A stretch of DNA of 64,000 bases from Hyphomicrobium sp. GTDB lineage: Bacteria; Pseudomonadota; Alphaproteobacteria; Rhizobiales; Hyphomicrobiaceae. Location: positions 1 to 64,000 of the forward strand of contig JANXVY010000056.1 in NCBI GenBank assembly GCA_025351425.1, given 5' to 3'. The position numbers were made by a program, and so were the translations under genes. Shown here piece after piece: positions 1-64,000 of the stretch. Every line of letters begins with the position of its first letter. Within the stretch, counting starts at the first letter, position 1. Under the pieces are notes generated by a model that was given only the letters and a program-made list of their open reading frames with translations, was not told the DNA's origin and made no database searches.

Positions 1-442
1 ACGCGGTGGTGTGGTTACCTTGTGGTGCGCTTATGCACGTTGAGAGGGAGTGGCGCGCCCTGCACTCGCTATCGGTAAGTCCAGGCCGTCTGGATACTGC
101 CGGTGTGTCCTTGAGGTGCGAAAGCCATCGACAACCCTGCACACGGAGCAGCGCCACCGGTGCTACTCTACCCATCTGCGGAAGACCCGCGCGCCCGTCG
201 CGCTGCTCCACCCCCCGCTTATACCTTCGAGCGAAAGCTGCGAAGCGGTTCAGCTTGCCTTGGAGAACTACCGCCAGACGCCGATCATCGATACCACCCC
301 CTCGACGTCATAGCCGCAGACAACGACGGAAATCAAACCGCCCCCTCCCCAGCAAGCTGGGCCATTGCACAGCTGACGCAAACGGTCGATATCTGATGCC
401 CCTGGCCAGACCGAATCTGGCGTTCCACGGAAATGCGATTTC
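1..442. other. Leading non-coding stretch, nothing recognised
   Basis: This is the stretch before hpt. Several frames stay open here, but none gives a recognisable protein or starts behind a good ribosome binding site, and the frames overlap each other as expected for GC-rich DNA. I saw no tRNA or rRNA fold. It probably holds the hpt promoter and possibly the tail of an upstream transcript. Confidence 0.4.
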
Positions 443-988
443 ATGCCCGCCGACCCCCACCCCGAAAAGCGCGTCGAAGTCATTTTCTCTGCAAGCACGA
501 TTGCGGCGCGCCTCGATGAGCTTGCGGTCGAGATCGCCGCCCGCAGGATCGACCGGCTGCTGGTCATTGCCGTCTTGAAAGGCAGCTTCGTTTTTGCAGC
601 CGATTTGATCCGCGCGATGCACGCCAACGGGATCGCGCCCGAAATCGATTTCCTGACGCTGTCCAGCTATCGCAAGAGCAAGGTGTCGTCCGGCCAGGTG
701 ACGATACTGCGCGATCTCGACCTCGACGTGACGGGCCGCAACATCCTGCTGATCGACGACATCCTGGAATCCGGCCGCACGCTCGCGTTCGCCAAGGACC
801 TGCTGTCGGCGCGCGGTGCGGCCCGCATCCACACGTGCGTCCTGCTCGAAAAAAAGGTTCCGCGCGCGGTGGAAATCGAAGCCGATTTCCGGGCGTTCGA
901 TTGCCCGGAAGTGTTCGTCGTGGGCTACGGCATGGACGTCGCCCACCGCTATCGCGAACTGCCGTTCGTCGGCCACATCCGGCAGTAG
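443..988 (+). CDS. hpt: Hypoxanthine phosphoribosyltransferase
   Basis: This 181-residue cytoplasmic enzyme salvages purines by joining hypoxanthine (often also guanine) to PRPP to give IMP or GMP. The PRPP-binding loop lies at about residues 101-114 (ILLIDDILESGRTL), with the two acidic residues and the SGRT turn of type I phosphoribosyltransferases. The LKGSF segment at 45-49 is the usual pyrophosphate-binding loop of HPRT. The length is normal for the bacterial family. The ATG lies behind a purine-rich stretch (ACGGAAA). A CpdR-like regulator follows 40 bp downstream on the same strand and is probably co-transcribed. Confidence 0.93.
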   Translation: MPADPHPEKRVEVIFSASTIAARLDELAVEIAARRIDRLLVIAVLKGSFVFAADLIRAMHANGIAPEIDFLTLSSYRKSKVSSGQVTILRDLDLDVTGRNILLIDDILESGRTLAFAKDLLSARGAARIHTCVLLEKKVPRAVEIEADFRAFDCPEVFVVGYGMDVAHRYRELPFVGHIRQ

Positions 989-1028
989 AGCATTATCCCA
1001 ACACACCATCAACGTCGAGGAAACCGGC

Positions 1029-1388
1029 ATGGCACGCATTTTGTTGGCAGATGACGAAGCAGCCAGCCGCGATCTGGTTGCACGCGCACTTGAATCCGAC
1101 GGCCATGCCGTCACCGTCACATCCAGCGGCGCCGAAGCGATGCATCAGTTACAAAAGGGCGGCTTCGACCTGCTGGTGACCGACGTCAATATGCCCGGCA
1201 TGGATGGCATTGAACTCGCAACCAAGGCGCTCGCCGCTCATGCGTCGATGGGCGTGGTGCTGATGTCGGGCTTCGTCGAGCAGCTGGAACGCGCCAAGAC
1301 CTTGAACACCACGCGGGCGGCGGTGATTGCGAAACCTTTCACGCTGGATGGCATGCGCACGAAGGTCCGTACCGTCCTTGCCACATGA
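1029..1388 (+). CDS. cpdR: Single-domain response regulator, CpdR-like
   Basis: This 119-residue protein consists only of a CheY-like receiver domain. The acidic pair is D8/D9, the phosphoacceptor is D52 (VTDVNMPGMDG), the switch Ser is S80 and the conserved Lys is K102 followed by Pro. There is no output domain. Stand-alone receivers of this size beginning MARILLADD resemble CpdR, which in alphaproteobacteria is phosphorylated through ChpT and, when dephosphorylated, delivers substrates to ClpXP. The call rests on N-terminal similarity and size, so another stand-alone receiver is possible. I chose the ATG at 1029 because the receiver fold starts there; the frame stays open upstream into hpt without meaning. 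Confidence 0.65.
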   Translation: MARILLADDEAASRDLVARALESDGHAVTVTSSGAEAMHQLQKGGFDLLVTDVNMPGMDGIELATKALAAHASMGVVLMSGFVEQLERAKTLNTTRAAVIAKPFTLDGMRTKVRTVLAT

Positions 1389-1554
1389 CCCGAAATTGTG
1401 CACGGGAACAGTTGTATATCTCTGTGACTTTAGTGTTCGCTGCGCTATACATTTGTCACGGTAAATCCAAAATTAACCCGTGTTGAGCACCATCGGGCGC
1501 TTGGGGGCTCCCCTCTACACCTGCCGGTCTACCGGCCAACTCGGAGTAGCCGAC

Positions 1555-2250
1555 ATGACGTTTCGTGCCGTTTGCCTGCGTTCGTTGACCACCACTGTCA
1601 TCGCCGCAGCGCTCGCGCTGCCTTTAGCGCGCTCCGCCAGCGCCGCCGACGACCTGATATCGTTTCTGTGGGGCGGCGGTAGCGAATGGGGCGGTGGACG
1701 CCAGACCGTCAGCTTCAACCCGCAATACAAGGCCGGCCAAGTGATCGTCAGCTTCGGCGACCGCCGCGCCTACCTGATCACCCGTGCGGGCGAGGCGATC
1801 AGCTACCCGATCGCAGTTCCGCGCGACCAGAGCCGCTGGCAGGGCGCGACCGTCGTCAGCGACAAAAAGATCAATCCGCCCTGGACTCCCACGCCCACGA
1901 TGCGCGCCGAAAATCCGAAGCTGCCGAATTTCGTCCCCGGCGGCCACCCGCTCAATCCGCTCGGCGTGCGTGCGCTCTATCTCGGCTCCAGCGCCTACCG
2001 TATCCACGGCACCGACGCGCCGTGGACCATTGGCCAGGCAGTCTCCAAGGGTTGCATCCGGATGTACAACGAAGATGTGCTGGATCTCTATCCGCGCGTC
2101 CCGGTCGGCACCCGCGTGACGGTCACCTGGCAGCGCTTCCAGACCAGCGGCGCCGTGGCGAGCTACGACGCTCCGGTCAAAGCCCACGCCACGGAGCGCC
2201 GGGTGATCCGCCCCAGCTCCTACATGCGCCGCCCGTCTCAGGTCGAATAA
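1555..2250 (+). CDS. L,D-transpeptidase (YkuD domain), secreted
   Basis: This 231-residue exported enzyme should cross-link peptidoglycan stem peptides (3-3 links) or attach proteins to the wall in the periplasm. Residues 1-30 form a signal peptide ending SASA-AD. The YkuD catalytic block is clear: H151 in the HGTD motif, then SKGCIRM with nucleophile C167 and R169. I chose ATG 1555 because CGGAG lies eight bases upstream and the signal peptide starts there; a GTG at 1480 would add 25 unlikely residues. A strong terminator follows, so this is probably a single-gene unit. Confidence 0.9.
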   Translation: MTFRAVCLRSLTTTVIAAALALPLARSASAADDLISFLWGGGSEWGGGRQTVSFNPQYKAGQVIVSFGDRRAYLITRAGEAISYPIAVPRDQSRWQGATVVSDKKINPPWTPTPTMRAENPKLPNFVPGGHPLNPLGVRALYLGSSAYRIHGTDAPWTIGQAVSKGCIRMYNEDVLDLYPRVPVGTRVTVTWQRFQTSGAVASYDAPVKAHATERRVIRPSSYMRRPSQVE

Positions 2251-2274
2251 CCGAGCCGGCAGCGCCGATCCATA

Positions 2275-2305
2275 TAGGCCGCCCCCAAAAGGGCGGCCTA
2301 TTTTT
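2275..2305 (+). terminator. Rho-independent terminator after the L,D-transpeptidase
   Basis: A perfect 10-bp stem (TAGGCCGCCC paired with GGGCGGCCTA) with a six-base loop is followed by TTTTT. It lies 25 bp past the transpeptidase stop and between convergent genes. Confidence 0.9.
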
Positions 2306-2320
2306 ATAAGCCATTCGGTC

Positions 2321-3358
2321 TCAGTGCGCCGCAGCCAGCTTGCCAAAGGCCGCAACGGCCTCGGGGAATACGGGATAAACGCCGGCGACACGCCCCATCT
2401 GCTGGGTCAACGCGAGTACGATGTCGATGGCCGGCGTCGGCACATCCACCATCCGGCCCATCTCCTGGACCGAAGTCAGCAGCGCGTCGAGCTCCAGCGG
2501 ACGCTTCTTCTCGAGATCCTGCAGCATCGACGTACGATGCGCGCCGACGGAGGCAGCGCCGTTGATCCGCCGTTCGATATCGACGCGGAAATCTGCGCCA
2601 AGCTTACGGGCCAGCGTCTCGGCTTCTTCCATCATCGAACGCGCGACCATGCGTGTGCCGGGATCGGTCGCCACCACGTCGAGCGTCGCGTGCGTCAGCG
2701 CCGAAATGGGGTTGAAGCACAGGTTCCCCCACAATTTCAGCCAGATGTCGTTGCGGATGTCGTCGTAGACCTTGCACTTGAGGCCGGCCGCGTCGAACGC
2801 CTTCGCTAGCGCCGTAACACGAGGCGTGATATGCTTGGTTGGTTCACCGATGTTGTAACGGTCGCCATAGGTGTGGCGCACGACGCCAGGCGCGATGATC
2901 TCTGCCGCTGGATAAACCGTGCAGCCGATCGCGCGGTCCGGCCCGATCGCCGCCCACTGCCGGCCCTGGGGGTCGACGCTTTCCATCTGCATGTCCGCAT
3001 AGCGGCCGTCGAGCCCATGGAAGTACCACCACGGCACACCGTTCTGCGCGGTGACGACAGCGGTATTGGGGCCCAGCAGCGGCCGCATCTGCTCGGCGGC
3101 TTCCCATGCCTGATGGGATTTCAACGCGATGATGACATAGTCTTGCGGCCCGAGGTCCGCCGGGTTGGCGGTCACCGGCATGCGGGCAACCCATTCGACA
3201 TCGTGGCCATCGACCGTCGAGATCAGCTTGAGGCCGTTGTGCTTGATGGCCTCGAGGTTTGCTCCCCGCGAGATCAGCGATACATCGATGCCAGCCTGCT
3301 TCATCAGCACGCCTATATGGGCGCCAATTGCTCCTGCACCATAGATGCACACCTTCAT
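2321..3358 (-). CDS. Ketopantoate reductase family protein (PanE/ApbA); possible oxalyl-CoA reductase
   Basis: This 345-residue NADPH-dependent reductase has a Rossmann N-terminus with GAGAIG at 7-12, the QNG motif at 105-107, and the catalytic-type Lys near 208 followed by N212 in WLKLWGNLCFNP. The family converts ketopantoate to pantoate, but Methylobacterium extorquens PanE2 of this family reduces oxalyl-CoA to glyoxylate during oxalate assimilation. Here the gene lies near formate dehydrogenase, a CoA-ligase pair, an oxalate/formate antiporter-like protein and formate-THF ligase, and its promoter shares GGTATACC with that set, so an oxalyl-CoA role is at least as likely as pantoate synthesis. 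I started at MKVCIYG; an upstream ATG would add five residues. Confidence 0.82.
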   Translation of the reverse strand: MKVCIYGAGAIGAHIGVLMKQAGIDVSLISRGANLEAIKHNGLKLISTVDGHDVEWVARMPVTANPADLGPQDYVIIALKSHQAWEAAEQMRPLLGPNTAVVTAQNGVPWWYFHGLDGRYADMQMESVDPQGRQWAAIGPDRAIGCTVYPAAEIIAPGVVRHTYGDRYNIGEPTKHITPRVTALAKAFDAAGLKCKVYDDIRNDIWLKLWGNLCFNPISALTHATLDVVATDPGTRMVARSMMEEAETLARKLGADFRVDIERRINGAASVGAHRTSMLQDLEKKRPLELDALLTSVQEMGRMVDVPTPAIDIVLALTQQMGRVAGVYPVFPEAVAAFGKLAAAH

Positions 3359-3390
3359 AAGCCGCACTCCCATAGATCGTTTTTTGATTT

Positions 3391-3398
3391 GGTATACC
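3391..3398. promoter_or_regulatory. GGTATACC palindrome upstream of the panE-like gene
   Basis: This perfect 8-bp palindrome lies about 33-40 bases upstream of the panE-like start codon. The same octamer stands before the antiporter gene, with related forms before fdh and fhs. It fits a half-site pair for a FadR-type GntR regulator, but that assignment is inferred. Confidence 0.45.
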
Positions 3399-3646
3399 CA
3401 AGACCAAGCTACAACTTTGGTAGTGGGTCAAGCGGTGCGACTTGCGGCGCGCCGTTCCGAGACTAAAAGGCAGCATGAAACTGCAAATCGAGTAGGAGCA
3501 TTGCGACGATCGGGTGGAACGGTCCTACCCTCACGGATAGTGCGCTCGAAACCTTCTCCATCGTCCACGAAACTGAGCCTGAGCCAAGCGATTGTGATAA
3601 CACGAAAATGAGGCCCTGCTCATCGTCTCCAGGTGTTGAGGTTCGC

Positions 3647-3865
3647 ATGATCGTTATCACACGCAACGGCAAGACGATGGTTATCACGGGCTGGCGCGCA
3701 TGGTTTCTCGGCGCTGCCGCCATCGTCGCAGCCTGGATCGTGCTGGCGCTTTTCGTCTTCCTGATGATCGGCGCGGCCGTAACGGTGAGCCTGTTCCTGC
3801 TGCTCGCGATCCCCGCCTTCGCCCTTGTCGCGCTGATAAGCCAGTTCACCTCCCGTCAGGGGTGA
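3647..3865 (+). CDS. Small membrane protein, function unknown
   Basis: This 72-residue protein has a short polar N-terminus (MIVITRNGKTMVITG) followed by two closely spaced hydrophobic segments at about 17-41 and 43-65, ending in a short polar tail. It looks like a two-helix inner-membrane protein. I do not recognise a family. The start at 3647 places the positively charged segment before the first helix; an earlier ATG at 3608 would add 13 residues of poor composition. The last ten bases overlap the 3' end of the convergent cupin gene. Confidence 0.6.
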   Translation: MIVITRNGKTMVITGWRAWFLGAAAIVAAWIVLALFVFLMIGAAVTVSLFLLLAIPAFALVALISQFTSRQG

Positions 3866-4299
3866 AACGTATCCAGCTCCGGCATCAGCACGACGCTTTC
3901 CTGCTCATTGGGGTCGGTCCGCGAAATGATGGCGACGCACGGCTCGCTCGTGCTCATATTGAACGGCAGATGGGGAACGTTTGCCGGGATATAGACGAAA
4001 TCGCCAGCCGCACAGACCGCGTGATGCTCCAGCCGGTCACCAAACCACATCTCCGAAACGCCCGAGAGGATGTAGATCGCGGTCTCGTGGTTCTCGTGCT
4101 TGTGAGCCTTGGCGCGCGCGCCCGGTGCGAGCGTGACGATCTGCAGATGAATGCCCTTGGCGCCCACAGCCTCGGCGGAAATGCCGGGCTTATACTGGAG
4201 CGCCTGCTTGCCGGTGAATTCCGCGCCCGCCCGCACCACGCGGCAGGTGACCTTTGAATGCCAGTCGTCCATCACAATCACCTTGGGTTCGGGGTCCAC
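3856..4299 (-). CDS. Cupin domain protein
   Basis: This 147-residue single-domain cupin has the metal-binding motif HKHENHE around residues 67-73 and the second motif with PANVPHLPFN. Cupins of this form bind a divalent metal, but the substrate cannot be read from the sequence. The GTG at 4299 has AGGGG upstream; an ATG at 4272 is an alternative behind AAGGTG. The gene lies 87 bp downstream of the formate dehydrogenase alpha gene on the same strand and could be read from the same transcript. Confidence 0.8.
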   Translation of the reverse strand: MDPEPKVIVMDDWHSKVTCRVVRAGAEFTGKQALQYKPGISAEAVGAKGIHLQIVTLAPGARAKAHKHENHETAIYILSGVSEMWFGDRLEHHAVCAAGDFVYIPANVPHLPFNMSTSEPCVAIISRTDPNEQESVVLMPELDTFHP

Positions 4300-4386
4300 G
4301 CGACGGGGCCCCTAGCCTTCACTGCGCTGCTAGCAGCTGTGGGGTCAAGCATCGCTGGGCATCGAAACTTGACCCAACTTGAACCT

Positions 4387-7170
4387 CTACTCCGCCGCTT
4401 CCATAAGCTTGATCTTTTCCACCCGGCAGGCGCAGAACTTGAACTCGGGGATCTTGCCCACCGGATCGACCTGCGGGTTGGTGAGCGTGTTGGCCGGCGC
4501 CTCGGCGAATGCGAACGGAATGAACACCATCCCCGGCGACACGTCGCGGTCCGACCTCACCTTGAGCGTGAGCTCGCCGCGCCGGGTCGATACCTTGACC
4601 TTTTCTCCAGCCGTGATCCCGCTCCGCTCCATGTCGCGCGGATTGAGGCTGACGATGGCTTCCGGCTCCAGCGCATCGAGCATGCTCGCGCGCCGCGTCA
4701 TCGAACCCGTATGCCAGTGTTCGAGCAGGCGCCCCGTCGTCAAGACCAGGGGGAACTCGCTGTCGGGCAGTTCGTCCGGGGGGACCAGATCGGCCGGCAC
4801 GATCTTGGCGCGGCCCGATTGGGTCGGGAACGAATTGACGAAGATGATCTCGCTGCCGGGCCCACCCTCGTGTTCGACGGGATAGGTCAGGCTGTCTTCT
4901 TGGTCGATGCGCTCCCACGTGAAGTGCTTGAGCGAGGGCATGACGGACACCATCTCGGCAAACACTTCCGACACGTGCTTATACGACCACGGCAAGCCGA
5001 TGCGCCGTGCCAGGTCCTGGATCAGCAGCCAATCCTGGCGTGCCTCTCCCGGCGGATTGACGACCGGCCGGCCCATCTGCACCTGCCGGTTTGTGTTCGA
5101 GAACGTCCCGAGCTTTTCGGCATGCGCGGAAGCTGGCAGCACGACGTCGGCGTGCCACGCCGTTTCCGTGAGGAAGATATCCTGCACGACGAGGTGTTCG
5201 AGATCGGCCAAGGCTTGACGCGCATGAGTGACGTCCGGGTCCGACATCGCGGGGTTTTCACCCATGATGTAGCAACCCTTGATTTCCTTGTTATGCATCG
5301 CATGCATGATCTCGATCACGGTGAGGCCACGCTTGGGATCGAGAGGTACGCCCCACAAGGCTTCGAATTCGCCGCGAACCTGCGGATCTTCGACCGAGCG
5401 GTAATCAGGGTACACCATCGGGATGAGGCCAGCGTCCGATGCGCCCTGCACATTGTTTTGGCCGCGCAGCGGATGCAGGCCCGTACCCGGACGCCCGACC
5501 TGACCCGTTGTCAAAGCAAGCGCGATGAGGCAGCGCGAGTTATCGGTTCCGTGCACGTGCTGCGAGATGCCCATGCCCCAGAAGATGATTGAACGCTCCG
5601 AGCGGGCGTACAACCGCGCGACCTCGCGGATTTTTTCCGCTGGAATGCCGCAGACCGGCTCCATCTTCTCCGGGCTGAACCCTTTGACCTTGGCCTTCAG
5701 TGCGTCATAGCCGTCCGCATGCGCCTGGATGTACTGCACGTCGGCGAGGTTTTCCTCGACGATCGTATGCAGCATGGCGTTGAGCAGCGCGACGTCACGG
5801 CCCGGCTTGAAGTTGAGCACGTGGCTGGCATAGCGCGCGATGCCCTGGTTCTGCCCGCGCGGGTCCATGACGATGAGCTTGGCGCCGCGCTTGGCGGCAG
5901 CCTTCAAATACGTCGCAGCGACGGGATGATTTTCCGCAGGCCGCGCGCCGATGACGATGATGCAATCGCTGTCCTTGGCGGCCGTGAACGGCGCCGACAC
6001 CGCACCCGAGTTCAAGCCCTCCATGAGTGCGGCCACCGACGAGGCGTGGCACAACCGCGTGCAATGGTCGACATTGTTGGTCCTGAAGCCCTGCCGGATG
6101 AACTTCTGGAACAGATACGCTTCTTCGTTAGAACCCTTGGCCGATCCGAAGCCCGCCAGCGCCTGACCGCCGTCGCGGTCGGCGATCTTTTTCAAGCCGC
6201 CGGCAGCAAAATCGAGCGCTTCTTCCCACGTCGCTTCGCGAAACACCTTGGAGATGTCCTCGCGTGCAAGCTGCATGGTGCCGCTCTTGGCGACGCCTTC
6301 GCGCCGGATTAGCGGCTTGGTTAGCCGGTCGGGATGATGGATGTAGTCGAACCCGAAGCGGCCCTTGACGCACAGGCGATTGTTGTTGGCGTCCCCGTCG
6401 CGCCCGTCAACATACAAGATCTTATCGTCGGCCACATGCACCGTCGTCTGGCAGCCGACGCCGCAATACGGGCAAACCGTATCGACCGACGTGGTTTCGA
6501 ACTTGACCCGCGTCTGCGTGGTCTTATCGAGCAGGTTAGCTTCCATAAGCGCGCCGGTGGGGCAGGCCTGGACGCACTCGCCGCAGGCAACGCACGTGCT
6601 CTGGCCCATGGCCTTGTCGAAGTCGAAGATGACCTTCGAGTTGTGGCCGCGGAACGCCATGCCGATGACGTCGTTGGACTGCACTTCGCGGCATGCTCGC
6701 ACACAAAGTCCGCAATTGATGCAGGCATCCAGGTTGACCGCAATCGCCGCATGCGAACTGTCGGTGGCGGGACGATGATCGGCCTTGGGCAGCCGGCTCG
6801 TCGTGGCGACGCCCATGCTGTCGACCCAGGTCCAGAACTTGGAATTTGGATCATGGCAATCCGACTTCGCCGGCTGATCGGCAACCAGCAGCTCAAACAC
6901 CATGTCGCGCGATTTTTTCGCCCGCTCGCTGGCCGTCTTCACCTTCATGCCAGCCGTAGCCTTGCGCTGGCACGACGCCGCCAGAACGCGTTCGCCCTCG
7001 ACCTCAACCATGCAGGCGCGGCAGTTGCCATCGGCGCGGTAGCCGGGTGCTGGATTGTAGCACAAGTGCGGAATCGTGGTGCCGTGGCGCTGCGCGACCT
7101 GCCAGATGGTTTCGTCGGGCGCTGCTTCGACTTGCCGGCCGTCGAGTTCGAACGTAATTTTATCAGTCAT
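4387..7170 (-). CDS. fdhA: NAD-linked formate dehydrogenase alpha subunit (molybdenum/tungsten, FdsA/Fdh1A type)
   Basis: This 927-residue catalytic subunit oxidises formate to CO2 in the cytoplasm and passes electrons to the NAD-reducing beta subunit. In order it shows a plant-type [2Fe-2S] domain (C37, C50, C53, C67), a NuoG-like linker, two 4Fe-4S sites (CINCGLCVRAC at about 150-160 and CVACGECVQAC at about 193-203), the MopB 4Fe-4S site (CPYCGVGC at 233-240, C267), the molybdopterin domain and the C-terminal dinucleotide-binding domain. The metal ligand appears to be C374 in RLCHASS, cysteine rather than selenocysteine. The beta subunit lies 67 bp upstream. I chose the ATG at 7170 because GGGAAG precedes it and the ferredoxin fold begins there. 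Confidence 0.96.
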   Translation of the reverse strand: MTDKITFELDGRQVEAAPDETIWQVAQRHGTTIPHLCYNPAPGYRADGNCRACMVEVEGERVLAASCQRKATAGMKVKTASERAKKSRDMVFELLVADQPAKSDCHDPNSKFWTWVDSMGVATTSRLPKADHRPATDSSHAAIAVNLDACINCGLCVRACREVQSNDVIGMAFRGHNSKVIFDFDKAMGQSTCVACGECVQACPTGALMEANLLDKTTQTRVKFETTSVDTVCPYCGVGCQTTVHVADDKILYVDGRDGDANNNRLCVKGRFGFDYIHHPDRLTKPLIRREGVAKSGTMQLAREDISKVFREATWEEALDFAAGGLKKIADRDGGQALAGFGSAKGSNEEAYLFQKFIRQGFRTNNVDHCTRLCHASSVAALMEGLNSGAVSAPFTAAKDSDCIIVIGARPAENHPVAATYLKAAAKRGAKLIVMDPRGQNQGIARYASHVLNFKPGRDVALLNAMLHTIVEENLADVQYIQAHADGYDALKAKVKGFSPEKMEPVCGIPAEKIREVARLYARSERSIIFWGMGISQHVHGTDNSRCLIALALTTGQVGRPGTGLHPLRGQNNVQGASDAGLIPMVYPDYRSVEDPQVRGEFEALWGVPLDPKRGLTVIEIMHAMHNKEIKGCYIMGENPAMSDPDVTHARQALADLEHLVVQDIFLTETAWHADVVLPASAHAEKLGTFSNTNRQVQMGRPVVNPPGEARQDWLLIQDLARRIGLPWSYKHVSEVFAEMVSVMPSLKHFTWERIDQEDSLTYPVEHEGGPGSEIIFVNSFPTQSGRAKIVPADLVPPDELPDSEFPLVLTTGRLLEHWHTGSMTRRASMLDALEPEAIVSLNPRDMERSGITAGEKVKVSTRRGELTLKVRSDRDVSPGMVFIPFAFAEAPANTLTNPQVDPVGKIPEFKFCACRVEKIKLMEAAE

Positions 7171-7237
7171 TGGGGCAACTTCCCGTGTGAGCTCAGGGCA
7201 ATAAACCAAACGTAGACCGGGCCAAGCGCAATCGTGG

Positions 7238-8965
7238 TCAGGCCAGATCCTCCGGGAAGAACTTGATGACGCAAGTCAGCGGATTTGACGCTGCCTGACC
7301 GAGGCCGCAGATCGAGGCATCTCGCATGACTTGGCTGAGATCGGCGAGCAGGTTTGTGTCCCAGCTTTTCGCACCCATCAGCTTGACCGCTTTTTCCGTG
7401 CCGTTGCGGCAGGGCGTGCACTGTCCGCAGCTTTCGTCCTCGAAGAACCGCATCAGGTTCAACGCGACATCCTTCATATTGTCCTTGTCGGACAGGATCA
7501 CAACTGCGTGCGATCCCACGAAACAGCCGTGCTTTTCGAGCTGGCCGAAATCGAGCGGAATATCGGCCATCGTGGCGGGTAGAATGCCACCCGATGCCCC
7601 GCCCGGCAGATAACCTTTGAACGAGTGACCAGGAGCCATTCCGCCGCACAACGCGATGAGTTCATTTGCCGTCGTACCAGCTGCCGTCAGAACCACGCCC
7701 GGCTCTTTGACCCAACCTGAAACGGAATACGACCGCAATCCCTTTGCGCCGTTCTTGCCCTGGTCGGCAAACCACTGCGCACCCTTCGCGAGGATGTCGG
7801 GGATCCAATAGAGGGTCTCGACGTTGTTGACGAGCGTCGGTTGTCCGAAAATGCCGACCTGGGCCACATACGGCGGGCGATGACGCGGCAGGCCGCGCTT
7901 GCCCTCGATGCTCTCGATCATCGCGCTTTCTTCGCCGCAGATGTAGGCGCCGGCACCGCGCCGCACGTGAATCTTGGTATGCTTGGCCAGCCCGGCATCT
8001 TCGAGCTTTGGGATCTCTCTGGCGAGGATTTCGAGGATGGCTGGGTATTCGTCCCGCATATAGATGTAGACGTCGGTTGCCTCGACGGCCCAGGCGGCGA
8101 TGAGCATCCCTTCGAGGAAGGCGTGCGGATTGTGTTCGAGGTAATGACGGTCCTTGAACGTCCCCGGTTCGCCCTCGTCGCCGTTGACGGCCATGAGGCG
8201 CGGACCCTTGGTCTGACGCACGAGGCCCCACTTGCGACCCGTCGGAAAGCCAGCGCCGCCGAGCCCGCGCAACCCGCCGTCCGACAGAGTTGCGATCACG
8301 TCTTCGAACTTGCGGTCGCCAGCGAGGCATTCACGTAGAATCTTGTATCCGCCCTGTGCTTTGTAGGCGTAGAGCTTCTGATAGTCTGGCATCGTGGCAT
8401 GGGTTTCACCGTCGGCGACGAGGCTTTTAACCTTTGCCAGGCTTGCATGATCGACGTGGTGATGACCGATCTCACAGGCAGGTGCCGTGTGGCACGATCC
8501 GATACACGGAGCGCGAACAACGCGCACATCTGCCATCTTCTCCGTCTGCAGTTCCCGCAGCAGCGCTTCCGAACCGGCCAGCATGCACGAAAGGCTGTCG
8601 CACACCCGGATGGTGATTTTGGGCGGCTTGGCTTCGCCGTCGCCGGTCACGTCGAAATGGGCATAAAACGTCGCGACTTCATACACTTCCGCCATCGGAA
8701 TGCGCAGAAGTTCGGCGAGCGCGTGCAGGTGTCCAGCAGGCAGGCAGCGTTCTTGATCTTGAATGAGGTGCAAATATTCGATCAGCAGCGCCCGCTCGTA
8801 TGGGCCCGGCCCGATCAACGCCTTGACGGCGGCAAGCTCCGCCTCCGCCAGCACGCGGCCTTTTGGATGCAGCAGCGCATTGCGGCGGCCTTCACCGGGA
8901 TGAATGGCGCGCGGGTCTGCGCTGCCTTTGCCATTACCCTTTTGGCCATCCGACATGTCGTTCAT
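7238..8965 (-). CDS. fdhB: NAD-linked formate dehydrogenase beta subunit, NuoE-NuoF fusion
   Basis: This 575-residue subunit takes electrons from the alpha subunit and reduces NAD+. The N-terminal 190 residues are NuoE-like with a [2Fe-2S] set (CDSLSC and APCIGSC). The rest is NuoF-like: FMN site GLGGAGFPTG, NADH-binding region GAYICGEESA, and a 4Fe-4S motif CGQCTPC with a later Cys. In Rhodobacter these are two genes (fdsG, fdsB); the fused form matches Methylobacterium FDH1 beta in layout and length. ATG 8965 follows GGAAGG. A promoter in the 199-bp gap upstream should drive fdhB-fdhA. Confidence 0.95.
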   Translation of the reverse strand: MNDMSDGQKGNGKGSADPRAIHPGEGRRNALLHPKGRVLAEAELAAVKALIGPGPYERALLIEYLHLIQDQERCLPAGHLHALAELLRIPMAEVYEVATFYAHFDVTGDGEAKPPKITIRVCDSLSCMLAGSEALLRELQTEKMADVRVVRAPCIGSCHTAPACEIGHHHVDHASLAKVKSLVADGETHATMPDYQKLYAYKAQGGYKILRECLAGDRKFEDVIATLSDGGLRGLGGAGFPTGRKWGLVRQTKGPRLMAVNGDEGEPGTFKDRHYLEHNPHAFLEGMLIAAWAVEATDVYIYMRDEYPAILEILAREIPKLEDAGLAKHTKIHVRRGAGAYICGEESAMIESIEGKRGLPRHRPPYVAQVGIFGQPTLVNNVETLYWIPDILAKGAQWFADQGKNGAKGLRSYSVSGWVKEPGVVLTAAGTTANELIALCGGMAPGHSFKGYLPGGASGGILPATMADIPLDFGQLEKHGCFVGSHAVVILSDKDNMKDVALNLMRFFEDESCGQCTPCRNGTEKAVKLMGAKSWDTNLLADLSQVMRDASICGLGQAASNPLTCVIKFFPEDLA

Positions 8966-9097
8966 ATTCAAGGCAACCTTCCGCCAAAAGTTGAATGCAG
9001 GCAGTGCATTTTGATGGTCCATACCACCACTGCACGCGTCAAGCCACCACCCAGCGCTTCATTTGACGTCAATCGAGGGGGCAATGGCGACAGGGCG

Positions 9098-9107
9098 TGG
9101 TATACAA
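9098..9107. promoter_or_regulatory. GGTATAC operator-like site before fdhB, next to a TATAAT box
   Basis: TGGTATACAA contains the 6-bp palindrome GTATAC. On the minus strand a TATAAT box sits at 9118-9113, so transcription towards fdhB would begin at about 9105, on top of the palindrome. That is where a repressor would bind. I could not place a convincing -35. Confidence 0.45.
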
Positions 9108-9164
9108 TATGCATTATAAAATGCAACGGATTGTCGCGCTTCCCGGCGTCATCGCGCCCTCAAC

Positions 9165-10067
9165 CTAAAGTGATCGGATGGGTTCGCTTTTGGCCCGGTG
9201 CAACTGCAGAGCGACGGTCTGGCCTACGAGCGCAGCGTTAGGCGAAATCGAAACGCCGGCAGCTTGAAGAGCTGCGATCTTGGGGTTGGCCGCTCCGCCG
9301 CCTTCCGTGCTGAACGCCCCGGCATGTCCCATGCGGCGCTCCAGCGGCGCATGCCGGCCCGCGACGAATGCAACGATCGGCTTACCGGGTCTGACCGCTG
9401 CCACGAACTCGGCGACCTCCTCTTCCCCATAACCTCCGATTTCGCCGATAACAACGATCGCCTCAGTTTGGGGGTCTTCGAGGAACAGCTCGACACCGTC
9501 TTTCAGGCTGAGCCCGTGCACCGGATCGCCTCCGACGCCCACCGTTGCCGATTGGCCGAGCCCGGCACGGGTTGTCTGCGCCATAACCTCGCTCGTCAAC
9601 GTGGCCGAGCGCGAAACGATTCCGACCACGCCGGACCTGGCGTTTACGGTGGTCATGACGCCCACCTGGCATACACCGGGAACCAGGATACCCTGACTGT
9701 TGGGGCCGACAAGCCGCGTCTTGGACCCTTTCAGCGCTTGTCGAACGCGCACCATGTCCATCACCGGAACCCGCTCGGTCACCACGACCACGAGTGGGAT
9801 TTCCGCTTCGATCGCCTCGATCATCGCCTTGGCCGCCGTCTCGGGCGGCACGAACAGCATGCTGGCGTTCGCCCCGGTCGCATCGGCCGCCTCCCGCACC
9901 GTATTGAATACGGGCGCATCGAGGTGGTTGCGGCCGCCCTTCCCCGGCGTGACGCCGGCCACGAGCCTAGTGCCATAGGCAGTCATGCGCGCCATATGAT
10001 AGGTTGCCGCCCTGCCCGTAAGGCCCTGGCACAACAAACGCGTGTCGCCCCCCACCAGGATCGCCAT
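9165..10067 (-). CDS. Succinyl-CoA ligase alpha-like CoA-binding subunit
   Basis: This 300-residue protein has the SucD layout: an N-terminal CoA-binding Rossmann domain ([16 protein letters not shown]) and a ligase domain with the phospho-histidine H248 in RMGHAGA. Family members link a carboxylic acid to CoA with ATP or GTP hydrolysis; known substrates include succinate and, for MtkAB, malate. It is not a plain housekeeping SucD: no TCA gene is nearby, it lies between formate dehydrogenase and the oxalate/formate antiporter-like gene, and its middle region ([13 protein letters not shown]) differs from both classes as I know them. Its ATG overlaps the stop of the beta-like gene (TAATG), so translation is coupled. 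Substrate unknown. Confidence 0.85.
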
Positions 10068-11251
10068 TACGCCGCCGCCTTGGCAACGATTGACATGACG
10101 TGAGAGACTGCGTCGCTCATGTCGCGTGCGTCGATGAAAGAAACGCCCGCGCCTTTGAGGCGGGTGCGCGCGAAATCCGCATTGTTGCCAGCAAAGCATA
10201 CGACCAGCGGCACCTGCCGCCGCGCCCGCCGCAGCGCAACCGCGACGCCTTCAGCCACCGTGTCGCACCGCTGCATGCCCCCGCCATGAATGTTGATCAA
10301 TACCACTTGCGTCGCCGGATTTTCCAGAATGACCCCGACGCCGTACGCAATATCGAGGCTCGACGCCGTGGTTCGGATATCCATGAAATTGGCGGGCTTC
10401 CCGCCGGCGTCGATCAGCATGTCGTTGGTCGCCAGCGCCAAGCCCGCCCCGTTGACGACGACGCCGATCCGCCCGTCCATCTTTTGATAATTGATCTGGT
10501 GGCGGTCCGCCGCGAGTTCCTTGGGATCGCCCTCGTCCATCTGGATTTGCGCACGTAAAGCGGCAAGCGCCGGATGGCGGAACAGCGCGTTGGGATCGAT
10601 AGAAAGTTTCGCATCGAGTGCGATCATGCGACCGTCCGTCGTGATCGCCAACGGATTGATTTCGACCAGCGTCGCGTCCAAACCGGTCGCCACCCGAGCC
10701 ATATTAGCAAACACCTCGGCAGCCTTCTGCGCTATTCCACCGGTTAGCCCCACCGCGTGGGCAGCCCCGATAAAATCGCTCTCCGGCGGTGACATCGTGA
10801 CGTCCACTGGGAAGCGGGCGATGACTCTGGGATCGGCGGCCGCGCGCTCCTCGATATCGACGCCACCTGCCGCACTGACCAGCAGTTCCAGATCGCCACG
10901 CGCCCGGTCGACGACGACGGCTGCGTAGATTTCCTGCGCGATGTCGAAGGCTTCTTCGACATAAACCCAACGCACCCGTTCGCCTGACGGCTTGGTCTGG
11001 CTCGTGACCAACGGCTTGGCTAACAACTCGCCGGCAACAATTCGCGCATCGTCCGGGCTCGACGCAAACCGCACCCCGCCGGCGATGCCACGCCCGCCGC
11101 CGTGGATCTGCGCTTTGATCGCAAACCGGGGAAACGCCATCCGGCGGGCCAACCGCTCGGCGTCGTCAGCGCTTCCCGCAACCCGCCCGCGCGGGATGTC
11201 GATCCCAAAACGGCCGATGAGTTCTTTTGCTTGGAATTCGTAGAGGTTCAT
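10067..11251 (-). CDS. Succinyl-CoA ligase beta-like ATP-grasp subunit
   Basis: This 394-residue partner of the downstream alpha-like subunit starts with MNLYEFQAKELIGRFG, the usual SucC/MtkA opening. The ATP-grasp nucleotide site follows (AIKAQIHGGGRG), then VEINPLA and the C-terminal ligase domain with NIHGGGMQRCD. The pair should form an ADP-forming acyl-CoA synthetase with phospho-enzyme transfer. The start at 11251 is fixed by the conserved N-terminus. The 135-bp gap to terC has no GGTATACC site. By context the acid could be formate, oxalate, glyoxylate or malate; I cannot decide between them. Confidence 0.86.
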   Translation of the reverse strand: MNLYEFQAKELIGRFGIDIPRGRVAGSADDAERLARRMAFPRFAIKAQIHGGGRGIAGGVRFASSPDDARIVAGELLAKPLVTSQTKPSGERVRWVYVEEAFDIAQEIYAAVVVDRARGDLELLVSAAGGVDIEERAAADPRVIARFPVDVTMSPPESDFIGAAHAVGLTGGIAQKAAEVFANMARVATGLDATLVEINPLAITTDGRMIALDAKLSIDPNALFRHPALAALRAQIQMDEGDPKELAADRHQINYQKMDGRIGVVVNGAGLALATNDMLIDAGGKPANFMDIRTTASSLDIAYGVGVILENPATQVVLINIHGGGMQRCDTVAEGVAVALRRARRQVPLVVCFAGNNADFARTRLKGAGVSFIDARDMSDAVSHVMSIVAKAAA

Positions 11252-11386
11252 GGTGGTCGACCTTAGTCGAAAGCGTCGCAGCCTGTCGAGGCAAAGGAGA
11301 TCGCCGCGTCCTACCACGCGCCATGACAGGAGGCGCCGACCGGGTTAAGCATGTTGGTTCGATGACGACGACAACAGGAACGTTGA

Positions 11387-12133
11387 ATGACGGTTGATTT
11401 GACGACTCTCGGCGAGCAGGCCTTGCCGTGGTTGACGGCACTGCTCGGCAGCAACGGCGTCGCCCTCGCCCAGATCGTAGCCATCGACATTCTGCTGTCG
11501 GGCGACAATGCGGTCGTCATCGCAATCGCTTGCCGCTCGTTGCCCCCGCGCAAGCGCTTTCTCGGCATCGTACTGGGCGTATCCGTCGCCATTTTGCTCC
11601 GCGTGCTTTTCACCTTTGGCCTGACGTTCGTCCTCAAATGGCCTTGGCTCATGCTGGGCGGGGGCAGCCTGCTGTTGCTTATCGCCATCCAGTTGCTTGT
11701 CGAAGCGGACACGAGCGACAAGCTCATCGCCGACAGCAAAACGCTGGCCAGCGCCATCTGGACCGTCGCGCTTGCCGATCTGGTCATGAGCCTCGACAAT
11801 GTGATTGCGATCGCCGGAGCGGCCCGGGGCGCGCCCTTGCTCATCTTTTTCGGGCTCGCACTCTCGATCCCTCTCATCATGGGCGGCGCGACGCTTCTGA
11901 TCAATCTTCTGACGCGCTATCCAGTCCTCGTCTGGGCCGGCGCCGCCCTGCTCGGCTGGATCGCAGGCGAACTCATCGGCAGCGAACCCATGCTACTGCC
12001 TTTTTACCAACAGGCGATGTCCGCGATGGGTATAGCCCCTGCGCAATGGCCGCACGCATGCGCGGCGGCAGGCGCTGTTTTCGTCGTCGCAGCTGGCGCG
12101 ATTGCCTTGTGGGGCCGCCGCCGGACAGCCTGA
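11387..12133 (+). CDS. TerC family integral membrane protein
   Basis: This 248-residue inner-membrane protein has about seven hydrophobic segments and the two TerC signature repeats, SGDNAVVIA near residue 38 and SLDNVIAIA near 136, whose acidic residues in the membrane are thought to coordinate metal. The family is tied to tellurite resistance and to manganese or calcium handling. AGGAACG precedes the ATG. It diverges from the CoA-ligase pair, is followed by a strong terminator, and may not belong functionally to the oxalate/formate genes. Confidence 0.85.
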   Translation: MTVDLTTLGEQALPWLTALLGSNGVALAQIVAIDILLSGDNAVVIAIACRSLPPRKRFLGIVLGVSVAILLRVLFTFGLTFVLKWPWLMLGGGSLLLLIAIQLLVEADTSDKLIADSKTLASAIWTVALADLVMSLDNVIAIAGAARGAPLLIFFGLALSIPLIMGGATLLINLLTRYPVLVWAGAALLGWIAGELIGSEPMLLPFYQQAMSAMGIAPAQWPHACAAAGAVFVVAAGAIALWGRRRTA

Positions 12134-12146
12134 TCCTCGAGCCACA

Positions 12147-12178
12147 GAAAAAGGCCGCTGCAAACCCAGCGGCCTTTA
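12147..12178. terminator. Bidirectional terminator between terC and the antiporter gene
   Basis: A perfect 11-bp stem (AAAGGCCGCTG at 12150-12160 with CAGCGGCCTTT at 12167-12177) and a six-base loop has an A run on the left and a T run on the right, so it can end both convergent transcripts. Confidence 0.88.
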
Positions 12179-12201
12179 TCATTGTGCGAAGCTGAAGATC
12201 T

Positions 12202-13686
12202 TCAGGCGGCAGCCGACCGCCGGATCACCGCGGCGCGCCACGGCTTGAGCACGAACAATGCAAGCAACGCTGCCAGAATGTTGGCGGCCGCCGCAATCAG
12301 CAGCACGGAATCCCAGCTTCCCGGTGGAACGCCGAGCCACGTCACGCCTTCCTTCTGCATCATGTTCGCAAGCGGCAGCAGCAGCGAGGCCGTGCCCTTC
12401 GCGGTGTATAGAAGCCCCGCGTTCGTTGCCGCGAACTTCGACCCAAAGGTATCCGTGCACGTGGAGGGGAATAGCGAATAGATCTCGCCCCAGGCAAAGA
12501 AAACGAGGCCCGTGAGAATGACGAACAGGACCGGGTCTTTGCCGAAGGCGTACAGGAGATAGATGCCAATCCCTTCGATCATAAAGGCGACGAACATTGT
12601 GTTCTCGCGGCCGATTTGGTCCGACACCCAGCCGAAGAACGGCCGCGTGATGCCGTTGAGGAACCGGTCGATTGTCAGCGCGAAGGTGAGCGCCGCCATT
12701 GACACCCCTGCAATCGCCACCGGGGTTTTAGCGATGCCGTAATCGCCTGCAATCGAAGCGAGATTGGCTGTCGCGACCAGTCCCCCCGCACCCACCAGCA
12801 CGAACATGAAATACATCAGCATGAACACGGGCTCGCCATTAATCACCGTCGCGATGACGCCAGCGAGCAGGATGAGGCCGACCAGCATGACAGGCACGAA
12901 TGGCTTGATCGCGTCACCAAAAACGTTGCCGAATCCGAGATAGTAGAGCGACAGCAGGAACGCGGCCACGAGGAAGGTGCCCAGAACCCAAGGCGTACCG
13001 GCGCCGATGATCTCCTCCGGCGCGTATTGACGGCGCGACTGGAGGTTGCTCCCTCCAGCCATGACCGTTGGAACCTGGCCGGGTTTAGGCGAAAACAGCA
13101 GGAACGCGAGCAGGCAGATGACGGCGCCCTGCACCAAACCGTAGATCATGAACGTATCTTGGAAACCGCGTGCTTTGATCATGTCTTGGATCGGCTCGAC
13201 GGTGAACGCCGATCCGATGCCGAAGCCGGCGGCTGTAAGGCCCGCAGCAAGACCGCGCTTATCGGGAAACCACTTCAACGCATTGCCGACGCAGGTCCCG
13301 TATACGCCACCCGCACCGATGCCGCAGATGATCATCGCCGCATAGTAGCCGGTCGGACCCTCCAGCGTGGTGGCTTTTGACGTCATGTACCAGCCCAGCG
13401 CACACAGCACGCCCGACACGAACACAACCATTCGCGGTCCGTATTTGTCGACCAGCCACCCTTCCACCGGGACGAGCCATGTTTCCCACAAGACGAACAG
13501 AGTGAATGCAATGGCAATTAACGGCCGCTTCCATCCAAACGTTTTTTCGATTTCTGGGACGAACAGCGTCCAGCCGTATTGGTAATTCGCAATCATCACC
13601 ATGCAGGTGATGCCGATGATGAGCTGTGCCCACCGAAACCATTCACTGACCCGCGCAGCAGGCGCGTCCATCGTCGTTGATGCCAT
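12202..13686 (-). CDS. oxlT: MFS transporter of the oxalate/formate antiporter family
   Basis: This 494-residue protein has 12 predicted membrane helices with a polar central loop near residue 210-230. The N-terminal pattern (NYQYGWTLF, GWLVDKYGPR), the segment GAGGVYGTCVGNALKWFPDKRG in pieces, and the C-terminal GLVFFAWGEIYSLFP fit the OxlT family, which exchanges oxalate for formate or imports related monocarboxylates. The neighbouring formate genes support this substrate class. The promoter carries GGTATA followed by GGTATACC about 108-122 bp upstream. A related short-chain acid such as lactate or acetate remains possible. Confidence 0.85.
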   Translation of the reverse strand: MASTTMDAPAARVSEWFRWAQLIIGITCMVMIANYQYGWTLFVPEIEKTFGWKRPLIAIAFTLFVLWETWLVPVEGWLVDKYGPRMVVFVSGVLCALGWYMTSKATTLEGPTGYYAAMIICGIGAGGVYGTCVGNALKWFPDKRGLAAGLTAAGFGIGSAFTVEPIQDMIKARGFQDTFMIYGLVQGAVICLLAFLLFSPKPGQVPTVMAGGSNLQSRRQYAPEEIIGAGTPWVLGTFLVAAFLLSLYYLGFGNVFGDAIKPFVPVMLVGLILLAGVIATVINGEPVFMLMYFMFVLVGAGGLVATANLASIAGDYGIAKTPVAIAGVSMAALTFALTIDRFLNGITRPFFGWVSDQIGRENTMFVAFMIEGIGIYLLYAFGKDPVLFVILTGLVFFAWGEIYSLFPSTCTDTFGSKFAATNAGLLYTAKGTASLLLPLANMMQKEGVTWLGVPPGSWDSVLLIAAAANILAALLALFVLKPWRAAVIRRSAAA

Positions 13687-13793
13687 TAAACTTTCCTCGG
13701 TTCTTCCCCTGGATTGATACGCACCGTTGATATCGGCGATTATTCTAATATGGTTCGCGCAATTTTATGCGCAACCCGCCTGATGTTTAGGCT

Positions 13794-13808
13794 GGTATAC
13801 CTTATACC
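13794..13808. promoter_or_regulatory. GGTATACC plus TATACC repeat before oxlT
   Basis: On the minus strand the site reads GGTATAAGGTATACC: a GGTATA direct repeat ending in the perfect palindrome GGTATACC. Tandem GGTATA words are the known recognition pattern of the FadR-type regulator NanR, so a GntR/FadR-family protein is the likely reader. No such regulator is encoded in the window. Confidence 0.5.
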
Positions 13809-13929
13809 GGCCGAGCGCCCATAAGCAATCCACTGAAAATGGCGCATTGCAACAATTGCTGCAATTGCGAAATCCCCTGATCTCTGGCACAAAACATGCC
13901 CCCCTCAAAAACTCGTTGGCCGACTGCCT

Positions 13930-13944
13930 GGCATACGGTATGCC
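13930..13944. promoter_or_regulatory. GGCATAC-G-GTATGCC inverted repeat before fhs
   Basis: Two perfect 7-bp arms separated by one base lie 86-100 bp upstream of the fhs start. The arms differ from the GGTATAC half-site by one base, so this may be a variant site for the same regulator. Confidence 0.45.
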
Positions 13945-14029
13945 GTGGCTGGTTTTTTTCGCCGCACTTGCCAATCAAGCAAGACAACGCTCAACTGAGT
14001 AAAAACATCCCAGGGGAAGGAACAACGCC

Positions 14030-15703
14030 GTGGTAAAATCTGACATTGAAGTTGCACGCGAAGCCAAAATGAAGCCGATCGGCGAAGTCGCCGCCAAGAT
14101 CGGCATACCGGCTGATGCGCTCGTTCCCTTCGGCACCACCAAGGCCAAGATTTCCTTCGACTTCATCAACTCGCTGAAAAGCAAACCCGACGGCAAGTTG
14201 ATCCTCGTGACGGCAATCAGCCCGACGCCTGCGGGCGAAGGCAAGACCACCACCACCGTGGGTCTCGGCGATGGCCTCAATCGCATCGGCAAGCGCGCAA
14301 TGAGCTGCCTGCGCGAGCCCTCGCTCGGGCCGTGCTTCGGCGTAAAGGGTGGCGCGGCCGGCGGCGGCTACGCTCAGGTCGTACCGATGGAAGACATCAA
14401 CCTGCATTTCACCGGCGATTTCCACGCCATCACCAGCGCGCACAATCTGTTGGCGGCGCTGCTCGACAATCACATTTATTGGGGCAACAAGCTGGGCATT
14501 GATGCCCGCCGCATCGCCTGGCGCCGGGTCATGGACATGAACGACCGCGCGCTCCGCCAGATCGTCAACTCGTTGGGCGGCACTGCGAACGGCTTCCCCC
14601 GTGAAGACGGCTTCGACATTACCGTCGCTTCCGAAATCATGGCGATCTTCTGCCTCGCGACCGACCTCAAGGATCTCGAAAAGCGCATCGGCAACATCGT
14701 CGTCGCCTACACCCGCGACAAGAAACCAGTCTTCGCCCGCGATTTGAAGGGCGACGGCGCGATGACCGTGCTCTTGAAGGACGCGCTCTCGCCCAACCTG
14801 GTGCAGACGCTGGAAAACAACCCCGTGTTCATTCACGGCGGCCCGTTTGCCAACATCGCCCACGGCTGCAACTCGGTGCTGGCCACCTCGACGGCGCTCA
14901 AGCTGTGCGATTACGTGGTGACCGAAGCCGGTTTCGGCGCCGATCTGGGCGCTGAGAAATTTTTCGACATCAAGTGCCGCAAGGCTGGCCTGAAACCCGC
15001 AGCGACCGTGATCGTCGCGACCATCCGTGCGCTCAAGATGCACGGCGGTGTCGCCAAGGACGAACTCAAACATGAGAACGCCGCCGCCGTTACCAAGGGC
15101 TGCGACAACCTCAAGCGCCACATCGAAAACGTCGCCAAGTTCGGTGTCCCCGCGGTCGTCGCAATCAACCGCTTCATCACCGATACGGAAGCCGAAATTC
15201 AAGCCGTGATGGCCGCCGCTGAAAGCGTCGGCACCAAGGCATTCCTTTGCACCCATTGGGCGGACGGCGGCAAAGGCACCGAAGCCCTCGCCCATCACGT
15301 CGTGGCCCTGGCCGAAAGCGGTGCGGCCAATTTCAAGACGCTTTATCCTGACGACATGCCGCTGCGTGACAAGGTGAAGACCATCGCCACCGAAATCTAT
15401 CGCGCCGCCGACATTTCCTGTGACAGCTCGGTCGAAACCCAATTCAAGGACCTGCAGGCCGCCGGCTATGGCCACTTGCCCGTGTGCATGGCCAAGACCC
15501 AATACTCGTTCTCGACCGACCCCAACAAGCGCGGCGCACCCACGGGCCATATCGTGCCGGTCCGCGAGTTGCGTCTGTCGGCCGGCGCCGAATTCGTCGT
15601 CGTCGTCACTGGCGATATCATGACGATGCCGGGCCTGCCGAAGGTGCCCTCCGCAGAGGTCATCCGCTTGAACGATTCAGGCCAGATCGAAGGCTTGTTC
15701 TGA
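14030..15703 (+). CDS. fhs: Formate-tetrahydrofolate ligase
   Basis: This 557-residue cytoplasmic enzyme makes 10-formyl-THF from formate, THF and ATP, the entry of formate carbon into serine-cycle or purine synthesis. The P-loop [12 protein letters not shown] lies at 65-76. The full family length and the C-terminal [15 protein letters not shown] segment, close to the usual ending, are present. The start is a GTG with AGGGGAAGG ten bases upstream. With formate dehydrogenase this gives the cell both an oxidative and an assimilatory route for formate. Confidence 0.97.
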
Positions 15704-15725
15704 GACCCCCGCGTTTCTGATCATG

Positions 15726-15755
15726 AAGCCCGGCAGCCAGCTGCCGGGCTTTCTT
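15726..15755 (+). terminator. Rho-independent terminator after fhs
   Basis: An 11-bp perfect stem (AAGCCCGGCAG with CTGCCGGGCTT) and a CCAG loop is followed by a T-rich tract, 22 bp past the fhs stop. Confidence 0.9.
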
Positions 15756-15758
15756 TGC

Positions 15759-17939
15759 TCAAGAGGCGAGTGCAGGATGAATGCATGACACGACCGGAAC
15801 GATGCCGCCTTCCGTCGCGGCGCCGAGCGGTGTGACAGCGGCAAGGTTCCGCCAATCTGGCGCGATGGCGTCGAGAATCGCATCGCACACCGCATCCTCC
15901 CGCCAATAGTCGACGTGCCCGCCAAGTCCCAGTTCCACGTTGCGCACAAATCCCCCGTCGACGATGTGCACCGTGCTGCCGATTGGATCGTCGAGGCGCC
16001 ACAGATTGGTCCACGCGGCCATCCGCGGATTCATGTCCTGCGCGGTCGGATGCGCCCTCCCATACTCTTCGAAATAATATTGATAAAGATGCGTCAGCGG
16101 CGAGCCGACCGTGACGACGTCGATCCGGCTCATCCCCGCCATGTCTTCGTTGTCGTCGCTCGACTGGAGATATTCGTAGAGGATCACCGATCCCTGACTG
16201 TGCGCGACCATAACGACCCGGTCGAACCCCTGTCTGCGTACCAACTGCTCGACCAACACATTGAGCCGCTCCTGCACGCGCGCGCGGCGCGGCCAGCGGC
16301 TTTTCGTGCGGATGGTCTTGGGCATGATGAACCGGAGGCTGTCGAACCGCGGCCGGTACTGGTGATCCACGATATCGCGGAAGATGTGGATGATGCTCGC
16401 GGTCACCACTTGGAAAACGTTGAAGAAATACGCCACCACGATGATCATCGTGATCAACGGCGGCCACAGCCAGAAATGGCGCAGCAGCGGCAGGTTGTTG
16501 ATGAAAACCTCGTTCTCGTAGAGCTTGCCGCCGTAGATGTAGAGGTTGAACAAACTGCCAGCCAGCAGGAACAGAATGATCGACTGGCTCATGATTACGC
16601 GCGGCATCAACCGGTTCTTGGTCGCGATGCTGAATCCGGGCATGCGCGCGATCAGCAGCCGCCCGACAATGATCGCGATGAACAGCGCGGCCGTGTAGAG
16701 AGCGAGCAGCGAGTTGTAGACGAACACGCCCTGCAGCCTGGAAACCGCGTCCGCCAGCACATCTTCGGGCGACTTTTCGAACGCAAGGCAAACGAGCCGC
16801 GCCGGCTCGAACGTGAGGTCAGCACACCGGTTGAGACCAGCCCCGAGCAGCGGCAACACGCGTGCGGAGGGCGCAGCGTTGATATCGCGGATGGCGCCGA
16901 TCTGTTCGATGATCCAGATGCTGGGCGGTACCACGAGCACCTTCCAGATCAACCCCTGAAGCAGCACCAGCCCGAGCGCCGCCGCCGGCCGCGCCAGCGG
17001 AAAGCTCGCCGCCGGCCGGATGCCCGCCATCCGTTTGAGATAAACCGGAATGAGCATCGCGATCGCAGCCGCGATGACCGCGCTCCACAGCACCCAGATA
17101 TAGAGGATCGGCGGCAGACACAGCGCGAGATAGGCGTCCGGCGTCGCGAGCAGACGAGCCGGAAGCACCCCGTTCAGCATGAAGATGAAGGCGATCGCGA
17201 TGATGGAGAATAGCGCGGTCGCGAAGCTGACGTCCGTCAGCCACAGATCGTGATGCATCCGCCAATGGGCGATCGCGAATCCGGCGATGGCAAGCAGCGT
17301 GAGTATGGCGCACAACGTGACCGGCAGCGGCACCAGGCCGAGCCACCCCGCGCGATTGAGCCCGATGACAGCGAGCGCACAGACGAAGGCTGTCGTATTC
17401 ATCCCCGCGATCGGCCACCGCAGCAGCCAGGTTGCCGCCAGGATGAGGCGCTTCAGCACATAGTGATAACCCGACTTGTTCTGGTGCATGAAGCTGTGGG
17501 CGAGAATGAACGGCGCCTCGTAGAACAGCCGCAGCGCCGCCAGAATGTAATAGAAGGGGCCTTCCGTGGTCTTCGACAGATCCGCCCAATAGAGTTCGAG
17601 AAACGAAACCGGCCGTCCTTCGCCTAACGACGCCCTGCGCACATAGGCAGGAAAGAACGACCCCGGTTTTGTCCGGCCGCGATCTTCGAGCAGATAGGAT
17701 TCGAGGAAAACCTGAGCCTGCAGCGCGGAACAGCGCGCCCTCAGCCGGTCGACGATGTAGTGGCTGGTCCAGCCCGGCTCGCATTCGCCGACCCCGTGAA
17801 TGACGATCACCCCAACCGAGCAGGGCTTGTCCTCCTCGCTGCCCGGCGTGCCCTCCTGGCTGCCCGGCGTGCCCCCCTGGGTTGAAGCCGCCTCGCCCGG
17901 TAACGATGCGCGCGGCAAAAAAGCCGTGTCCGTAGTCAT
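15759..17939 (-). CDS. Alpha/beta hydrolase (lipase-like) with a large membrane insert
   Basis: This 726-residue protein has the start of a hydrolase fold at residues 43-56 (VIVIHGVGE, an oxyanion-hole type strand). Then come about 10 hydrophobic segments over residues 110-520, and then the nucleophile elbow VAHSQGS with S581. A candidate acid near D650 (RLDDPIG) and a His at 675 (GGHVDYW) follow, so a full Ser-Asp-His triad may be built from both ends of the chain. An imperfect TPGSxE repeat near residues 24-36 comes from a 21-bp DNA repeat. I know of no named family with this layout. GAGG lies nine bases before ATG 17939. Substrate unknown, probably a lipid or ester at the membrane. Confidence 0.75.
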   Translation of the reverse strand: MTTDTAFLPRASLPGEAASTQGGTPGSQEGTPGSEEDKPCSVGVIVIHGVGECEPGWTSHYIVDRLRARCSALQAQVFLESYLLEDRGRTKPGSFFPAYVRRASLGEGRPVSFLELYWADLSKTTEGPFYYILAALRLFYEAPFILAHSFMHQNKSGYHYVLKRLILAATWLLRWPIAGMNTTAFVCALAVIGLNRAGWLGLVPLPVTLCAILTLLAIAGFAIAHWRMHHDLWLTDVSFATALFSIIAIAFIFMLNGVLPARLLATPDAYLALCLPPILYIWVLWSAVIAAAIAMLIPVYLKRMAGIRPAASFPLARPAAALGLVLLQGLIWKVLVVPPSIWIIEQIGAIRDINAAPSARVLPLLGAGLNRCADLTFEPARLVCLAFEKSPEDVLADAVSRLQGVFVYNSLLALYTAALFIAIIVGRLLIARMPGFSIATKNRLMPRVIMSQSIILFLLAGSLFNLYIYGGKLYENEVFINNLPLLRHFWLWPPLITMIIVVAYFFNVFQVVTASIIHIFRDIVDHQYRPRFDSLRFIMPKTIRTKSRWPRRARVQERLNVLVEQLVRRQGFDRVVMVAHSQGSVILYEYLQSSDDNEDMAGMSRIDVVTVGSPLTHLYQYYFEEYGRAHPTAQDMNPRMAAWTNLWRLDDPIGSTVHIVDGGFVRNVELGLGGHVDYWREDAVCDAILDAIAPDWRNLAAVTPLGAATEGGIVPVVSCIHPALAS
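17832..17873. repeat. 21-bp tandem repeat, two copies, inside a coding region
   Basis: Two copies of a 21-bp unit with one mismatch, plus a degenerate third, encode the TPGSxE repeat near the N-terminus of the membrane hydrolase. The period is a multiple of three, so copy changes would keep the frame. Confidence 0.75.
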
Positions 17940-18194
17940 CGCCAACCTCAACAACGCATTGGGCCCCCGCAACAACGCAGCGGCAAAAATCATGTGGAAT
18001 AACAATTCGATCTATAAGGTAATATACGCAGATGTCGCAGGTATGTCGCGCCCCTTTTGGCAAGGCACGCCGTCAGATATCAAGAACCAACAGTTGCCCA
18101 CCGCGCCATTTTGGCTGACTTTGCCGCGCTGAAATCCACCCCCCCTGTCACGCAGCGTGTGCGTGTCCATCCCGTGTCCCACCTCAAGGCGCCC

Positions 18195-19367
18195 ATGCCC
18201 TTTCTTGTCGCCCTCTCGTTGTGCTGCTTTGCAGCGGCCTTTATCATCCGGCTTGTCGATCCCCTGGTGCCTGACATCGCGCGTGATTTTGGCGAGACGC
18301 CACAGCACATGGCTCTGCTCGCGTCCGCGTTCGCCTTCCCCTATGCCCTCAGCCAGCCCGTACTCGGGCCGCTCGGCGATGCAATCGGCAAGGCGCGCAT
18401 CATTCAAGGCTGCCTGATCGTGCTTGCGGTCGCCATGGCGCTGACTGCACTCGCCCCTACCCCGGAAGTCCTCTTCGCCGCCCGCATTGCTGCCGGCCTT
18501 GCCGCCGGGGGAACGGTGCCGGTTTCGCTTGCCATGGTTGGTGATCGTGTGGCGATCGATCAGCGCCAGGTTGCACTGTCGCGGTTGCTGGTCGCGATGT
18601 TGACCGGTCAGCTGGCAGGCGCTCTCGGCGCTGGCGTGGTCGGCAGCCTCTTTGGCTGGCGGGTTGTGATGGGATTGGGCTTCGTGACGATCCTGGCCGC
18701 GGCAGTGCTTGCCCATTTCGCGCTCACCCCGCGCCTCGCCGTGGTCCGCAAGCCGTTCAGCCTTGCTTCCATCCGCAACGGCTACAAGCTGGTGTTCGCC
18801 AATCCGCGGGCGAAGATCTGCTATGGCGCAGTGTTCGTCGGCGGCGTCTGCCTGTTCGGTGTTCTCCCCCACGTCGCGACGCTGCTGGAAGCCCGCGGCG
18901 CAGGCTCGATCCGCGAAGCCGGCTTCGTGATTGGCGCAATGGCGGTCGGCGGGGTCATCTATGCCCTCGCGGTCCGCAAACTCCTCGCTATTCTTGGCGG
19001 GCAAATGAACATGATCCGCGCTGGCGGACTGATTGCGGGCCTCGGCTTTGCACTCGCGAGCCTCCACCTGACGTGGCCCCAGGAGGCGGCCGCATTCGTC
19101 GTCATAGGCATCGGCTTTTACATGATCCATAATTCGCTGCAGACTCAGGCGACCGAACTCGCACCCACGGCGCGCGGCGCGGCCGTTTCACTCCATGCGT
19201 TCTGCTTTTTCATGGGACAGGCCTTCGGGCCGCCGCTGTTTGGGGCGGGCTTCGCGGCGCTCGGCAACGCGGCTACCCTTGGTGTCGCGGCCGCCGCCAT
19301 GGCGGCTCTGGGACTGGTGCTCGCAGAGCTTCTGACGCGCACGAACGTAGTCTCGCGGTCTTCCTGA
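18195..19367 (+). CDS. MFS transporter, probable drug/metabolite exporter
   Basis: This 390-residue protein has 12 hydrophobic segments. The loop after helix 2 (GPLGDAIGKARII) is the MFS motif A form, and the segment LAAGGTVPVSLAMVGDRV is typical of DHA1-like exporters. The substrate cannot be read from sequence. The frame is open from 18057, but that would need a TTG start and a non-hydrophobic 46-residue leader; ATG 18195 has AAGG six bases upstream and puts helix 1 at the N-terminus. It is divergent from the membrane hydrolase gene. Confidence 0.82.
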   Translation: MPFLVALSLCCFAAAFIIRLVDPLVPDIARDFGETPQHMALLASAFAFPYALSQPVLGPLGDAIGKARIIQGCLIVLAVAMALTALAPTPEVLFAARIAAGLAAGGTVPVSLAMVGDRVAIDQRQVALSRLLVAMLTGQLAGALGAGVVGSLFGWRVVMGLGFVTILAAAVLAHFALTPRLAVVRKPFSLASIRNGYKLVFANPRAKICYGAVFVGGVCLFGVLPHVATLLEARGAGSIREAGFVIGAMAVGGVIYALAVRKLLAILGGQMNMIRAGGLIAGLGFALASLHLTWPQEAAAFVVIGIGFYMIHNSLQTQATELAPTARGAAVSLHAFCFFMGQAFGPPLFGAGFAALGNAATLGVAAAAMAALGLVLAELLTRTNVVSRSS

Positions 19368-19542
19368 AACGTGCCTGCTCGTTTCGTGGGCATTTGCCGC
19401 ATCAACCGGCAAAATCGCGCCATGAAAGGCTGGTGCGCACCTTCGATTAATGATCAGATCAGGTTGGCGCGTTCCTTGCCTCATCGAGGTCTTACGCACT
19501 GCAAAATACGCGTGCCGCTTGAATTTGGCATTGGGGGAACGA

Positions 19543-20970
19543 ATGCCGGCTGCCTTTGACGAGATGACTGGAACCGGCACTTTGGCGAGTGGGTCGGCGC
19601 GCCAGCCGTACGGTGGCTTAGCCGATTGGATAGCAGCCCAGCCGCTGGAAGCGCTGCAACGCAAGCGCACTGACGCCGAGAGCGTGTTCCGCCGCACGGG
19701 GATCACGTTTGCTGTCTACGGCGACCCGAAGTCCGCCGAACGGCTGATCCCCTTCGACATTATCCCGCGCATTATCGCCGCCAACGAATGGCGGCGCCTC
19801 TCGACCGGGATCGAACAGCGCGTGCGCGCGTTGAACGCATTCATGCACGACATTTATCACCGCCAGGAGATCCTTAAGGCGGGTCGCATCCCCGAGGAAC
19901 TGATCATCAATAATAGCGCCTTTGTTCCGGAGATGTTGGGTGTCAACCCCGCGCTCGGCATCTACAGCCACATCATCGGCATCGACCTCGTGCGCACGAG
20001 CGAAAACGAATTCTATGTGTTGGAGGACAACACGCGCACCCCGTCCGGCGTGTCCTACATGCTGGAAAACCGCGAAACCATGATGCAACTGTTCCCCGAG
20101 TTGTTCGCCGCCAATCGCGTCGCGCCGGTCGACACCTACCCCGAAGATCTGCTGAAAACGCTGGTTTCGGTGGCCCCCTCGAATCTCGACGACGATCCGG
20201 TGATCGCGGTGCTGACGCCGGGGCTCTATAACAGCGCCTACTATGAGCATTCGTTCCTGGCCGATCAGATGGGAGCCGAACTGGTCGAGGCCTACGACCT
20301 CGTCGTGCTCGACGGCGCGCTGCAGATGAAAACGACCCAAGGGCTGCGCCGCGTGGACGTCTTGTACCGCCGCGTCGACGATGACTACCTCGATCCGCTT
20401 GTATTCCGCCCCGACAGCCTGCTGGGCGTGCCTGGCCTCTTCGACGTCTATCGCGCGGGCCGGGTGACCATCGTGAACGCGCCGGGCGCCGGCATCGCGG
20501 ATGATAAGGCGATCTACAGCTACATTCCCCAGATCATCGAATTTTACCTGGGCCAGCAGCCGATCTTGAAGAACGTGCCGACCTACAATTGCCGCAACGC
20601 GTCCGATCTCACCTACGTGCTGGAGCACATGGCAGAACTGGTGGTGAAAGAGGTCCATGGCTCAGGCGGTTACGGCATGCTGGTTGGCCCTGCCGCCACG
20701 AAAGCCGAAGTCGAGGCGTTCCGCGACAAGGTCAAAGCCAACCCCAACAACTACATCGCCCAGCCAACCCTGGCTCTCTCGACGTGCCCAACCCTCGTCG
20801 ATGGCGGCTTGGCGCCCCGCCACCTCGATCTGCGTCCCTTTGTGCTGATTGGCGACAAGGTCCGCCTGACGCCAGGCGGGTTAACTCGTGTCGCGCTGCG
20901 CGAGGGCTCCCTCGTCGTCAATTCGAGCCAAGGCGGCGGCACCAAGGACACGTGGATCTTACAAGACTAA
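19543..20970 (+). CDS. Circularly permuted ATP-grasp protein (DUF404/DUF407), Anbu cluster
   Basis: This 475-residue protein belongs to the permuted ATP-grasp type 2 family. Visible marks are the GITFAVYGDPKSAERLIPFDIIPR block, the GVNPALGIYSHIIGIDLVR region, VLEDNTRTPSG and VKEVHGSGGYGM with the nucleotide-binding Lys. ATP-grasp enzymes activate a carboxylate as acyl-phosphate and join it to an amine, so this one probably makes an amide or peptide bond on an unknown substrate. It heads a four-gene run with alpha-E, transglutaminase and Anbu peptidase. GGGGGAACGA precedes ATG 19543; the frame is open further upstream without a good start. Confidence 0.92.
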   Translation: MPAAFDEMTGTGTLASGSARQPYGGLADWIAAQPLEALQRKRTDAESVFRRTGITFAVYGDPKSAERLIPFDIIPRIIAANEWRRLSTGIEQRVRALNAFMHDIYHRQEILKAGRIPEELIINNSAFVPEMLGVNPALGIYSHIIGIDLVRTSENEFYVLEDNTRTPSGVSYMLENRETMMQLFPELFAANRVAPVDTYPEDLLKTLVSVAPSNLDDDPVIAVLTPGLYNSAYYEHSFLADQMGAELVEAYDLVVLDGALQMKTTQGLRRVDVLYRRVDDDYLDPLVFRPDSLLGVPGLFDVYRAGRVTIVNAPGAGIADDKAIYSYIPQIIEFYLGQQPILKNVPTYNCRNASDLTYVLEHMAELVVKEVHGSGGYGMLVGPAATKAEVEAFRDKVKANPNNYIAQPTLALSTCPTLVDGGLAPRHLDLRPFVLIGDKVRLTPGGLTRVALREGSLVVNSSQGGGTKDTWILQD

Positions 20971-20989
20971 ATTAACAGGACGATAGAGT

Positions 20990-21937
20990 ATGCTCGGACG
21001 CACGGCCAATGACTTGTTCTGGCTCGCCCGCTCCGTCGAACGCGCCGAAAACATGGCGCGTCTGACCGAAGTGGGCTACCGCATCATGATGCTGCCCCAA
21101 GCAGCCGACAACCCGCATCAGGAGTGGCGCTCGACCTTGGCGAGCGCGGGCTGCACCGACTTGTATTTCGCCAAGTATGACAATGTGGAGACGAAACACG
21201 TCGTCAACTTTCTGCTATTTGATCCAGATAACCCCTCAAGCGTCTATAGCTGCTTGGCCAACGCGCGCCGCAACGCGCGTGCGCAGCGCATCGCGATCAC
21301 CCGCGACATGTGGGAGAGCATGAACTCGGCCTGGATCGACTTTGCCGGTTTCAATCCAGATACCTTGTCCGTCAACGAGTTGCCGCGCGTGCTCGACTGG
21401 GTGAAACAGCGCTCCGCCCTCTACCGCGGCGCGATGTTGAACACGATCTTGCGCAACGACACCTACTGCTTTAGCCAGCTCGGCACCTTTCTGGAACGCG
21501 GCGACAACACGGCGCGCATTCTCGACGTGAAGTATTATGTGCTGCTGCCGAGCATCGGCTTGGTCGGCACGCCGGTCGACAACGAGCAGTGGGCCGCAAT
21601 CCTGCGCTCGGTCACCGCCCATCGCAGCTACCGCTGGGTCTACAAGGAGAATTACCGGCCAGCCAACATCGCGGAATTTCTGATCCTCAACCCGCAAATG
21701 CCGCGCTCGCTCCGCTACTGCTATAGCGAAATCACCGGAGCTCTCACCGACCTCGGCCACATCTATGGTGAAACGCACGCATGCCATACCGATAGCACCG
21801 TCACCGCGAACAATCTCGCCCGCTTGAGCGTCGACGAGATTTTCGCAATGGGCCTGCATGAATTCCTGCTCGAATTTACGAGCTGCAATGCAAAGCTCGC
21901 CGCCGAAGTCTCCAGCGCTTACAACTTCACCGGATAA
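20990..21937 (+). CDS. Alpha-E domain protein (DUF403), Anbu cluster
   Basis: This 315-residue mostly helical protein starts MLGRTANDLFWLARSVERAENMARL, the conserved opening of the alpha-E family, and carries LGTFLERGDNTARILDVKYY in the middle. The biochemical role is unknown; the family nearly always accompanies the permuted ATP-grasp protein, and here it follows with a 19-bp gap. AGGACGATAGAGT provides the ribosome binding site. Confidence 0.92.
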   Translation: MLGRTANDLFWLARSVERAENMARLTEVGYRIMMLPQAADNPHQEWRSTLASAGCTDLYFAKYDNVETKHVVNFLLFDPDNPSSVYSCLANARRNARAQRIAITRDMWESMNSAWIDFAGFNPDTLSVNELPRVLDWVKQRSALYRGAMLNTILRNDTYCFSQLGTFLERGDNTARILDVKYYVLLPSIGLVGTPVDNEQWAAILRSVTAHRSYRWVYKENYRPANIAEFLILNPQMPRSLRYCYSEITGALTDLGHIYGETHACHTDSTVTANNLARLSVDEIFAMGLHEFLLEFTSCNAKLAAEVSSAYNFTG

Positions 21938-21954
21938 GAAATACCAAATCCCCC

Positions 21955-22794
21955 ATGCTGATCTCCGTCCGCCACGTCACCCGGTATACCTACGATGCTC
22001 CGGCGCGCTATGCGATCCTGTCGCTGCGCCTGCAGCCGCCGGTCTTTGCTGGCCAAAGCGTCCAGTCCTGGACCATCAGCGCGCCCGGCATCGAAAAGGC
22101 GCTCCGTTTCACTGACGGATTTGGCAATTCGGTCGCACTCGTTGCTATCAAAGACGAGCATACTGAGATTGAAATCGTCGCCGAAGGCGTTGTTGAAACG
22201 GTTGATTGCACCGGCGTCGTCCGCGGCCTGAAGGAAGCGGCGCCCGTGCGCATCTACCTGCGCAACACGCCCGCAACGCTAGCCGATGCGGCGATCAAGG
22301 AATTGGCGGCCGAAACGCCGGCCGAAAAGGGCGGCCTCGCCCGCCTTCATGCGCTGATGGACATCATCCGCGACCGCGTCGAGTACGAAACCGGCACCAC
22401 CTCGCCGCTGACGACCGCAGCCGAAGTGCTGGAACAAGGCCGCGGCGTCTGCCAGGACCACGCCCATGTGTTCATCGCCGCAGCCCGCGTGTTGGGCTTT
22501 CCTGCCCGTTACATCAACGGCTACTTCCTGTCGGGCGCAGCCCAGCCAGAATTGGCTCACCACGCCTGGGCCGAAGCCCACGTCGATCACCTGGGCTGGG
22601 TCGGCTTCGATGTCGCCAATCGCGTCTGCCCCGACGACCGCTACGTGCGCCTTGCTGTCGGCCTAGATTCCGCAACCGCAAGCCCTATCCGTGGCAGCCG
22701 CCCGTTGCCCCTTGGCACCTCCCACGTCGAAGAACGCCTTGACGTCTCCGTCGAAGTCCACCAGCAACAGCAGCAGAAAATGCAGCAGCAATAA
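21955..22794 (+). CDS. Transglutaminase-like cysteine protease, Anbu cluster
   Basis: This 279-residue protein has the bacterial transglutaminase N-terminal beta domain (about 1-90) and the core with catalytic C166 in GRGVCQDHAH, H203 in HHAWAEA and D219 in GFDVAN. Such proteins are generally peptidases or amidases rather than cross-linkers. It ends in a short Gln-rich tail. It follows the alpha-E gene by 17 bp and belongs to the same unit. No signal peptide is present, so it acts in the cytoplasm. Confidence 0.92.
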   Translation: MLISVRHVTRYTYDAPARYAILSLRLQPPVFAGQSVQSWTISAPGIEKALRFTDGFGNSVALVAIKDEHTEIEIVAEGVVETVDCTGVVRGLKEAAPVRIYLRNTPATLADAAIKELAAETPAEKGGLARLHALMDIIRDRVEYETGTTSPLTTAAEVLEQGRGVCQDHAHVFIAAARVLGFPARYINGYFLSGAAQPELAHHAWAEAHVDHLGWVGFDVANRVCPDDRYVRLAVGLDSATASPIRGSRPLPLGTSHVEERLDVSVEVHQQQQQKMQQQ

Positions 22795-22803
22795 TTCCCG
22801 CGA

Positions 22804-22860
22804 GAGTGCTTCCGGGAAAAGTGTGCAGCGGTTTTCCCGGACGAAGCACGACAAAACAAA
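22804..22860. repeat. RIME-like palindromic repeat, copy 1
   Basis: Nested arms are GTGCTTC/GAAGCAC (22806-22812 and 22843-22849) and CCGGGAAAA/TTTTCCCGG (22812-22820 and 22832-22840), around a GTGTGCAGCG loop. Two related copies stand in tandem at 37620-37740. The sequence matches the palindromic intergenic repeats common in Hyphomicrobiales. It lies in the gap before the Anbu gene and may act as a transcript hairpin. Confidence 0.75.
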
Positions 22861-22924
22861 AAACCGGGGTCTTTCCGTGCTTCATTCAATTCCGGCAAGG
22901 CCCTAGTTCCGGAGATTTCGTCAA

Positions 22925-23656
22925 ATGACGTATGGCGTCGCGCTGCGCTTGGAGCGCGGACTTGTATTCGGTGCCGATACCCGCACCAATGCGGGCATCG
23001 ACAACATCGCCCAATATCGCAAGCTGCAGTTCTGGCGCAAACCCGGCGAACGGGTGATCGTGCTGCTGGCGGCGGGCAACCTGGCCGTCACCCAGTCGGT
23101 GGTCAGCCTGATCAACGAGCAGCTGTCCTCAGGTGAACCCGATCAGCCGAACTTGCTCAATCAGCCGAGCATGTTCCGCGTCGCCCGCCACATTGGCGAT
23201 ATCATCCGCAGGGTCCGCGAAACCGATGGCCCCTCGCTGGAAGCCAGCAAATCAGGTTTCAACGCCAGCTTCATCCTTGGCGGCCAGATCGGCAGCGAGC
23301 GGCCGACGCTGTTCCAGATCTATGCCGAGGGCAACTTCATCGAGGCCTCCGACGACACGCCGTTCTTCCAGATCGGCGAACACAAATACGGCAAGCCGAT
23401 TTTGGACCGTGTGGCTCAACCCAAGATGCGGTTGGGAGAGGCCGCCAAGTTGATGCTGCTGTCGTTTGATTCGACGTTGCGTTCGAACCTCTCCGTCGGC
23501 ATGCCGATCGATATCCTGATCTACGAACGCGACAGCCTCGACGTCCGCCGCGAGAAGCGCATCGAGGATGACGACGAGTATTTCAAGAAGCTTTCGGCTG
23601 CCTGGTCGGACGCGTTGCGGCAGGCCTTCGCCAAGATCGACGAGTTCAAGGTCTGA
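22925..23656 (+). CDS. anbu: Anbu, proteasome-like protease
   Basis: This 243-residue protein is a bacterial beta-type proteasome relative. It starts MTYGVALRLERGLVFGADTR: after Met removal Thr2 would be the N-terminal nucleophile, with D18 and K33 in the usual supporting positions. Anbu assembles into open helical rings without a known ATPase partner. Its place after the ATP-grasp, alpha-E and transglutaminase genes is the classic Anbu gene set, proposed to make and recycle a peptide-type modification; the substrate is unknown. GGAG lies nine bases before the ATG. A 130-bp gap with a palindromic repeat separates it from the transglutaminase gene. Confidence 0.92.
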   Translation: MTYGVALRLERGLVFGADTRTNAGIDNIAQYRKLQFWRKPGERVIVLLAAGNLAVTQSVVSLINEQLSSGEPDQPNLLNQPSMFRVARHIGDIIRRVRETDGPSLEASKSGFNASFILGGQIGSERPTLFQIYAEGNFIEASDDTPFFQIGEHKYGKPILDRVAQPKMRLGEAAKLMLLSFDSTLRSNLSVGMPIDILIYERDSLDVRREKRIEDDDEYFKKLSAAWSDALRQAFAKIDEFKV

Positions 23657-23669
23657 CCTCGACGCCGGC

Positions 23670-23930
23670 TCAGCCTGCTCGGAGCAGGGCGACCAGATCA
23701 ATATAGGCTCGCATGGCATCATCACGGCTCATGCCGCTCAATGCGTCCCAGGCATCGTATTTCGCGGTCGCGACCATATCGAACATCTCGGGCCGCTCGC
23801 CGGTCGCGTCACCTATGCTTGCTTGTTTGAACAGAGCGTAGAGCCGCAACAGCGTCGCGTTGTCCGGGCGCTGCGTAATCAACCTTGAATGGGCAACCGC
23901 CGTGTCAAATAGGGCGACAAGGTCAGACAT
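23670..23930 (-). CDS. Acyl-CoA-binding protein
   Basis: This 86-residue protein is a full ACBP four-helix domain. The ligand motif LYALFKQASIGD lies at 30-41 (Y31, K35), with K57 and the W61 region (AKYDAWDALSGMS) after it. ACBPs bind and buffer long-chain acyl-CoA in the cytosol. They are far less common in bacteria than in eukaryotes but do occur in proteobacteria. The gene is convergent with the Anbu gene, only 13 bp apart. I started at MSDLVALF; the upstream in-frame ATG would add 25 residues unlike the family. Confidence 0.88.
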   Translation of the reverse strand: MSDLVALFDTAVAHSRLITQRPDNATLLRLYALFKQASIGDATGERPEMFDMVATAKYDAWDALSGMSRDDAMRAYIDLVALLRAG

Positions 23931-24105
23931 GATGGGTCTCGGCTGTAAGTGACGATTGAGTTCCTGTTCAATGCCTGCATATGATCCGTCAAGCCAATTA
24001 GACACTAAAAACGATATGAGAAATAGAGAATATCGGTCGTGAAACGACGGTTTGCGATTACGCGTCGCTTTAAATGATTGATTTTACCGCAATTGAGCAC
24101 CGCTC

Positions 24106-24558
24106 ATGTCACCTGAAACAGCCCTTTGCGGCATTTGGGCCTGCTGGCAGGTGCGCGGTCGCACCCAGTTCCTGACGTATTTCTCCGCAGACGTGGAGTA
24201 CGCCCTGTATATTCCGCAAGACACAGTGCCCTTCGGCGGCGTGACGGTTGGCAAGGCAGCGTTTTCGGATCGCTTGCAGACCATCCTCGATCAGTTCGAG
24301 ATTTTGAACTACGAAGCTGTTTTTCTCGGCGCGACCGAGGATACGGCGCGCGGCATCGTCAGGTTCAACTACCGCCACAGGGCAACAGGCGAGTGCATCG
24401 ACGGCATGATGCGTCACGTCATCAAGCTGCAGGACGGGCTGATCGTTCGCATCGAGGAATATCACGATGTGGACCGCGTGCGCGCGTTCATGCGTCTGGT
24501 CGCCCACACGGCCGCCACCAACCCCCTTCTGGTCGATCAGCCCGCCGACGAGACTTGA
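24106..24558 (+). CDS. NTF2-like/SnoaL-like domain protein
   Basis: This 150-residue protein has the cone-shaped NTF2-like fold pattern: an N-terminal helix, then strands with YFSADVEYALY, VRFNYRHRATGE and the end strand DGLIVRIEEYHD before the terminal helix. Such domains serve as small enzymes or ligand binders, and the ligand is not readable here. No strong ribosome binding site is visible before the ATG. Confidence 0.72.
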   Translation: MSPETALCGIWACWQVRGRTQFLTYFSADVEYALYIPQDTVPFGGVTVGKAAFSDRLQTILDQFEILNYEAVFLGATEDTARGIVRFNYRHRATGECIDGMMRHVIKLQDGLIVRIEEYHDVDRVRAFMRLVAHTAATNPLLVDQPADET

Positions 24559-24593
24559 CCGCAAAGCGGCCGGTGTGCAACTCCGCTAGCCAC

Positions 24594-24642
24594 AGCAGGA
24601 TTTCCCATATGTGCACTTGCGGTTTTGCGTGAAAATCCTGCT
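24594..24642 (+). promoter_or_regulatory. Inverted repeat in the leader of the FAH-family gene
   Basis: Perfect 10-bp arms AGCAGGATTT and AAATCCTGCT are separated by 29 bases and end 36 bp before the FAH-family start. It could form a long leader hairpin or be an operator pair. I recognise no riboswitch class. Confidence 0.4.
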
Positions 24643-24678
24643 CATGTAAAAATATCGAAGTGATTAGGGGTCGCAGGC

Positions 24679-25527
24679 ATGAAGCTCGTTCGATTTGGCG
24701 CCGTGGGTCACGAGAAGCCAGGCCTGGTGGACGCAGATGGCGCCATTCGCGATCTATCGGCCCACGTGGCCGACATCACGGCTGAAACGTTGGCGCCCGC
24801 GTCTCTTGCGAAGTTGAGCAAGATCGACCCGAAGTCGCTTCCCCTGGCGCCGGCTGACGCGCGCCTGGGCAGCCCCGTAGCCAAGGTCTGGAACTTCATA
24901 GCCATTGGGCTCAACTTCGTCGACCACGCCAAGGAAACCGGCGCACCGATCCCGCCCGAGCCGATCCTGTTCAACAAGGCCGGCAATGCCATTGTCGGCC
25001 CGAACGACAACGTGATGATCCCCAAAGAGAGCAAGATGCTCGACTACGAGGTCGAGATCGCGCTCGTGATCGGCACTCGCGCCCGCTACGTCGCCGAATC
25101 CGATGCCCTGAAGCACATCGCCGGTTATACGATCTGCAACGACGTGTCCGAACGCCACTGGCAGAAGGACCGCAAGGGCCAGTGGGTTAAAGGCAAGAGC
25201 TTTGAGACTTCGGGTCCGCTCGGCCCTTGGCTGGTGACGCCCGACGAAGTACCCGATCCGCACGCCCTCGCCATGACGCTCGACGTCAACGGCGAGCGCC
25301 GCCAGAATGGCACCACCGCGAACATGATCTTCAAGATCCCATTCCTGCTCGCCTATATCAGCCAATTTATGGTGCTGGAACCGGGCGACGTGGTGACGAC
25401 GGGTACACCCGCCGGCGTGGCGCTCGGCATGAAGCCGCCGGTCTGGCTGCAGGCGGGCGACGTCCTGACGCTGTCGATCGACAAGCTCGGCCACCAGCGC
25501 CAGACCATCGTGCCGTTCAAAATGTAA
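24679..25527 (+). CDS. Fumarylacetoacetate hydrolase family protein
   Basis: This 282-residue enzyme has the FAH fold with KVWNFIAIGLNFVDHAKETG near 73-92, the metal-site segment MLDYEVEIALVIG near 116-128, and GDVVTTGTPAGVALGM near 237-252. FAH-family members cleave or decarboxylate beta-keto acids with a Mg ion; substrates include acylpyruvates, 2-hydroxyhepta-dienedioates and ureidoglycolate. The exact reaction cannot be assigned. It appears to be a single gene, with a long inverted repeat in its leader. Confidence 0.88.
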   Translation: MKLVRFGAVGHEKPGLVDADGAIRDLSAHVADITAETLAPASLAKLSKIDPKSLPLAPADARLGSPVAKVWNFIAIGLNFVDHAKETGAPIPPEPILFNKAGNAIVGPNDNVMIPKESKMLDYEVEIALVIGTRARYVAESDALKHIAGYTICNDVSERHWQKDRKGQWVKGKSFETSGPLGPWLVTPDEVPDPHALAMTLDVNGERRQNGTTANMIFKIPFLLAYISQFMVLEPGDVVTTGTPAGVALGMKPPVWLQAGDVLTLSIDKLGHQRQTIVPFKM

Positions 25528-25534
25528 AGAGTAG

Positions 25535-25565
25535 GTTGGGTTAAGCGCCTTCGCCGTAACCCAAC
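25535..25565. repeat. GTTGGGTTA palindrome between convergent genes
   Basis: Nine-base arms GTTGGGTTA and TAACCCAAC are separated by a 13-base loop. It sits between the convergent FAH-family gene and the large membrane protein gene. There is no T run, so it is probably a dispersed REP-like element common in related genomes that may still help end transcripts. Confidence 0.6.
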
Positions 25566-25574
25566 AGCTTAACT

Positions 25575-28500
25575 CTAATTGAACCGCGGCTTATCGCTGC
25601 CGTTCTGCGGCAGCGAGGCGTGCGAGGCCGGCGGAATTTGGAGCGCTCGGCCCAGATGCTGCCACGCGGCTTCCGAATTGCGCGGATTGTCCACCAGCGC
25701 AGCCCGCAGCTGCTTGGCCGAGTGCAGCAGTCCGCGATGCGACGGTGAAAGCGCGCCCTCCGCCTCGGCCGGCTCGAGCTGTTCGATCAACTCGCTCAAC
25801 ACCTGCTCGTACTGCCCGCCCGGCATCAGCATCAGGATCGACCAGTTCTGATGCACTTCCTGATAGGCGTCCTTCAACAGCTGCCCGTTGTGCGTATCGT
25901 CCGGCCGAAGCGAGCGCTGGAGCTTTTCGAGCGCGCGTTCGACGCGCACGCTTGCCTGCTCGTCGCGCGCAATGAACTCCTCATCGAGGTCCCGGTGATC
26001 GCGGCGCAGGTCCGCCAGCGCGTCGGCCGCAATCAGCGCCGCACTGAAGGCTGAATCGGGCAGATTGAGATAAGCCTCGGGACGCACTCCGAGCGCGGAA
26101 ATGAGCGCCGTGATGAAATCCCGGCTTGAGGCGGCGGCGTTGGCCGTCAGGAAAAGCGGCAGATCTTCGGCCTTCTTGGCAGGCTCGGCATTCGGCAGCG
26201 AGCGCTGCTGCGGTTGGGCTGCCAGAATGGGTGTATCGGACTGCAGCACGCCGCCCTCGATGACGCCGCCGGACTTGCGATGATCGAGTTCGGCGAAGAA
26301 CCGCGCACGGCTCGCCTGGAAACCTTGCGGATCGGCATCGCTGTGCGCAAGCAAGGTCTGCAATGCGTGCACGAAGTCCGGCCGGAAATAATAGCGGCCC
26401 TTTTCCGACTTGTCCGGCACGATGGCGCCCGTGGTAGCCCCCGCGTTGATCACCCTCTTGATGATGCGGGCGTCATAGGCCTCGATCCGGCTGGTCAGCG
26501 CGGCCAGCGAAACCTCCGACGTGAAACCGTCTGTGGGCTTGATGGGGTGCAAGTGGTTGATGACGAGATCTGCGTGCTCGTGCACATGCGGCTTCAACGC
26601 GATCGAAACCACTTGTTCGAGCCGCGCCTGCTGCGCAATCGACTTGTCGGCCTTGAAGTGGCGTTCACAAACGCACGACAGGTATTCGCGCAGTTCGCTG
26701 CGCACGCGATAGTAATCCGGCGTGGTTGCGTGGGCTTCGACCGCATGAATGTCGGCTCCCGCCGTCAGTACGCCGCGAATCCGGTCGGCGGTCAATCGGT
26801 CGGCGCCGCGCAAATCGATTACGGCGGAGAACCCATCCGTATTGGTGATCGGCCGCATCGCGTTCAGCACCAACACAGCTGTCTCATAGGGCAGCTTCCC
26901 GAGCGCGGCGTTGATCGTGGCTTCGAGCTGCTGTGCAGACCGCGCCTTGCTGCTGGGCACATCCGACAGCGGCGAGCGTACAGCATTGGCGCCAAACAGA
27001 CCCGACATGAACACGAGGCTGTCGATCGCGATGGCAATCGCGAGCGCGAGATACGCCAGCCGGTTGCCGTCCTGGAACGCATTCCAAGTCACCACGAACC
27101 GGTGGGCCTTGTCGTCGCGCGCCAGTTCGATTCCGTTGATCTTGGTGCGCAGCGAGTCGGTTTCCTTCGACGGCAGCCCGCTGTCGGCAAGACACTTGCG
27201 AGCAAACCCGAATAGCGCATCCGCCGAAGTGTACTGGTTGAGCTTGTCGCCGCCCTTGCAGGTCTGGTTGAACGTCTCCGTGCCCGCATTCAGCGCGAAC
27301 ACAACGGAGGCAGCTTCCGCAGCCTGCTTGGGATCGCAATCGATCGCCGCCACCGCCTTCTTGGTCTGCGGTGTGGCCGTTGCCATCGCGGTATAGATTT
27401 GCGCGCACAGCTGCTGCACCTCCGCAAGACCCTTGACCGTCGGGTCCTGCCGGAAATTCGCCCGCGCGTTTTCAAACGTCGGAATGATGCGCGACGGGTC
27501 GATACGCTGACCGGCTTCGCTCGGCAGTTGTTCCTGGGTCAGCTTGATGCGCTGTTCGGCAGTCTCAGCTTCGCCCTTGAGCTTTGCGAGATCGCCGTCG
27601 AGCGTCGACTGCTCGCGTTCGATCTGGGTAATCCGGGTTTCGGTGACAGCCAGGCGCTTCTTGGCGTCGTTCGAGCGTTCCTCGGCGATCTTGATCGCAG
27701 CCTGCAACTTGGCCAGTTCGTCCATCCGCAACCGGTAGATAGGTCCGTGGCCTTCCTTGCCGGTGCCCTCCACGCCGCCGGCTTCCGCCATCGCTTCGAC
27801 GCGCTTCGCGTCGGTCTCTTTGATCTTGGCGTCGAGATCGGCCTTTTTCTGCGCGTGTTCAGCAGCAAGTTGCGGCCGGTCGGCCTTGAGCCGCGACAGC
27901 TCTTCACCGAGCGCCAGCTTGCGCCCGGCAAGACCCGCCTGCCCGCCCTGCGCGGTGCTCATGCGCTCTTGTTGCTGCTTGATGGCGCGGTTGCGTTCTT
28001 CGAGCTGGTCGCTCCAGTACTTGTCGATCGTCGCTGACGCGCTGCGCGCCTGTTCAAGCAGCTGGTCGGTCTGCTTTTCATAAGCAAGCCAACCCGGCGT
28101 GTGGAACAACGCCTGCGCCTCTTCCAGGCGGCCGTCGGTGATTTTGGTCTCGATGTCGGCGACAATGCCCGCCACCTGGTTTTGCGCCCGCAACTCGGCC
28201 GCGCGCACACGTTCAGATTGCGGGAAGATCGCGGTGAACAGGCTGTCGAACGAAAAGAACACAGACGTGGCCATGCACGACAGGAACATGACCCAAAGCA
28301 CGGAATTCTTGATGATGACTCGCCCGCTCTGCAAGTAGGGCCGGACAAGATCCGACGCCGCGTAGATCGCGATGAGGACGACCATCAAAAGCCCGGTCGC
28401 GATGATGAGCAGCTTATCGGAAAACTTCGACCAGCTGGCACCCGTCACCACAGCCGAACGCGTATCGACCACGCTACTCGATTGCAGGAAGAACACCGCG

Positions 28501-29042
28501 ACCGCGATGAACAGTGCAATGCCGGTAACGGACCCAACGACGTTGGCGACCCACGGTTCCAGCAACGGATCACGCTTGGCGAGCGACGACCGCTGATTCA
28601 TGCCGACGGCGAAACTTTCCCCGATCAGCCATGCCGAAACCAGCATGACGCCCTGAATGCCGAACGTCACCATCATCGAGAGCACGGCTTCGCCGGTGAA
28701 GTTGCGCATCCCGTCCCACGTGGTGTAGCCGGAAGCCAGTGACAGCACGAAGGCGGTGGCCGCCATCAACGCCAGCAACCAATTCGAGAAGAGTGTCTCT
28801 TCCAGGGCATTGTAGATGCGTCCGCGCAGCCGCCACAACAAGCCGGCAATCGACATGAGCACGACACTGGCCAGCGTATAGCTGATGAACGAGCCGGGGT
28901 TCGCGGCAATGGCGCTGCCGACTTGATTGGCGGCAGCCTGCGCTGCCTGCGCCGTGTCGTTTACCTGCGCAGCCGAGGGCGTGGGCACGGCATCGATCGC
29001 GGCGAAAACGCGATCTGCGGTAGCTTTGACGTCCCAACCCAT
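25575..29042 (-). CDS. Large membrane protein with coiled coil, unknown function
   Basis: This 1155-residue protein matches no family I know. Hydrophobic segments lie at about 52-72, 85-110, 118-142, 170-190, 210-232 and 245-265. A charged coiled coil follows over about 280-530 (many Glu, Lys, Gln and Ala). A Cys-containing region (LCAQIY, AIDCDPKQ, TCKGGDK, KCLADSG) may be periplasmic. Another membrane segment near 680-700 precedes a roughly 450-residue cytoplasmic tail with repeated VLNAMRPITNTDGFS and VINHLHPIKPTDGFT units. The start is well fixed: GGAGGATCTT stands just before ATG 29042. It appears monocistronic. The layout suggests an envelope-spanning scaffold or sensor. Confidence 0.85.
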   Translation of the reverse strand: MGWDVKATADRVFAAIDAVPTPSAAQVNDTAQAAQAAANQVGSAIAANPGSFISYTLASVVLMSIAGLLWRLRGRIYNALEETLFSNWLLALMAATAFVLSLASGYTTWDGMRNFTGEAVLSMMVTFGIQGVMLVSAWLIGESFAVGMNQRSSLAKRDPLLEPWVANVVGSVTGIALFIAVAVFFLQSSSVVDTRSAVVTGASWSKFSDKLLIIATGLLMVVLIAIYAASDLVRPYLQSGRVIIKNSVLWVMFLSCMATSVFFSFDSLFTAIFPQSERVRAAELRAQNQVAGIVADIETKITDGRLEEAQALFHTPGWLAYEKQTDQLLEQARSASATIDKYWSDQLEERNRAIKQQQERMSTAQGGQAGLAGRKLALGEELSRLKADRPQLAAEHAQKKADLDAKIKETDAKRVEAMAEAGGVEGTGKEGHGPIYRLRMDELAKLQAAIKIAEERSNDAKKRLAVTETRITQIEREQSTLDGDLAKLKGEAETAEQRIKLTQEQLPSEAGQRIDPSRIIPTFENARANFRQDPTVKGLAEVQQLCAQIYTAMATATPQTKKAVAAIDCDPKQAAEAASVVFALNAGTETFNQTCKGGDKLNQYTSADALFGFARKCLADSGLPSKETDSLRTKINGIELARDDKAHRFVVTWNAFQDGNRLAYLALAIAIAIDSLVFMSGLFGANAVRSPLSDVPSSKARSAQQLEATINAALGKLPYETAVLVLNAMRPITNTDGFSAVIDLRGADRLTADRIRGVLTAGADIHAVEAHATTPDYYRVRSELREYLSCVCERHFKADKSIAQQARLEQVVSIALKPHVHEHADLVINHLHPIKPTDGFTSEVSLAALTSRIEAYDARIIKRVINAGATTGAIVPDKSEKGRYYFRPDFVHALQTLLAHSDADPQGFQASRARFFAELDHRKSGGVIEGGVLQSDTPILAAQPQQRSLPNAEPAKKAEDLPLFLTANAAASSRDFITALISALGVRPEAYLNLPDSAFSAALIAADALADLRRDHRDLDEEFIARDEQASVRVERALEKLQRSLRPDDTHNGQLLKDAYQEVHQNWSILMLMPGGQYEQVLSELIEQLEPAEAEGALSPSHRGLLHSAKQLRAALVDNPRNSEAAWQHLGRALQIPPASHASLPQNGSDKPRFN

Positions 29043-29278
29043 CAAGATCCTCCAACTCGTGCCGTCACGTGTAGCGTAACCTTCGCCATTTTGTCATGCA
29101 CCGCTGAGGAACGCAGGACCATCCGGCAGGTCCTACTGCCGTAACATGCGTCCGCAAGTTGCACGCGTCTACCCGCGCGGCTCTCCAGCCACACTACTAT
29201 GCAACATTCACGATCGTCCTGTCGATTTCCCGGCAAGATTGCGGCTAATCTGCATCCGATTATGGAAAATGTTCGCAT
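29043..29278. other. Gap upstream of the large membrane protein gene
   Basis: Together with the repeat array that follows, this forms a 479-bp stretch without a credible gene. It should hold the promoter of the 1155-residue protein, reading leftwards. I see no clear -10/-35 pair and no RNA gene. Confidence 0.4.
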
Positions 29279-29515
29279 TCAGCGCATCGCGATCAGGCTA
29301 TCGACGGACTTTCCTTTCCGAAAGGATCGCCGTTGCCGCAGCGATGCGCCACCAAGATCAGCGCATCGCGATCCGGCTATCGACGGGCGTTCCCGCCCTG
29401 AAAGTCCGGCAATGCCGCAGCGATGCGCCACCCAGATCAGCGCATCGCGATCCGGCCATCGACGGGCGTTCCCACCCTGAAAGTCCGGCAATGCCGTAGC
29501 GATGCGCGAATAAGG
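29279..29515. repeat. 79-bp tandem repeat, three copies
   Basis: Three units start at 29279, 29358 and 29437. Copies 2 and 3 are almost identical, while copy 1 has diverged in its middle. Each unit opens with GCGCATCGC and closes with GCGATGCGC, its exact reverse complement, so each can fold into its own hairpin. The period is not a multiple of three, and every forward frame is broken up by the shift, so it is not coding. It ends seven bases before the thiolase stop codon. Confidence 0.9.
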
Positions 29516-29521
29516 TACGCA

Positions 29522-30709
29522 TCAAGTTGCTTGAAACAGGGCAGCCGAACCCAGTCCGCCGGCCGCACTAAGCGCTGCAAGGCCAAGCGCACCACTGCTA
29601 TGTTGCGTTGCACCGTTGCCGGCCCCTGCCCGCACCAGCAGCGAGAACAACCGGACAACCAGAACAGCGCCGGCCGCAGCAAACGGATGACCGCGCGCGA
29701 TCGCTCCGCCGCAGCTGTTGATCATGGCCGGATCGACGCCGAACTGGCGTGCGAACGCGATCAGCTGCGCCGCCGACCGTTCACTGGTCTCGATAGCGGC
29801 GAAAGCTCCGAAGTCGAGATCGTTATGCAGCCCCAGCAAACGTTGGGTGGCGGCGATTGCGGCAAAGGCTTCCCGGTCGGGGGCGACGCCGACATTGGCG
29901 GCGCTAACGAGCCTGAGCGCTCTCGGCTGGCCTAATTCGCTCCAGATGCGCGGAGAAATCACAACGGCCAGGGCCGCCCCATCAGCTTGAGAACTCGTAT
30001 TCCCTGCAGTCAGCAAGCCGCCGGAGCCCAGGAACCCTGACTGGCGTTCCAAATCGTCGAGGTTCAGATCGCGCACCATCTCGTCGCGCGCTTCGTCCGG
30101 CGTCGTGCGCAGCGGCACGATCTCGCCTACGAACCGCTTGGCGTCGCGTGCCGCCAGCGCGGCCATATGGGAGCGCAGTGCCATGGCATCCTGCTCGGCA
30201 CGGCCAATGCCGGCCTCCCGCGCCAGCCGTTCGGCCGCTTCATAGGGCTGCGTGTCGTCGTCCGTCTCCGGCGAAGCCAAGTCAAAGCCGAGAAATCGCG
30301 GCAATTGATGCAGATGCTTTGGTCTGGAAACCCGCCATGGCGCGGTGGAGAGCGACTCGGCCCCACCCGCGATCATCACGTCTGCATCGCCCGCGCCCAC
30401 CATCCTGCAGGCCTGGACAACAGCGTCGAGCCCCGACGCGCATTGCCGGTCGATGGTCAGAGCGCTGGCCGTTTCGGGTAGCCCCGCCGCCAGCGAAATG
30501 AGCCGCGCGGGATTGGAAACTTCGGTCGCATTGCCCAGGATGATGCCGTCTACCAGCGCGGGATTGACCTTGCAGTCGCCAAGCACCGATCGCACCACGG
30601 GCGCCGTCAGGTCCTCGATCCGCCGCCGGGCGTGCACGCCACCGACCCGGCCGACAGAGGTCCTTCGCGCCGCGACAATGTAGGCGTGACTGGAGGAGAG
30701 GGCTGACAT
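29522..30709 (-). CDS. Thiolase-like protein with altered active site
   Basis: This 395-residue protein has the thiolase fold and the acyl-accepting Cys C90 (DRQCASGLD) and H341 (GGAIARGHP). However, the second catalytic Cys of true thiolases, in the GLxTLCxGGG loop, is Ser381 here (GLAALSAAGG). The NEAFA segment is replaced by ETSERSA, and GHPxGxSG has become GHPFAAAG. It is therefore unlikely to run the normal thiolase condensation or cleavage. It may be a hydrolase-like or lipid-binding relative, or a decaying copy, although the frame is intact. I started at MSALSSSHAY; an upstream in-frame ATG would add ten residues. Confidence 0.82.
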   Translation of the reverse strand: MSALSSSHAYIVAARRTSVGRVGGVHARRRIEDLTAPVVRSVLGDCKVNPALVDGIILGNATEVSNPARLISLAAGLPETASALTIDRQCASGLDAVVQACRMVGAGDADVMIAGGAESLSTAPWRVSRPKHLHQLPRFLGFDLASPETDDDTQPYEAAERLAREAGIGRAEQDAMALRSHMAALAARDAKRFVGEIVPLRTTPDEARDEMVRDLNLDDLERQSGFLGSGGLLTAGNTSSQADGAALAVVISPRIWSELGQPRALRLVSAANVGVAPDREAFAAIAATQRLLGLHNDLDFGAFAAIETSERSAAQLIAFARQFGVDPAMINSCGGAIARGHPFAAAGAVLVVRLFSLLVRAGAGNGATQHSSGALGLAALSAAGGLGSAALFQAT

Positions 30710-30922
30710 GGCGTACCTGATCCTAATACGCGAACACAAGCACGGCGGCGCGAAGGCTGGTCCCGGCGGTTCCGCCGCTCAAGCCTGCACCACAAAAACG
30801 ATCCGCGCCCACAGACTCGAGTTCGAGTCTCGTTCCCGTTAAGCATGCGATGGTGGCGAAAAGGCGAAGACCGCCGGCAACCTTGGAATGGGACCCAGTA
30901 AAAATCTGGCCCGAACCGATAC

Positions 30923-30935
30923 GTTATAATATAAC
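30923..30935. promoter_or_regulatory. Zur-box-like palindrome GTTATAATATAAC
   Basis: Perfect 6-bp arms GTTATA/TATAAC around a central A lie eight bases before the zur ATG. AT-rich GTTATA-type palindromes are the usual Zur operator in alphaproteobacteria. The site also contains TATAAT, so Zur binding would cover the promoter of its own operon. Confidence 0.7.
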
Positions 30936-30942
30936 AATACCT

Positions 30943-31464
30943 ATGACATCGAAAACAACGACACCCCGCAAGCACGCACATCCAGCCTTCCCCGGCCCCG
31001 GTCACAACCACGTCGCCTGCCTGTCGCAGACGCTCGACCGCGCGAAGTCGGCTTTTGAAACCCGCGGTCTGCGGCTGACTGATCTGCGGCTGCGCGTATT
31101 CACCGAGATCGCGGCCTCCCATCACGCGATGGGCGCCTATGACATCATCGAGCGGTTGGGCGCCAAGGGCACGCGGCTGGCGCCCGTCAGCGTTTACCGC
31201 GCCATCGAGGCGTTAACGGCAGCCGGCGTCGTCCACCGGCTGGAAAGCGCGAACGCCTATTTCGCCTGTCACGCGGCCCACGCGAGCCAGCGCCAGCACA
31301 TTGTGTTGTCGTGCCGGACCTGCCGGACGATCGCGGAAGTCGCAGCCGAAGCCGTGTTCGACGCTATCGAAGACATCGCAAGCGTCCACGGTTTCAAGGC
31401 CGATACGCGGATCGTCGAAATTTCGGGCCTTTGCGCCCACTGTGTCGAGAAGGCCTCGCAATGA
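30943..31464 (+). CDS. zur: Zinc uptake regulator, Fur family
   Basis: This 173-residue repressor has the Fur winged-helix domain (RGLRLTDLRLRVFTEI, then VSVYRAIEALTAAGVVHRLES) and a dimerisation domain with the structural zinc cysteines CRTC and CAHC. It should bind DNA when zinc is replete and shut off zinc import. The gene heads a zur-znuC-znuB operon; its stop overlaps the znuC start (ATGA). A Zur-like box lies directly before it, implying autoregulation. ATG 30943 has no Shine-Dalgarno sequence and is close to the promoter, so a leaderless or very short-leader mRNA is likely. Confidence 0.9.
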   Translation: MTSKTTTPRKHAHPAFPGPGHNHVACLSQTLDRAKSAFETRGLRLTDLRLRVFTEIAASHHAMGAYDIIERLGAKGTRLAPVSVYRAIEALTAAGVVHRLESANAYFACHAAHASQRQHIVLSCRTCRTIAEVAAEAVFDAIEDIASVHGFKADTRIVEISGLCAHCVEKASQ

Positions 31465-32315
31465 CACCCCACGACGCCCAGCAACCCCATCATCACGACT
31501 GCGGGCATGATCACGGGCCTGCAGCCGTGGCCGCCGCATTCGACCCCAACGCCCTGCTGTCGGGACGCGGGATCACCGTTGTGAAGAGCGGACGGACGCT
31601 GTTGTCGGGCATCGATATTGCTCTCCACGCGGGCGAAATCGTCACCCTCATCGGACCCAATGGCGCCGGCAAGACGACGCTCGTGCGCACGCTGCTCGGA
31701 CTTGAAACACCGAACTCGGGAGATCTGGTCCGCAAACCGGGCTTGATCGTCGGCTATGTCCCACAGCGGTTCGACGTCGACCGCACCATTCCGCTGACCG
31801 TCGCCCGCTTTCTGAACCTCGGACTGAGCAAGACCGACAGCGAAACCGATGCGGTGCTCGATGACGTGGGGGCTTTGCGTGTACGCGGCTCCCAGGTCGC
31901 CAACCTGTCGGGCGGCGAATTGCAACGCGTGGTGCTCGCGCGCGCCCTGCTGCGCGGCCCGCAGCTGCTGGTGCTCGACGAACCCGCGCGCGGCGTCGAT
32001 CACATCGGCGAGGCGGATCTGTACGCGCTGATTTCGCGCCTGCGCGACACCCGCGGATTCGGCGTGCTGCTCGTCTCGCACGACCTGCACATCGTGATGG
32101 CCAACTCCGACCGCGTAATCTGCATCAACCGACACGTCTGCTGTTCGGGCCACCCCGAAGCGGTTGCGCGCCATCCCGAATATGCGCGCCTGTTCGGCGA
32201 CGACGCCGCCCGCGCGTTCGCCGTCTACACCCACCATCACGACCACGAGCACGACATGGCGGGCAAGCCTATCGACAAGGCAACAGCACCATCGGCGGAG
32301 CCAAAGCGTGTTTGA
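31461..32315 (+). CDS. znuC: Zinc ABC transporter ATP-binding protein
   Basis: This 284-residue ATPase powers zinc import. Walker A is GPNGAGKTT, the signature is LSGGE and Walker B is LLVLDEPARGVD, followed by the switch SHD. His-rich stretches at both ends (HHHDCGHDHG and HHHDHEHD) could bind zinc, a trait seen in zinc-related proteins. The start overlaps the zur stop as ATGA, and the stop overlaps the znuB start, so the three genes are translationally coupled. Confidence 0.93.
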   Translation: MTPHDAQQPHHHDCGHDHGPAAVAAAFDPNALLSGRGITVVKSGRTLLSGIDIALHAGEIVTLIGPNGAGKTTLVRTLLGLETPNSGDLVRKPGLIVGYVPQRFDVDRTIPLTVARFLNLGLSKTDSETDAVLDDVGALRVRGSQVANLSGGELQRVVLARALLRGPQLLVLDEPARGVDHIGEADLYALISRLRDTRGFGVLLVSHDLHIVMANSDRVICINRHVCCSGHPEAVARHPEYARLFGDDAARAFAVYTHHHDHEHDMAGKPIDKATAPSAEPKRV

Positions 32316-33108
32316 ACCCTTTTTCCTGCGCGCGCTCGCGGCCGGCATCGGCCTGGCGATCATCGCGGCTCCCTTGGGCTGCATCGTCGTGTGGCGGCGC
32401 ATGGCCTATTTCGGCGAGACCATCGCGCAGGCGAGCTTGATCGGCATCGCGTTGGGCCTCGCCTTGCAGGTCAACCTTACGGTTGCCGTACTGCTGACGG
32501 CCACCGCCGTCGCCTTGCTGCTGATCGGGCTCGGCAAGCAGACGCTGATCCCCATGGACAGCCTGCTGGGGCTGCTGCACCACGCAGCGCTCGCCGCCGG
32601 CATCATCGCCACCGCCTCGTTGAAGGGCCCCGCCGTCGATCTTGTCGGTTACCTGTTCGGCGACGTACTTTCGGTGACGGTCGAAGACCTGTGGTGGGTG
32701 TACGGCGGCGGGGCGGTCGTGCTGGCCGCCCTCGCGTACCTCTGGCAGCCGCTGCTCCGCATCTCGATCCACCAGGAACTGGCGGCGGCCGAAGGCATTC
32801 CCGCCGAGCGCGTCCGCATGGCGTTCACGCTGCTGCTGGCGCTGACGATTGCGCTCGCCATGAAGATCGTCGGCGCGCTGCTGGCGATTGCGTTCCTGAT
32901 CGTGCCCGCCATCGCGGCCCGCGCGTTCGCCTCGACCGCCGAGCGCATGGCGATCCTCTCCGCCGCCATCGCCGCAGGCAGCGTGGTCGCGGGCCTGATG
33001 CTGTCGAGCGTGTATGACGTTCCAAGCGGCCCCGCGATCGTCCTCGTCATGGCTGGCTGCGCGGTCGGCTCACTCGGCTGGAACGGCCTGCGCGCAGGCC
33101 GCGCGTAA
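32308..33108 (+). CDS. znuB: Zinc ABC transporter permease
   Basis: This 266-residue inner-membrane permease of the ABC-3 family has eight or nine hydrophobic segments and the conserved start FEPFFLRALAAGIGLAI in pieces. The GTG at 32308 lies inside the last codons of znuC, with GGAG seven bases before it. The periplasmic zinc-binding partner ZnuA is not in this operon or elsewhere in the window, so it must be encoded at another locus. Confidence 0.92.
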   Translation: MFEPFFLRALAAGIGLAIIAAPLGCIVVWRRMAYFGETIAQASLIGIALGLALQVNLTVAVLLTATAVALLLIGLGKQTLIPMDSLLGLLHHAALAAGIIATASLKGPAVDLVGYLFGDVLSVTVEDLWWVYGGGAVVLAALAYLWQPLLRISIHQELAAAEGIPAERVRMAFTLLLALTIALAMKIVGALLAIAFLIVPAIAARAFASTAERMAILSAAIAAGSVVAGLMLSSVYDVPSGPAIVLVMAGCAVGSLGWNGLRAGRA

Positions 33109-33175
33109 ATTTTCGTCTCGAGGTCGAGCGGACCGGACAGCTACTAAGCCCGACCCTGCACAAGTCCCCTCGCCT

Positions 33176-34334
33176 TCACTCCCCTTCGCCCACCACTTCC
33201 CCGCCGCGCCAATGCGCCATGGCGTCGACGGGCGATGGGCTATAGCGCACCAGCGGCTGTCGTAATCCGGCAATGAGAAGCGTACGCCGGACGGAGACCC
33301 GCGCGCCCGAGAAATAGACCACGGTCCCGGCGTGGTGCAGCTTGTGGACGAAGCCCTCGAGCGCCTTCGCCGCGGTGCTGTCGACGAGCGGCACCTCGGT
33401 AAAATCCAGCACGAACATCTTCGGGCGTTCGCCGATCCGGTCGAGAACGCCGCTGACGGCCGCGGTCGCGCCGAAGAAGAACGCGCCCGAAATCCTGTAG
33501 ACGACGGCGTCGCCGTTAAGGGTGTGCGGATCATAGACCACCCGCGCGGACCCCGTCGCATCCGCCACGTCGTCGGCTGCAAACCGCCCCCCACTCTCGA
33601 CCTCGACGGCCTCCGCCATCCGGTGCAGGAACAGGTATGCGCCCAGCGTGACGCCGACCGAAATGGCGACGATGAGATCTTCGAAGATGGTCAGCAGGAA
33701 GGTCGCGAGCACGATGGTCGCGTCACCCCAGGAGGACCCGACAAGCGAGGCGAACTCCCGCTTCTCCGCCATGTTCCAGGACACGACCGCCAACACCGCG
33801 CCGAGACAGGCGAGCGGAATATAACGGGCTAAGGGCGCCGCCACGAGCATGAACGCCAGGATGTAGAGCGCATGCAGCATGCCCGAAACGGGCCCGTGCG
33901 CCCCTGTGCGGACGTTGGTCGCCGTGCGCGCGATCGTTCCCGTGACGCACATACCGCCGAACGCAACAGCTGCGATATTGGCGACCCCTTGCGCGACCAG
34001 CTCACAGTTGGATCGATGCTTGCGGCCGCTCATCCCGTCGGCGACGACCGCTGAGAGCAGCGACTCGATCGACCCCAGCAGCGCAATCGCCAGCGCATCG
34101 GGAAACAGCGCGCGCATCTTCGCGAAGCTGAACGCCGGCATCGACGGCGCGGGCAGCGTATTGGGCACGCCGTCGAACCGCGAGCCGATGGTCGCAACAT
34201 CGAGATGCAACAGCGCGGTCAGCGCCATCGTCCCACCCGTAGCCTTCGCGCAAGATGGTGACGAGCTTGGGCGTAAACAGCTCCGCGAATGTCGGCTCGG
34301 GCCGTCGCAGCGGCGCTGCGGCAGAAGCGTCCAT
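33176..34334 (-). pseudogene. SulP-family anion transporter, internally deleted and frameshifted
   Basis: The 5' part (from ATG 34334) encodes MDASAAAPLRRPEPTFAEL and then FTPKLVTILREGYG, the usual SulP N-terminus. At about 34236 it runs into sequence whose sensible reading is in another frame: LHLDVATIGSRFDG onwards, the second half of a SulP transporter with later membrane helices and an intact STAS domain (VFLDFTEVPLVDST-like segment). Roughly helices 1-7 are missing and the frame changes, so no working transporter can be made. The remaining C-terminal frame is open back to 34531 without a meaningful start. Loss seems recent because the rest is well preserved. Confidence 0.8.
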
Positions 34335-34400
34335 GGTGATCCATCCCTATTCTTGATGCCCTGATCGCTCCGGCAATATGAGCCCCCTTCGACCCGGGGT

Positions 34401-34420
34401 CGAGGGGATGAGTCCCCTCG
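34401..34420. other. Hairpin CGAGGGGA/TCCCCTCG upstream of ispG
   Basis: An 8-bp perfect stem with a TGAG loop lies in the 147-bp gap between the sulP remnant and ispG, followed by a pyrimidine-rich stretch. It could be a weak terminator or part of the ispG leader. I cannot tell which. Confidence 0.4.
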
Positions 34421-34481
34421 CCGTCTCTTCCTTTGTCCCCCCGCCTGCGCTACCACTCGGCGCAAACGGAGAGCCCGCCCC

Positions 34482-35750
34482 ATGCCTTCAACGACAACCG
34501 GCACCACCATGTCCCCCCGACGCATGTCCACGCCCGTGATAGTGGGCGCGGTGCAAGTCGGCGGCGGCGCGCCGTGCGTGGTTCAGTCGATGACCAATAC
34601 GGATACAGCCGACATCAAGGGTACTGTGGAGCAGGTGGCGGCCCTTGCCCGCGCAGGTTCGGAACTCGTGCGCATCACCGTAGATCGCGATGAAGCGGCC
34701 AAGGCCGTACCCCACATTCGCGATGCATTGGCCAAACGCGGCGTAACCGTGCCGCTGATTGGCGATTTTCACTACATCGGCCACACCCTGCTGACCGAGA
34801 ACCCGGCTTGTGCCGAAGCGCTCGACAAATACCGCATCAACCCTGGCAACGTCGGCTTCAAGGCCAAGCGCGACACCCAGTTCTCGCAGATCATCGAGAC
34901 CGCGCTGCGCCACGACAAGCCGGTGCGCATCGGCGTCAACTGGGGCTCGCTCGACCAGGAGTTGCTCACCCACCTGATGGACGAGAACGCCAAGTCGCTA
35001 GCGCCCTTGTCGGCCCGCGCCGTGATGCACGAGGCGATGGTGCAGTCGGGCCTGCTGTCGGCGGCGCGTGCGCAAGAACTCGGGATGGGCGCGGACAAGA
35101 TCATCATCTCGGCCAAGGTCTCGGCGGTGCAGGACCTCGTCTCCAGCTACAAGCTGCTGGCCGCACGCTGCACCTATGCACTGCATTTAGGCCTGACCGA
35201 AGCCGGCATGGGCTCCAAGGGCATCGTTGCCTCGTCGGTCGGGATGGGCATCCTGCTCCAGGCCGGCATCGGCGATACCATCCGCGTCTCTCTGACCCCC
35301 GAACCCCGCGGCGACCGCACGCTGGAAGTGAAAGTCGCCCAGGAAATCCTGCAGACCATCGGCCTGCGCTCGTTCGTGCCCGTGGTCGCCGCCTGCCCAG
35401 GCTGCGGGCGCACGACCTCGACCACTTTCCAGGAACTCGCCCGCGACGTACAGAACATGATCGCCGACCGCATGCCGGAATGGAAAACACGCTATCCCGG
35501 CGTCGAGCAGCTCAACTTCGCGGTCATGGGCTGCATCGTCAACGGCCCGGGCGAAAGCAAGCACGCCGACATCGGCATCTCGCTGCCGGGCACGGGCGAA
35601 AGCCCGGCGGCCCCCGTGTTCATCGACGGCAAGAAGGCGATGACGCTGCGCGGGCCGAATATAACGACGGACTTCAAAGCGCTGGTCGAAGACTACATCG
35701 AAAACCGCTTCGGCGCGGGCGCCAAACTCGAACCGGCGAAGGCGGAGTAA
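34482..35750 (+). CDS. ispG: 4-hydroxy-3-methylbut-2-enyl diphosphate synthase
   Basis: This 422-residue enzyme of the MEP isoprenoid pathway reductively opens MEcPP to HMBPP using a 4Fe-4S cluster and flavodoxin or ferredoxin. The TIM-barrel N-terminal part includes [10 protein letters not shown] and YRINPGNVG. The cluster cysteines lie in CPGCGR and [10 protein letters not shown]. The length fits the bacterial two-domain form. GGAG stands about 11 bases before ATG 34482; a later in-frame ATG (MSPRRMSTP) is also possible. ispA, also an isoprenoid gene, lies about 2 kb downstream on the other strand. Confidence 0.96.
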
Positions 35751-35845
35751 CCCGCCGGTTTGGCCTGAGACTCAAACCCAAGACTCCGTCACGTTCGTCC
35801 GCTAACCTCGGCTCGTCGATGGGGCAAGTGCATGGGGGGCAGACG

Positions 35846-37603
35846 ATGGCGCGGCGGGTTCTCGACGTCTTCTTGAGTTCGACCGCCCGCGATCTCGCGC
35901 ATCACCGCGACGCCGTCTACAACCGGCTGAAAACCACCGGCCTGTTCCACTGCATCCGCCAGGAAGATTTCGGCCCCCAGAATGCGGACGCGGTCGACTT
36001 CTGCTGCCGCAACGTGCAGGCGTCCGACATGTTCGTCGGGCTCGTTGGCCTGCGCCGCGGCTGGGAGCCCGACGGCGACAACAAAAAGCGCTCGATCACC
36101 GAGATGGAGCACGATTGGGCGCGCGAAGCGGGATCACGCCGCTTCCTGTGGGTGTCGCCCGATGATTTCCCGGTGCCCGGCGACCTGCGCGAAAGCGACA
36201 GCGAGCATGAGCGCCAGCAGGCGTTCCGCAAACGCACGATGGCGGGCGGCGAACGGATCGTCTCGCAGAAAGGGTTTGCGACCCCGGAGTTGCTCGCCTC
36301 CGCAATCGTCGAGCGGCTTCAGCTCGAGATCATCACCACCGACCTCATCGCCCTGCTGCGGCCGGAAATGGAGACAAGACCGGCAACCGCGCCAGCCAAC
36401 GCTCCGGCGCCCTCCATCGAGGACCAAAAACCCGCGATCGCCGCCGCCGTCGAGCAACTCGCCGCCGACAAAGACATCGACCTGCTGGAACTCGCCCGCA
36501 ATCCAGCCGGTCTCGACGTCGCAGACCTGGAAGCCAAACTGAAAGCCCGCGCCGAGGCCCACGAAGCCGAAGGTCACCCCCTCGTCGACCAGGGCACCCG
36601 CGCCCTGCAAGCCAGCGCGGAATACTGGCGTCACCTCGGCGCGCTCGCCTTCCTGCACGACACGGCCAAGGCGCTGACGGCTTACGAAAAGGCAACGGTG
36701 CTCGACCCCGCCAACGCCGGCGGCTGGTGCTACCTCGGCGAACTGCGCTTCCGCCGCGGCGAGATCGAGGCCGCGGAAACCGCGTTCGACGCTCTGTTGA
36801 AAATCGGCGTGACGCAAGCCGATAAACGCGCGCAAACGATGGCATGCATGCGCTTGGGCTGGATCTTCCTATTGCGCGGCCAACTCACCGAGGCAGAGGA
36901 GTTTCAAACCGAGGCGGCCCGCCTCGCCGGCCAGATCGAATGGACCGAGGGCCTTGCACGCGCCTACGCCAACCTCGGGGTCATCCACCAGACCCGCGGC
37001 AACCTCGCGCAAGCGGAGGAATTCTACCTCAAGTCCCTCAGACTCGACGAGGAACTCGGCCGCAAGGAAGGCATCGCCGCCGCCTACGCCAACCTCGGGG
37101 TCATCCACCAGACCCGCGGCGACCTCGCGCAAGCGGAGGTATTCCAACTCAAGTCCCTAAAACTCGAGGAGGAACTAGGTAGCAAGCAAGGCCTTGCACG
37201 CGCCTACGGCAACCTCGGGGTCATCCACCAGACCCGCGGCAACCTCGCGCAAGCGGAGGAATTCTACCTCAAGTCCCTCAGACTCGAGGAGGAACTCGGC
37301 CGCAAGCAAGGCATCGCCGCCGCCTACGGCAACCTCGGGGTCATCCACCAGATCCGCGGCGACCTCGCCCAAGCAGAGGTATTCCACCTCAAGTCCCTAA
37401 AACTCAACGATGAACTCGGCCGGAAGGAAGGCATCGCCGCCACCTACGCCAACCTCGGCATCATCTACGACGCCCGCCACGACCGCTCGCGCACCTGCGA
37501 ATATTGGCGCAAAGCCCGCGATCTCTACCGCGAAATGGGCCTCGCCGAAAAAGCCGCCGAACTTGACAGCTGGCTCAAACACCGGAAGTGCCCGCAGCCT
37601 TGA
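35846..37603 (+). CDS. DUF4062 and TPR-repeat protein
   Basis: This 585-residue protein starts with a DUF4062 domain (residues 1-120: VFLSSTARDLAHHRD, then DMFVGLVGLRRGWEP), a TIR-like fold often attached to NTPase or repeat domains in signalling and suspected conflict proteins. A Pro/Ala linker near 180-200 and scattered TPRs follow. Residues 369-528 are four nearly identical 40-residue TPR units from a 120-bp DNA repeat, plus a partial fifth. Units alternate in type (1 and 3 alike, 2 and 4 alike). No signal peptide or membrane helix. GGGGGG lies six bases before ATG 35846. The frame is open far upstream only through ispG. Function unknown. Confidence 0.85.
   Translation: MARRVLDVFLSSTARDLAHHRDAVYNRLKTTGLFHCIRQEDFGPQNADAVDFCCRNVQASDMFVGLVGLRRGWEPDGDNKKRSITEMEHDWAREAGSRRFLWVSPDDFPVPGDLRESDSEHERQQAFRKRTMAGGERIVSQKGFATPELLASAIVERLQLEIITTDLIALLRPEMETRPATAPANAPAPSIEDQKPAIAAAVEQLAADKDIDLLELARNPAGLDVADLEAKLKARAEAHEAEGHPLVDQGTRALQASAEYWRHLGALAFLHDTAKALTAYEKATVLDPANAGGWCYLGELRFRRGEIEAAETAFDALLKIGVTQADKRAQTMACMRLGWIFLLRGQLTEAEEFQTEAARLAGQIEWTEGLARAYANLGVIHQTRGNLAQAEEFYLKSLRLDEELGRKEGIAAAYANLGVIHQTRGDLAQAEVFQLKSLKLEEELGSKQGLARAYGNLGVIHQTRGNLAQAEEFYLKSLRLEEELGRKQGIAAAYGNLGVIHQIRGDLAQAEVFHLKSLKLNDELGRKEGIAATYANLGIIYDARHDRSRTCEYWRKARDLYREMGLAEKAAELDSWLKHRKCPQP
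36950..37429 (+). repeat. 120-bp tandem repeat within the TPR gene
   Basis: Four copies start at 36950, 37070, 37190 and 37310, with a partial fifth to about 37500. Copies 1 and 3 match best, as do 2 and 4, pointing to duplication of a 240-bp double unit. Such identity suggests recent expansion or ongoing gene conversion. Confidence 0.92.
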
Positions 37604-37619
37604 AACCAGGGTGGAAACT

Positions 37620-37740
37620 GAGTGCTTCTAAGGAAAAGTGTCGAGCGGTTTTCCTCAAAAGAAGCACGACCAGGCAAAGAGAGTGCTTCTGAGGAAAAGT
37701 GTCGAGCGGTTTTCCTTAAAGACGCACGGCAAAGCAAAGA
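37620..37740. repeat. RIME-like palindromic repeat, two tandem copies
   Basis: Two 60-61 bp copies (37620-37680 and 37681-37740) share GAGTGCTTCT, then GGAAAAGTGTCGAGCGGTTTTCC. They are related to the copy at 22804-22860. Each can fold as a hairpin (GGAAAA with TTTTCC, and the GTGCTTC/GAAGCAC ends in the first). They lie in the 193-bp gap between the convergent TPR gene and ispA. Confidence 0.8.
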
Positions 37741-37796
37741 CCGATAGTCCTTACGCGATTTTGTCTAAAGCGGAAGTACTCTGGCCCCGAGAAGCG

Positions 37797-38741
37797 TCAA
37801 CGTTTCCGCTGCGATACGAATCGCGCCGCGGCCTTGAGCGTCGCCGCACGCGCGCCGAACGGAGCGAGCGCTGCGATCGCAGCAGCCTCCGTCTCCGCGA
37901 GCTTCCCACGCGCCGCATCTATTCCTAAAATCGAGACCAGCGTCGCCTTGCCGGCAGCCGTATCCTTGCCGACCGCCTTGCCGACGGTGCCAGCGTCACC
38001 CTCCGCATCCAGCAGGTCATCCGCGATCTGGAACGCAAAACCCAGGTGGTCGCCATACGCTTTGATTGCCGCACGGGCATCAGGCGCCGCCTGCCCCAGA
38101 ATTGCGCCCGCTTCCACCGCATACGTGATCAGCGCGCCGGTCTTCATCGCCTGCAACCGGCGAATGTGATCGCGGTCTGGCAGCGCGGGCACGCCGAGCT
38201 TGTCGGCCTCCAGATCATACGCCTGCCCCCCGACCATGCCGCCCGCCCCCGCCGCACGCGCCAGCGCCAGCACCAGGTCCGCCCGCACGCCGGGGTCGGG
38301 ATGGGTCGCAGGCCGCGCCAGAATGTCGAACGCGAGCGTGAGCAACCCGTCGCCCGCGAGGATCGCCGTCCAGTCGTCATAAACGACGTGCACCGTCGGC
38401 CGCCCCCGGCGCAACGCGTCGTTATCCATGGCCGGAAGGTCGTCGTGCACAAGCGAATAGCAGTGCAGGCATTCGAGGCTCGCCGCCGTATCGAGGGCGT
38501 GCGCGACGTCGAGCCCGAACAGAGCCGCACTTTCAATCACCAGGAGCGGCCGGAAGCGCTTGCCCCCACCGAGCACCGCGTGCTGCATGGCAGCCGACAG
38601 CCGCCGGGGGGCCGGCCCCACGGAGCCCGCATACGTCGGGCCGCTCGCCTCCAGATGGTGCTGAAGCCGTGCCTCGACGCGCGCTGCGGCATCCGCCAGC
38701 CGCTGGGCAAAGGTTTGATCGGCAGACGGCGCGGAAGACAT
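37797..38741 (-). CDS. ispA: Polyprenyl synthetase, probable farnesyl diphosphate synthase
   Basis: This 314-residue prenyltransferase condenses IPP with allylic diphosphates. The first Asp-rich motif is DDLPAMDND within SLVHDDLPAMD. The second is ADDLLDAEGD, where the usual DDxxD has become DDLLD. The two residues inserted in the first motif mark the bacterial type II FPP synthase. Length fits IspA. It is divergent from mtgA, which uses a lipid-linked product of the same pathway. Confidence 0.92.
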   Translation of the reverse strand: MSSAPSADQTFAQRLADAAARVEARLQHHLEASGPTYAGSVGPAPRRLSAAMQHAVLGGGKRFRPLLVIESAALFGLDVAHALDTAASLECLHCYSLVHDDLPAMDNDALRRGRPTVHVVYDDWTAILAGDGLLTLAFDILARPATHPDPGVRADLVLALARAAGAGGMVGGQAYDLEADKLGVPALPDRDHIRRLQAMKTGALITYAVEAGAILGQAAPDARAAIKAYGDHLGFAFQIADDLLDAEGDAGTVGKAVGKDTAAGKATLVSILGIDAARGKLAETEAAAIAALAPFGARAATLKAAARFVSQRKR

Positions 38742-38840
38742 CGGTTAACCTTGCGGGGCTTGCAGTTGAACGCGGGCCGCGTTAGCCCTGGATGGCAAGG
38801 GTATGGCGGTCGCGGTGGTTGCGTTGGGGGTATAGCATCG

Positions 38841-40142
38841 GTGTCCGGGAAGCAAAGCCTCGAAGGCGACTTCTCAGATCTGGACAGTGAGCGCGCCGCG
38901 GACGACGCAGCAGCGGGGCAAACACGCTCACGGCTCCATCGCCCCGCCAGTCCCCAGCTGCCCCGTCTTTTGCCAAGCGTCGGGGTCGATCCGGGTCCAC
39001 GCCCTGGTCCCCCGGCAACCGTCGCGCCGCCCCCCGCGCCCGCTGCTGTCACGGTGATCGCGACTGCACCCTTGAAATCGAGCCCGGCCCGTCTGCCCGA
39101 TTGGATGATCCCCACCTCGCAGGACGTGCCGATCGTGACTATCGCGGCCGTGGCCGGCGCGACGCAACCGTTACAAACAGGTCACTCGCCGCTGGACAGC
39201 ATCCACCTGCTGCCCGAACCCCCACCCGTACTCACCGAAGTACCGGCCACGCCTGCAACTCCGCCAGCGACGACGCCCCGCGCCACGATCCCCGATGACA
39301 AACCAGTCCATGCGCCAAGCATGGAAGCGGTGCGCACGCCCGCGCCGCGGCCTAAGCCCGAATGGACGCCGCCCCCAGTTTCCGCGCCGTCAACGCCGCA
39401 GCGGCCACGCGCTGCACCCGCGTTTGCAATGCTGCCCGCCATCTGGCGCTGGACGGTATGGGCGGTCCGCTGGACTGCAATCGTGTTCGGGATTTGGCTG
39501 GCAACCGTACTGCTGCTGATCGGCCTGTTCCGGTTCGTGGATCCGCCCGCGTCGATGCTGATGCTGACCAAGCAGCTCGCCGGCGAAACACTGGAGCACG
39601 AGTGGGTGCCGCTCGACCAGGTTGCGATCGCGCTACGCCGCGCCGTCGTCACTTCGGAGGACGCCAAGTTCTGCCGCCACTGGGGTTTCGACCTGGGCGA
39701 GATCAGGGCTGCGATGCGCGCGAACGAAGGCTTCGGCCGCGGTGCGAGCACCATCACCCAGCAGCTCGCCAAGAACTTGTTCCTCTGGCCCGGCAAGAGC
39801 TACGTTAGGAAGGCCCTCGAAGTGCCCCTAACACTGGCGATCGAAGCGACGTGGCCCAAGCGGCGCATCCTCGAAGTTTATCTCAACATCGCCGAATGGG
39901 GGCCGGGCATCTTCGGCGCGCAGGCGGCCAGCCACTATTATTTCAACAAGCAGGTGAGCAGCGCAACCGATCGCGAAGCGGCACTGTTGGCCGTATCGCT
40001 GCCCAACCCGATCGCGCGCGATGCGTCCGACCCCGATCCCGCTATCGCGCGCCGCGCCGCGACCCTGCAAACGCGAATGCGCGTCGCCGGCATCAGCTAC
40101 TGCGTGCTGGGGCCCACGCCGCGCGCCCAGGCCAACCATTGA
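38841..40142 (+). CDS. mtgA: Monofunctional peptidoglycan transglycosylase with long N-terminal extension
   Basis: The last roughly 240 residues are a complete MtgA: one membrane helix (near 206-228), then the GT51 domain with the catalytic Glu in TSEDAKFCRHWGFD, GASTITQQLAKNL, and VYLNIAEWGPGIFG. It polymerises glycan strands from lipid II at the inner membrane. Before it lies a roughly 195-residue Pro/Ala/Thr-rich segment, expected in the cytoplasm, that is absent from typical MtgA. The GTG at 38841 follows GGGGG, but the true start is uncertain; a later start within the Pro-rich part is possible. Confidence 0.85.
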   Translation: MSGKQSLEGDFSDLDSERAADDAAAGQTRSRLHRPASPQLPRLLPSVGVDPGPRPGPPATVAPPPAPAAVTVIATAPLKSSPARLPDWMIPTSQDVPIVTIAAVAGATQPLQTGHSPLDSIHLLPEPPPVLTEVPATPATPPATTPRATIPDDKPVHAPSMEAVRTPAPRPKPEWTPPPVSAPSTPQRPRAAPAFAMLPAIWRWTVWAVRWTAIVFGIWLATVLLLIGLFRFVDPPASMLMLTKQLAGETLEHEWVPLDQVAIALRRAVVTSEDAKFCRHWGFDLGEIRAAMRANEGFGRGASTITQQLAKNLFLWPGKSYVRKALEVPLTLAIEATWPKRRILEVYLNIAEWGPGIFGAQAASHYYFNKQVSSATDREAALLAVSLPNPIARDASDPDPAIARRAATLQTRMRVAGISYCVLGPTPRAQANH

Positions 40143-40145
40143 AAT

Positions 40146-41144
40146 CTAGCTGGCGGCGCGCTGGAAAATCATAGAGGCGGCAAGACCCGCACTCGCCGCC
40201 AACAGAACGGCGGCAAGCCCATACCAGACCGGATGCTCGTGCGCGTAGTCGTAGACCAGCCGCTCTAGCCCCTCCCGTTCGAGCATGAGATTTGCGGAAT
40301 TCGACGCCAGCAGGCGGCCCTCATGGAACAGGTACACGCGCCCCTGCAGCGGGCCGACCGGAATGTTGGCGGGCAGCTTGATGCTGGCGCGAAACAGCGA
40401 CCGGCCGATGAAGGCGACGCCGTAGTCATTGCGGACGTAGAGGCCATCCTGCTGTTTCAACCGCAGCACCGCCCACTTGTAGTCTTCGAGCGCTTCCGGA
40501 GCGACCCGCGATGAGCCGCGGCCGGGGATCATGCGCTCGCGGCCAAAACCGATACTGTTGGCGGTAAGCACACGCGCCTCGGCGATCTCGTCGAGCGGCC
40601 GGGTCGACGCGATGGCAGAGTAGAGCGGCAGGTTGTCGAAGCGCACCGATTGAGCGTTGATCCAGAGCCCCCCCACATTGCTCTTGAGCCGGACGATGGA
40701 GGGCGCGCCCTGCCCCTCCACGACGACGGCCACATCGTAGAAACCGGACTCGGCGCTGACCTGCCGGCTGTTCGCGACCGTGCCGAAAATGATGATCTCG
40801 GTGCCGCTGAAGCCCGACGTCACGGCAATGTTGCGCGTCGACACGTCCGCTTCGACGCGTTCGGGCGGCGTTTCAAGCGGTGGCGGCGCAGCGCCAGTGG
40901 GCGGCGTGCCGGAAGTCTGACCCTTCGGCGGGTCGACGGACGGAACAGCGGGCGCCGGTGCGCGCGGTGGTTGCGCCGAAGGCGCGGCGGGCGGGGGCCG
41001 TTTCTTGACCAGCACCAGATCGGCTTCCAGGGCCGCCGGCCGCAACCCAAAGGGCAGCGCGGTCACGGGCCCGTTGGGCAGCGAAACAATCGCCAGCGAC
41101 ACGGCGGCCCAAGCAAACCCGATCCATCGCGCTATCCCGCTCAT
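40146..41144 (-). CDS. TIGR02186 family membrane-anchored protein
   Basis: This 332-residue protein has an N-terminal export signal (SLAIVSLPNGPVTALPFG), a Pro-rich stretch near 50-95, a beta-rich periplasmic domain (ITSGFSGTEIIIFGTV type) and a C-terminal membrane helix (GLAAVLLAASAGLAASMIF). It fits the alphaproteobacterial TIGR02186 family, function unknown, usually found beside a TauE/SafE permease as here. Its ATG overlaps the permease stop (ATGA), so the two are coupled and probably act together. It faces mtgA convergently, three bases apart. Confidence 0.85.
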   Translation of the reverse strand: MSGIARWIGFAWAAVSLAIVSLPNGPVTALPFGLRPAALEADLVLVKKRPPPAAPSAQPPRAPAPAVPSVDPPKGQTSGTPPTGAAPPPLETPPERVEADVSTRNIAVTSGFSGTEIIIFGTVANSRQVSAESGFYDVAVVVEGQGAPSIVRLKSNVGGLWINAQSVRFDNLPLYSAIASTRPLDEIAEARVLTANSIGFGRERMIPGRGSSRVAPEALEDYKWAVLRLKQQDGLYVRNDYGVAFIGRSLFRASIKLPANIPVGPLQGRVYLFHEGRLLASNSANLMLEREGLERLVYDYAHEHPVWYGLAAVLLAASAGLAASMIFQRAAS

Positions 41145-42070
41145 TCGAGCCCCCCCACCAGCGGCGTGATGGAGTAGAGTTCGGCAGGCATCGCCACGAG
41201 ATCGTACCCGACCCGGAAGCAGACGAGAAGCACGAGAGCGGCAAGCCAGAACCGCAGCTGCTCTCCCTTGAGCCGCACGCCGGCCGCAGCGCCCAGCTGC
41301 GCGCCAATGACGCCGCCCGCGACGAGAAAGAAGGCGAGCGGCAGATCGACGGTCTGGTTAGTAGCCGATTGCAGCACGGTGGTCGCGGCGGTCACGAACA
41401 CGAGCTGGAACAGCGACGTTCCGACCACGATGTTGGTCGGCATACGCAGGAGATAGATCAACGCCGGTACGATGATGAAGCCGCCGCCGATCCCCATGAT
41501 GGCCGCGAGGAAGCCGACGAACGCGCCGATCGTCATCGGCGGCACGGCGCTGGTGTAAAGTTTCGAACGCCGAAAGCGCATCTTGAACGGCAGTCCGTCG
41601 AGCCAACTGTGCGCGTGGGCCCGCCGCTTGAGCGCAGCCCCGCCCGCCTTGACCTTTTGGATTGACCGCATGCTTTCGAGCAGCATGACGGTGCCGACGG
41701 CTCCTAGAAATGTAACGTAGGCGAGCGACACGACGAGATCGAATTGTCCTAGCCTGCGCAGGATTCGGACGACCTGCACGCCGATCACGGTGCCGACGAG
41801 GCCGCCCGCGATCAGCACGAGGCCCATCTTGACATCGACGTTATCGCGCCGGTATTGCGCGACGGCCCCCGACATGGACGAGGCGACGATCTGCGCCGAC
41901 CCTGTGCCGACCGCGACCGCGGGCGGAATGCCGAGAAAGATCAGCAACGGCGTTATGATGAACCCGCCGCCGACGCCGAACAGCCCGGACAGAAATCCGA
42001 CCGCCGCGCCCATGCTGACGAGTAGCCAGCCATTCATGCTCATTTCGGCGATCGGGAGATAGACGTTCAT
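41141..42070 (-). CDS. TauE/SafE family (TSUP) sulfite/organosulfur exporter
   Basis: This 309-residue protein has eight or so membrane helices and the two TSUP repeats, each with a Gly-rich turn: LSGLFGVGGGFIITPLL near the start and MGIGGGFIIVPALIYLL in the second half. Members export sulfite, sulfoacetate or similar small anions. Pairing with a TIGR02186 protein suggests a two-part system. I chose ATG 42070 because MNVYLPIAEMS is the usual opening; an ATG at 42121 would add 17 residues. Confidence 0.87.
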   Translation of the reverse strand: MNVYLPIAEMSMNGWLLVSMGAAVGFLSGLFGVGGGFIITPLLIFLGIPPAVAVGTGSAQIVASSMSGAVAQYRRDNVDVKMGLVLIAGGLVGTVIGVQVVRILRRLGQFDLVVSLAYVTFLGAVGTVMLLESMRSIQKVKAGGAALKRRAHAHSWLDGLPFKMRFRRSKLYTSAVPPMTIGAFVGFLAAIMGIGGGFIIVPALIYLLRMPTNIVVGTSLFQLVFVTAATTVLQSATNQTVDLPLAFFLVAGGVIGAQLGAAAGVRLKGEQLRFWLAALVLLVCFRVGYDLVAMPAELYSITPLVGGLE

Positions 42071-42163
42071 CGGGAAGGACGTACACGCTGGCTTTGGGAT
42101 GCTGGCTCTCAGACCAGTCATTCAAGGACCATCGCGCACGGCCGGGCAAGTCATTTTGCCATG

Positions 42164-42192
42164 AAAAAAGCGAACCGTTGCCTGTTCGCTTT
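42164..42192 (-). terminator. Rho-independent terminator of the PodJ-like gene
   Basis: On the minus strand, a 9-bp stem (AAAGCGAAC/GTTCGCTTT) with an eight-base loop is followed by a T run (42169-42164). It lies 28 bp past the stop at 42220. Confidence 0.85.
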
Positions 42193-42219
42193 GAATTTCC
42201 ACAAATATGGTGCCAGACC

Positions 42220-45072
42220 TTACCCGTTGTCGGGGGTCGCGGCCTGCCGGCTCTTCCACACTTCGCCGGCGAACCGGGGATCGTTGGCGAGCTTTTCCGA
42301 GACCATCGGCTGCCAGTTCTTGGCGAGATGATCGGCGGCGGCAAGCCCCGCGGTATCGAGCTTCGACTTCATCAGGTCGCGGCGGCGAACGGCTTCCTTG
42401 TCGCCCGACTTGGCGGCAACGGTGAACCACATGGCTGCCTGCACGAGGTCCTTTTCGACGCCGAGGCCGCTTTCGCAGAGCACGGCGAGATTGAACTGGC
42501 TGTCGGCGAGGCCATAGCTGGCCGCCTGAGTGAACCAGTGGGCAGCCGTTGCATAGTCCGGGCTTTCTGACGAACGGCCTGCAGCGAGAACGGCGAGGTT
42601 ATGCATCGCCTTCACGTTGCCCTGATCGGCAGCGCGTTGATACCAGGTACGCGCCCGGCCCAGATCGGGCTTCAGCCCAAGGCCGCGCTCATAGAACGTG
42701 CCGAGCCGGTATTGCGCCTGCGCAAACCCTTGCGTCGCCGACCGTTGATACCAGCGCACGGCCTCTTTAAGGTTCTGATCGGTGCCCTTGCCCTCGGCGA
42801 GGCGGCTTGCGACCTCGAACTCGGCCGAAGCGTCGCCCTGGGCCGCGGCCAAGCGCAGCGACAGCGGACCAACGGTTGCAGGCGGCAGATCGAGCGTGCC
42901 GCGCACGGCGCCTGCTGCGCCGCCTTCGGCCGGCGGCTGGCCCGTCAGATCGTCGGGGCGAGCCGAAGCCGCAACTGCTGGCGCAGTTATGTCGCCCGCC
43001 GTGGCGTTGGCGAGCACCGGCAATTCGGCTTGCTGGTAGTCACCGGTCGCCGTCTTCTGAAGGAGGATGCCGGTGACCGGCGCCTGCTGCGTGTATTGGC
43101 TCTTGGCGAAATTGGAGCGCACGTTGTTGCTGTCGGGCACGCGATCGACCTCGCGCACACTGTCGGACTGCCCGATATCGTCGGTCACCGTCTCCGGCAT
43201 CAGGCGCGGATTGACGATATCAGGCAAGCCATCCTTGCGCGCCAACTGCGGCGGCGTCGCCTGCATACCGTTCAGCACCTCGCTCCCGCCTTCAGCTGCA
43301 GCGCGCAGCTTGGCTTCACCCGTGGCCGCGCCGGCTTGTGCCGGCCGGGATGCCTGTCCCGCGAGCACTGGTGCAGGCGCCGGCTGGGCGGCCACGATTG
43401 GGTTGGCCGCAGGTTCGGAACGCGGCATCGTCATCAACAGCGCCCCGGCGCTTCCGGCTGCGACGACGGCGAGCGCAAGGCCGCTTACCATCAAGCGCTT
43501 GGCGCCGCCCGCTGCCTGCGGCTTGACGGTCCGCATTGCAGCTTTGCCGGCGGCCGCAGTTTCGGGTCCATTCTGAGCCTTTTCGCGCTGCGCCATCGCC
43601 GCGCGCTGGACGCTCGCCTGCATCTTGGCGCGCTGCTCCGCGAGATAGTCCTTGGCGCTGACGGGCGCCGCAGCCTCGGCCGGCTCGTCGTAGGCGGGAG
43701 CGGCGGGTGCATATTGAGCGGCCGCACGCGCGGGATGCTCGTCGCGGGCGTCGTAATGCTCGCCCGCGAACGTTGCCGCACCTTCCATGGTCTCGACCCG
43801 GTCCAGCATGCGCAGCATCGCTTGCTGCAGCGTATCGAGCGTGTGTGCGGTCTGTTCATCGCCCTGGCGGCGTTCTTGGATGAAGTCCGTCAGCAGCGAA
43901 TGAACGTCTCCGGACCGGTTGTCGCGTTGTCCCAGGGCGACACGCGCAGCTGCAGCCTCTGCGGCGGCGATCGCCACCCCGTGGAAGTCGGCATCGGTGC
44001 GCGAGGGCGCGGCCGCCGCAGCCGGGATCGCGCGGGCGATGACAGCGTTGAGGCGTTCTTCCGTTACCTGTTGGGCAATAGCGTGCAACTGCTGCTCCAA
44101 GCCGTCGAGCCGCTCCAGTTCGCGGTTGGTGTGCTCGAACTGCGCACGCAAGTCCTCGAGATGGTTTTCAGCCAAACGCAGGCCCTCGACGTCCGCCCTG
44201 CTTGCGACCCCCTTGAGCGTGACCGACATGCGCTGCTCGAACAGGTCCAGCCGCTGATCGAGCGACTCCAGACCGGCCTGAGGCCGCGCCGCAAGTGACG
44301 TCTCGATGCGTACGGCGATATCGTTCAGGCGGCGCTCCAGCGCATCCGTGTTGCCAGCGCGTGGCAAGCCGACGAGCGGCAGAGCCGTGTTGGCGGCCGA
44401 CGGAACATAGGCGGACGCTGTATCCTGGACCAGCTCGGCCGAATCTCCAAACAGCGCTTCACGGGTCGAATAGAGGCGGCTCAGCGCGGCTGCCTGATCT
44501 GGCGACCACGGTTCGGCCGGATTGCCGGGCAGGCTTTCCACGACGTCGAAGGTATCGACATCGGCGCCATATGCGCCGGCGCGCGCACGCATTTGGCCGG
44601 GCGACGACGAACGCAGCGGATTGGGCTGACTGAACGTCTGTGGCGCAGCGAGAGCAAACCCTGCTTCGACGTTCGCAATGGCCGATTGGGGCAATGTGAC
44701 AGGAGCAGCGCTGGCGGCTTCGAGGTGCGCGTCCCGAGCGGAACTGAAGGCATGAGCTGAAGCGGCAGCTGGCACGGCCGCCGATGCGCGGGCGAAATAG
44801 GTTTCCGCAATCCGGTTCGCGAGCAGCGACATTCCGTCTTCAATACGCTCGAACCCCGGCCGGTATTCTTCAGGAACCTTCGGGCGAACTGCACGAACGT
44901 CCTGACCAAGGCTCGCTAGACGCTCCTGCATTTCGCGCAAAAGTTCGCCGTTGCGGCGCTCGGCGTCGCCAATCTTATCCAGAACCTGGTTCATGAGGTC
45001 TGCGAGATTGGGGGCGTCCGTTTCAGCTGCGGGCCATCCGCTCACGTGGTCGCCGGCGCTGCCTGATGTCAT
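42220..45072 (-). CDS. PodJ-like polarity protein with Sel1 repeats
   Basis: This 950-residue protein has a cytoplasmic coiled-coil half (about 15-420, including LDQRLDLFEQRMSVTLKG), one membrane helix near 525-545 (VSGLALAVVAAGSAGALL), a low-complexity periplasmic linker, and four or so Sel1 repeats at the C-terminus (for example GFAQAQYRLGTFYERGLGL). This matches PodJ-like localisation factors of Hyphomicrobiales, which mark a cell pole. Unlike Caulobacter PodJ, I see no C-terminal peptidoglycan-binding domain. ATG 45072 follows GAGA. A single-gene unit with its own terminator. Confidence 0.78.
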   Translation of the reverse strand: MTSGSAGDHVSGWPAAETDAPNLADLMNQVLDKIGDAERRNGELLREMQERLASLGQDVRAVRPKVPEEYRPGFERIEDGMSLLANRIAETYFARASAAVPAAASAHAFSSARDAHLEAASAAPVTLPQSAIANVEAGFALAAPQTFSQPNPLRSSSPGQMRARAGAYGADVDTFDVVESLPGNPAEPWSPDQAAALSRLYSTREALFGDSAELVQDTASAYVPSAANTALPLVGLPRAGNTDALERRLNDIAVRIETSLAARPQAGLESLDQRLDLFEQRMSVTLKGVASRADVEGLRLAENHLEDLRAQFEHTNRELERLDGLEQQLHAIAQQVTEERLNAVIARAIPAAAAAPSRTDADFHGVAIAAAEAAAARVALGQRDNRSGDVHSLLTDFIQERRQGDEQTAHTLDTLQQAMLRMLDRVETMEGAATFAGEHYDARDEHPARAAAQYAPAAPAYDEPAEAAAPVSAKDYLAEQRAKMQASVQRAAMAQREKAQNGPETAAAGKAAMRTVKPQAAGGAKRLMVSGLALAVVAAGSAGALLMTMPRSEPAANPIVAAQPAPAPVLAGQASRPAQAGAATGEAKLRAAAEGGSEVLNGMQATPPQLARKDGLPDIVNPRLMPETVTDDIGQSDSVREVDRVPDSNNVRSNFAKSQYTQQAPVTGILLQKTATGDYQQAELPVLANATAGDITAPAVAASARPDDLTGQPPAEGGAAGAVRGTLDLPPATVGPLSLRLAAAQGDASAEFEVASRLAEGKGTDQNLKEAVRWYQRSATQGFAQAQYRLGTFYERGLGLKPDLGRARTWYQRAADQGNVKAMHNLAVLAAGRSSESPDYATAAHWFTQAASYGLADSQFNLAVLCESGLGVEKDLVQAAMWFTVAAKSGDKEAVRRRDLMKSKLDTAGLAAADHLAKNWQPMVSEKLANDPRFAGEVWKSRQAATPDNG

Positions 45073-45369
45073 GGCTGTTCTCAAGTCCTATTGCCGCGCA
45101 ATGCGCATCTGAGGCTCAGACTCAATACGAACAGAACCGTTCAGCAGCGAAGTTGGCAGCCAGCCGTAAATGTTCGGTTAAGCGGTGTCTTAAAGCGAGG
45201 AAATGCCGCCAAAATTTCGAAAAGCAAGCACCCGATTCTGATTCGCACAGGTCAAGCGGCAAATCAGTCCTGCGCACCGAACGCGGAATGGGCTGGAAAC
45301 ACCGGCTGGTTTGTTTCGTTTTTGCCATAGTCGCGGTTTATTGTGGGCCGCAGTTGAAGGAGACCGAAC

Positions 45370-45855
45370 ATGCGCGCTGCCCCATTGACGCTTCTGCTAG
45401 CAGCCTCGCTGTTGGCCTGCCCAACAGTGCGCGCGGCCGACGAAAAACCGGGGCGTTTCACCATGACCCCGGCCGAAGGCGGCGCCTTGAAGCTCGACAC
45501 CGTGACCGGCGCAACCTCGTTTTGCACCCGTGCTGAGGGCGACTGGTCCTGCAAACCGACCAAGGACGGCGAGCAGATCCTGCGCAAGGAAATCGACGGA
45601 CTCAAGGGCGAAATCGACGTCTTGAAGGAGCAGCTGACCAAGATGGAAGAGATCGCCGGCATCGGCGATCCCTCCAAAGCCGACGGTGGACGCCCCGGCG
45701 AACAGAGCGATGGCCCGCGTCCGCACGCCAAGATGGACCTGCCGACCGAAAAAGACGTGGACCAGGCCTTCGACTACTTCGAGCGCATGGTCAAAAAGCT
45801 GCGCGAACGCCTGAACAAACTCGAAGGCGAAGGCAAAAGCGGCACGCCGCTTTGA
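45370..45855 (+). CDS. Secreted coiled-coil protein, unknown function
   Basis: This 161-residue protein has a signal peptide (1-22, ending VRAAD). A short domain follows with two cysteines that could pair (FCTRAEGDWSC), then a heptad-rich segment (residues 70-95, LKGEIDVLKEQLTKMEE). It looks periplasmic and conserved-hypothetical in type; I recognise no family. AAGGAGACC precedes the ATG. It is convergent with the aminopeptidase gene, with no clear terminator between them. Confidence 0.78.
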   Translation: MRAAPLTLLLAASLLACPTVRAADEKPGRFTMTPAEGGALKLDTVTGATSFCTRAEGDWSCKPTKDGEQILRKEIDGLKGEIDVLKEQLTKMEEIAGIGDPSKADGGRPGEQSDGPRPHAKMDLPTEKDVDQAFDYFERMVKKLRERLNKLEGEGKSGTPL

Positions 45856-45916
45856 GTACGGTTTAGCCGGAGTGTAAGCGGTTCGGCGTTAAGTGCCGCT
45901 CCAAAGCGAGAGAGCA

Positions 45917-46945
45917 TTACACCTCCGGCAACCCCGCATAGCGCCGGGTGGCCGCGATGAGTTCGTGGATCGTACCGGGTTCGGTCATGGCATGGCCTGC
46001 GTCCCCGACAATCCTGAGATCAGCCTGCGGCCACACCTGATGCAACGCCCATGCATTCGTAAGCGGCGTCACCACGTCGTATCGTCCGTGCACGATGGTG
46101 CCGCGTATGCCAGCCAAGCGCTGTGCCTGCACCAGAAGCTGATCGTCGGCCTCCAGAAACCCGCCGTGCTGGAAATAGTGGCATTCGATGCGAGCGAACG
46201 CGATCGCAAACTGATCGGCGCCGAACGCCCGGATGCGGCCCTCGTCGGGTTTAAGCGCGAGCGTCGACCCCTCCCACATGCTCCACGCGCGTGCCGCCCG
46301 CAGCTGCTCGGCCGGATCGGAACCCGTCAGCCGGCGATGGAACGCCGCCACCATATCGGAGCGCTCTCCGGCTGGGATCACGCTGCTATAGGCAGCATAG
46401 GCGTCGGGGTAGATCGCACTTGCGCCTTGCTGGTAGAACCACTCGACTTCACACCGGCGAAGAAGAAAAATACCACGCAATATCAATCCAGTAACACGTT
46501 CCGGATGGGTTTCGGCATAGGCGATCGAAAGCGTCGATCCCCACGACCCGCCAAACAACTGCCAGCGCGAAATATGAAGGTGCTCGCGCAGCCGCTCGAT
46601 GTCGGCCACCAGATGCCAGGTGGTGTTGTGTTCGAGGCTCGCATACGGCGTCGAACGCCCACAGCCGCGCTGGTCGAACAAGATGATGCGGTAGTGGCTT
46701 GGATCGTGGAAGCGCCGCATGGTTGGGTTGGCGCCGCCACCCGGCCCCCCGTGCACCAGCAGCACGGGCTCGCCCTCGGGATTTCCGCACTCCTCGAAAA
46801 AGATCACATGACCATCGCCGACCTCCAGCGTGCCGGTCCGATAAGGCTCAAGGGCCGGATAGAGCCGCAGCCGGACGGCGGACGCAGCCGCTTCGGTCAC
46901 GGGCACGACGGCGGATGGAGGCGCGGACGTTTTGGTGTCATGCAT
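45917..46945 (-). CDS. pip: Prolyl aminopeptidase
   Basis: This 342-residue alpha/beta hydrolase removes N-terminal proline from peptides. The oxyanion region is VHGGPGGG, the substrate-specific DQRGCGRS follows, and the nucleophile Ser sits in GGSWGSTLSIAYA. The late Asp/His pair appears in VHGRYDVVTP and DAGHAMTEP. These are classic S33 prolyl iminopeptidase features at normal length. It follows the symporter gene by 12 bp and is probably the third gene of that operon, perhaps linking peptide-derived substrates to uptake. Confidence 0.93.
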   Translation of the reverse strand: MHDTKTSAPPSAVVPVTEAAASAVRLRLYPALEPYRTGTLEVGDGHVIFFEECGNPEGEPVLLVHGGPGGGANPTMRRFHDPSHYRIILFDQRGCGRSTPYASLEHNTTWHLVADIERLREHLHISRWQLFGGSWGSTLSIAYAETHPERVTGLILRGIFLLRRCEVEWFYQQGASAIYPDAYAAYSSVIPAGERSDMVAAFHRRLTGSDPAEQLRAARAWSMWEGSTLALKPDEGRIRAFGADQFAIAFARIECHYFQHGGFLEADDQLLVQAQRLAGIRGTIVHGRYDVVTPLTNAWALHQVWPQADLRIVGDAGHAMTEPGTIHELIAATRRYAGLPEV

Positions 46946-46957
46946 GGGACGAAGTTC

Positions 46958-48814
46958 TCAAACCGGATCTGCTGTGCGCTGGCGTTTTTTCAACCGCAGC
47001 AAGCGCATCTCGCGGTCATACAGAATTTCCCCGCCCGGCACACGGATATCGCGCACGAGTTCGAGCGCATGCCGCCCGGGGTAGGGCGTCGCGAGACTGG
47101 CCGCGATGCCGGCAACCAGGGCAGCCGGAATGCCGAACACGCCAGCCAGCGCAGGGTCGAACGGCAGCCAGTCGAGCCCGCCCAGGATCATCGCCAGCAA
47201 CGCGACCGCAAAGCCCGATACGAGCGCTGCGACCGCGCCGAATGCGTTGGTCCTCTTCCACCAGATCGACATGACGAGCACGGGGAAAAACGCCGATCCG
47301 TTGAACGCGAGCGCCCCCAGCAGAAGATCGAGACTGTCGCCTGGCAGCAGGAGTGCACAGGCAGCGCCGCCCGCAATCGCCAGCGCGAGGCAGGTCTTGG
47401 CCAGCGCCAGCCGCTGCGGATCAAGCGGCGGCTCGGCCTTGGCGCCGTGAATGATGTCTTCCGCGAGCGTCGCGCCCAGCGCCGTGGCCGCGGCTCCCCC
47501 GCCCGCCAGACAAGCAGCCAATGCCCCGATGGCGGCAAGCCCCGAGAACACCTGCGACAACCCCGCCGCCATCGGCAGCGAGAACAGGACCGCATCGCGC
47601 GAAAAGGCGAGGCTCATGAGCACGCTTCGACTGGCATCGTTGCCGGTCGCAAGCTTGGGGTCGAGGTCTGCGTAACCAAGGGCTGCGAGTTGCCGGACCC
47701 ACTCGGGGACTGCGCCCGTCATCGTGGTCTCGAAGAGCAAGGCCCGGTAGAATACGGCGATGGACGCCGCCGTCAGCATGACGATACCGAACACGACGGT
47801 CGCCCAGCCGAGTGATTTGCGCGCTTGATAGACGCCCGGCGCAGTCGCGATCCGCGGCAGCAGCCAGGGCGCACTGGCGACCCCCATCATGATGGTGAGG
47901 ACGGCGGCGACAAAACCCGCCGGCCCGACCGCACCAAACGTCGTGGCATAGCGCTTGCCAATGGCCGACAGCCCGTTGCCGGGCAGGTCGAAGGCCATGC
48001 CCTGGGCCAGCAAGATCGGCAAACCCTGCAGGGCTTCCTGCTTGGCGATCACCCGCATCAGCGGCCCGTGGCTGAGTTGGGCGATCGGCAGATTGGTCCA
48101 CATGACCGCAACGACGGCGACCGGCACGATCAGCGCCAGTAGAGCGGCAATTGCTTGCGCGACGCTCGACCAGGTGAGCGCGCGCGTACCCCCGCTGAGC
48201 AGCGTCGCCATCATCGCGCCGGCGATCAAAAGCAACAGGCCGCTGGCTGGCGCACCGGTCAGGAATTGCGCGCAAAACGCAGCCATTTTTAGCTCGGCCG
48301 TCAGCATCATGGTGAGCGGCACAAGCACGATCACCGCGGAAACCCGCCGCAAGACGGGGCTTTCGAACCTCCGGCCTAGGTAGGTCGGGATCGTGTACGC
48401 GCCGAACTTGCGAAAGAACGGCGCGAGCAGAATGCCCATTACGACAAAGCCCGAAAGTCCGCCGATGACGAGGCACAGCGCATCGAACCCGATAAGAAAC
48501 AGCGCGCCCGTGATCGCGACGATGCCGGTGCCCCCAAACGCGGAGAAGGCGAGCGTAAAACCGCTGTAGACCGCCGGAACCCGCCGCCCGGCCGCGAAAA
48601 ATTCAAGTGAATCGCGCGTCGCACTCGCAATCCCGATGACGGCATAGAGGCCGAGCGGAATGGCAAACAGCACCCAGCGCAACCCGTCCTTGGGCGCACC
48701 CAGCTGCTCGGCGATCAACACCAGCAGCAGGAGCGATACGAAGGCGCTGGCGAAGATGCCGAAGTAGGCGCCGAGCTTGGGGTTGACGAGCCGCCGGGCC
48801 GGAGTGAATGACAT
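46958..48814 (-). CDS. Sodium:solute symporter, DUF4212-partnered (VC_2705 type)
   Basis: This 618-residue SSS-family transporter has about 13 membrane helices. FAAGRRVPAVYSGFTLAFSAFGGTG in pieces is the usual SSS opening, and the long central region is typical of acetate-type members. It lies 15 bp after a DUF4212 small subunit; such pairs form the TIGR03647/TIGR03648 system, found in Vibrio as VC_2704/VC_2705. The likely substrate is acetate or another short monocarboxylate, supported by the adjacent CrbS/CrbR-like genes, but this is inferred. Confidence 0.9.
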   Translation of the reverse strand: MSFTPARRLVNPKLGAYFGIFASAFVSLLLLVLIAEQLGAPKDGLRWVLFAIPLGLYAVIGIASATRDSLEFFAAGRRVPAVYSGFTLAFSAFGGTGIVAITGALFLIGFDALCLVIGGLSGFVVMGILLAPFFRKFGAYTIPTYLGRRFESPVLRRVSAVIVLVPLTMMLTAELKMAAFCAQFLTGAPASGLLLLIAGAMMATLLSGGTRALTWSSVAQAIAALLALIVPVAVVAVMWTNLPIAQLSHGPLMRVIAKQEALQGLPILLAQGMAFDLPGNGLSAIGKRYATTFGAVGPAGFVAAVLTIMMGVASAPWLLPRIATAPGVYQARKSLGWATVVFGIVMLTAASIAVFYRALLFETTMTGAVPEWVRQLAALGYADLDPKLATGNDASRSVLMSLAFSRDAVLFSLPMAAGLSQVFSGLAAIGALAACLAGGGAAATALGATLAEDIIHGAKAEPPLDPQRLALAKTCLALAIAGGAACALLLPGDSLDLLLGALAFNGSAFFPVLVMSIWWKRTNAFGAVAALVSGFAVALLAMILGGLDWLPFDPALAGVFGIPAALVAGIAASLATPYPGRHALELVRDIRVPGGEILYDREMRLLRLKKRQRTADPV

Positions 48815-48829
48815 GGTTTGAACAGTCCC

Positions 48830-49090
48830 TCAGGTGTCTTCGTGCGCGCCATGCCAATGGTCGATGGCGTCCTGCCGGTTGACGAAGCTCGCAACCGTCA
48901 CGATCGCGATCAGGACCAACCCGTGCCCAGCCAGGAAATATCCGAGCGGGAAGCCCATGAACCGGTTCGAATTCAATTTATCAGCATACAGCGGAAGCAC
49001 GATGATGACGGCCAGGAACGGAATGAGACTGGCGAGCATCTGCCATTTGGTGTGCTGCCAATAGGGCTTTCGTTCCTTGCGTTCGATCAT
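48830..49090 (-). CDS. DUF4212 small subunit of sodium:solute symporter
   Basis: This 86-residue protein has two membrane helices (SLIPFLAVIIVLPLYA and FPLGYFLAGHGLVLIAIVTVA) and the DUF4212 pattern around the conserved FMGFPLGYF. It precedes its large partner by 15 bp in one operon. It is predicted to assist assembly or activity of the symporter. Confidence 0.88.
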   Translation of the reverse strand: MIERKERKPYWQHTKWQMLASLIPFLAVIIVLPLYADKLNSNRFMGFPLGYFLAGHGLVLIAIVTVASFVNRQDAIDHWHGAHEDT

Positions 49091-49338
49091 GGAGTTCCCC
49101 GTTTTGCCGCCGGCCCGGCAGCGGTAACCAACAATCGTGCTGAGACTTTGGCAGCAGGCGGGTCTGATGTCGGCCCTCGATATTCACCCTTCGCCGAATT
49201 CGCGTCGCACGAATCGTCGTGCCGGTTTACTGTTGCGCCACTGTAGTGCACTTTAGTACTGCGACCATACGTGTTGAGGTGGAACTGCTGCAATTTTTTG
49301 AAAGGCGCCCGCCATCGACGCCGAGACCGGAGACGTTC

Positions 49339-49998
49339 GTGACGGCCACACGATTGATCATCGTCGACGACCACCCGCTATTTCGCGGCGCTCTCAGTCA
49401 GGCGCTGGCGTTGACGTTTCCGCAGGCGAACATCCTTGAAGCGTCTTCCCTGGAAGCCTTGACGCAGATCCTGACCGGCGGCGAAGAGGTCGACCTCGTG
49501 TTGCTCGATCTGGCGATGCCTGGCGTGATGGGGCTGTCGGGTCTGCTGTTCCTGCGTGCCCAATACCCGGAAATTCCAGTGGTCGTCGTGTCGGCCACGG
49601 AAGATAGAGTGACCATCCGGCGGTGCATCGAGTTCGGCGCGGCCGGCTTCGTACCCAAGTCGGAGCCGGTGGACAACATCCGGAGTGCGATCCAGGCCGT
49701 TCTCGCCGGTAAAGTCTGGACCCCCGCGGATGTCGAGCTGAACATCGGCCAACCGTCCGAAAGCAATGAACTGCTCTCCCGCATCTCGACGCTGACGCCC
49801 CAGCAGCTGCGCGTGCTCATGATGCTGTCCGAAGGACTTCCCAATAAGTTGATCGCCTACAAGCTCGGCGTGTCGGAAGCAACCATCAAGGCTCACGTCT
49901 CACAAATCCTGACCAAGTTGGGCGTAGACAGCCGCACCCAGGCCGTAATCGCGATCAACCGCCTTGACGACCGCGAGTGGCGCGCCAACGCCAATTGA
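49339..49998 (+). CDS. LuxR-type response regulator, CrbR-like
   Basis: This 219-residue regulator has a receiver domain (DD in IIVDDHP, phosphoacceptor in VLLDLAMPG, Lys in FVPKSE) and a C-terminal LuxR HTH (LTPQQLRVLMMLSEGLPNKLIAYKLGVSEATIKAHVSQ in pieces). The next gene, with abutting stop codons (TGATCA), is a sodium-symporter-type histidine kinase. This pairing matches CrbS/CrbR, which controls acetate uptake and acetyl-CoA synthetase. GTG 49339 with GGAG six bases upstream is the best start; an ATG at 49219 would add 40 residues outside the receiver. It is divergent from the symporter operon, a likely target. Confidence 0.85.
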   Translation: MTATRLIIVDDHPLFRGALSQALALTFPQANILEASSLEALTQILTGGEEVDLVLLDLAMPGVMGLSGLLFLRAQYPEIPVVVVSATEDRVTIRRCIEFGAAGFVPKSEPVDNIRSAIQAVLAGKVWTPADVELNIGQPSESNELLSRISTLTPQQLRVLMMLSEGLPNKLIAYKLGVSEATIKAHVSQILTKLGVDSRTQAVIAINRLDDREWRANAN

Positions 49999-52900
49999 TC
50001 AGGACGCCGTTTCGGGTTCCAGGCTTCTGGCCCGCGCGAGGCTAGCGGCCAGGGCCGCCCGCAGCGCCGCCGGCTTGATGGGTTTTTTCAGGTAGGAAAA
50101 CCCGTGATTGCGGATTTCGCGCTGCACGTCGTTGGACTGATCCGCGGTGATGATGATCGCGGGAATCTGGCTCTTGCTAGCAGCCCTGAGCCGCAAGATG
50201 GCCTCGATGCCGGTGCCATGATCGAGATGATAGTCGGCCAAGATCACGGTCGGCCACAGGCTGCTCATCTGCGGGAACCCCATGCGGCGCAGGATGACGG
50301 CCTCGGCGCTGCCGGTTGTCTCCACCGAACACTTCCATCCCTTCAGTAACGCATCCATTCCGGCGAGCACGGCCGGCTCGTTGTCGATGCACAAGACCCT
50401 GACCCCCTCGAAACTCCCAAGCGCAGGACCGGTGGCAGCGCCAGGTGCGCAAACCAGCGCGCGTGCAGCCGTTCGCTCGACATGCACGGCAAACATGGAT
50501 CCGCACCCGACAGTTGAAACCAGTTCGAGCCGCGCCCCCAGCATCTTGCAGATGCGCTCCACGATCGACAGTCCCAGGCCCACGCCGCGTTCCGACCCAG
50601 CGGTTTCATCGAGGCGCTGGAACTCCTTGAAGATCAGGGCGCGGTCGGCCTCCGCAATCCCCGAGCCCGTATCGAAGACGGCGATCTTGACGTTCTGGTC
50701 GCGGGCCTGGGCGCCGATCAGCACCCCGCCGCGCGTGGTGTACTTGATCGCGTTGGCGAGCAAATTTTGCAGCACGCGCCGCAGCAACCGCCGGTCCGAC
50801 GAAACCCACATCCGTGTCGGGATGACGGTGAGCCTCAGCCCCTTGGCTTTCGCGATCGGTTCGAACTCGACGCGGAGCTGATCCAGCAACGGCGCCAGCG
50901 CAAATGCCTCGATCTCCGGCTCTAGCCGGCCCGCATCGATGCGCGACATCTCGATCAGCGCCGAGAAAATCTCCTCGACCGCCTGTAACGAAGCGTCGAG
51001 ATTGCCGACAAGATGAGCTTCCGGACCCGGCAGCGGGCGTTCGACGAGGCTCGCAGCATAAAGCCGTGCGGCGTTCAGCGGCTGCAGAATGTCGTGGCTG
51101 GCGGCCGCGATGAACCGGGTTTTGTCGAGGTTTGCAGCCTCCGCCTCGGCTTTGGCTTCCGCCAGCGCCGTATTGACGGCGACGAGCTCGCGCGTGCGCT
51201 CCTGCACACGCCGCTCCAGCGTTTCATTCGCCCGCGCGAGTGCCACGTCGGAGGCGACCCGGTGGGTGATGTCGGAAAACGTGATGACGATGCCGCCTTG
51301 CGGCATGGGGCTCGTCCGCACCTCGAGAATCCGGTCGCCCGACAGCTCACGCTCGTGGAAGATCTCCTGCCGTACGGCAAGCTTGAGCACTCTATCGCCA
51401 ATGAGCGTATCGAGCATTGGGCTCTCAAGTCCTGCGCGCGCTGCCGAGACGCGCAGGATGGTTTCGAGCGAAACGCCCAGCTGCACCATTTCCTCGGGCA
51501 GATTGAGCAGATCGCGGAACTGCCGGTTCCAACAGATGAGCTGCATGTCCTTGTCGAACACCGAAAGGCCGTGCCGAACCTGATCGAGCGCCGATTGCAA
51601 GAGGTCGCGGTTGAATTGGAGCGCCTCGTTGGCGTCGTCCAGCAAACGCAAGGCCGAACCCTGGGAAACATCGCCCCGCCGCAGCAGCAACGACATGATG
51701 AGCCGCGCGGAGGCCGCGCCGACCGCACTGGTCAGTAGATGTTCCGTGAACCGGATGGCGTGGACGTCAGCTTCGAGTTTGGGGTCGCCGCCCGCTCCCT
51801 GGCCCTGCTGCCGCTGGGCGGCAAACACCGCAAATGACCGGTTCGCGCGCTCGACGCCCAGGTAGCGCGCGGCCGTCTGCTCCAGTTCTTGGATCGTGAC
51901 GGTGGTGCGCCAGCGGCGGAACGCCCGGCTAGTCGAGGGCTGCGTGAAATCGACGGGCGCAAAAATCTGCGCCTGCATTCGCTCGATCGGCTCCGGCGGC
52001 CGCAGCGCCGAAACGACGATATAGGCAGAGAGGTTCGCTCCCAGGCTCCAGATGACGGCATGTGCGATGGGGTCGAATTGCAGAAACAGCAGTTCTTCGG
52101 GCCGCAGCGCGCTGATCCCGAACGGCCCGTCATTGACGATACTGAGGGGCAGATATTGCGCTTTGGCCATCCAGGGAAGCACCATGGTGTAGCACCAAAA
52201 GGCAAATCCGGCGAGGGTGCCCGCAATCGCACCGCGGGCGGTTCCCCCGCGCCAGATGAGGCCACCGAAAAAGGCAGGCGCGACCTGCGCGATGCCGGCA
52301 AACGAAATGAGCCCGATGGTGACGAGGCTCTCGGCCTGCCCGAGCGCCGTGTAAACACTGTAGGCCAACAGCAGAATGATAACGATGGCCGCGCGGCGGA
52401 TGAACAGCACCGAGCCCGAAAGATCGACGCTTTTCCCGGCCCCGCTCATCGCCCGCCGCCGCAACATCAGCGGCAGCACCAGCCCGTTGCTCACCATAAT
52501 GGCGAGCGCAACCGCCTCGACGATGACCATGGCGGTCGCAGCCGATAGCCCGCCGACGAACGCCAGCATCGAAACGGCGGCCGAACCTGCATTCATCGGC
52601 ACCGTGAGCACGTAGAAATCGGGATCCGCGATGCCCCGTTGGAGCAGCATCATGCCGGCCGCCGCCAGCGGAATGACGAAAATGTTGATGGCGACGAGAT
52701 AGAGCGGGAAGAGCCAGCGCGCACGCGCCAGTTCGCGCTCGGAATTATTTTCGACGACAATAACGTGGAACTGTCGCGGCAGCAGGATGACGCAAACCGC
52801 GCTGATCAGTGTGACGGCGAGCCACTTGCCCCCGTTGAGGCGGCCAGAGAAAATCTGCACCACCTGCGGATCTAATCCAGCCCGGTCGAGAAACGCCGAC

Positions 52901-53583
52901 GGCCCGCCGAACATGGCGAACACGACGAAGCAACCGACCGCCGTGAGCGTTGCGAGCTTGACCGCGCTTTCCACCGCCAGCGCCAGCATCAGCCCGTCTT
53001 GATGCTCGGTCGCATCAACGTAGCGGGTGCCAAACAGAATAGCGAACGCAGCGAGCGCAAGGGTAATGACGATCGCGGTATCGGCAAACGGCAGCGCGCC
53101 ATGAGGGACGGTGGTGAGCGGCCCGCCGCCCAGTAGCGTTTCGACGGACACCGAAATCGCCTTCAGCTGCAGCGCGATGTAGGGCAGCGTGGCTAGGATC
53201 AGCACAAGCGTGACGACGGCGCCCACCAGTTGGCTCTTACCGTAGCGTGCGGCCATGAAGTCCGAAACGGACGTCAGGTTCTGGCTCTTGGAGAGCCGAA
53301 CGATCCGCTGCAGCATGGGATAGCCGACGGCAAAGGTGAGCAGGGGACCCAGGTAGACGGGGATGAAATCATATCCCGAAGTGGCGGCGAGCCCCACGCT
53401 GCCGAAAAACGTCCAAGATGTGCAGTAGACGGTGGTGGTCAGGGCATAGATCATCGGCCGGCTGACGGCCCCGTGTTGTAACCCCGCCGCCCGGTCGCCG
53501 ATCCAAGCGACCGCAAACAGCGCGCCGACATAGCCCAGCGCCACCGCAATCAAGAACCAGCTGTCGAACATCGGAGGCGTCAT
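49999..53583 (-). CDS. Hybrid histidine kinase with sodium:solute symporter sensor domain, CrbS-like
   Basis: This 1194-residue protein has an SSS-type transporter domain of about 13 helices (1-560), a PAS domain (HGLSVFDKDMQLICWNRQF), a short coiled coil, HisKA with the phospho-His in AAASHDILQPLNA, HATPase (GVGLGLSIVERI) and a C-terminal receiver with Asp in VILADYHLD. The extra receiver makes it a hybrid kinase. CrbS and CbrA have this sensor layout and respond to solute flux. It should phosphorylate the neighbouring LuxR-type regulator. I chose ATG 53583; another in-frame ATG lies 12 bases later, and no clear Shine-Dalgarno decides. Confidence 0.9.
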   Translation of the reverse strand: MTPPMFDSWFLIAVALGYVGALFAVAWIGDRAAGLQHGAVSRPMIYALTTTVYCTSWTFFGSVGLAATSGYDFIPVYLGPLLTFAVGYPMLQRIVRLSKSQNLTSVSDFMAARYGKSQLVGAVVTLVLILATLPYIALQLKAISVSVETLLGGGPLTTVPHGALPFADTAIVITLALAAFAILFGTRYVDATEHQDGLMLALAVESAVKLATLTAVGCFVVFAMFGGPSAFLDRAGLDPQVVQIFSGRLNGGKWLAVTLISAVCVILLPRQFHVIVVENNSERELARARWLFPLYLVAINIFVIPLAAAGMMLLQRGIADPDFYVLTVPMNAGSAAVSMLAFVGGLSAATAMVIVEAVALAIMVSNGLVLPLMLRRRAMSGAGKSVDLSGSVLFIRRAAIVIILLLAYSVYTALGQAESLVTIGLISFAGIAQVAPAFFGGLIWRGGTARGAIAGTLAGFAFWCYTMVLPWMAKAQYLPLSIVNDGPFGISALRPEELLFLQFDPIAHAVIWSLGANLSAYIVVSALRPPEPIERMQAQIFAPVDFTQPSTSRAFRRWRTTVTIQELEQTAARYLGVERANRSFAVFAAQRQQGQGAGGDPKLEADVHAIRFTEHLLTSAVGAASARLIMSLLLRRGDVSQGSALRLLDDANEALQFNRDLLQSALDQVRHGLSVFDKDMQLICWNRQFRDLLNLPEEMVQLGVSLETILRVSAARAGLESPMLDTLIGDRVLKLAVRQEIFHERELSGDRILEVRTSPMPQGGIVITFSDITHRVASDVALARANETLERRVQERTRELVAVNTALAEAKAEAEAANLDKTRFIAAASHDILQPLNAARLYAASLVERPLPGPEAHLVGNLDASLQAVEEIFSALIEMSRIDAGRLEPEIEAFALAPLLDQLRVEFEPIAKAKGLRLTVIPTRMWVSSDRRLLRRVLQNLLANAIKYTTRGGVLIGAQARDQNVKIAVFDTGSGIAEADRALIFKEFQRLDETAGSERGVGLGLSIVERICKMLGARLELVSTVGCGSMFAVHVERTAARALVCAPGAATGPALGSFEGVRVLCIDNEPAVLAGMDALLKGWKCSVETTGSAEAVILRRMGFPQMSSLWPTVILADYHLDHGTGIEAILRLRAASKSQIPAIIITADQSNDVQREIRNHGFSYLKKPIKPAALRAALAASLARARSLEPETAS

Positions 53584-53830
53584 TGGGCAGTGCGATCCAA
53601 ACCTGTTGTCGAAAAGACCAGTTTGGGCGCTCGCCCGATGGTTTGTCCATGCGGCTTCCGGCTTGTCGGCACCGCAGCAAATTCGGCAAGAAACACTTAG
53701 CACCCTGCGCCAGTCGTATTCTGTGGAACTCTTCTAGATAAGGAGATGCGTCACGATCCGAATCGGTGGCGTGTGATAGCCAACGAGCGGTTCACGGATG
53801 GGATGACGCAAAAAACAAGGGGACTACACT

Positions 53831-54232
53831 ATGAGTATTATCCAGGAATTTAAAGACTTCGCCATGAAGGGCAACGTCGTCGATCTCGCCGTCGGCGTGA
53901 TCATGGGTGCCGCGTTTGCACCCATCGTCGGCACGCTCGTCGACAACGTGATCATGCCCCCGATCGGCCTCGCCATGGCCGGCCTCGATTTCGCGTCGCT
54001 GAAGGCTATTCTGCAAACCGGCGATGCGACGAAGAAGATCCCTGAAGTTGCGATCGGCTACGGCTTGTTCCTGAACGCGATCATCAAGTTCCTGATCACG
54101 GCCTTTGCGATATTCCTGCTGGTCAAGGCGATGAACGCCGTGAAGAAGCCGGCCCCCGCCGCAGCACCCGCCGCACCGCCCCCAAGCGAAGTCTACCTGA
54201 AGGAAATCCGCGACGCGCTCGTCAAGCGCTGA
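53831..54232 (+). CDS. mscL: Large-conductance mechanosensitive channel
   Basis: This 133-residue inner-membrane protein opens under osmotic downshock. The N-terminal amphipathic helix (IIQEFKDFAMKGN), the pore helix VVDLAVGVIMGAAF, the periplasmic loop and the second helix (IIKFLITAFAIFLLVKAMN) are all present, followed by a Pro/Ala stretch and a charged C-terminal helix. The length is normal. It has its own terminator. Confidence 0.96.
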   Translation: MSIIQEFKDFAMKGNVVDLAVGVIMGAAFAPIVGTLVDNVIMPPIGLAMAGLDFASLKAILQTGDATKKIPEVAIGYGLFLNAIIKFLITAFAIFLLVKAMNAVKKPAPAAAPAAPPPSEVYLKEIRDALVKR

Positions 54233-54256
54233 TCGGAAGCCTTTGATTGAAATCAG

Positions 54257-54289
54257 CGGCGGTTGCTTCCGGGCAACCGCCGTCTTTTT
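54257..54289 (+). terminator. Rho-independent terminator after mscL
   Basis: A 10-bp stem (CGGCGGTTGC with GCAACCGCCG) and a six-base loop is followed by TCTTTTT, 25 bp past the mscL stop. Confidence 0.9.
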
Positions 54290-54314
54290 GCGCAAAACCA
54301 CCCGTCTTCGGCGC

Positions 54315-54932
54315 TCAATGCGAGAAGATATCGTCGTCTGGAAACCCGGCGAGATCGAGCGCCGCGCGGGTAGGCAGGAACCCGAACGCAGCTTCGGCAA
54401 ACGCCCTGCGGCCCTCGCGGTCGAGCATCATGTCGAGCCTGGCCTTCATCGCGTGCAGATGCAGCACGTCGGACGCCGCATAGTGGCGCTGCTGATCGGT
54501 GAGCGTGACCGCACCCCAGTCCGAACTCTGCTGCTGCTTGTTCATCTCGACGCCGAGCAGTTCGTTCGCGAGATCCTTGAGGCCGTGGCGGTCGGTGTAG
54601 GTGCGAACGAGCTTGGACGCGATCTTGGTGCAATAGACGGGCTGCGTGACGACGCCGAGATACTTATGCAGCACGGCAACGTCGAAGCGGGCGAAATGGA
54701 AAATCTTCAGCACGGCCGGGTCGGTGAGCAGCGCCTTGAGCCGCGGCGAGGAATAATCCTTGCCGTCGAACTGCACCAGATGCGCGTTACCATCGCCCGC
54801 CGACAGCTGCACGAGGCACAGCCGATCGCGATTTGGATTGAGCCCGAGCGTTTCGGTATCGATGGCGACGCTGCCCGTGAACGTGACGTTAGCCGGCAGA
54901 TCGCCCTTATGGAGCTTGATGATCGGGCTCAA
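54315..54932 (-). CDS. Ribonuclease D-like 3'-5' exonuclease
   Basis: This 205-residue protein is the DEDD exonuclease domain alone: Exo I AIDTETLGL, Exo II HFARFDVAVL, Exo III with YAASDVLHL. It lacks the C-terminal HRDC domains of full RNase D, as in many short alphaproteobacterial homologues. It should trim RNA 3' ends. The start is a TTG at 54932, supported by AGGAG seven bases upstream and no ATG before the domain. A tRNA gene lies just upstream on the same strand, possibly coincidental given its role. Confidence 0.88.
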   Translation of the reverse strand: MSPIIKLHKGDLPANVTFTGSVAIDTETLGLNPNRDRLCLVQLSAGDGNAHLVQFDGKDYSSPRLKALLTDPAVLKIFHFARFDVAVLHKYLGVVTQPVYCTKIASKLVRTYTDRHGLKDLANELLGVEMNKQQQSSDWGAVTLTDQQRHYAASDVLHLHAMKARLDMMLDREGRRAFAEAAFGFLPTRAALDLAGFPDDDIFSH

Positions 54933-54989
54933 CGGGCAACTCCTGCGCGCACCGTGCGGCGCTCAAAACGAGGGATCAATGAGATTGTG

Positions 54990-55075
<86 letters not shown>

Positions 55076-55244
55076 AACCGAGCCGCATGGGTTAGTGATG
55101 TGACGGGGCCTTGTCAACCGCGCAGTGACGCCGGACAGTTCAACCCCATCGCGCTTGCGGCTAAGGCAAGCCTTCACACCGCGCCGCCGCCTGTGTATTG
55201 CAAGGGCCGGACAAACTTTCAGCCGGACTTCAAGGAATTTAGGC

Positions 55245-56225
55245 ATGGCAGAGCGCGGCGCAGACAGGTTGGCAACGGTGTTCGGCGGCTCGGGCTTCGT
55301 CGGCCGCCACGCGATCCGCGCGCTCGCGCGCACCGGCTGGCGGGTACGCGCTGCCGAGCGCCGGCCGGACCTCGCAGGCCACTTGCAGCCGCTGGGCTCC
55401 GTCGGCCAGATCATGGCGGTGCAGGCGAACCTGCGGTTTCCAGCCTCCCTCGAACGTGCGGTGGCAGGCGCGGACTGCGTGATCAATGCGGTGGGCGTGC
55501 TGGCGGGATCGGGCCGCCAGAGCTTCGATGCACTCCACGTCCAAGGCGCGCGCGCGGTGGCAAAGGCGGCCCGCGAAGCAGGCTGCAAGCGGCTGATACA
55601 CGTGTCCGCCCTCGGCGCAGACCTCAAATCGAAATCCAACTATGCCCGCAGCAAGGCCGAAGGCGAACGCGCTGTGCTGGAGGAATTCCCGGACGCAATC
55701 ATCCTGCGGCCCTCGATCGTGTTCGGCCCCGAGGACCAGTTCTTCAACCGGTTCGCCTCGCTCGCACAGGTATCGCCGCTCCTGCCCCTGATCGGCGGCG
55801 GCAAGACCAAGTTCCAGCCCGTGTTCGTGGGTGACGTAGCAAGCGCCATCAAGGCCGCCGCCGACGGCGCGGGCAAACCCGGCACGGTGTTCGAGCTGGG
55901 CGGCCCGGAAGTGGCAAGCTTCCGAGACCTGCTGGATCGCACGCAGGACTGGACCGGCCGCTCGCGGGGCTATCTGCCGCTGCCGTTCTGGATGGCGAAG
56001 CTTCAGGCGCTGATGACGTGGCCACTGCCGAACGCCGTGCGCCCGATCACGGTCGATCAGGTCCGCATGCTGGCGGTCGACAATGTGGTGAGCAACGAAG
56101 CCAAGCAGGAAGGCCGCTCGCTGGCAGCTTTCGGCGTCAATGAGGCGACGCCGATGGCAGCCGAAGTTCCCGGCTACCTGGAGCGCTTTAAAGCCCGTGG
56201 CCAGTTCTCACACTATCGGGGCTGA
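55245..56225 (+). CDS. NDUFA9-like NAD(P)-binding protein of the complex I assembly/accessory family
   Basis: This 326-residue atypical short-chain dehydrogenase has the dinucleotide site TVFGGSGFVGRH near residues 11-22. It lacks the usual catalytic YxxxK in the classic context but has YARSKAEGE, as in the NDUFA9 family. The bacterial members are linked to respiratory complex I or quinone functions; the activity is not established. AAGGA about nine bases before ATG 55245 fixes the start, although the frame is open from 55125. Confidence 0.85.
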   Translation: MAERGADRLATVFGGSGFVGRHAIRALARTGWRVRAAERRPDLAGHLQPLGSVGQIMAVQANLRFPASLERAVAGADCVINAVGVLAGSGRQSFDALHVQGARAVAKAAREAGCKRLIHVSALGADLKSKSNYARSKAEGERAVLEEFPDAIILRPSIVFGPEDQFFNRFASLAQVSPLLPLIGGGKTKFQPVFVGDVASAIKAAADGAGKPGTVFELGGPEVASFRDLLDRTQDWTGRSRGYLPLPFWMAKLQALMTWPLPNAVRPITVDQVRMLAVDNVVSNEAKQEGRSLAAFGVNEATPMAAEVPGYLERFKARGQFSHYRG

Positions 56226-56270
56226 AGCTCGAAAACGGCCGCCGCCGCGTGCGCTTGCCGAAGAATTTAT

Positions 56271-56286
56271 CCCGCAATATTGCGGG
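56271..56286. other. 16-bp perfect palindrome before hemW
   Basis: CCCGCAATATTGCGGG lies between the NDUFA9-like gene and hemW. With no T run it is a poor terminator; it could be an operator. Confidence 0.4.
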
Positions 56287-56328
56287 AGGCTTACAACGGA
56301 CTCTGCCCACAGATCGCCACCACCCCGG

Positions 56329-56353
56329 CCCTCCCCGCAAGAGGGGGAGGGGG
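56329..56353 (+). promoter_or_regulatory. CCCTCCCC/GGGGAGGG hairpin at the hemW ribosome binding site
   Basis: An 8-bp stem with a seven-base loop ends in the GGGGGAAG that serves as the hemW ribosome binding site. Folding could limit translation. The sequence resembles a common intergenic repeat in Hyphomicrobiales, so it may be only a repeat insertion. Confidence 0.4.
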
Positions 56354-56365
56354 AAGAAAGTGCCA

Positions 56366-57535
56366 ATGCCCCCACCCGACCCAGGCTTCGGCGTTTACGT
56401 GCACTGGCCATTTTGCGCGGCGAAGTGCCCGTATTGCGACTTCAACAGTCACGTCCGGTTCGGCGGAGTGGACGAACCGCGGTTTCTGGCTGCCTACCTC
56501 CAAGAACTCGCCAACACCGCCGCGCTGACCGGACCGCGCAACGTCGCCAGCATCTTCTTCGGTGGCGGCACGCCCTCGCTGATGAAACCGCAGACCGTCG
56601 GCGCGATCATCGACGCCATCGGCACGGCCTACACGATCTCACCCAACGCCGAGATCACGCTGGAGGCGAACCCGTCGAGCGTGGAGGCCGAACGGTTCCG
56701 CGGCTATCGATCAGCGGGCGTCAACCGGGTTTCGATGGGCGTGCAATCGCTGCGGGATGCGGAGCTGAAGTCGCTGGGCCGGATTCACTCGGTCGCTGAA
56801 GCCAGGGCCGCGATCGAAACCGCCGCCAGGACGTTCGACCGCTATACGTTCGATTTGATCTATGCCCGCCCGGGCCAGACGCCGGCCCAATGGCGCAAGG
56901 AACTAACTGAGGGTCTGGCGCTCGCCGGTTCGCACATCTCGCTCTATCAGCTGACCATCGAGCCCGAGACGCCGTTCGCCGTACTCCATGCGGCGGGCAA
57001 GATCGTCGTCCCCGATCAGGACGCGGCGTTGGCGCTGTGGGACGTAACCCACGAATTGACGGAGGCGCACGGCCTGCCGCTGTACGAGATTTCCAATCAC
57101 GCACACCGCGGCGAGGAAAGCCGCCACAACCTGCTCTATTGGCGCTATGGCGAGTATGCCGGCATCGGACCCGGCGCGCACGGGCGAATCATGACAGGCG
57201 GTACGCGCCATGCGACGATAGCCGAGCGCAACCCGGAAGGCTGGCTTGAGCGTGTCGAGAGCCACGGCCATGGCCGCACGGACCTGACGGCGCTGACGCC
57301 AGCCGAGGAGGCGGACGAGATGTTGCTGATGGGCCTACGCCTCAACGAAGGGCTGGACCTCGCCCGGCTGGCGCAAGTAACGAGCCGCACGCCCAGCGGC
57401 GCAGCGCTCGCGGAATTGACAGACTTGAAGATGATCGAGCCCATCGGCAACAGCCGCATCCGCGCAACGGGCCAGGGCCGCTTCGTGCTCAACGCGATCG
57501 TCGCCAAACTAAGCGAGGGGCTTCAAAAAACATAA
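56366..57535 (+). CDS. hemW: Radical SAM heme chaperone HemW
   Basis: This 389-residue protein has the radical SAM cluster motif CAAKCPYC in YVHWPFCAAKCPYCDFN, plus the SAM-binding FFGGGTPSL. The EANPSSVE and GVQSLRDAELKSLGR segments and the C-terminal HemN-type domain (LLMGLRLNEGLDL) are as in HemW rather than true coproporphyrinogen dehydrogenase HemN. HemW is thought to deliver heme to respiratory enzymes. ATG 56366 follows GGGGGAAG; a GTG six bases earlier is possible. Confidence 0.93.
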   Translation: MPPPDPGFGVYVHWPFCAAKCPYCDFNSHVRFGGVDEPRFLAAYLQELANTAALTGPRNVASIFFGGGTPSLMKPQTVGAIIDAIGTAYTISPNAEITLEANPSSVEAERFRGYRSAGVNRVSMGVQSLRDAELKSLGRIHSVAEARAAIETAARTFDRYTFDLIYARPGQTPAQWRKELTEGLALAGSHISLYQLTIEPETPFAVLHAAGKIVVPDQDAALALWDVTHELTEAHGLPLYEISNHAHRGEESRHNLLYWRYGEYAGIGPGAHGRIMTGGTRHATIAERNPEGWLERVESHGHGRTDLTALTPAEEADEMLLMGLRLNEGLDLARLAQVTSRTPSGAALAELTDLKMIEPIGNSRIRATGQGRFVLNAIVAKLSEGLQKT

Positions 57536-57718
57536 TCCACGTAAGCATCGTAAGAACCTGGCTCGATGCTCGCGCCGCCCCGGGAACCAAGGTTTTAGAT
57601 GTGCAGGGCCAGCCATGCCCATGACCCGCAGGGCCATCGGGTGCGGCGCGACCCGGCCACGATTGGCCGCCCCGCCGGAGCGCCCGAGCCCAAGCGAGGA
57701 ACGGCGCGTGAGGCTAAA

Positions 57719-58342
57719 CTACGGCTCCAGCTCGGTATCCCAGTAGAGATAGTCGAGCCAACTTTCGTGCAGGTAGTTCGGCGGGAACAACCGGCCATTG
57801 CGATGCAGCTCGAACACGGTGGGCCGGTAAGGCTCCTGCATCGGGATCATGCCGCACACGTTTGGCATCTCGCCGCCCTTGGCGAGATTGCACGGCGCAC
57901 AAGCGGTGACGACGTTGTCCCAGCGGGTCAGGCCGCCGCGCGACCGCGGGATGAGGTGGTCGAACGTGAGGTCGTTGCGGTCGCCGCAATACTGGCAGGA
58001 GAACCGGTCGCGCAGGAACACGTTGAACCGTGTGAAGGCGGGATACAGCGCCGGCTTAACGTAGGTCTTGAGCGACACGACCGACGGCAGCCGCATCTCG
58101 AAGTTCACGCTGCGGACGTAGCTATCGTACTCGGAGACGATGTTCACGCGGTCCAAAAACACGGCCTTGACCGTGTCCTGCCAGCTCCAGAGCGATAACG
58201 GGTAATAGCTCAGAGGCCGGAAGTCGGCATTCAAGACCAGTGCCGGACAGTTTTCCGGCGTTGCTGCGTGCGCGTTCAAGATGTGAATTCCTGTGTCGCC
58301 CCGACTTCTTAGTAATTCTCCGCTGACCCGAAGTTCCCTCAC
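57719..58342 (-). CDS. HNH endonuclease
   Basis: This 207-residue protein has an alphaproteobacterial N-terminal region (ALVLNADFRPLSYYPLS) and an HNH core: CQYC, then FDHLIPRSRGG, DNVVTACAPCN, with two Cys pairs for structural zinc. Stand-alone HNH proteins of this type are widespread and chromosomal; the role is not known, and nothing nearby suggests a phage or restriction locus. No in-frame ATG precedes the conserved region, so GTG 58342 is used, but the first 20 residues are uncertain. Confidence 0.85.
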   Translation of the reverse strand: MRELRVSGELLRSRGDTGIHILNAHAATPENCPALVLNADFRPLSYYPLSLWSWQDTVKAVFLDRVNIVSEYDSYVRSVNFEMRLPSVVSLKTYVKPALYPAFTRFNVFLRDRFSCQYCGDRNDLTFDHLIPRSRGGLTRWDNVVTACAPCNLAKGGEMPNVCGMIPMQEPYRPTVFELHRNGRLFPPNYLHESWLDYLYWDTELEP

Positions 58343-58438
58343 GCCCGGATACTAGCCGTCCATGTCAACTCTGTGAAGCTGCCCATTTCGCGCCACCAGC
58401 CGGTGGATAAGTCTGCTCAGACACTTAGCGTGACACAC

Positions 58439-59119
58439 TCAGCGGCCAGTTGGGGCGAATCCGGCTTTGGCCGCGCCGTAATAGGCCCAGATGAGCCGGG
58501 CGGCGACGCCGCGCCAAGGCCGCCAGCGTTCGGCGATGGCTTCAAGTTCGGCAGCGGTCGGCCGCTCGGGCAGCTCCATCAGCATCTGGGCGCCGATCTG
58601 GAGCGCGAGATCGCCCGGCGCGAATGCGTCGGCGTCGCCCCGGCAGAACAGCAGGTAGATGTCGGCGGTCCAAGGCCCGATCCCACGCAGCGCCGTGAGT
58701 TGCTCGCGCACGGCCTGAGTGTGAGCGCCCGCCAGCACTTCAAGATCGATATGGCCCTCGCACACGGCCTCGGCGACCGCGCGTAGCGTCGCAACCTTGC
58801 TTACCGACAGACCCGCTGCGCGCAAGTCGGCGTCGGTCGTGGCCCGCAGGTTTGCAGCATCCAGCGGATCGACGAGCAGTTTCACCCGGCCAAGAATGGC
58901 CGCCGCGCTGGCGACTGAAAGTTGCTGGCCGATCACGATGCGGGCGAGCCCCGCAAACCCGTCGTTCCAGCGCCGCAGCGGCGGATACCCGGCCAGCGCA
59001 TGAGCCCGTGCCATGTGCGGACAGGCACGCTTCAACTCCCGCACGCCGGCCTGGATATCGGCCTCGGCGGCGATGATCCGGCGCTTTAGCGGCCGCCCAC
59101 GCGTTTGCCGTATTGTCAT
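58439..59119 (-). CDS. DNA-3-methyladenine glycosylase, AlkA-like
   Basis: This 226-residue base-excision enzyme has the helix-hairpin-helix motif LRGIGPWTADIY near 144-155 and the catalytic Asp in FAPGDLAL. ARIVIGQQLSVASAAAI is the usual family segment. It removes alkylated purines from DNA. The N-terminal TBP-like domain of E. coli AlkA is absent, as in the short bacterial form. GGGAG eight bases before ATG 59119 fixes the start. Confidence 0.92.
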   Translation of the reverse strand: MTIRQTRGRPLKRRIIAAEADIQAGVRELKRACPHMARAHALAGYPPLRRWNDGFAGLARIVIGQQLSVASAAAILGRVKLLVDPLDAANLRATTDADLRAAGLSVSKVATLRAVAEAVCEGHIDLEVLAGAHTQAVREQLTALRGIGPWTADIYLLFCRGDADAFAPGDLALQIGAQMLMELPERPTAAELEAIAERWRPWRGVAARLIWAYYGAAKAGFAPTGR

Positions 59120-59211
59120 GATGAAACTCCCGCCACGCTTGGCTATGGTAGTGTGAAAAATAGCTCCCACATAGGGTCCCGGGTTTAGTGAAGCCGGTTG
59201 AGTGAATAACG

Positions 59212-59787
59212 ATGCATGTCCCCCGCCTGAACACCCGCACTTGGAGCCTGATTGCGCTGGCGCTCGTCAGCGCTACGGATGCCGTGGCCTTCTCCGATTG
59301 GGCGACGATCCATAACAAGCGCTTCGGCTTTTCGATCGCCTATCCCGCCAACATCTTGTTTCCCGCTCCAACGCCGTCCGGGCAGGACGGCCGTGTCCTC
59401 CAATCGAAGGACGGCCGCGCGAAAATGCTGGTCGCGACCTTCGAGAACGGCGAGAACCTGTCGCTCAGCGGCTACCGCGACTTCCTGCTTTCAGACATTT
59501 ATGCCGGCACGAAGCTGGACTACGCCCCGCAAAAGGCGCGCTGGTTTGTGCTCTCCGGCGTGCGCGGCGACCAAATGTTTTACGAGCGGGTGACCTTTTC
59601 GTGCGGCGGAAAACTGATCAACAGCTGGGCGATGCTTTACCCGACCGCCGAACGCAAACTTTACGACAAGGTGGTGGAAGCCATTGCCCGCACCTACACG
59701 GCCGGCAGCGGCGCCGATGGCCAGTGCGGAGACCTGAACGCGGGCGACGAGCCGGCAGCGCCTGCTGCCGGCGCAGAACGCAGGTAA
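59212..59787 (+). CDS. Secreted protein of unknown function
   Basis: This 191-residue protein has a signal peptide (about 1-26, LIALALVSATDAVAF) and a domain opening DWATIHNKRFGFSIAYPANI, a pattern seen in small periplasmic lipid- or ligand-binding folds. Two Cys near 130 and 174 could form a bridge. The tail is Ala/Pro-rich. I recognise no named family. gluQ starts four bases after its stop, so the two are co-transcribed. Confidence 0.75.
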   Translation: MHVPRLNTRTWSLIALALVSATDAVAFSDWATIHNKRFGFSIAYPANILFPAPTPSGQDGRVLQSKDGRAKMLVATFENGENLSLSGYRDFLLSDIYAGTKLDYAPQKARWFVLSGVRGDQMFYERVTFSCGGKLINSWAMLYPTAERKLYDKVVEAIARTYTAGSGADGQCGDLNAGDEPAAPAAGAERR

Positions 59788-59791
59788 AGTC

Positions 59792-60715
59792 GTGCGAAAG
59801 CCCGCGTTCCGCTTTGCGCCGAGCCCGAATGGCGCGCTCCATTTGGGACATGCGCTGTCGGCCTTGACGGGCAGCCTGATGGCGCAACGCTGCGGCGGCC
59901 GGTTTCTGCTGCGGATCGAAGACATCGATCTGACCCGCACGCGCGAGCAGCATGTCGCCGGGATCGTCGACGATCTGCGCTGGCTCGGGTTGATGTGGGA
60001 ACAGCCCGTGCTGCGTCAGTCGACACGATTTCAGGCCTACACGGCAGCGCTCAAGCAGCTTTCGGCGGCGGACCTGATCTATCCGTGTTTTGCTACCCGC
60101 TCGCAGATACAAGCGGCGGTTGCAGACGACCCCGATCCAACGCGCGACCCCGACGGAGTAACGTTGCCGCCGCCGGCCCTGCGCCGGGTGTCAAGCCGCG
60201 AGTTCGAATTGCGCCGCGCGACCGGCGAGCCGTATTCCCTGCGGCTCGACATGCCCCGCGCCATCGCCGCCGCGAACGCGAAGCTGAATGGAGCCCCGCT
60301 GACCTTCCGCGAGATAACCCCAGCCGGGACTATCGAAACCCGCACCTGCCGCCCTGATCGATGGGGCGACTGCATCATTCGCCGCAAGGACATTCCCGCG
60401 AGCTATCATCTGGCGGTCGTGATAGACGATGCCACCCAAGGCATCACGCATGTGACGCGCGGCCTGGACCTGCTCGCCGCAACCGATATCCATCGATTGT
60501 TGCAGGTGCTGCTCGGCCTGCCCGAGCCGCTCTACCACCATCATGCGCTGCTGCTGGGACCCGGCGGCACAAAACTGTCCAAGAGCGCGGGCGACCGCTC
60601 CATCGCCGATCATCGGGCCGCAGGCCATACTCCGGAAGACCTGAAGTTGCAGATCGGCATCACCTTGCCGCAGGAAAGCAGCCCCTCGAAGGACAACATT
60701 TCTGTTTTAAATTAA
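59792..60715 (+). CDS. gluQ: Glutamyl-Q tRNA(Asp) synthetase
   Basis: This 307-residue enzyme glutamylates queuosine at position 34 of tRNA(Asp). The catalytic HIGH-type motif is HLGHALSAL and the KMSKS-type motif is KLSKSAGDR, with RFAPSPNGALHLGH at the N-terminus. It lacks the anticodon-binding domain of full GluRS. Of the zinc ligands of E. coli GluQ only one Cys is kept (YPCFATRSQ), so zinc is probably not bound. The start is a GTG four bases after the previous stop. Confidence 0.92.
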   Translation: MRKPAFRFAPSPNGALHLGHALSALTGSLMAQRCGGRFLLRIEDIDLTRTREQHVAGIVDDLRWLGLMWEQPVLRQSTRFQAYTAALKQLSAADLIYPCFATRSQIQAAVADDPDPTRDPDGVTLPPPALRRVSSREFELRRATGEPYSLRLDMPRAIAAANAKLNGAPLTFREITPAGTIETRTCRPDRWGDCIIRRKDIPASYHLAVVIDDATQGITHVTRGLDLLAATDIHRLLQVLLGLPEPLYHHHALLLGPGGTKLSKSAGDRSIADHRAAGHTPEDLKLQIGITLPQESSPSKDNISVLN

Positions 60716-60775
60716 GCAGTTACACGATACAGTTACTCTGCACGTGTGCGAACGATTTCTTGAACCGGGTTTCGC

Positions 60776-62365
60776 GTGAAAAAACCGCCTCGTAAAAAAC
60801 CGCCGCCTCGTAAAAAACCCAAGGCCGGACACACCCGGGCGACACCCGAGGCGGTGAAGCCGCTGCGCGCGCGCGGCCCGGCTCCGGCGCGTACGACCGC
60901 CAACCCCGCCAAATGCGATCGGAGCCGTTCTTCGACCTCACACGACACGAAAACGCGCGCGGACCGCAAGAATACCGCGCCGCGCCGCGCTTTTGCTGGC
61001 GCGAGCGCGATTTACGCCAGTTATTCGAGCGACGAGACCGCATCTCTCCTGCTGTTGTCGTTGCCCGTCCTGGCAATGATCCTCGGCGTTGGCATGACGC
61101 AGGCCCTGAAGCCGCACCACGCACCAGACGTCGCCCATCTGCCCGCACCCGCCAGCATCGCGGCGGCACGCACCCCCGCAAGCCTCGCCCCCGCCCTCAC
61201 GACCCTCACGCTTCGGGCAGCACGGCCAGGAACGGAGATCGCCGCCGCAACCCCGCCCCCGCTCGCGGCCCGGCCCGGCGCATCGCTTGCGGCCCAATCC
61301 GCCGTGGCGGCCACAGCGCCGGTCGCGCCGGCGGCGACGATCCGCGTTGCAAACCAGAGCGCAGATATCGCTTCCGCGACGCCAGCCCCTGCGAAGGCCG
61401 ATGCTGGTCCGTTGCCACCGCTCGCCGAACCGACGGCAGGCGCGGCCACGTTGCACACTGCACCGGCCCAACTCGCGATGTTGGCCCCGGCCACACCTGC
61501 ACCCATCGAAGTGACGCCGGATCGCCAGCAACCGCCGGCGCTGGCCACTCATGAAGAGAACCTGCGGCCGCCACCAGCCTTGTGCAAAGCCCCGGCCAAC
61601 CTGTTCGCGAACGCGAAGCGGGCAACGCTTGGAGCCCCGGCAACAGGTCTGACGCCCGCGGCTTTCGGCCTTGCCCTGGCCAGCGCGGCCCGCGAACAGA
61701 CCCATGACCTCGTCATCTACAACGACAAATACCGGGCAATTTCCTATCCCCTTGGCGACGTCCAGCCGCTGTATGGCGTCTGCACCGATGTGATCATACG
61801 CGCCTATCGCGTCCTTGGCATAGACCTGCAGCAGCGCGTCCACGAAGCCCGGATCGGCGGCGGCGACATCTCGATCGACCACCGCCGCACCGAAACCCTG
61901 CGCCGATTTTTTGCCCGCTTCGGTCACACTGTCCCTGCAACGACCTTCGCGGAGGATTACCGGCCGGGCGATATCGTGACGTACAACCGCCCGCAGAACC
62001 GCCATTCGCGCTCGCATATTTCGATCGTGTCCGACGTAGTCGCCCCCTCGGGCCGCTATATGATTGTGCACAATCGCGGCTGGGGTCCCCAGCTAGAGGA
62101 CGGGCTCTTCGTCGACGAAATCACCGGTCACTACCGGTATGACGGCGGATCTGATGACGGAAGGGAGCTGCCCGCCAGCCTTCCTGTTGCCACGATTTCC
62201 ACGCCGATTGCGCAGCAGGTAAACCACGATGTGCCCATCGCTGAGCCAACACGCTCGCAAACATGCCGCCCAGGCCTCAACGGCCTCGCCCGGGCAACGT
62301 GCATCAAACGCGAGCGCGTCGCCGCACGGCAGGATGGCAAGCCAGTGAAAGGCCTTGGCCGTTAG
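60776..62365 (+). CDS. DUF1287 protein with basic N-terminus and membrane anchor
   Basis: This 529-residue protein starts with a Lys/Pro/Arg-rich tract (KKPPRKKPPPRKKPK), has one membrane helix near 90-108 (LLLLSLPVLAMILGVGM), then about 150 residues of Ala/Pro/Thr-rich linker, and ends in a DUF1287 domain (about 310-480). The domain shows YPLGDVQPLYGVCTDVIIRAYR, HEARIGGGDISIDHRR, YRPGDIVTYN, HISIVSD and HNRGWGPQLED in pieces. The Cys, Asp and late His residues resemble NlpC/P60-type cysteine peptidases, so wall or amide hydrolysis is possible. Start is a GTG without a strong ribosome binding site. A second DUF1287 gene follows immediately. Confidence 0.82.
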   Translation: MKKPPRKKPPPRKKPKAGHTRATPEAVKPLRARGPAPARTTANPAKCDRSRSSTSHDTKTRADRKNTAPRRAFAGASAIYASYSSDETASLLLLSLPVLAMILGVGMTQALKPHHAPDVAHLPAPASIAAARTPASLAPALTTLTLRAARPGTEIAAATPPPLAARPGASLAAQSAVAATAPVAPAATIRVANQSADIASATPAPAKADAGPLPPLAEPTAGAATLHTAPAQLAMLAPATPAPIEVTPDRQQPPALATHEENLRPPPALCKAPANLFANAKRATLGAPATGLTPAAFGLALASAAREQTHDLVIYNDKYRAISYPLGDVQPLYGVCTDVIIRAYRVLGIDLQQRVHEARIGGGDISIDHRRTETLRRFFARFGHTVPATTFAEDYRPGDIVTYNRPQNRHSRSHISIVSDVVAPSGRYMIVHNRGWGPQLEDGLFVDEITGHYRYDGGSDDGRELPASLPVATISTPIAQQVNHDVPIAEPTRSQTCRPGLNGLARATCIKRERVAARQDGKPVKGLGR

Positions 62366-62366
62366 G

Positions 62367-62966
62367 ATGCGTATTCCGATGTTTGCGCTTGCAGCCTTGG
62401 CGCTGCTGGCGCGAATCGAGCCCATAAGCGCTGAAACGAACCCGGCAGGCCAAGCCGGGGCAGCGCCCTTCGGCGCTAGGTTGACGGCCGCAGCCCGAGC
62501 CCAGGTCGATCCAGCCGTCGTCTATGTGCCCGACTACGTCAAGCTCGCCTACCCAAATGGCGATGTCCCTCCGGGACAAGGCGTATGCACCGACGTGGTC
62601 GTTCGCGCTTATCGGGCCGTGGGGTTGGACCTGCAGGTCGCCATCCACGAAGCCCGTGCCGGATCGGGCGACGCCAACATCGACCATCGGCGTGTCGAGG
62701 TCCAACGCCGGTTTTTCGCGCGCTTCGGCCGGTCCTTGCCCGTAACCGCCAACCCGGCCGACTATGCCCCAGGAGACATCGTTTCCTATAGGCTTCCAGG
62801 GCCATACCCCACCCACATCGCGATCGTGTCTGACCGGATGGCTGGTAGCGCGGCTGGCCAGCGGCCACTGGTGATCCACAACCGCGGACAAGGCGTGCAG
62901 GAAGAGGACTGGCTGTTTAGCGCGCAGATCACGGGCCACTATCGCTACGACCCCGGTTTTCCGTGA
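62367..62966 (+). CDS. DUF1287 protein, secreted
   Basis: This 199-residue protein has a short signal peptide (MRIPMFALAALALLARIEPISA in pieces) and a full DUF1287 domain: YPNGDVPPGQGVCTDVVVRAYR, NIDHRRVEVQRRFFARFG, YAPGDIVSYR, HIAIVSD, HNRGQGVQEEDWLF in pieces. It is the minimal form of the domain in the preceding gene, and the tandem arrangement suggests duplication. Its ATG lies one base after the previous stop; ATG 62379 behind AGGA is an alternative. The two proteins would act in the periplasm, one anchored and one free. Confidence 0.85.
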   Translation: MRIPMFALAALALLARIEPISAETNPAGQAGAAPFGARLTAAARAQVDPAVVYVPDYVKLAYPNGDVPPGQGVCTDVVVRAYRAVGLDLQVAIHEARAGSGDANIDHRRVEVQRRFFARFGRSLPVTANPADYAPGDIVSYRLPGPYPTHIAIVSDRMAGSAAGQRPLVIHNRGQGVQEEDWLFSAQITGHYRYDPGFP

Positions 62967-63094
62967 GGATTGAAATCAGAAAATTCCATAGGTTAATTAA
63001 TTGAGATGAGACGAGTTGTAGATATAACAGAATAACAACTTGTTTTTCATAACAAATATGGGCATGTTGGAACTCCTGACGGAGTCAGTTTCCC

Positions 63095-63604
63095 ATGATA
63101 TTTGAGCCCGAAATCCTGCTGCTGGCCGTGATCGTGGTGTCCATCACCACGATGCTGTGGTCGAAATCGATTGCTCTCGACCCGGCCTTCTCAGGCCTCG
63201 CAATTCAGCGCCTTGGCGGGGTTGAACCTGCCATCGCCGCCAGGATTCTCGCGCACCGGAAGCCGCTGCTGCTCACATCGGCTCCTCGATCCGACGGCGC
63301 GGTGAGCCTGCCCGCGCACATGCCGCTCCAATTGCAAGCGCCGACGGAACAGTCCGGGCAAAGCCAGATCGTACGGCTGTCGCAGATCGTGAACGCCGCG
63401 ATTGAAACCGCCGGCCACGCCGAACGCCTCCAGCGCTCCGCCCACGAGCAGATCGACAGCGCGCACTATGCGCTCCAGAACCTGCTCGACGAATTGTCCG
63501 CCATCATGCCGGCAGCCGTGGCACCGGCCATGCGCGAGTTCAGCCCGGTCATCCGCGCCGTCAAGCATACGCCCCCCCGCTTCGAAACCGCGCTGGCGGC
63601 TTAA
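63095..63604 (+). CDS. Small membrane-anchored protein, unknown function
   Basis: This 169-residue protein has one N-terminal hydrophobic segment (ILLLAVIVVSITTMLW) and then a mostly helical, Ala- and Gln-rich part with a possible coiled coil near 100-140. I recognise no family. GGAG lies about 11 bases before the ATG. An AT-rich 128-bp gap upstream (unlike its neighbours) probably holds the promoter. Its stop overlaps the stop of the convergent transporter gene. Confidence 0.65.
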   Translation: MIFEPEILLLAVIVVSITTMLWSKSIALDPAFSGLAIQRLGGVEPAIAARILAHRKPLLLTSAPRSDGAVSLPAHMPLQLQAPTEQSGQSQIVRLSQIVNAAIETAGHAERLQRSAHEQIDSAHYALQNLLDELSAIMPAAVAPAMREFSPVIRAVKHTPPRFETALAA

Positions 63605-64000
63605 AGCGCCGCTCTGAAGCCCACAATCAGTGCAGCCAGCGTGACAGCCGAAAGCGCAGTCCCGAGCGCAACCGCCCCCGAGGTCGAATTGGTGGCCCGA
63701 CCGCTCTGAACGCTGAACAGATAGGCGTTCGCCCCGGCAGGAAGCGCCGCCGTCAGCACCACCGCCTCGGCCGACATCTTGGGCAGCCCGAACGCAGCAG
63801 CAAAAGTGGCGGCAAACAACGGCAGCACCAGCAGCTTCAAGAACAGCATGGTCGACAGCGTGGCGGCGTCACCCTTGATGACGAAGGACCTGAGCGACAA
63901 CCCCAGCGCAACGAGAGCAGCCGGAACGCCGGCCTTCGAAAGCATTTCGACAAGTGCGAGCATCGGCTCGGGTGCAGCAATCCCGCTTGCCCGCCAGAGC
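63601..64000 (-). CDS. AEC family transporter, C-terminal part (cut by window end)
   Basis: The frame encodes the last four membrane helices of an auxin-efflux-carrier-type transporter, with SKAGVPAALVALGLSLR and the conserved ALPAGANAYLFSVQSG segment before the last two helices. It continues without a stop to the window edge (LWRASGIAAPEPMLAL), so the N-terminal half lies outside. Members export or import small organic acids; in bacteria malonate and malate carriers are known. The substrate cannot be assigned. Confidence 0.85.
   Translation of the reverse strand, partial: LWRASGIAAPEPMLALVEMLSKAGVPAALVALGLSLRSFVIKGDAATLSTMLFLKLLVLPLFAATFAAAFGLPKMSAEAVVLTAALPAGANAYLFSVQSGRATNSTSGAVALGTALSAVTLAALIVGFRAAL

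Follow-up and report, generated by a model that had tools for sequence, protein, structure and literature searches.

A conserved Hyphomicrobium membrane protein with a predicted coiled-coil stalk and a tail with two winged-helix-like units

RESULTS

A conserved gene on the minus strand

The window analyzed here is a 64,000-nucleotide stretch of Hyphomicrobium sp. DNA (GenBank assembly GCA_025351425.1, contig JANXVY010000056.1, positions 1 to 64,000 of the forward strand). It contains a gene for a protein of 1155 residues (P0001) at positions 25575 to 29042. The original prediction had these coordinates exactly and left out the strand. Translation of both strands showed that the plus-strand reading has 6 stops and that the minus strand reads as 1155 codons plus a stop, with an ATG start codon at 29042. 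Of the predicted real expressed gene with a strong start and ribosome binding site, a conserved gene and a good ribosome binding site, a GGAGG located 6 nt before the ATG, were supported. Judged from its sequence and homologues, this is a real, conserved, coding gene. The features are as follows, with the basis for each in parentheses.

29049..29053, complement: ribosome binding site GGAGG (sequence)
25575..29042, minus: whole gene, 1155 codons plus stop (open reading frame translation, homologue survey)
28830..28895, minus: TM1, residues 50-71, poorly conserved (hydropathy, model, alignment)
28602..28781, minus: TM2-TM3 with loop TTWDGMRNFT, residues 88-147, conservation 0.87 (hydropathy, model, alignment)
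28356..28556, minus: TM4-TM5, residues 163-229, variable (model, alignment)
28227..28304, minus: TM6, residues 247-272, holds D266 (hydropathy, model, alignment)
27531..28220, minus: stalk helix and coiled-coil hairpin, residues 275-504 (model, alignment)
27732..27788, minus: hairpin tip, residues 419-437, glycine-rich, conserved (alignments)
27105..27500, minus: helical domain with four invariant cysteines, residues 515-646 (model, alignments)
26982..27062, minus: TM7, residues 661-687, holds D674 (model, alignment)
26649..26936, minus: winged-helix-like unit 1, residues 703-798, has NTDGF (tail model, structure matches, profiles)
26343..26645, minus: winged-helix-like unit 2, residues 800-900, has PTDGF (tail model, structure matches, profiles)
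25635..26144, minus: acidic helical bundle, residues 967-1136, fast evolving (tail model, alignment)

The gene, its conservation, the tail repeat, the conserved tip and cysteines, and the order of the segments were computed directly.

Homologues were present in 34 of the 36 genomes searched from the organism's own family and in 39 of 60 relatives, its own genome counted; they include proteins of Hyphomicrobium zavarzinii (45%) and Filomicrobium insigne (42%). Outside the family, homologues occurred in scattered families of the same order, and 336 further genomes sampled from the class yielded no convincing homologue. Four class-level matches (E 7e-4 to 1e-3) covered the coil only and were attributed to chance. 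Far relatives in genome G600 aligned with the core over 418 columns (hhalign Prob 97.7, E 1.6e-12). A mobile or viral origin was rejected, since a plasmid search found no match for P0001 or the G600 protein and a phage collection found none for the G600 protein. Scanning of viral contigs with L152, a DUF4407 sequence, and A1 confirmed none, which is weak evidence because the scan finds only sequences sharing short peptides.

The gene neighborhood and zinc control

Among 70 loci, many of them truncated, a thiolase gene lay near the gene in at least 34, zur in at least 40, and a gene for an FAA hydrolase in at least 30. The thiolase gene was 140 to 1428 bp upstream in 31 loci, zur was divergent in 39, and the FAA hydrolase gene was convergent in 30. 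These strands and gaps look like a stable chromosome order and not a proven or informative operon, and an assignment of function from neighbors was rejected. For the distant members L142 and L150, Pfam matches of the neighboring genes pointed to no function.

Membership in the Zur regulon was rejected for the window, where no Zur box precedes the gene: the best candidate between the gene and the thiolase gene matches 7 of 13 positions, and the perfect box, at 30923, precedes zur. A divergent zur starts within 600 bp in 15 of the 39 loci, and in 6 of these 15 a Zur-like box of at least 11 of 13 positions lies between the genes; in a shuffle control at one locus (L037), 1 of 300 shuffles reached 11. 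From these motif matches, loci with both a close divergent zur and a Zur-like box may share Zur control.

A conserved membrane core carries a predicted stalk

Hydropathy and the model place six membrane segments in the N-terminal part, where about six helices had been predicted, and a seventh at about residues 665 to 683, corresponding to "another helix" after the cysteine region. The most conserved parts of the protein are the juxtamembrane segment and TM7 (0.92), TM2-3 (0.87), TM6 (0.80), and the hairpin tip (0.77); conservation is lower in each coil arm (0.63) and in the acidic bundle (0.37). E142 and D266 are invariant in 60 rows. D674 is invariant also in a wider 14-row alignment including the G600 relatives, and D266 is replaced by threonine in the G600 group. 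C256 in TM6 is found in 55 of 60 rows.

Both the topology and the winged-helix likeness of the tail are predictions. Predicted cytosolic loops contain about 2.1 to 3.0 K/R, versus 0.4 to 1.0 for the two short outer loops, and in the L150 and L156 sequences a strongly basic loop precedes the stalk-bearing helix. Of the juxtamembrane stretches on the outer side, 273-285 contains 3.4 K/R and 643-661 contains 2.8, which the positive-inside rule disfavors. The predicted arrangement has the stalk and the invariant cysteines outside and the winged-helix-like units inside the cell. The whole-protein model has a pTM of 0.46 and does not fix the height and shape of the stalk.

The coiled coil, which had been put at 250 residues, is built in the model from two long helices, 275-422 and 434-504. 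Whole-model structure searches of PDB and VIA gave matches dominated by coiled coils, and the match to SMC/MukB (17.4 bits against a curated 567.35) covers the coil region only; no ABC family that would correspond to the ATPase head was found in Pfam. The predicted cysteine-containing region proved to hold C546, C569, C595, and C617, each in 60 of 60 aligned rows. In the 14-row alignment, the four cysteines, G423, G433, R437, and D674 are invariant, and P434 is nearly so. The four cysteines probably form two disulfides.

The strict tip pattern G..G.G[PT].YR was carried by no non-family open reading frame (2796 sequences) and by only 10 of 60 rows of the family, so the broader tip, not the exact pattern, is the family trait. 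D266 and G431 in the tip are 165 residues apart in every one of the 60 rows. Of 12 further sequences (three sharing a genus), seven have the same spacing of 165, four have 164, and L148 has 169; three of the four values of 164 depend on reading CGP as starting one residue later. This constancy suggested a molecular ruler. However, in SMC proteins from 30 of the same 60 relatives, coil windows outside the hinge region share one length in 23 to 28 of 30. This control weakens the idea: the fixed arm length is no proof of a ruler, which we keep only as a suggestion.

The tail contains a genuine repeat

The tail, predicted at 450 residues, has 468. The two related units recognized in the original prediction are a real repeat: compared profile with profile, they align over 93 columns with Prob 99.8 and E 4.6e-29, while three other domain pairs gave Prob 0.2 to 2.0. 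The unit was found twice in L144, L146, L147, L148, L149, L151, L083, and L084 (the second match being weak in L148 and L151), once in L145 and L143, and marginally in L150. Sequence comparison did not recover it in any of the 19 members of the G600 group. Tail length differs among groups, the acidic bundle has a mean identity to P0001 of 25%, and tail cysteines occur in 1 and 7 of 60 rows. Mean net charge is -2.8 for unit 1, -0.8 for unit 2, and -10.7 for the bundle.

Folded alone, the tail gave a confident model (pLDDT 88.6). The leading PDB matches of this model are mostly winged-helix regulators (CodY, CooA, PrfA, Bd2879, CzrA/SmtB, and TubR), with a best E of 0.063 and a best Z of 6.1 over 85 to 92 residues, below the tool's safe level. 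On the model, then, the units weakly resemble winged-helix regulators most. In the model, helices and wing are ordered and packed much as in CodY, CRP/PrfA, and CzrA/SmtB; unlike these regulators, the units are near neutral and fused to a membrane stalk, and the P0001 tail has no Pfam match up to E 0.5, DNA-binding families included. Pfam matches in the tails of other members were set aside as scattered over 43 families: TetR_C_6 appeared in 5 of 60 (best 2e-4) and the other 24 listed in 1 or 2 of 60. A BFVD search with the tail returned nothing below E 0.14. The tandem winged-helix (kite) subunits of SMC complexes, such as MukE and ScpB, likewise have two units in a row, but the matches are marginal (MukE is low among the tail matches, E 1.7 to 1.9), and in the parts of the literature available to us kite subunits are not membrane stalks.

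DUF4407 is the nearest described kind

The models of Pfam, NCBIfam, PHROGs, and PADLOC placed P0001 in no family, a sequence search of PDB found no solved relative, and literature searches returned nothing on this protein. The prediction of an unknown family holds in these collections but has to be qualified by DUF4407 (PF14362), which P0001 matches at residues 348-488 only (22.3 bits, E 9e-5; cut-off 31.3 bits). One homologue among 60 relatives passed the cut-off (G029, 33.8 bits), and subthreshold matches occurred also in two of 14 control genomes. By our reading of three DUF4407 sequences (L152, L176, and L177), not by Pfam's description, both kinds of protein have, between membrane helices, a coiled-coil hairpin whose tip is of the GxGP type. 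The tip reads GKEGHGPIYR in P0001; L152 has GKRGIGPIYR, and a Lak phage has GIAGHGTIYR; two phage DUF4407 rows have GxGT instead of GxGP. In both, the last membrane helix reads with an acidic residue, IE in DUF4407 and ID in P0001.

An hhalign comparison of the A1 core with a three-row DUF4407 alignment (Neff 1.8) gave Prob 96.6 over 127 columns of coil including the tip; only the coil aligned, and the membrane helices did not. With the same rows, the G600 group reached Prob 0.8 only. Compared with DUF4407, P0001 has a longer stalk, additional membrane helices, a domain with four cysteines, and a 468-residue tail, and the DUF4407 proteins examined have about 395 to 541 residues, compared with 1155. 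DUF4407 proteins are also encoded by Lak megaphages; in the portions of the literature available, DUF4407 appears in table lines only, with no account of function. On sequence grounds, the protein belongs to an undescribed family whose nearest described kind is DUF4407.

DISCUSSION

The architecture of a stalk protein is well supported, and we infer its function from there. Tentatively, we propose that the protein is a stalk in the inner membrane and links the condition of the envelope to a winged-helix-like platform in the cytosol. TM2, TM3, TM6, and TM7, the conserved membrane core, would carry the helical stalk outward, where it would end as a coiled-coil hairpin with the conserved glycine-rich tip; the four-cysteine domain would close the stalk base and lead into TM7. 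The tip may contact a partner, which could lie in the periplasm, in the peptidoglycan layer, or in the outer membrane. The contact state would then reach the cytosol by way of the cysteine domain, the segment RDDKAHRFVVTWNAF, which is conserved, and TM7; there the two winged-helix-like units and the helical bundle would recruit or regulate a partner. The disulfides, the partner contact, and the signaling with its direction are what we infer. The predicted topology and the conservation peaks in the membrane core, juxtamembrane segment, and tip agree with the original suggestion of an envelope-spanning scaffold or large sensor, while reach to the outer membrane stays a proposal.

The same anatomy would suit a passive tether or scaffold, in which the stalk joins the inner membrane to peptidoglycan or the outer membrane and the tail, as a platform for docking, passes no signal. 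The fast divergence of the tail, as seen in the bundle, and its variable length are what a changeable platform might show. However, conservation of 0.80 to 0.92 in the membrane helices and juxtamembrane segment exceeds the need of a mere anchor, and we consider a purely passive role rather unlikely.

ToxR/CadC-type regulators have an N-terminal OmpR-type winged helix and a single membrane helix. By analogy with their one-component style, the two units might bind DNA directly, and the units' nearest folds are indeed those of DNA-binding regulators. Against this, the net charge of the units is close to zero or slightly negative and that of the bundle negative, the fold matches are weak, and no Pfam DNA-binding family matches the P0001 tail. 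The protein also gave no OmpR-type winged-helix match in Pfam and has seven membrane segments. We consider a membrane-bound transcription regulator very unlikely.

An ion- or substrate-conducting complex, with E142, D266, and D674 as the working site and the coil as a conduit or plug by analogy with MmpL5 (in available parts of the literature, likewise a coiled coil rising from the inner membrane), would explain the invariance of these residues and the very high conservation of the core, but it is highly improbable given the threonine at D266 in the G600 group, the lack of an RND or other transporter family match in Pfam, NCBIfam, or PDB by sequence, and an MmpL5 structure match of E 0.11 only.

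Returning to envelope-to-cytosol coupling, a bolder and quite unlikely version would have the glycine-rich tip of a fixed-length periplasmic stalk dock on peptidoglycan or on a partner in the outer membrane and the tandem winged-helix units in the cytosol relay that contact to transcription or the nucleoid, all within one polypeptide. The family would then form a new class of one-protein transducers between envelope and cytosol, and DUF4407 would be its short-stalk relative.

The lineage includes budding, hypha-forming bacteria. The protein is widespread in its own family and has a highly conserved core, yet it stands outside every described family model searched. If coupling of envelope and cytosol is true, Hyphomicrobium and its relatives would have a way to sense the envelope with a single protein. 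The common hairpin tip would also offer a first handle on the possible role of DUF4407 proteins, those of Lak megaphages included.

Gene, distribution, and neighbors of P0001

P0001, the membrane and coiled-coil protein, is by its sequence a gene conserved among relatives. The original prediction placed it exactly but gave no strand; the strand is minus, and plus-strand translation is interrupted by stops.

29042 (ATG) to 25577-25575 (TAG), minus strand: reading frame, 1155 residues by translation
6 bases 5′ of that ATG, minus strand: GGAGG ribosome binding site, from the sequence

A protein search found homologues in 39 of 60 relatives (own genome included), comprising 34/36 same-family and 5/24 same-order genomes. 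The two same-family genomes lacking one are 1.8-Mb genomes, 95% and 69% complete. Named-record matches (61 loci) carried the labels Hyphomicrobium, Filomicrobium, Hyphomicrobiaceae, or broader ones. The profile of A1, the 60-row family alignment, matched 32 of 297 genomes of the order draw, and in the class draw (337 genomes) the own genome was its sole match. Four marginal class-level matches from a more diverse profile, A5, covered the coil region only and were rejected. A group of more distant relatives that was reached through G600 (G600 group) is nearly constant in one genus, where 35 of 37 genomes have it. Most genomes hold a single copy of the family; in addition to the main one, G001:C443, G017:C285, and G017:C153 hold further copies or fragments that have diverged (36-43% to P0001).

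The thiolase, zur, and FAA hydrolase neighbors recur in relatives, and no operon indicating function was seen around P0001.

Upstream of the P0001 gene, same strand: thiolase (window annotation)
30850-31464, opposite strand to the P0001 gene: zur, an ORF beyond the thiolase (window scan)
31311-32315: znuC, following zur
32164-33108: znuB, following znuC
30923-30935, near the zur start: perfect Zur box GTTATAATATAAC (motif match)
Downstream of the P0001 gene, convergent: FAA hydrolase (window annotation)

The box was matched to what we take to be the Zur consensus; the window holds no perfect box between the P0001 gene and the thiolase. A 79-nt unit is present in that interval as a tandem array of three copies (29279-29515; 100, 81, and 75% to the first); its 19-base core occurs exactly only at those three places in the own genome and 11 times with at most 2 mismatches. 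Elsewhere (21955-23656), an ORF, presumably transglutaminase-like from our reading of the sequence, adjoins a proteasome-type hydrolase (PF00227).

Membrane core and stalk

Hydropathy and the whole-protein AlphaFold model (pLDDT 79.8, pTM 0.46) concur on six N-terminal membrane segments followed by a stalk. The predicted order of six helices, coil, further helix, and tail was thus recovered, and the anatomy is well supported.

Residues 275-504: helical stalk and coiled-coil hairpin (hydropathy and AlphaFold model)
After the hairpin to about residue 657: helical domain (same evidence)
Residues 661-687: seventh membrane helix (TM7), then the tail (same evidence)

Mean conservation is highest in the juxtamembrane segment and TM7 (0.92), TM2-3 (0.87), and TM6 (0.80), followed by the hairpin tip (0.77), the cysteine domain (0.67), each coil arm (0.63), and tail repeat units 1 (0.61) and 2 (0.56); it is lowest in TM1 (0.41), the final bundle (0.37), and TM4-5 (0.35). 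At the tip, A419, E420, G423, G431, and G433 are present in 60/60 rows, R437 in 59/60, and P434 in 36/60. The Cys-containing region noted earlier holds C546, C569, C595, and C617, all in 60/60 rows.

The coil is likely outside and the tail inside. Short loops predicted inside average 2.1-3.0 K/R, versus 0.4-1.0 in the two short outer loops; in relatives L150 and L156, which lack the TM4-5 stretch in alignments, the loop ahead of the stalk-bearing helix is strongly basic; and the four invariant outer cysteines fit this topology. Outer stretches 273-285 and 643-661, which are fairly basic (3.4 and 2.8 K/R), count against it.

The A1 core aligned with the G600 group at Prob 97.7 over 418 columns (hhalign). 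In a 14-row wider alignment the four cysteines, G423, G433, R437, and the TM7 aspartate are invariant and P434 is nearly so, while D266 of TM6 is replaced by threonine in the G600 group. Protein lengths are 736 (G600), 811 (L150), 952 (L145), 1100 (L144), and 1327 (L148) residues; those of L146 and L151 are incomplete at contig ends, and the 1528 residues of L149 count an N-terminal stretch held spurious. Since tails vary, the stable part of the family is membrane core and stalk, and the tail its changeable part. The family protein of G425 (L143:5229-7391) lies in two adjoining ORFs (353 and 357 aa; tip GCGPVC), a real split or an assembly error.

The D266-G431 spacing is 165 residues in 60/60 rows, in contrast to 17 lengths for the TM4-5 stretch and 34 for the linker. 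SMC coils served as a control, drawn from that set of 60 relatives and covering 30 of them (30 loci among 58 genomes with an SMC match). Most SMC coil windows had one shared length in 23-28 of 30, hinge-including windows in 16-19, and the last windows in 19. Coiled arms therefore resist length change generally, and the constant spacing is at most a mild sign of fixed reach.

Relation to DUF4407

P0001 had been called a protein of unknown family, and this held: in Pfam, NCBIfam, PHROGs, and PADLOC no model reached its cut-off or covered the protein, the PDB gave no relative by sequence, and searches of open-licence literature yielded nothing on P0001 and showed DUF4407 in three papers, as table lines only. 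Pfam DUF4407 (PF14362) scored below its 31.3 cut-off (22.3 bits, E 9e-5, residues 348-488). At E 0.001 it matched in 22/60 relatives, several times in other ORFs, with 1/60 over the cut-off, and in 2/14 control genomes; the matches in other ORFs and controls suggest that coiled coil alone yields such scores. True DUF4407 proteins are rare in the phylum draw (3/249 genomes at E 1e-8) and were matched in 1/80 relatives of G762 at E 1e-15.

Against the DUF4407 protein L152 plus two Lak phage rows, the A1 core gave Prob 96.6 over 127 columns, coil only; coiled coils inflate such hhalign scores, and the trusted part of the likeness is the tip, which lies in register (GKRGIGPIYR and GIAGHGTIYR versus GKEGHGPIYR in P0001). 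The G600 group reached only Prob 0.8 against the same rows, which argues against a simple common family. DUF4407 thus appears to be the nearest described kind, without P0001 being assigned to it.

Fifteen Lak phage records, including Prevotella phages Lak-A1 and Lak-B5 (L176, L177), encode a DUF4407-like protein, readable in a single frame with TAG as Q. G762 (L152, L155) carries three membrane/coil ORFs (347, 448, and 464 aa) adjoining on one strand, two of them over the DUF4407 cut-off.

Tail units and proposed role

The two related tail units of the original prediction (unit 1, NTDGF, 698-800; unit 2, PTDGF, 800-902) matched in profile-profile comparison at Prob 99.8 (E 4.6e-29, 93 columns), versus 0.2 to 2.0 for three control domain pairs. 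Folded alone, the tail reached pLDDT 88.6, with 372/468 residues at 90 or above. Its top Foldseek and VIA-align matches were the winged-helix regulators CodY, CooA, PrfA, Bd2879, CzrA, and SmtB; these are weak (best E 0.063, best Z 6.1 over 85-92 residues), a level at which the tool warns of a possibly just common arrangement. The modeled units are best described as winged-helix-like. Among 2,796 sequences (2,777 background ORFs and 19 of the G600 group), the unit profile matched 97, a count that includes repeats of the same genomes and may include sequences outside the family list; 94 had two matches above 8 bits and 3 had one. None of the 19 G600 group sequences matched.

We tentatively propose that P0001 is a stalk coupling a periplasmic contact to a cytosolic platform, a reading somewhat short of even odds. 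The strongest competing reading, a passive tether, is rather unlikely. A membrane regulator binding DNA through its tail is improbable: neither unit is basic (mean net charge, −2.8 for unit 1 and −0.8 for unit 2) and the bundle averages −10.7, so direct DNA binding is not favored. A conducting complex ranks last and is the most doubtful. As a coupling stalk, P0001 would be an inner-membrane protein reaching into the periplasm, where its conserved tip would touch something; the winged-helix-like platform in the cytosol may receive the state of that contact by way of the cysteine domain and TM7.
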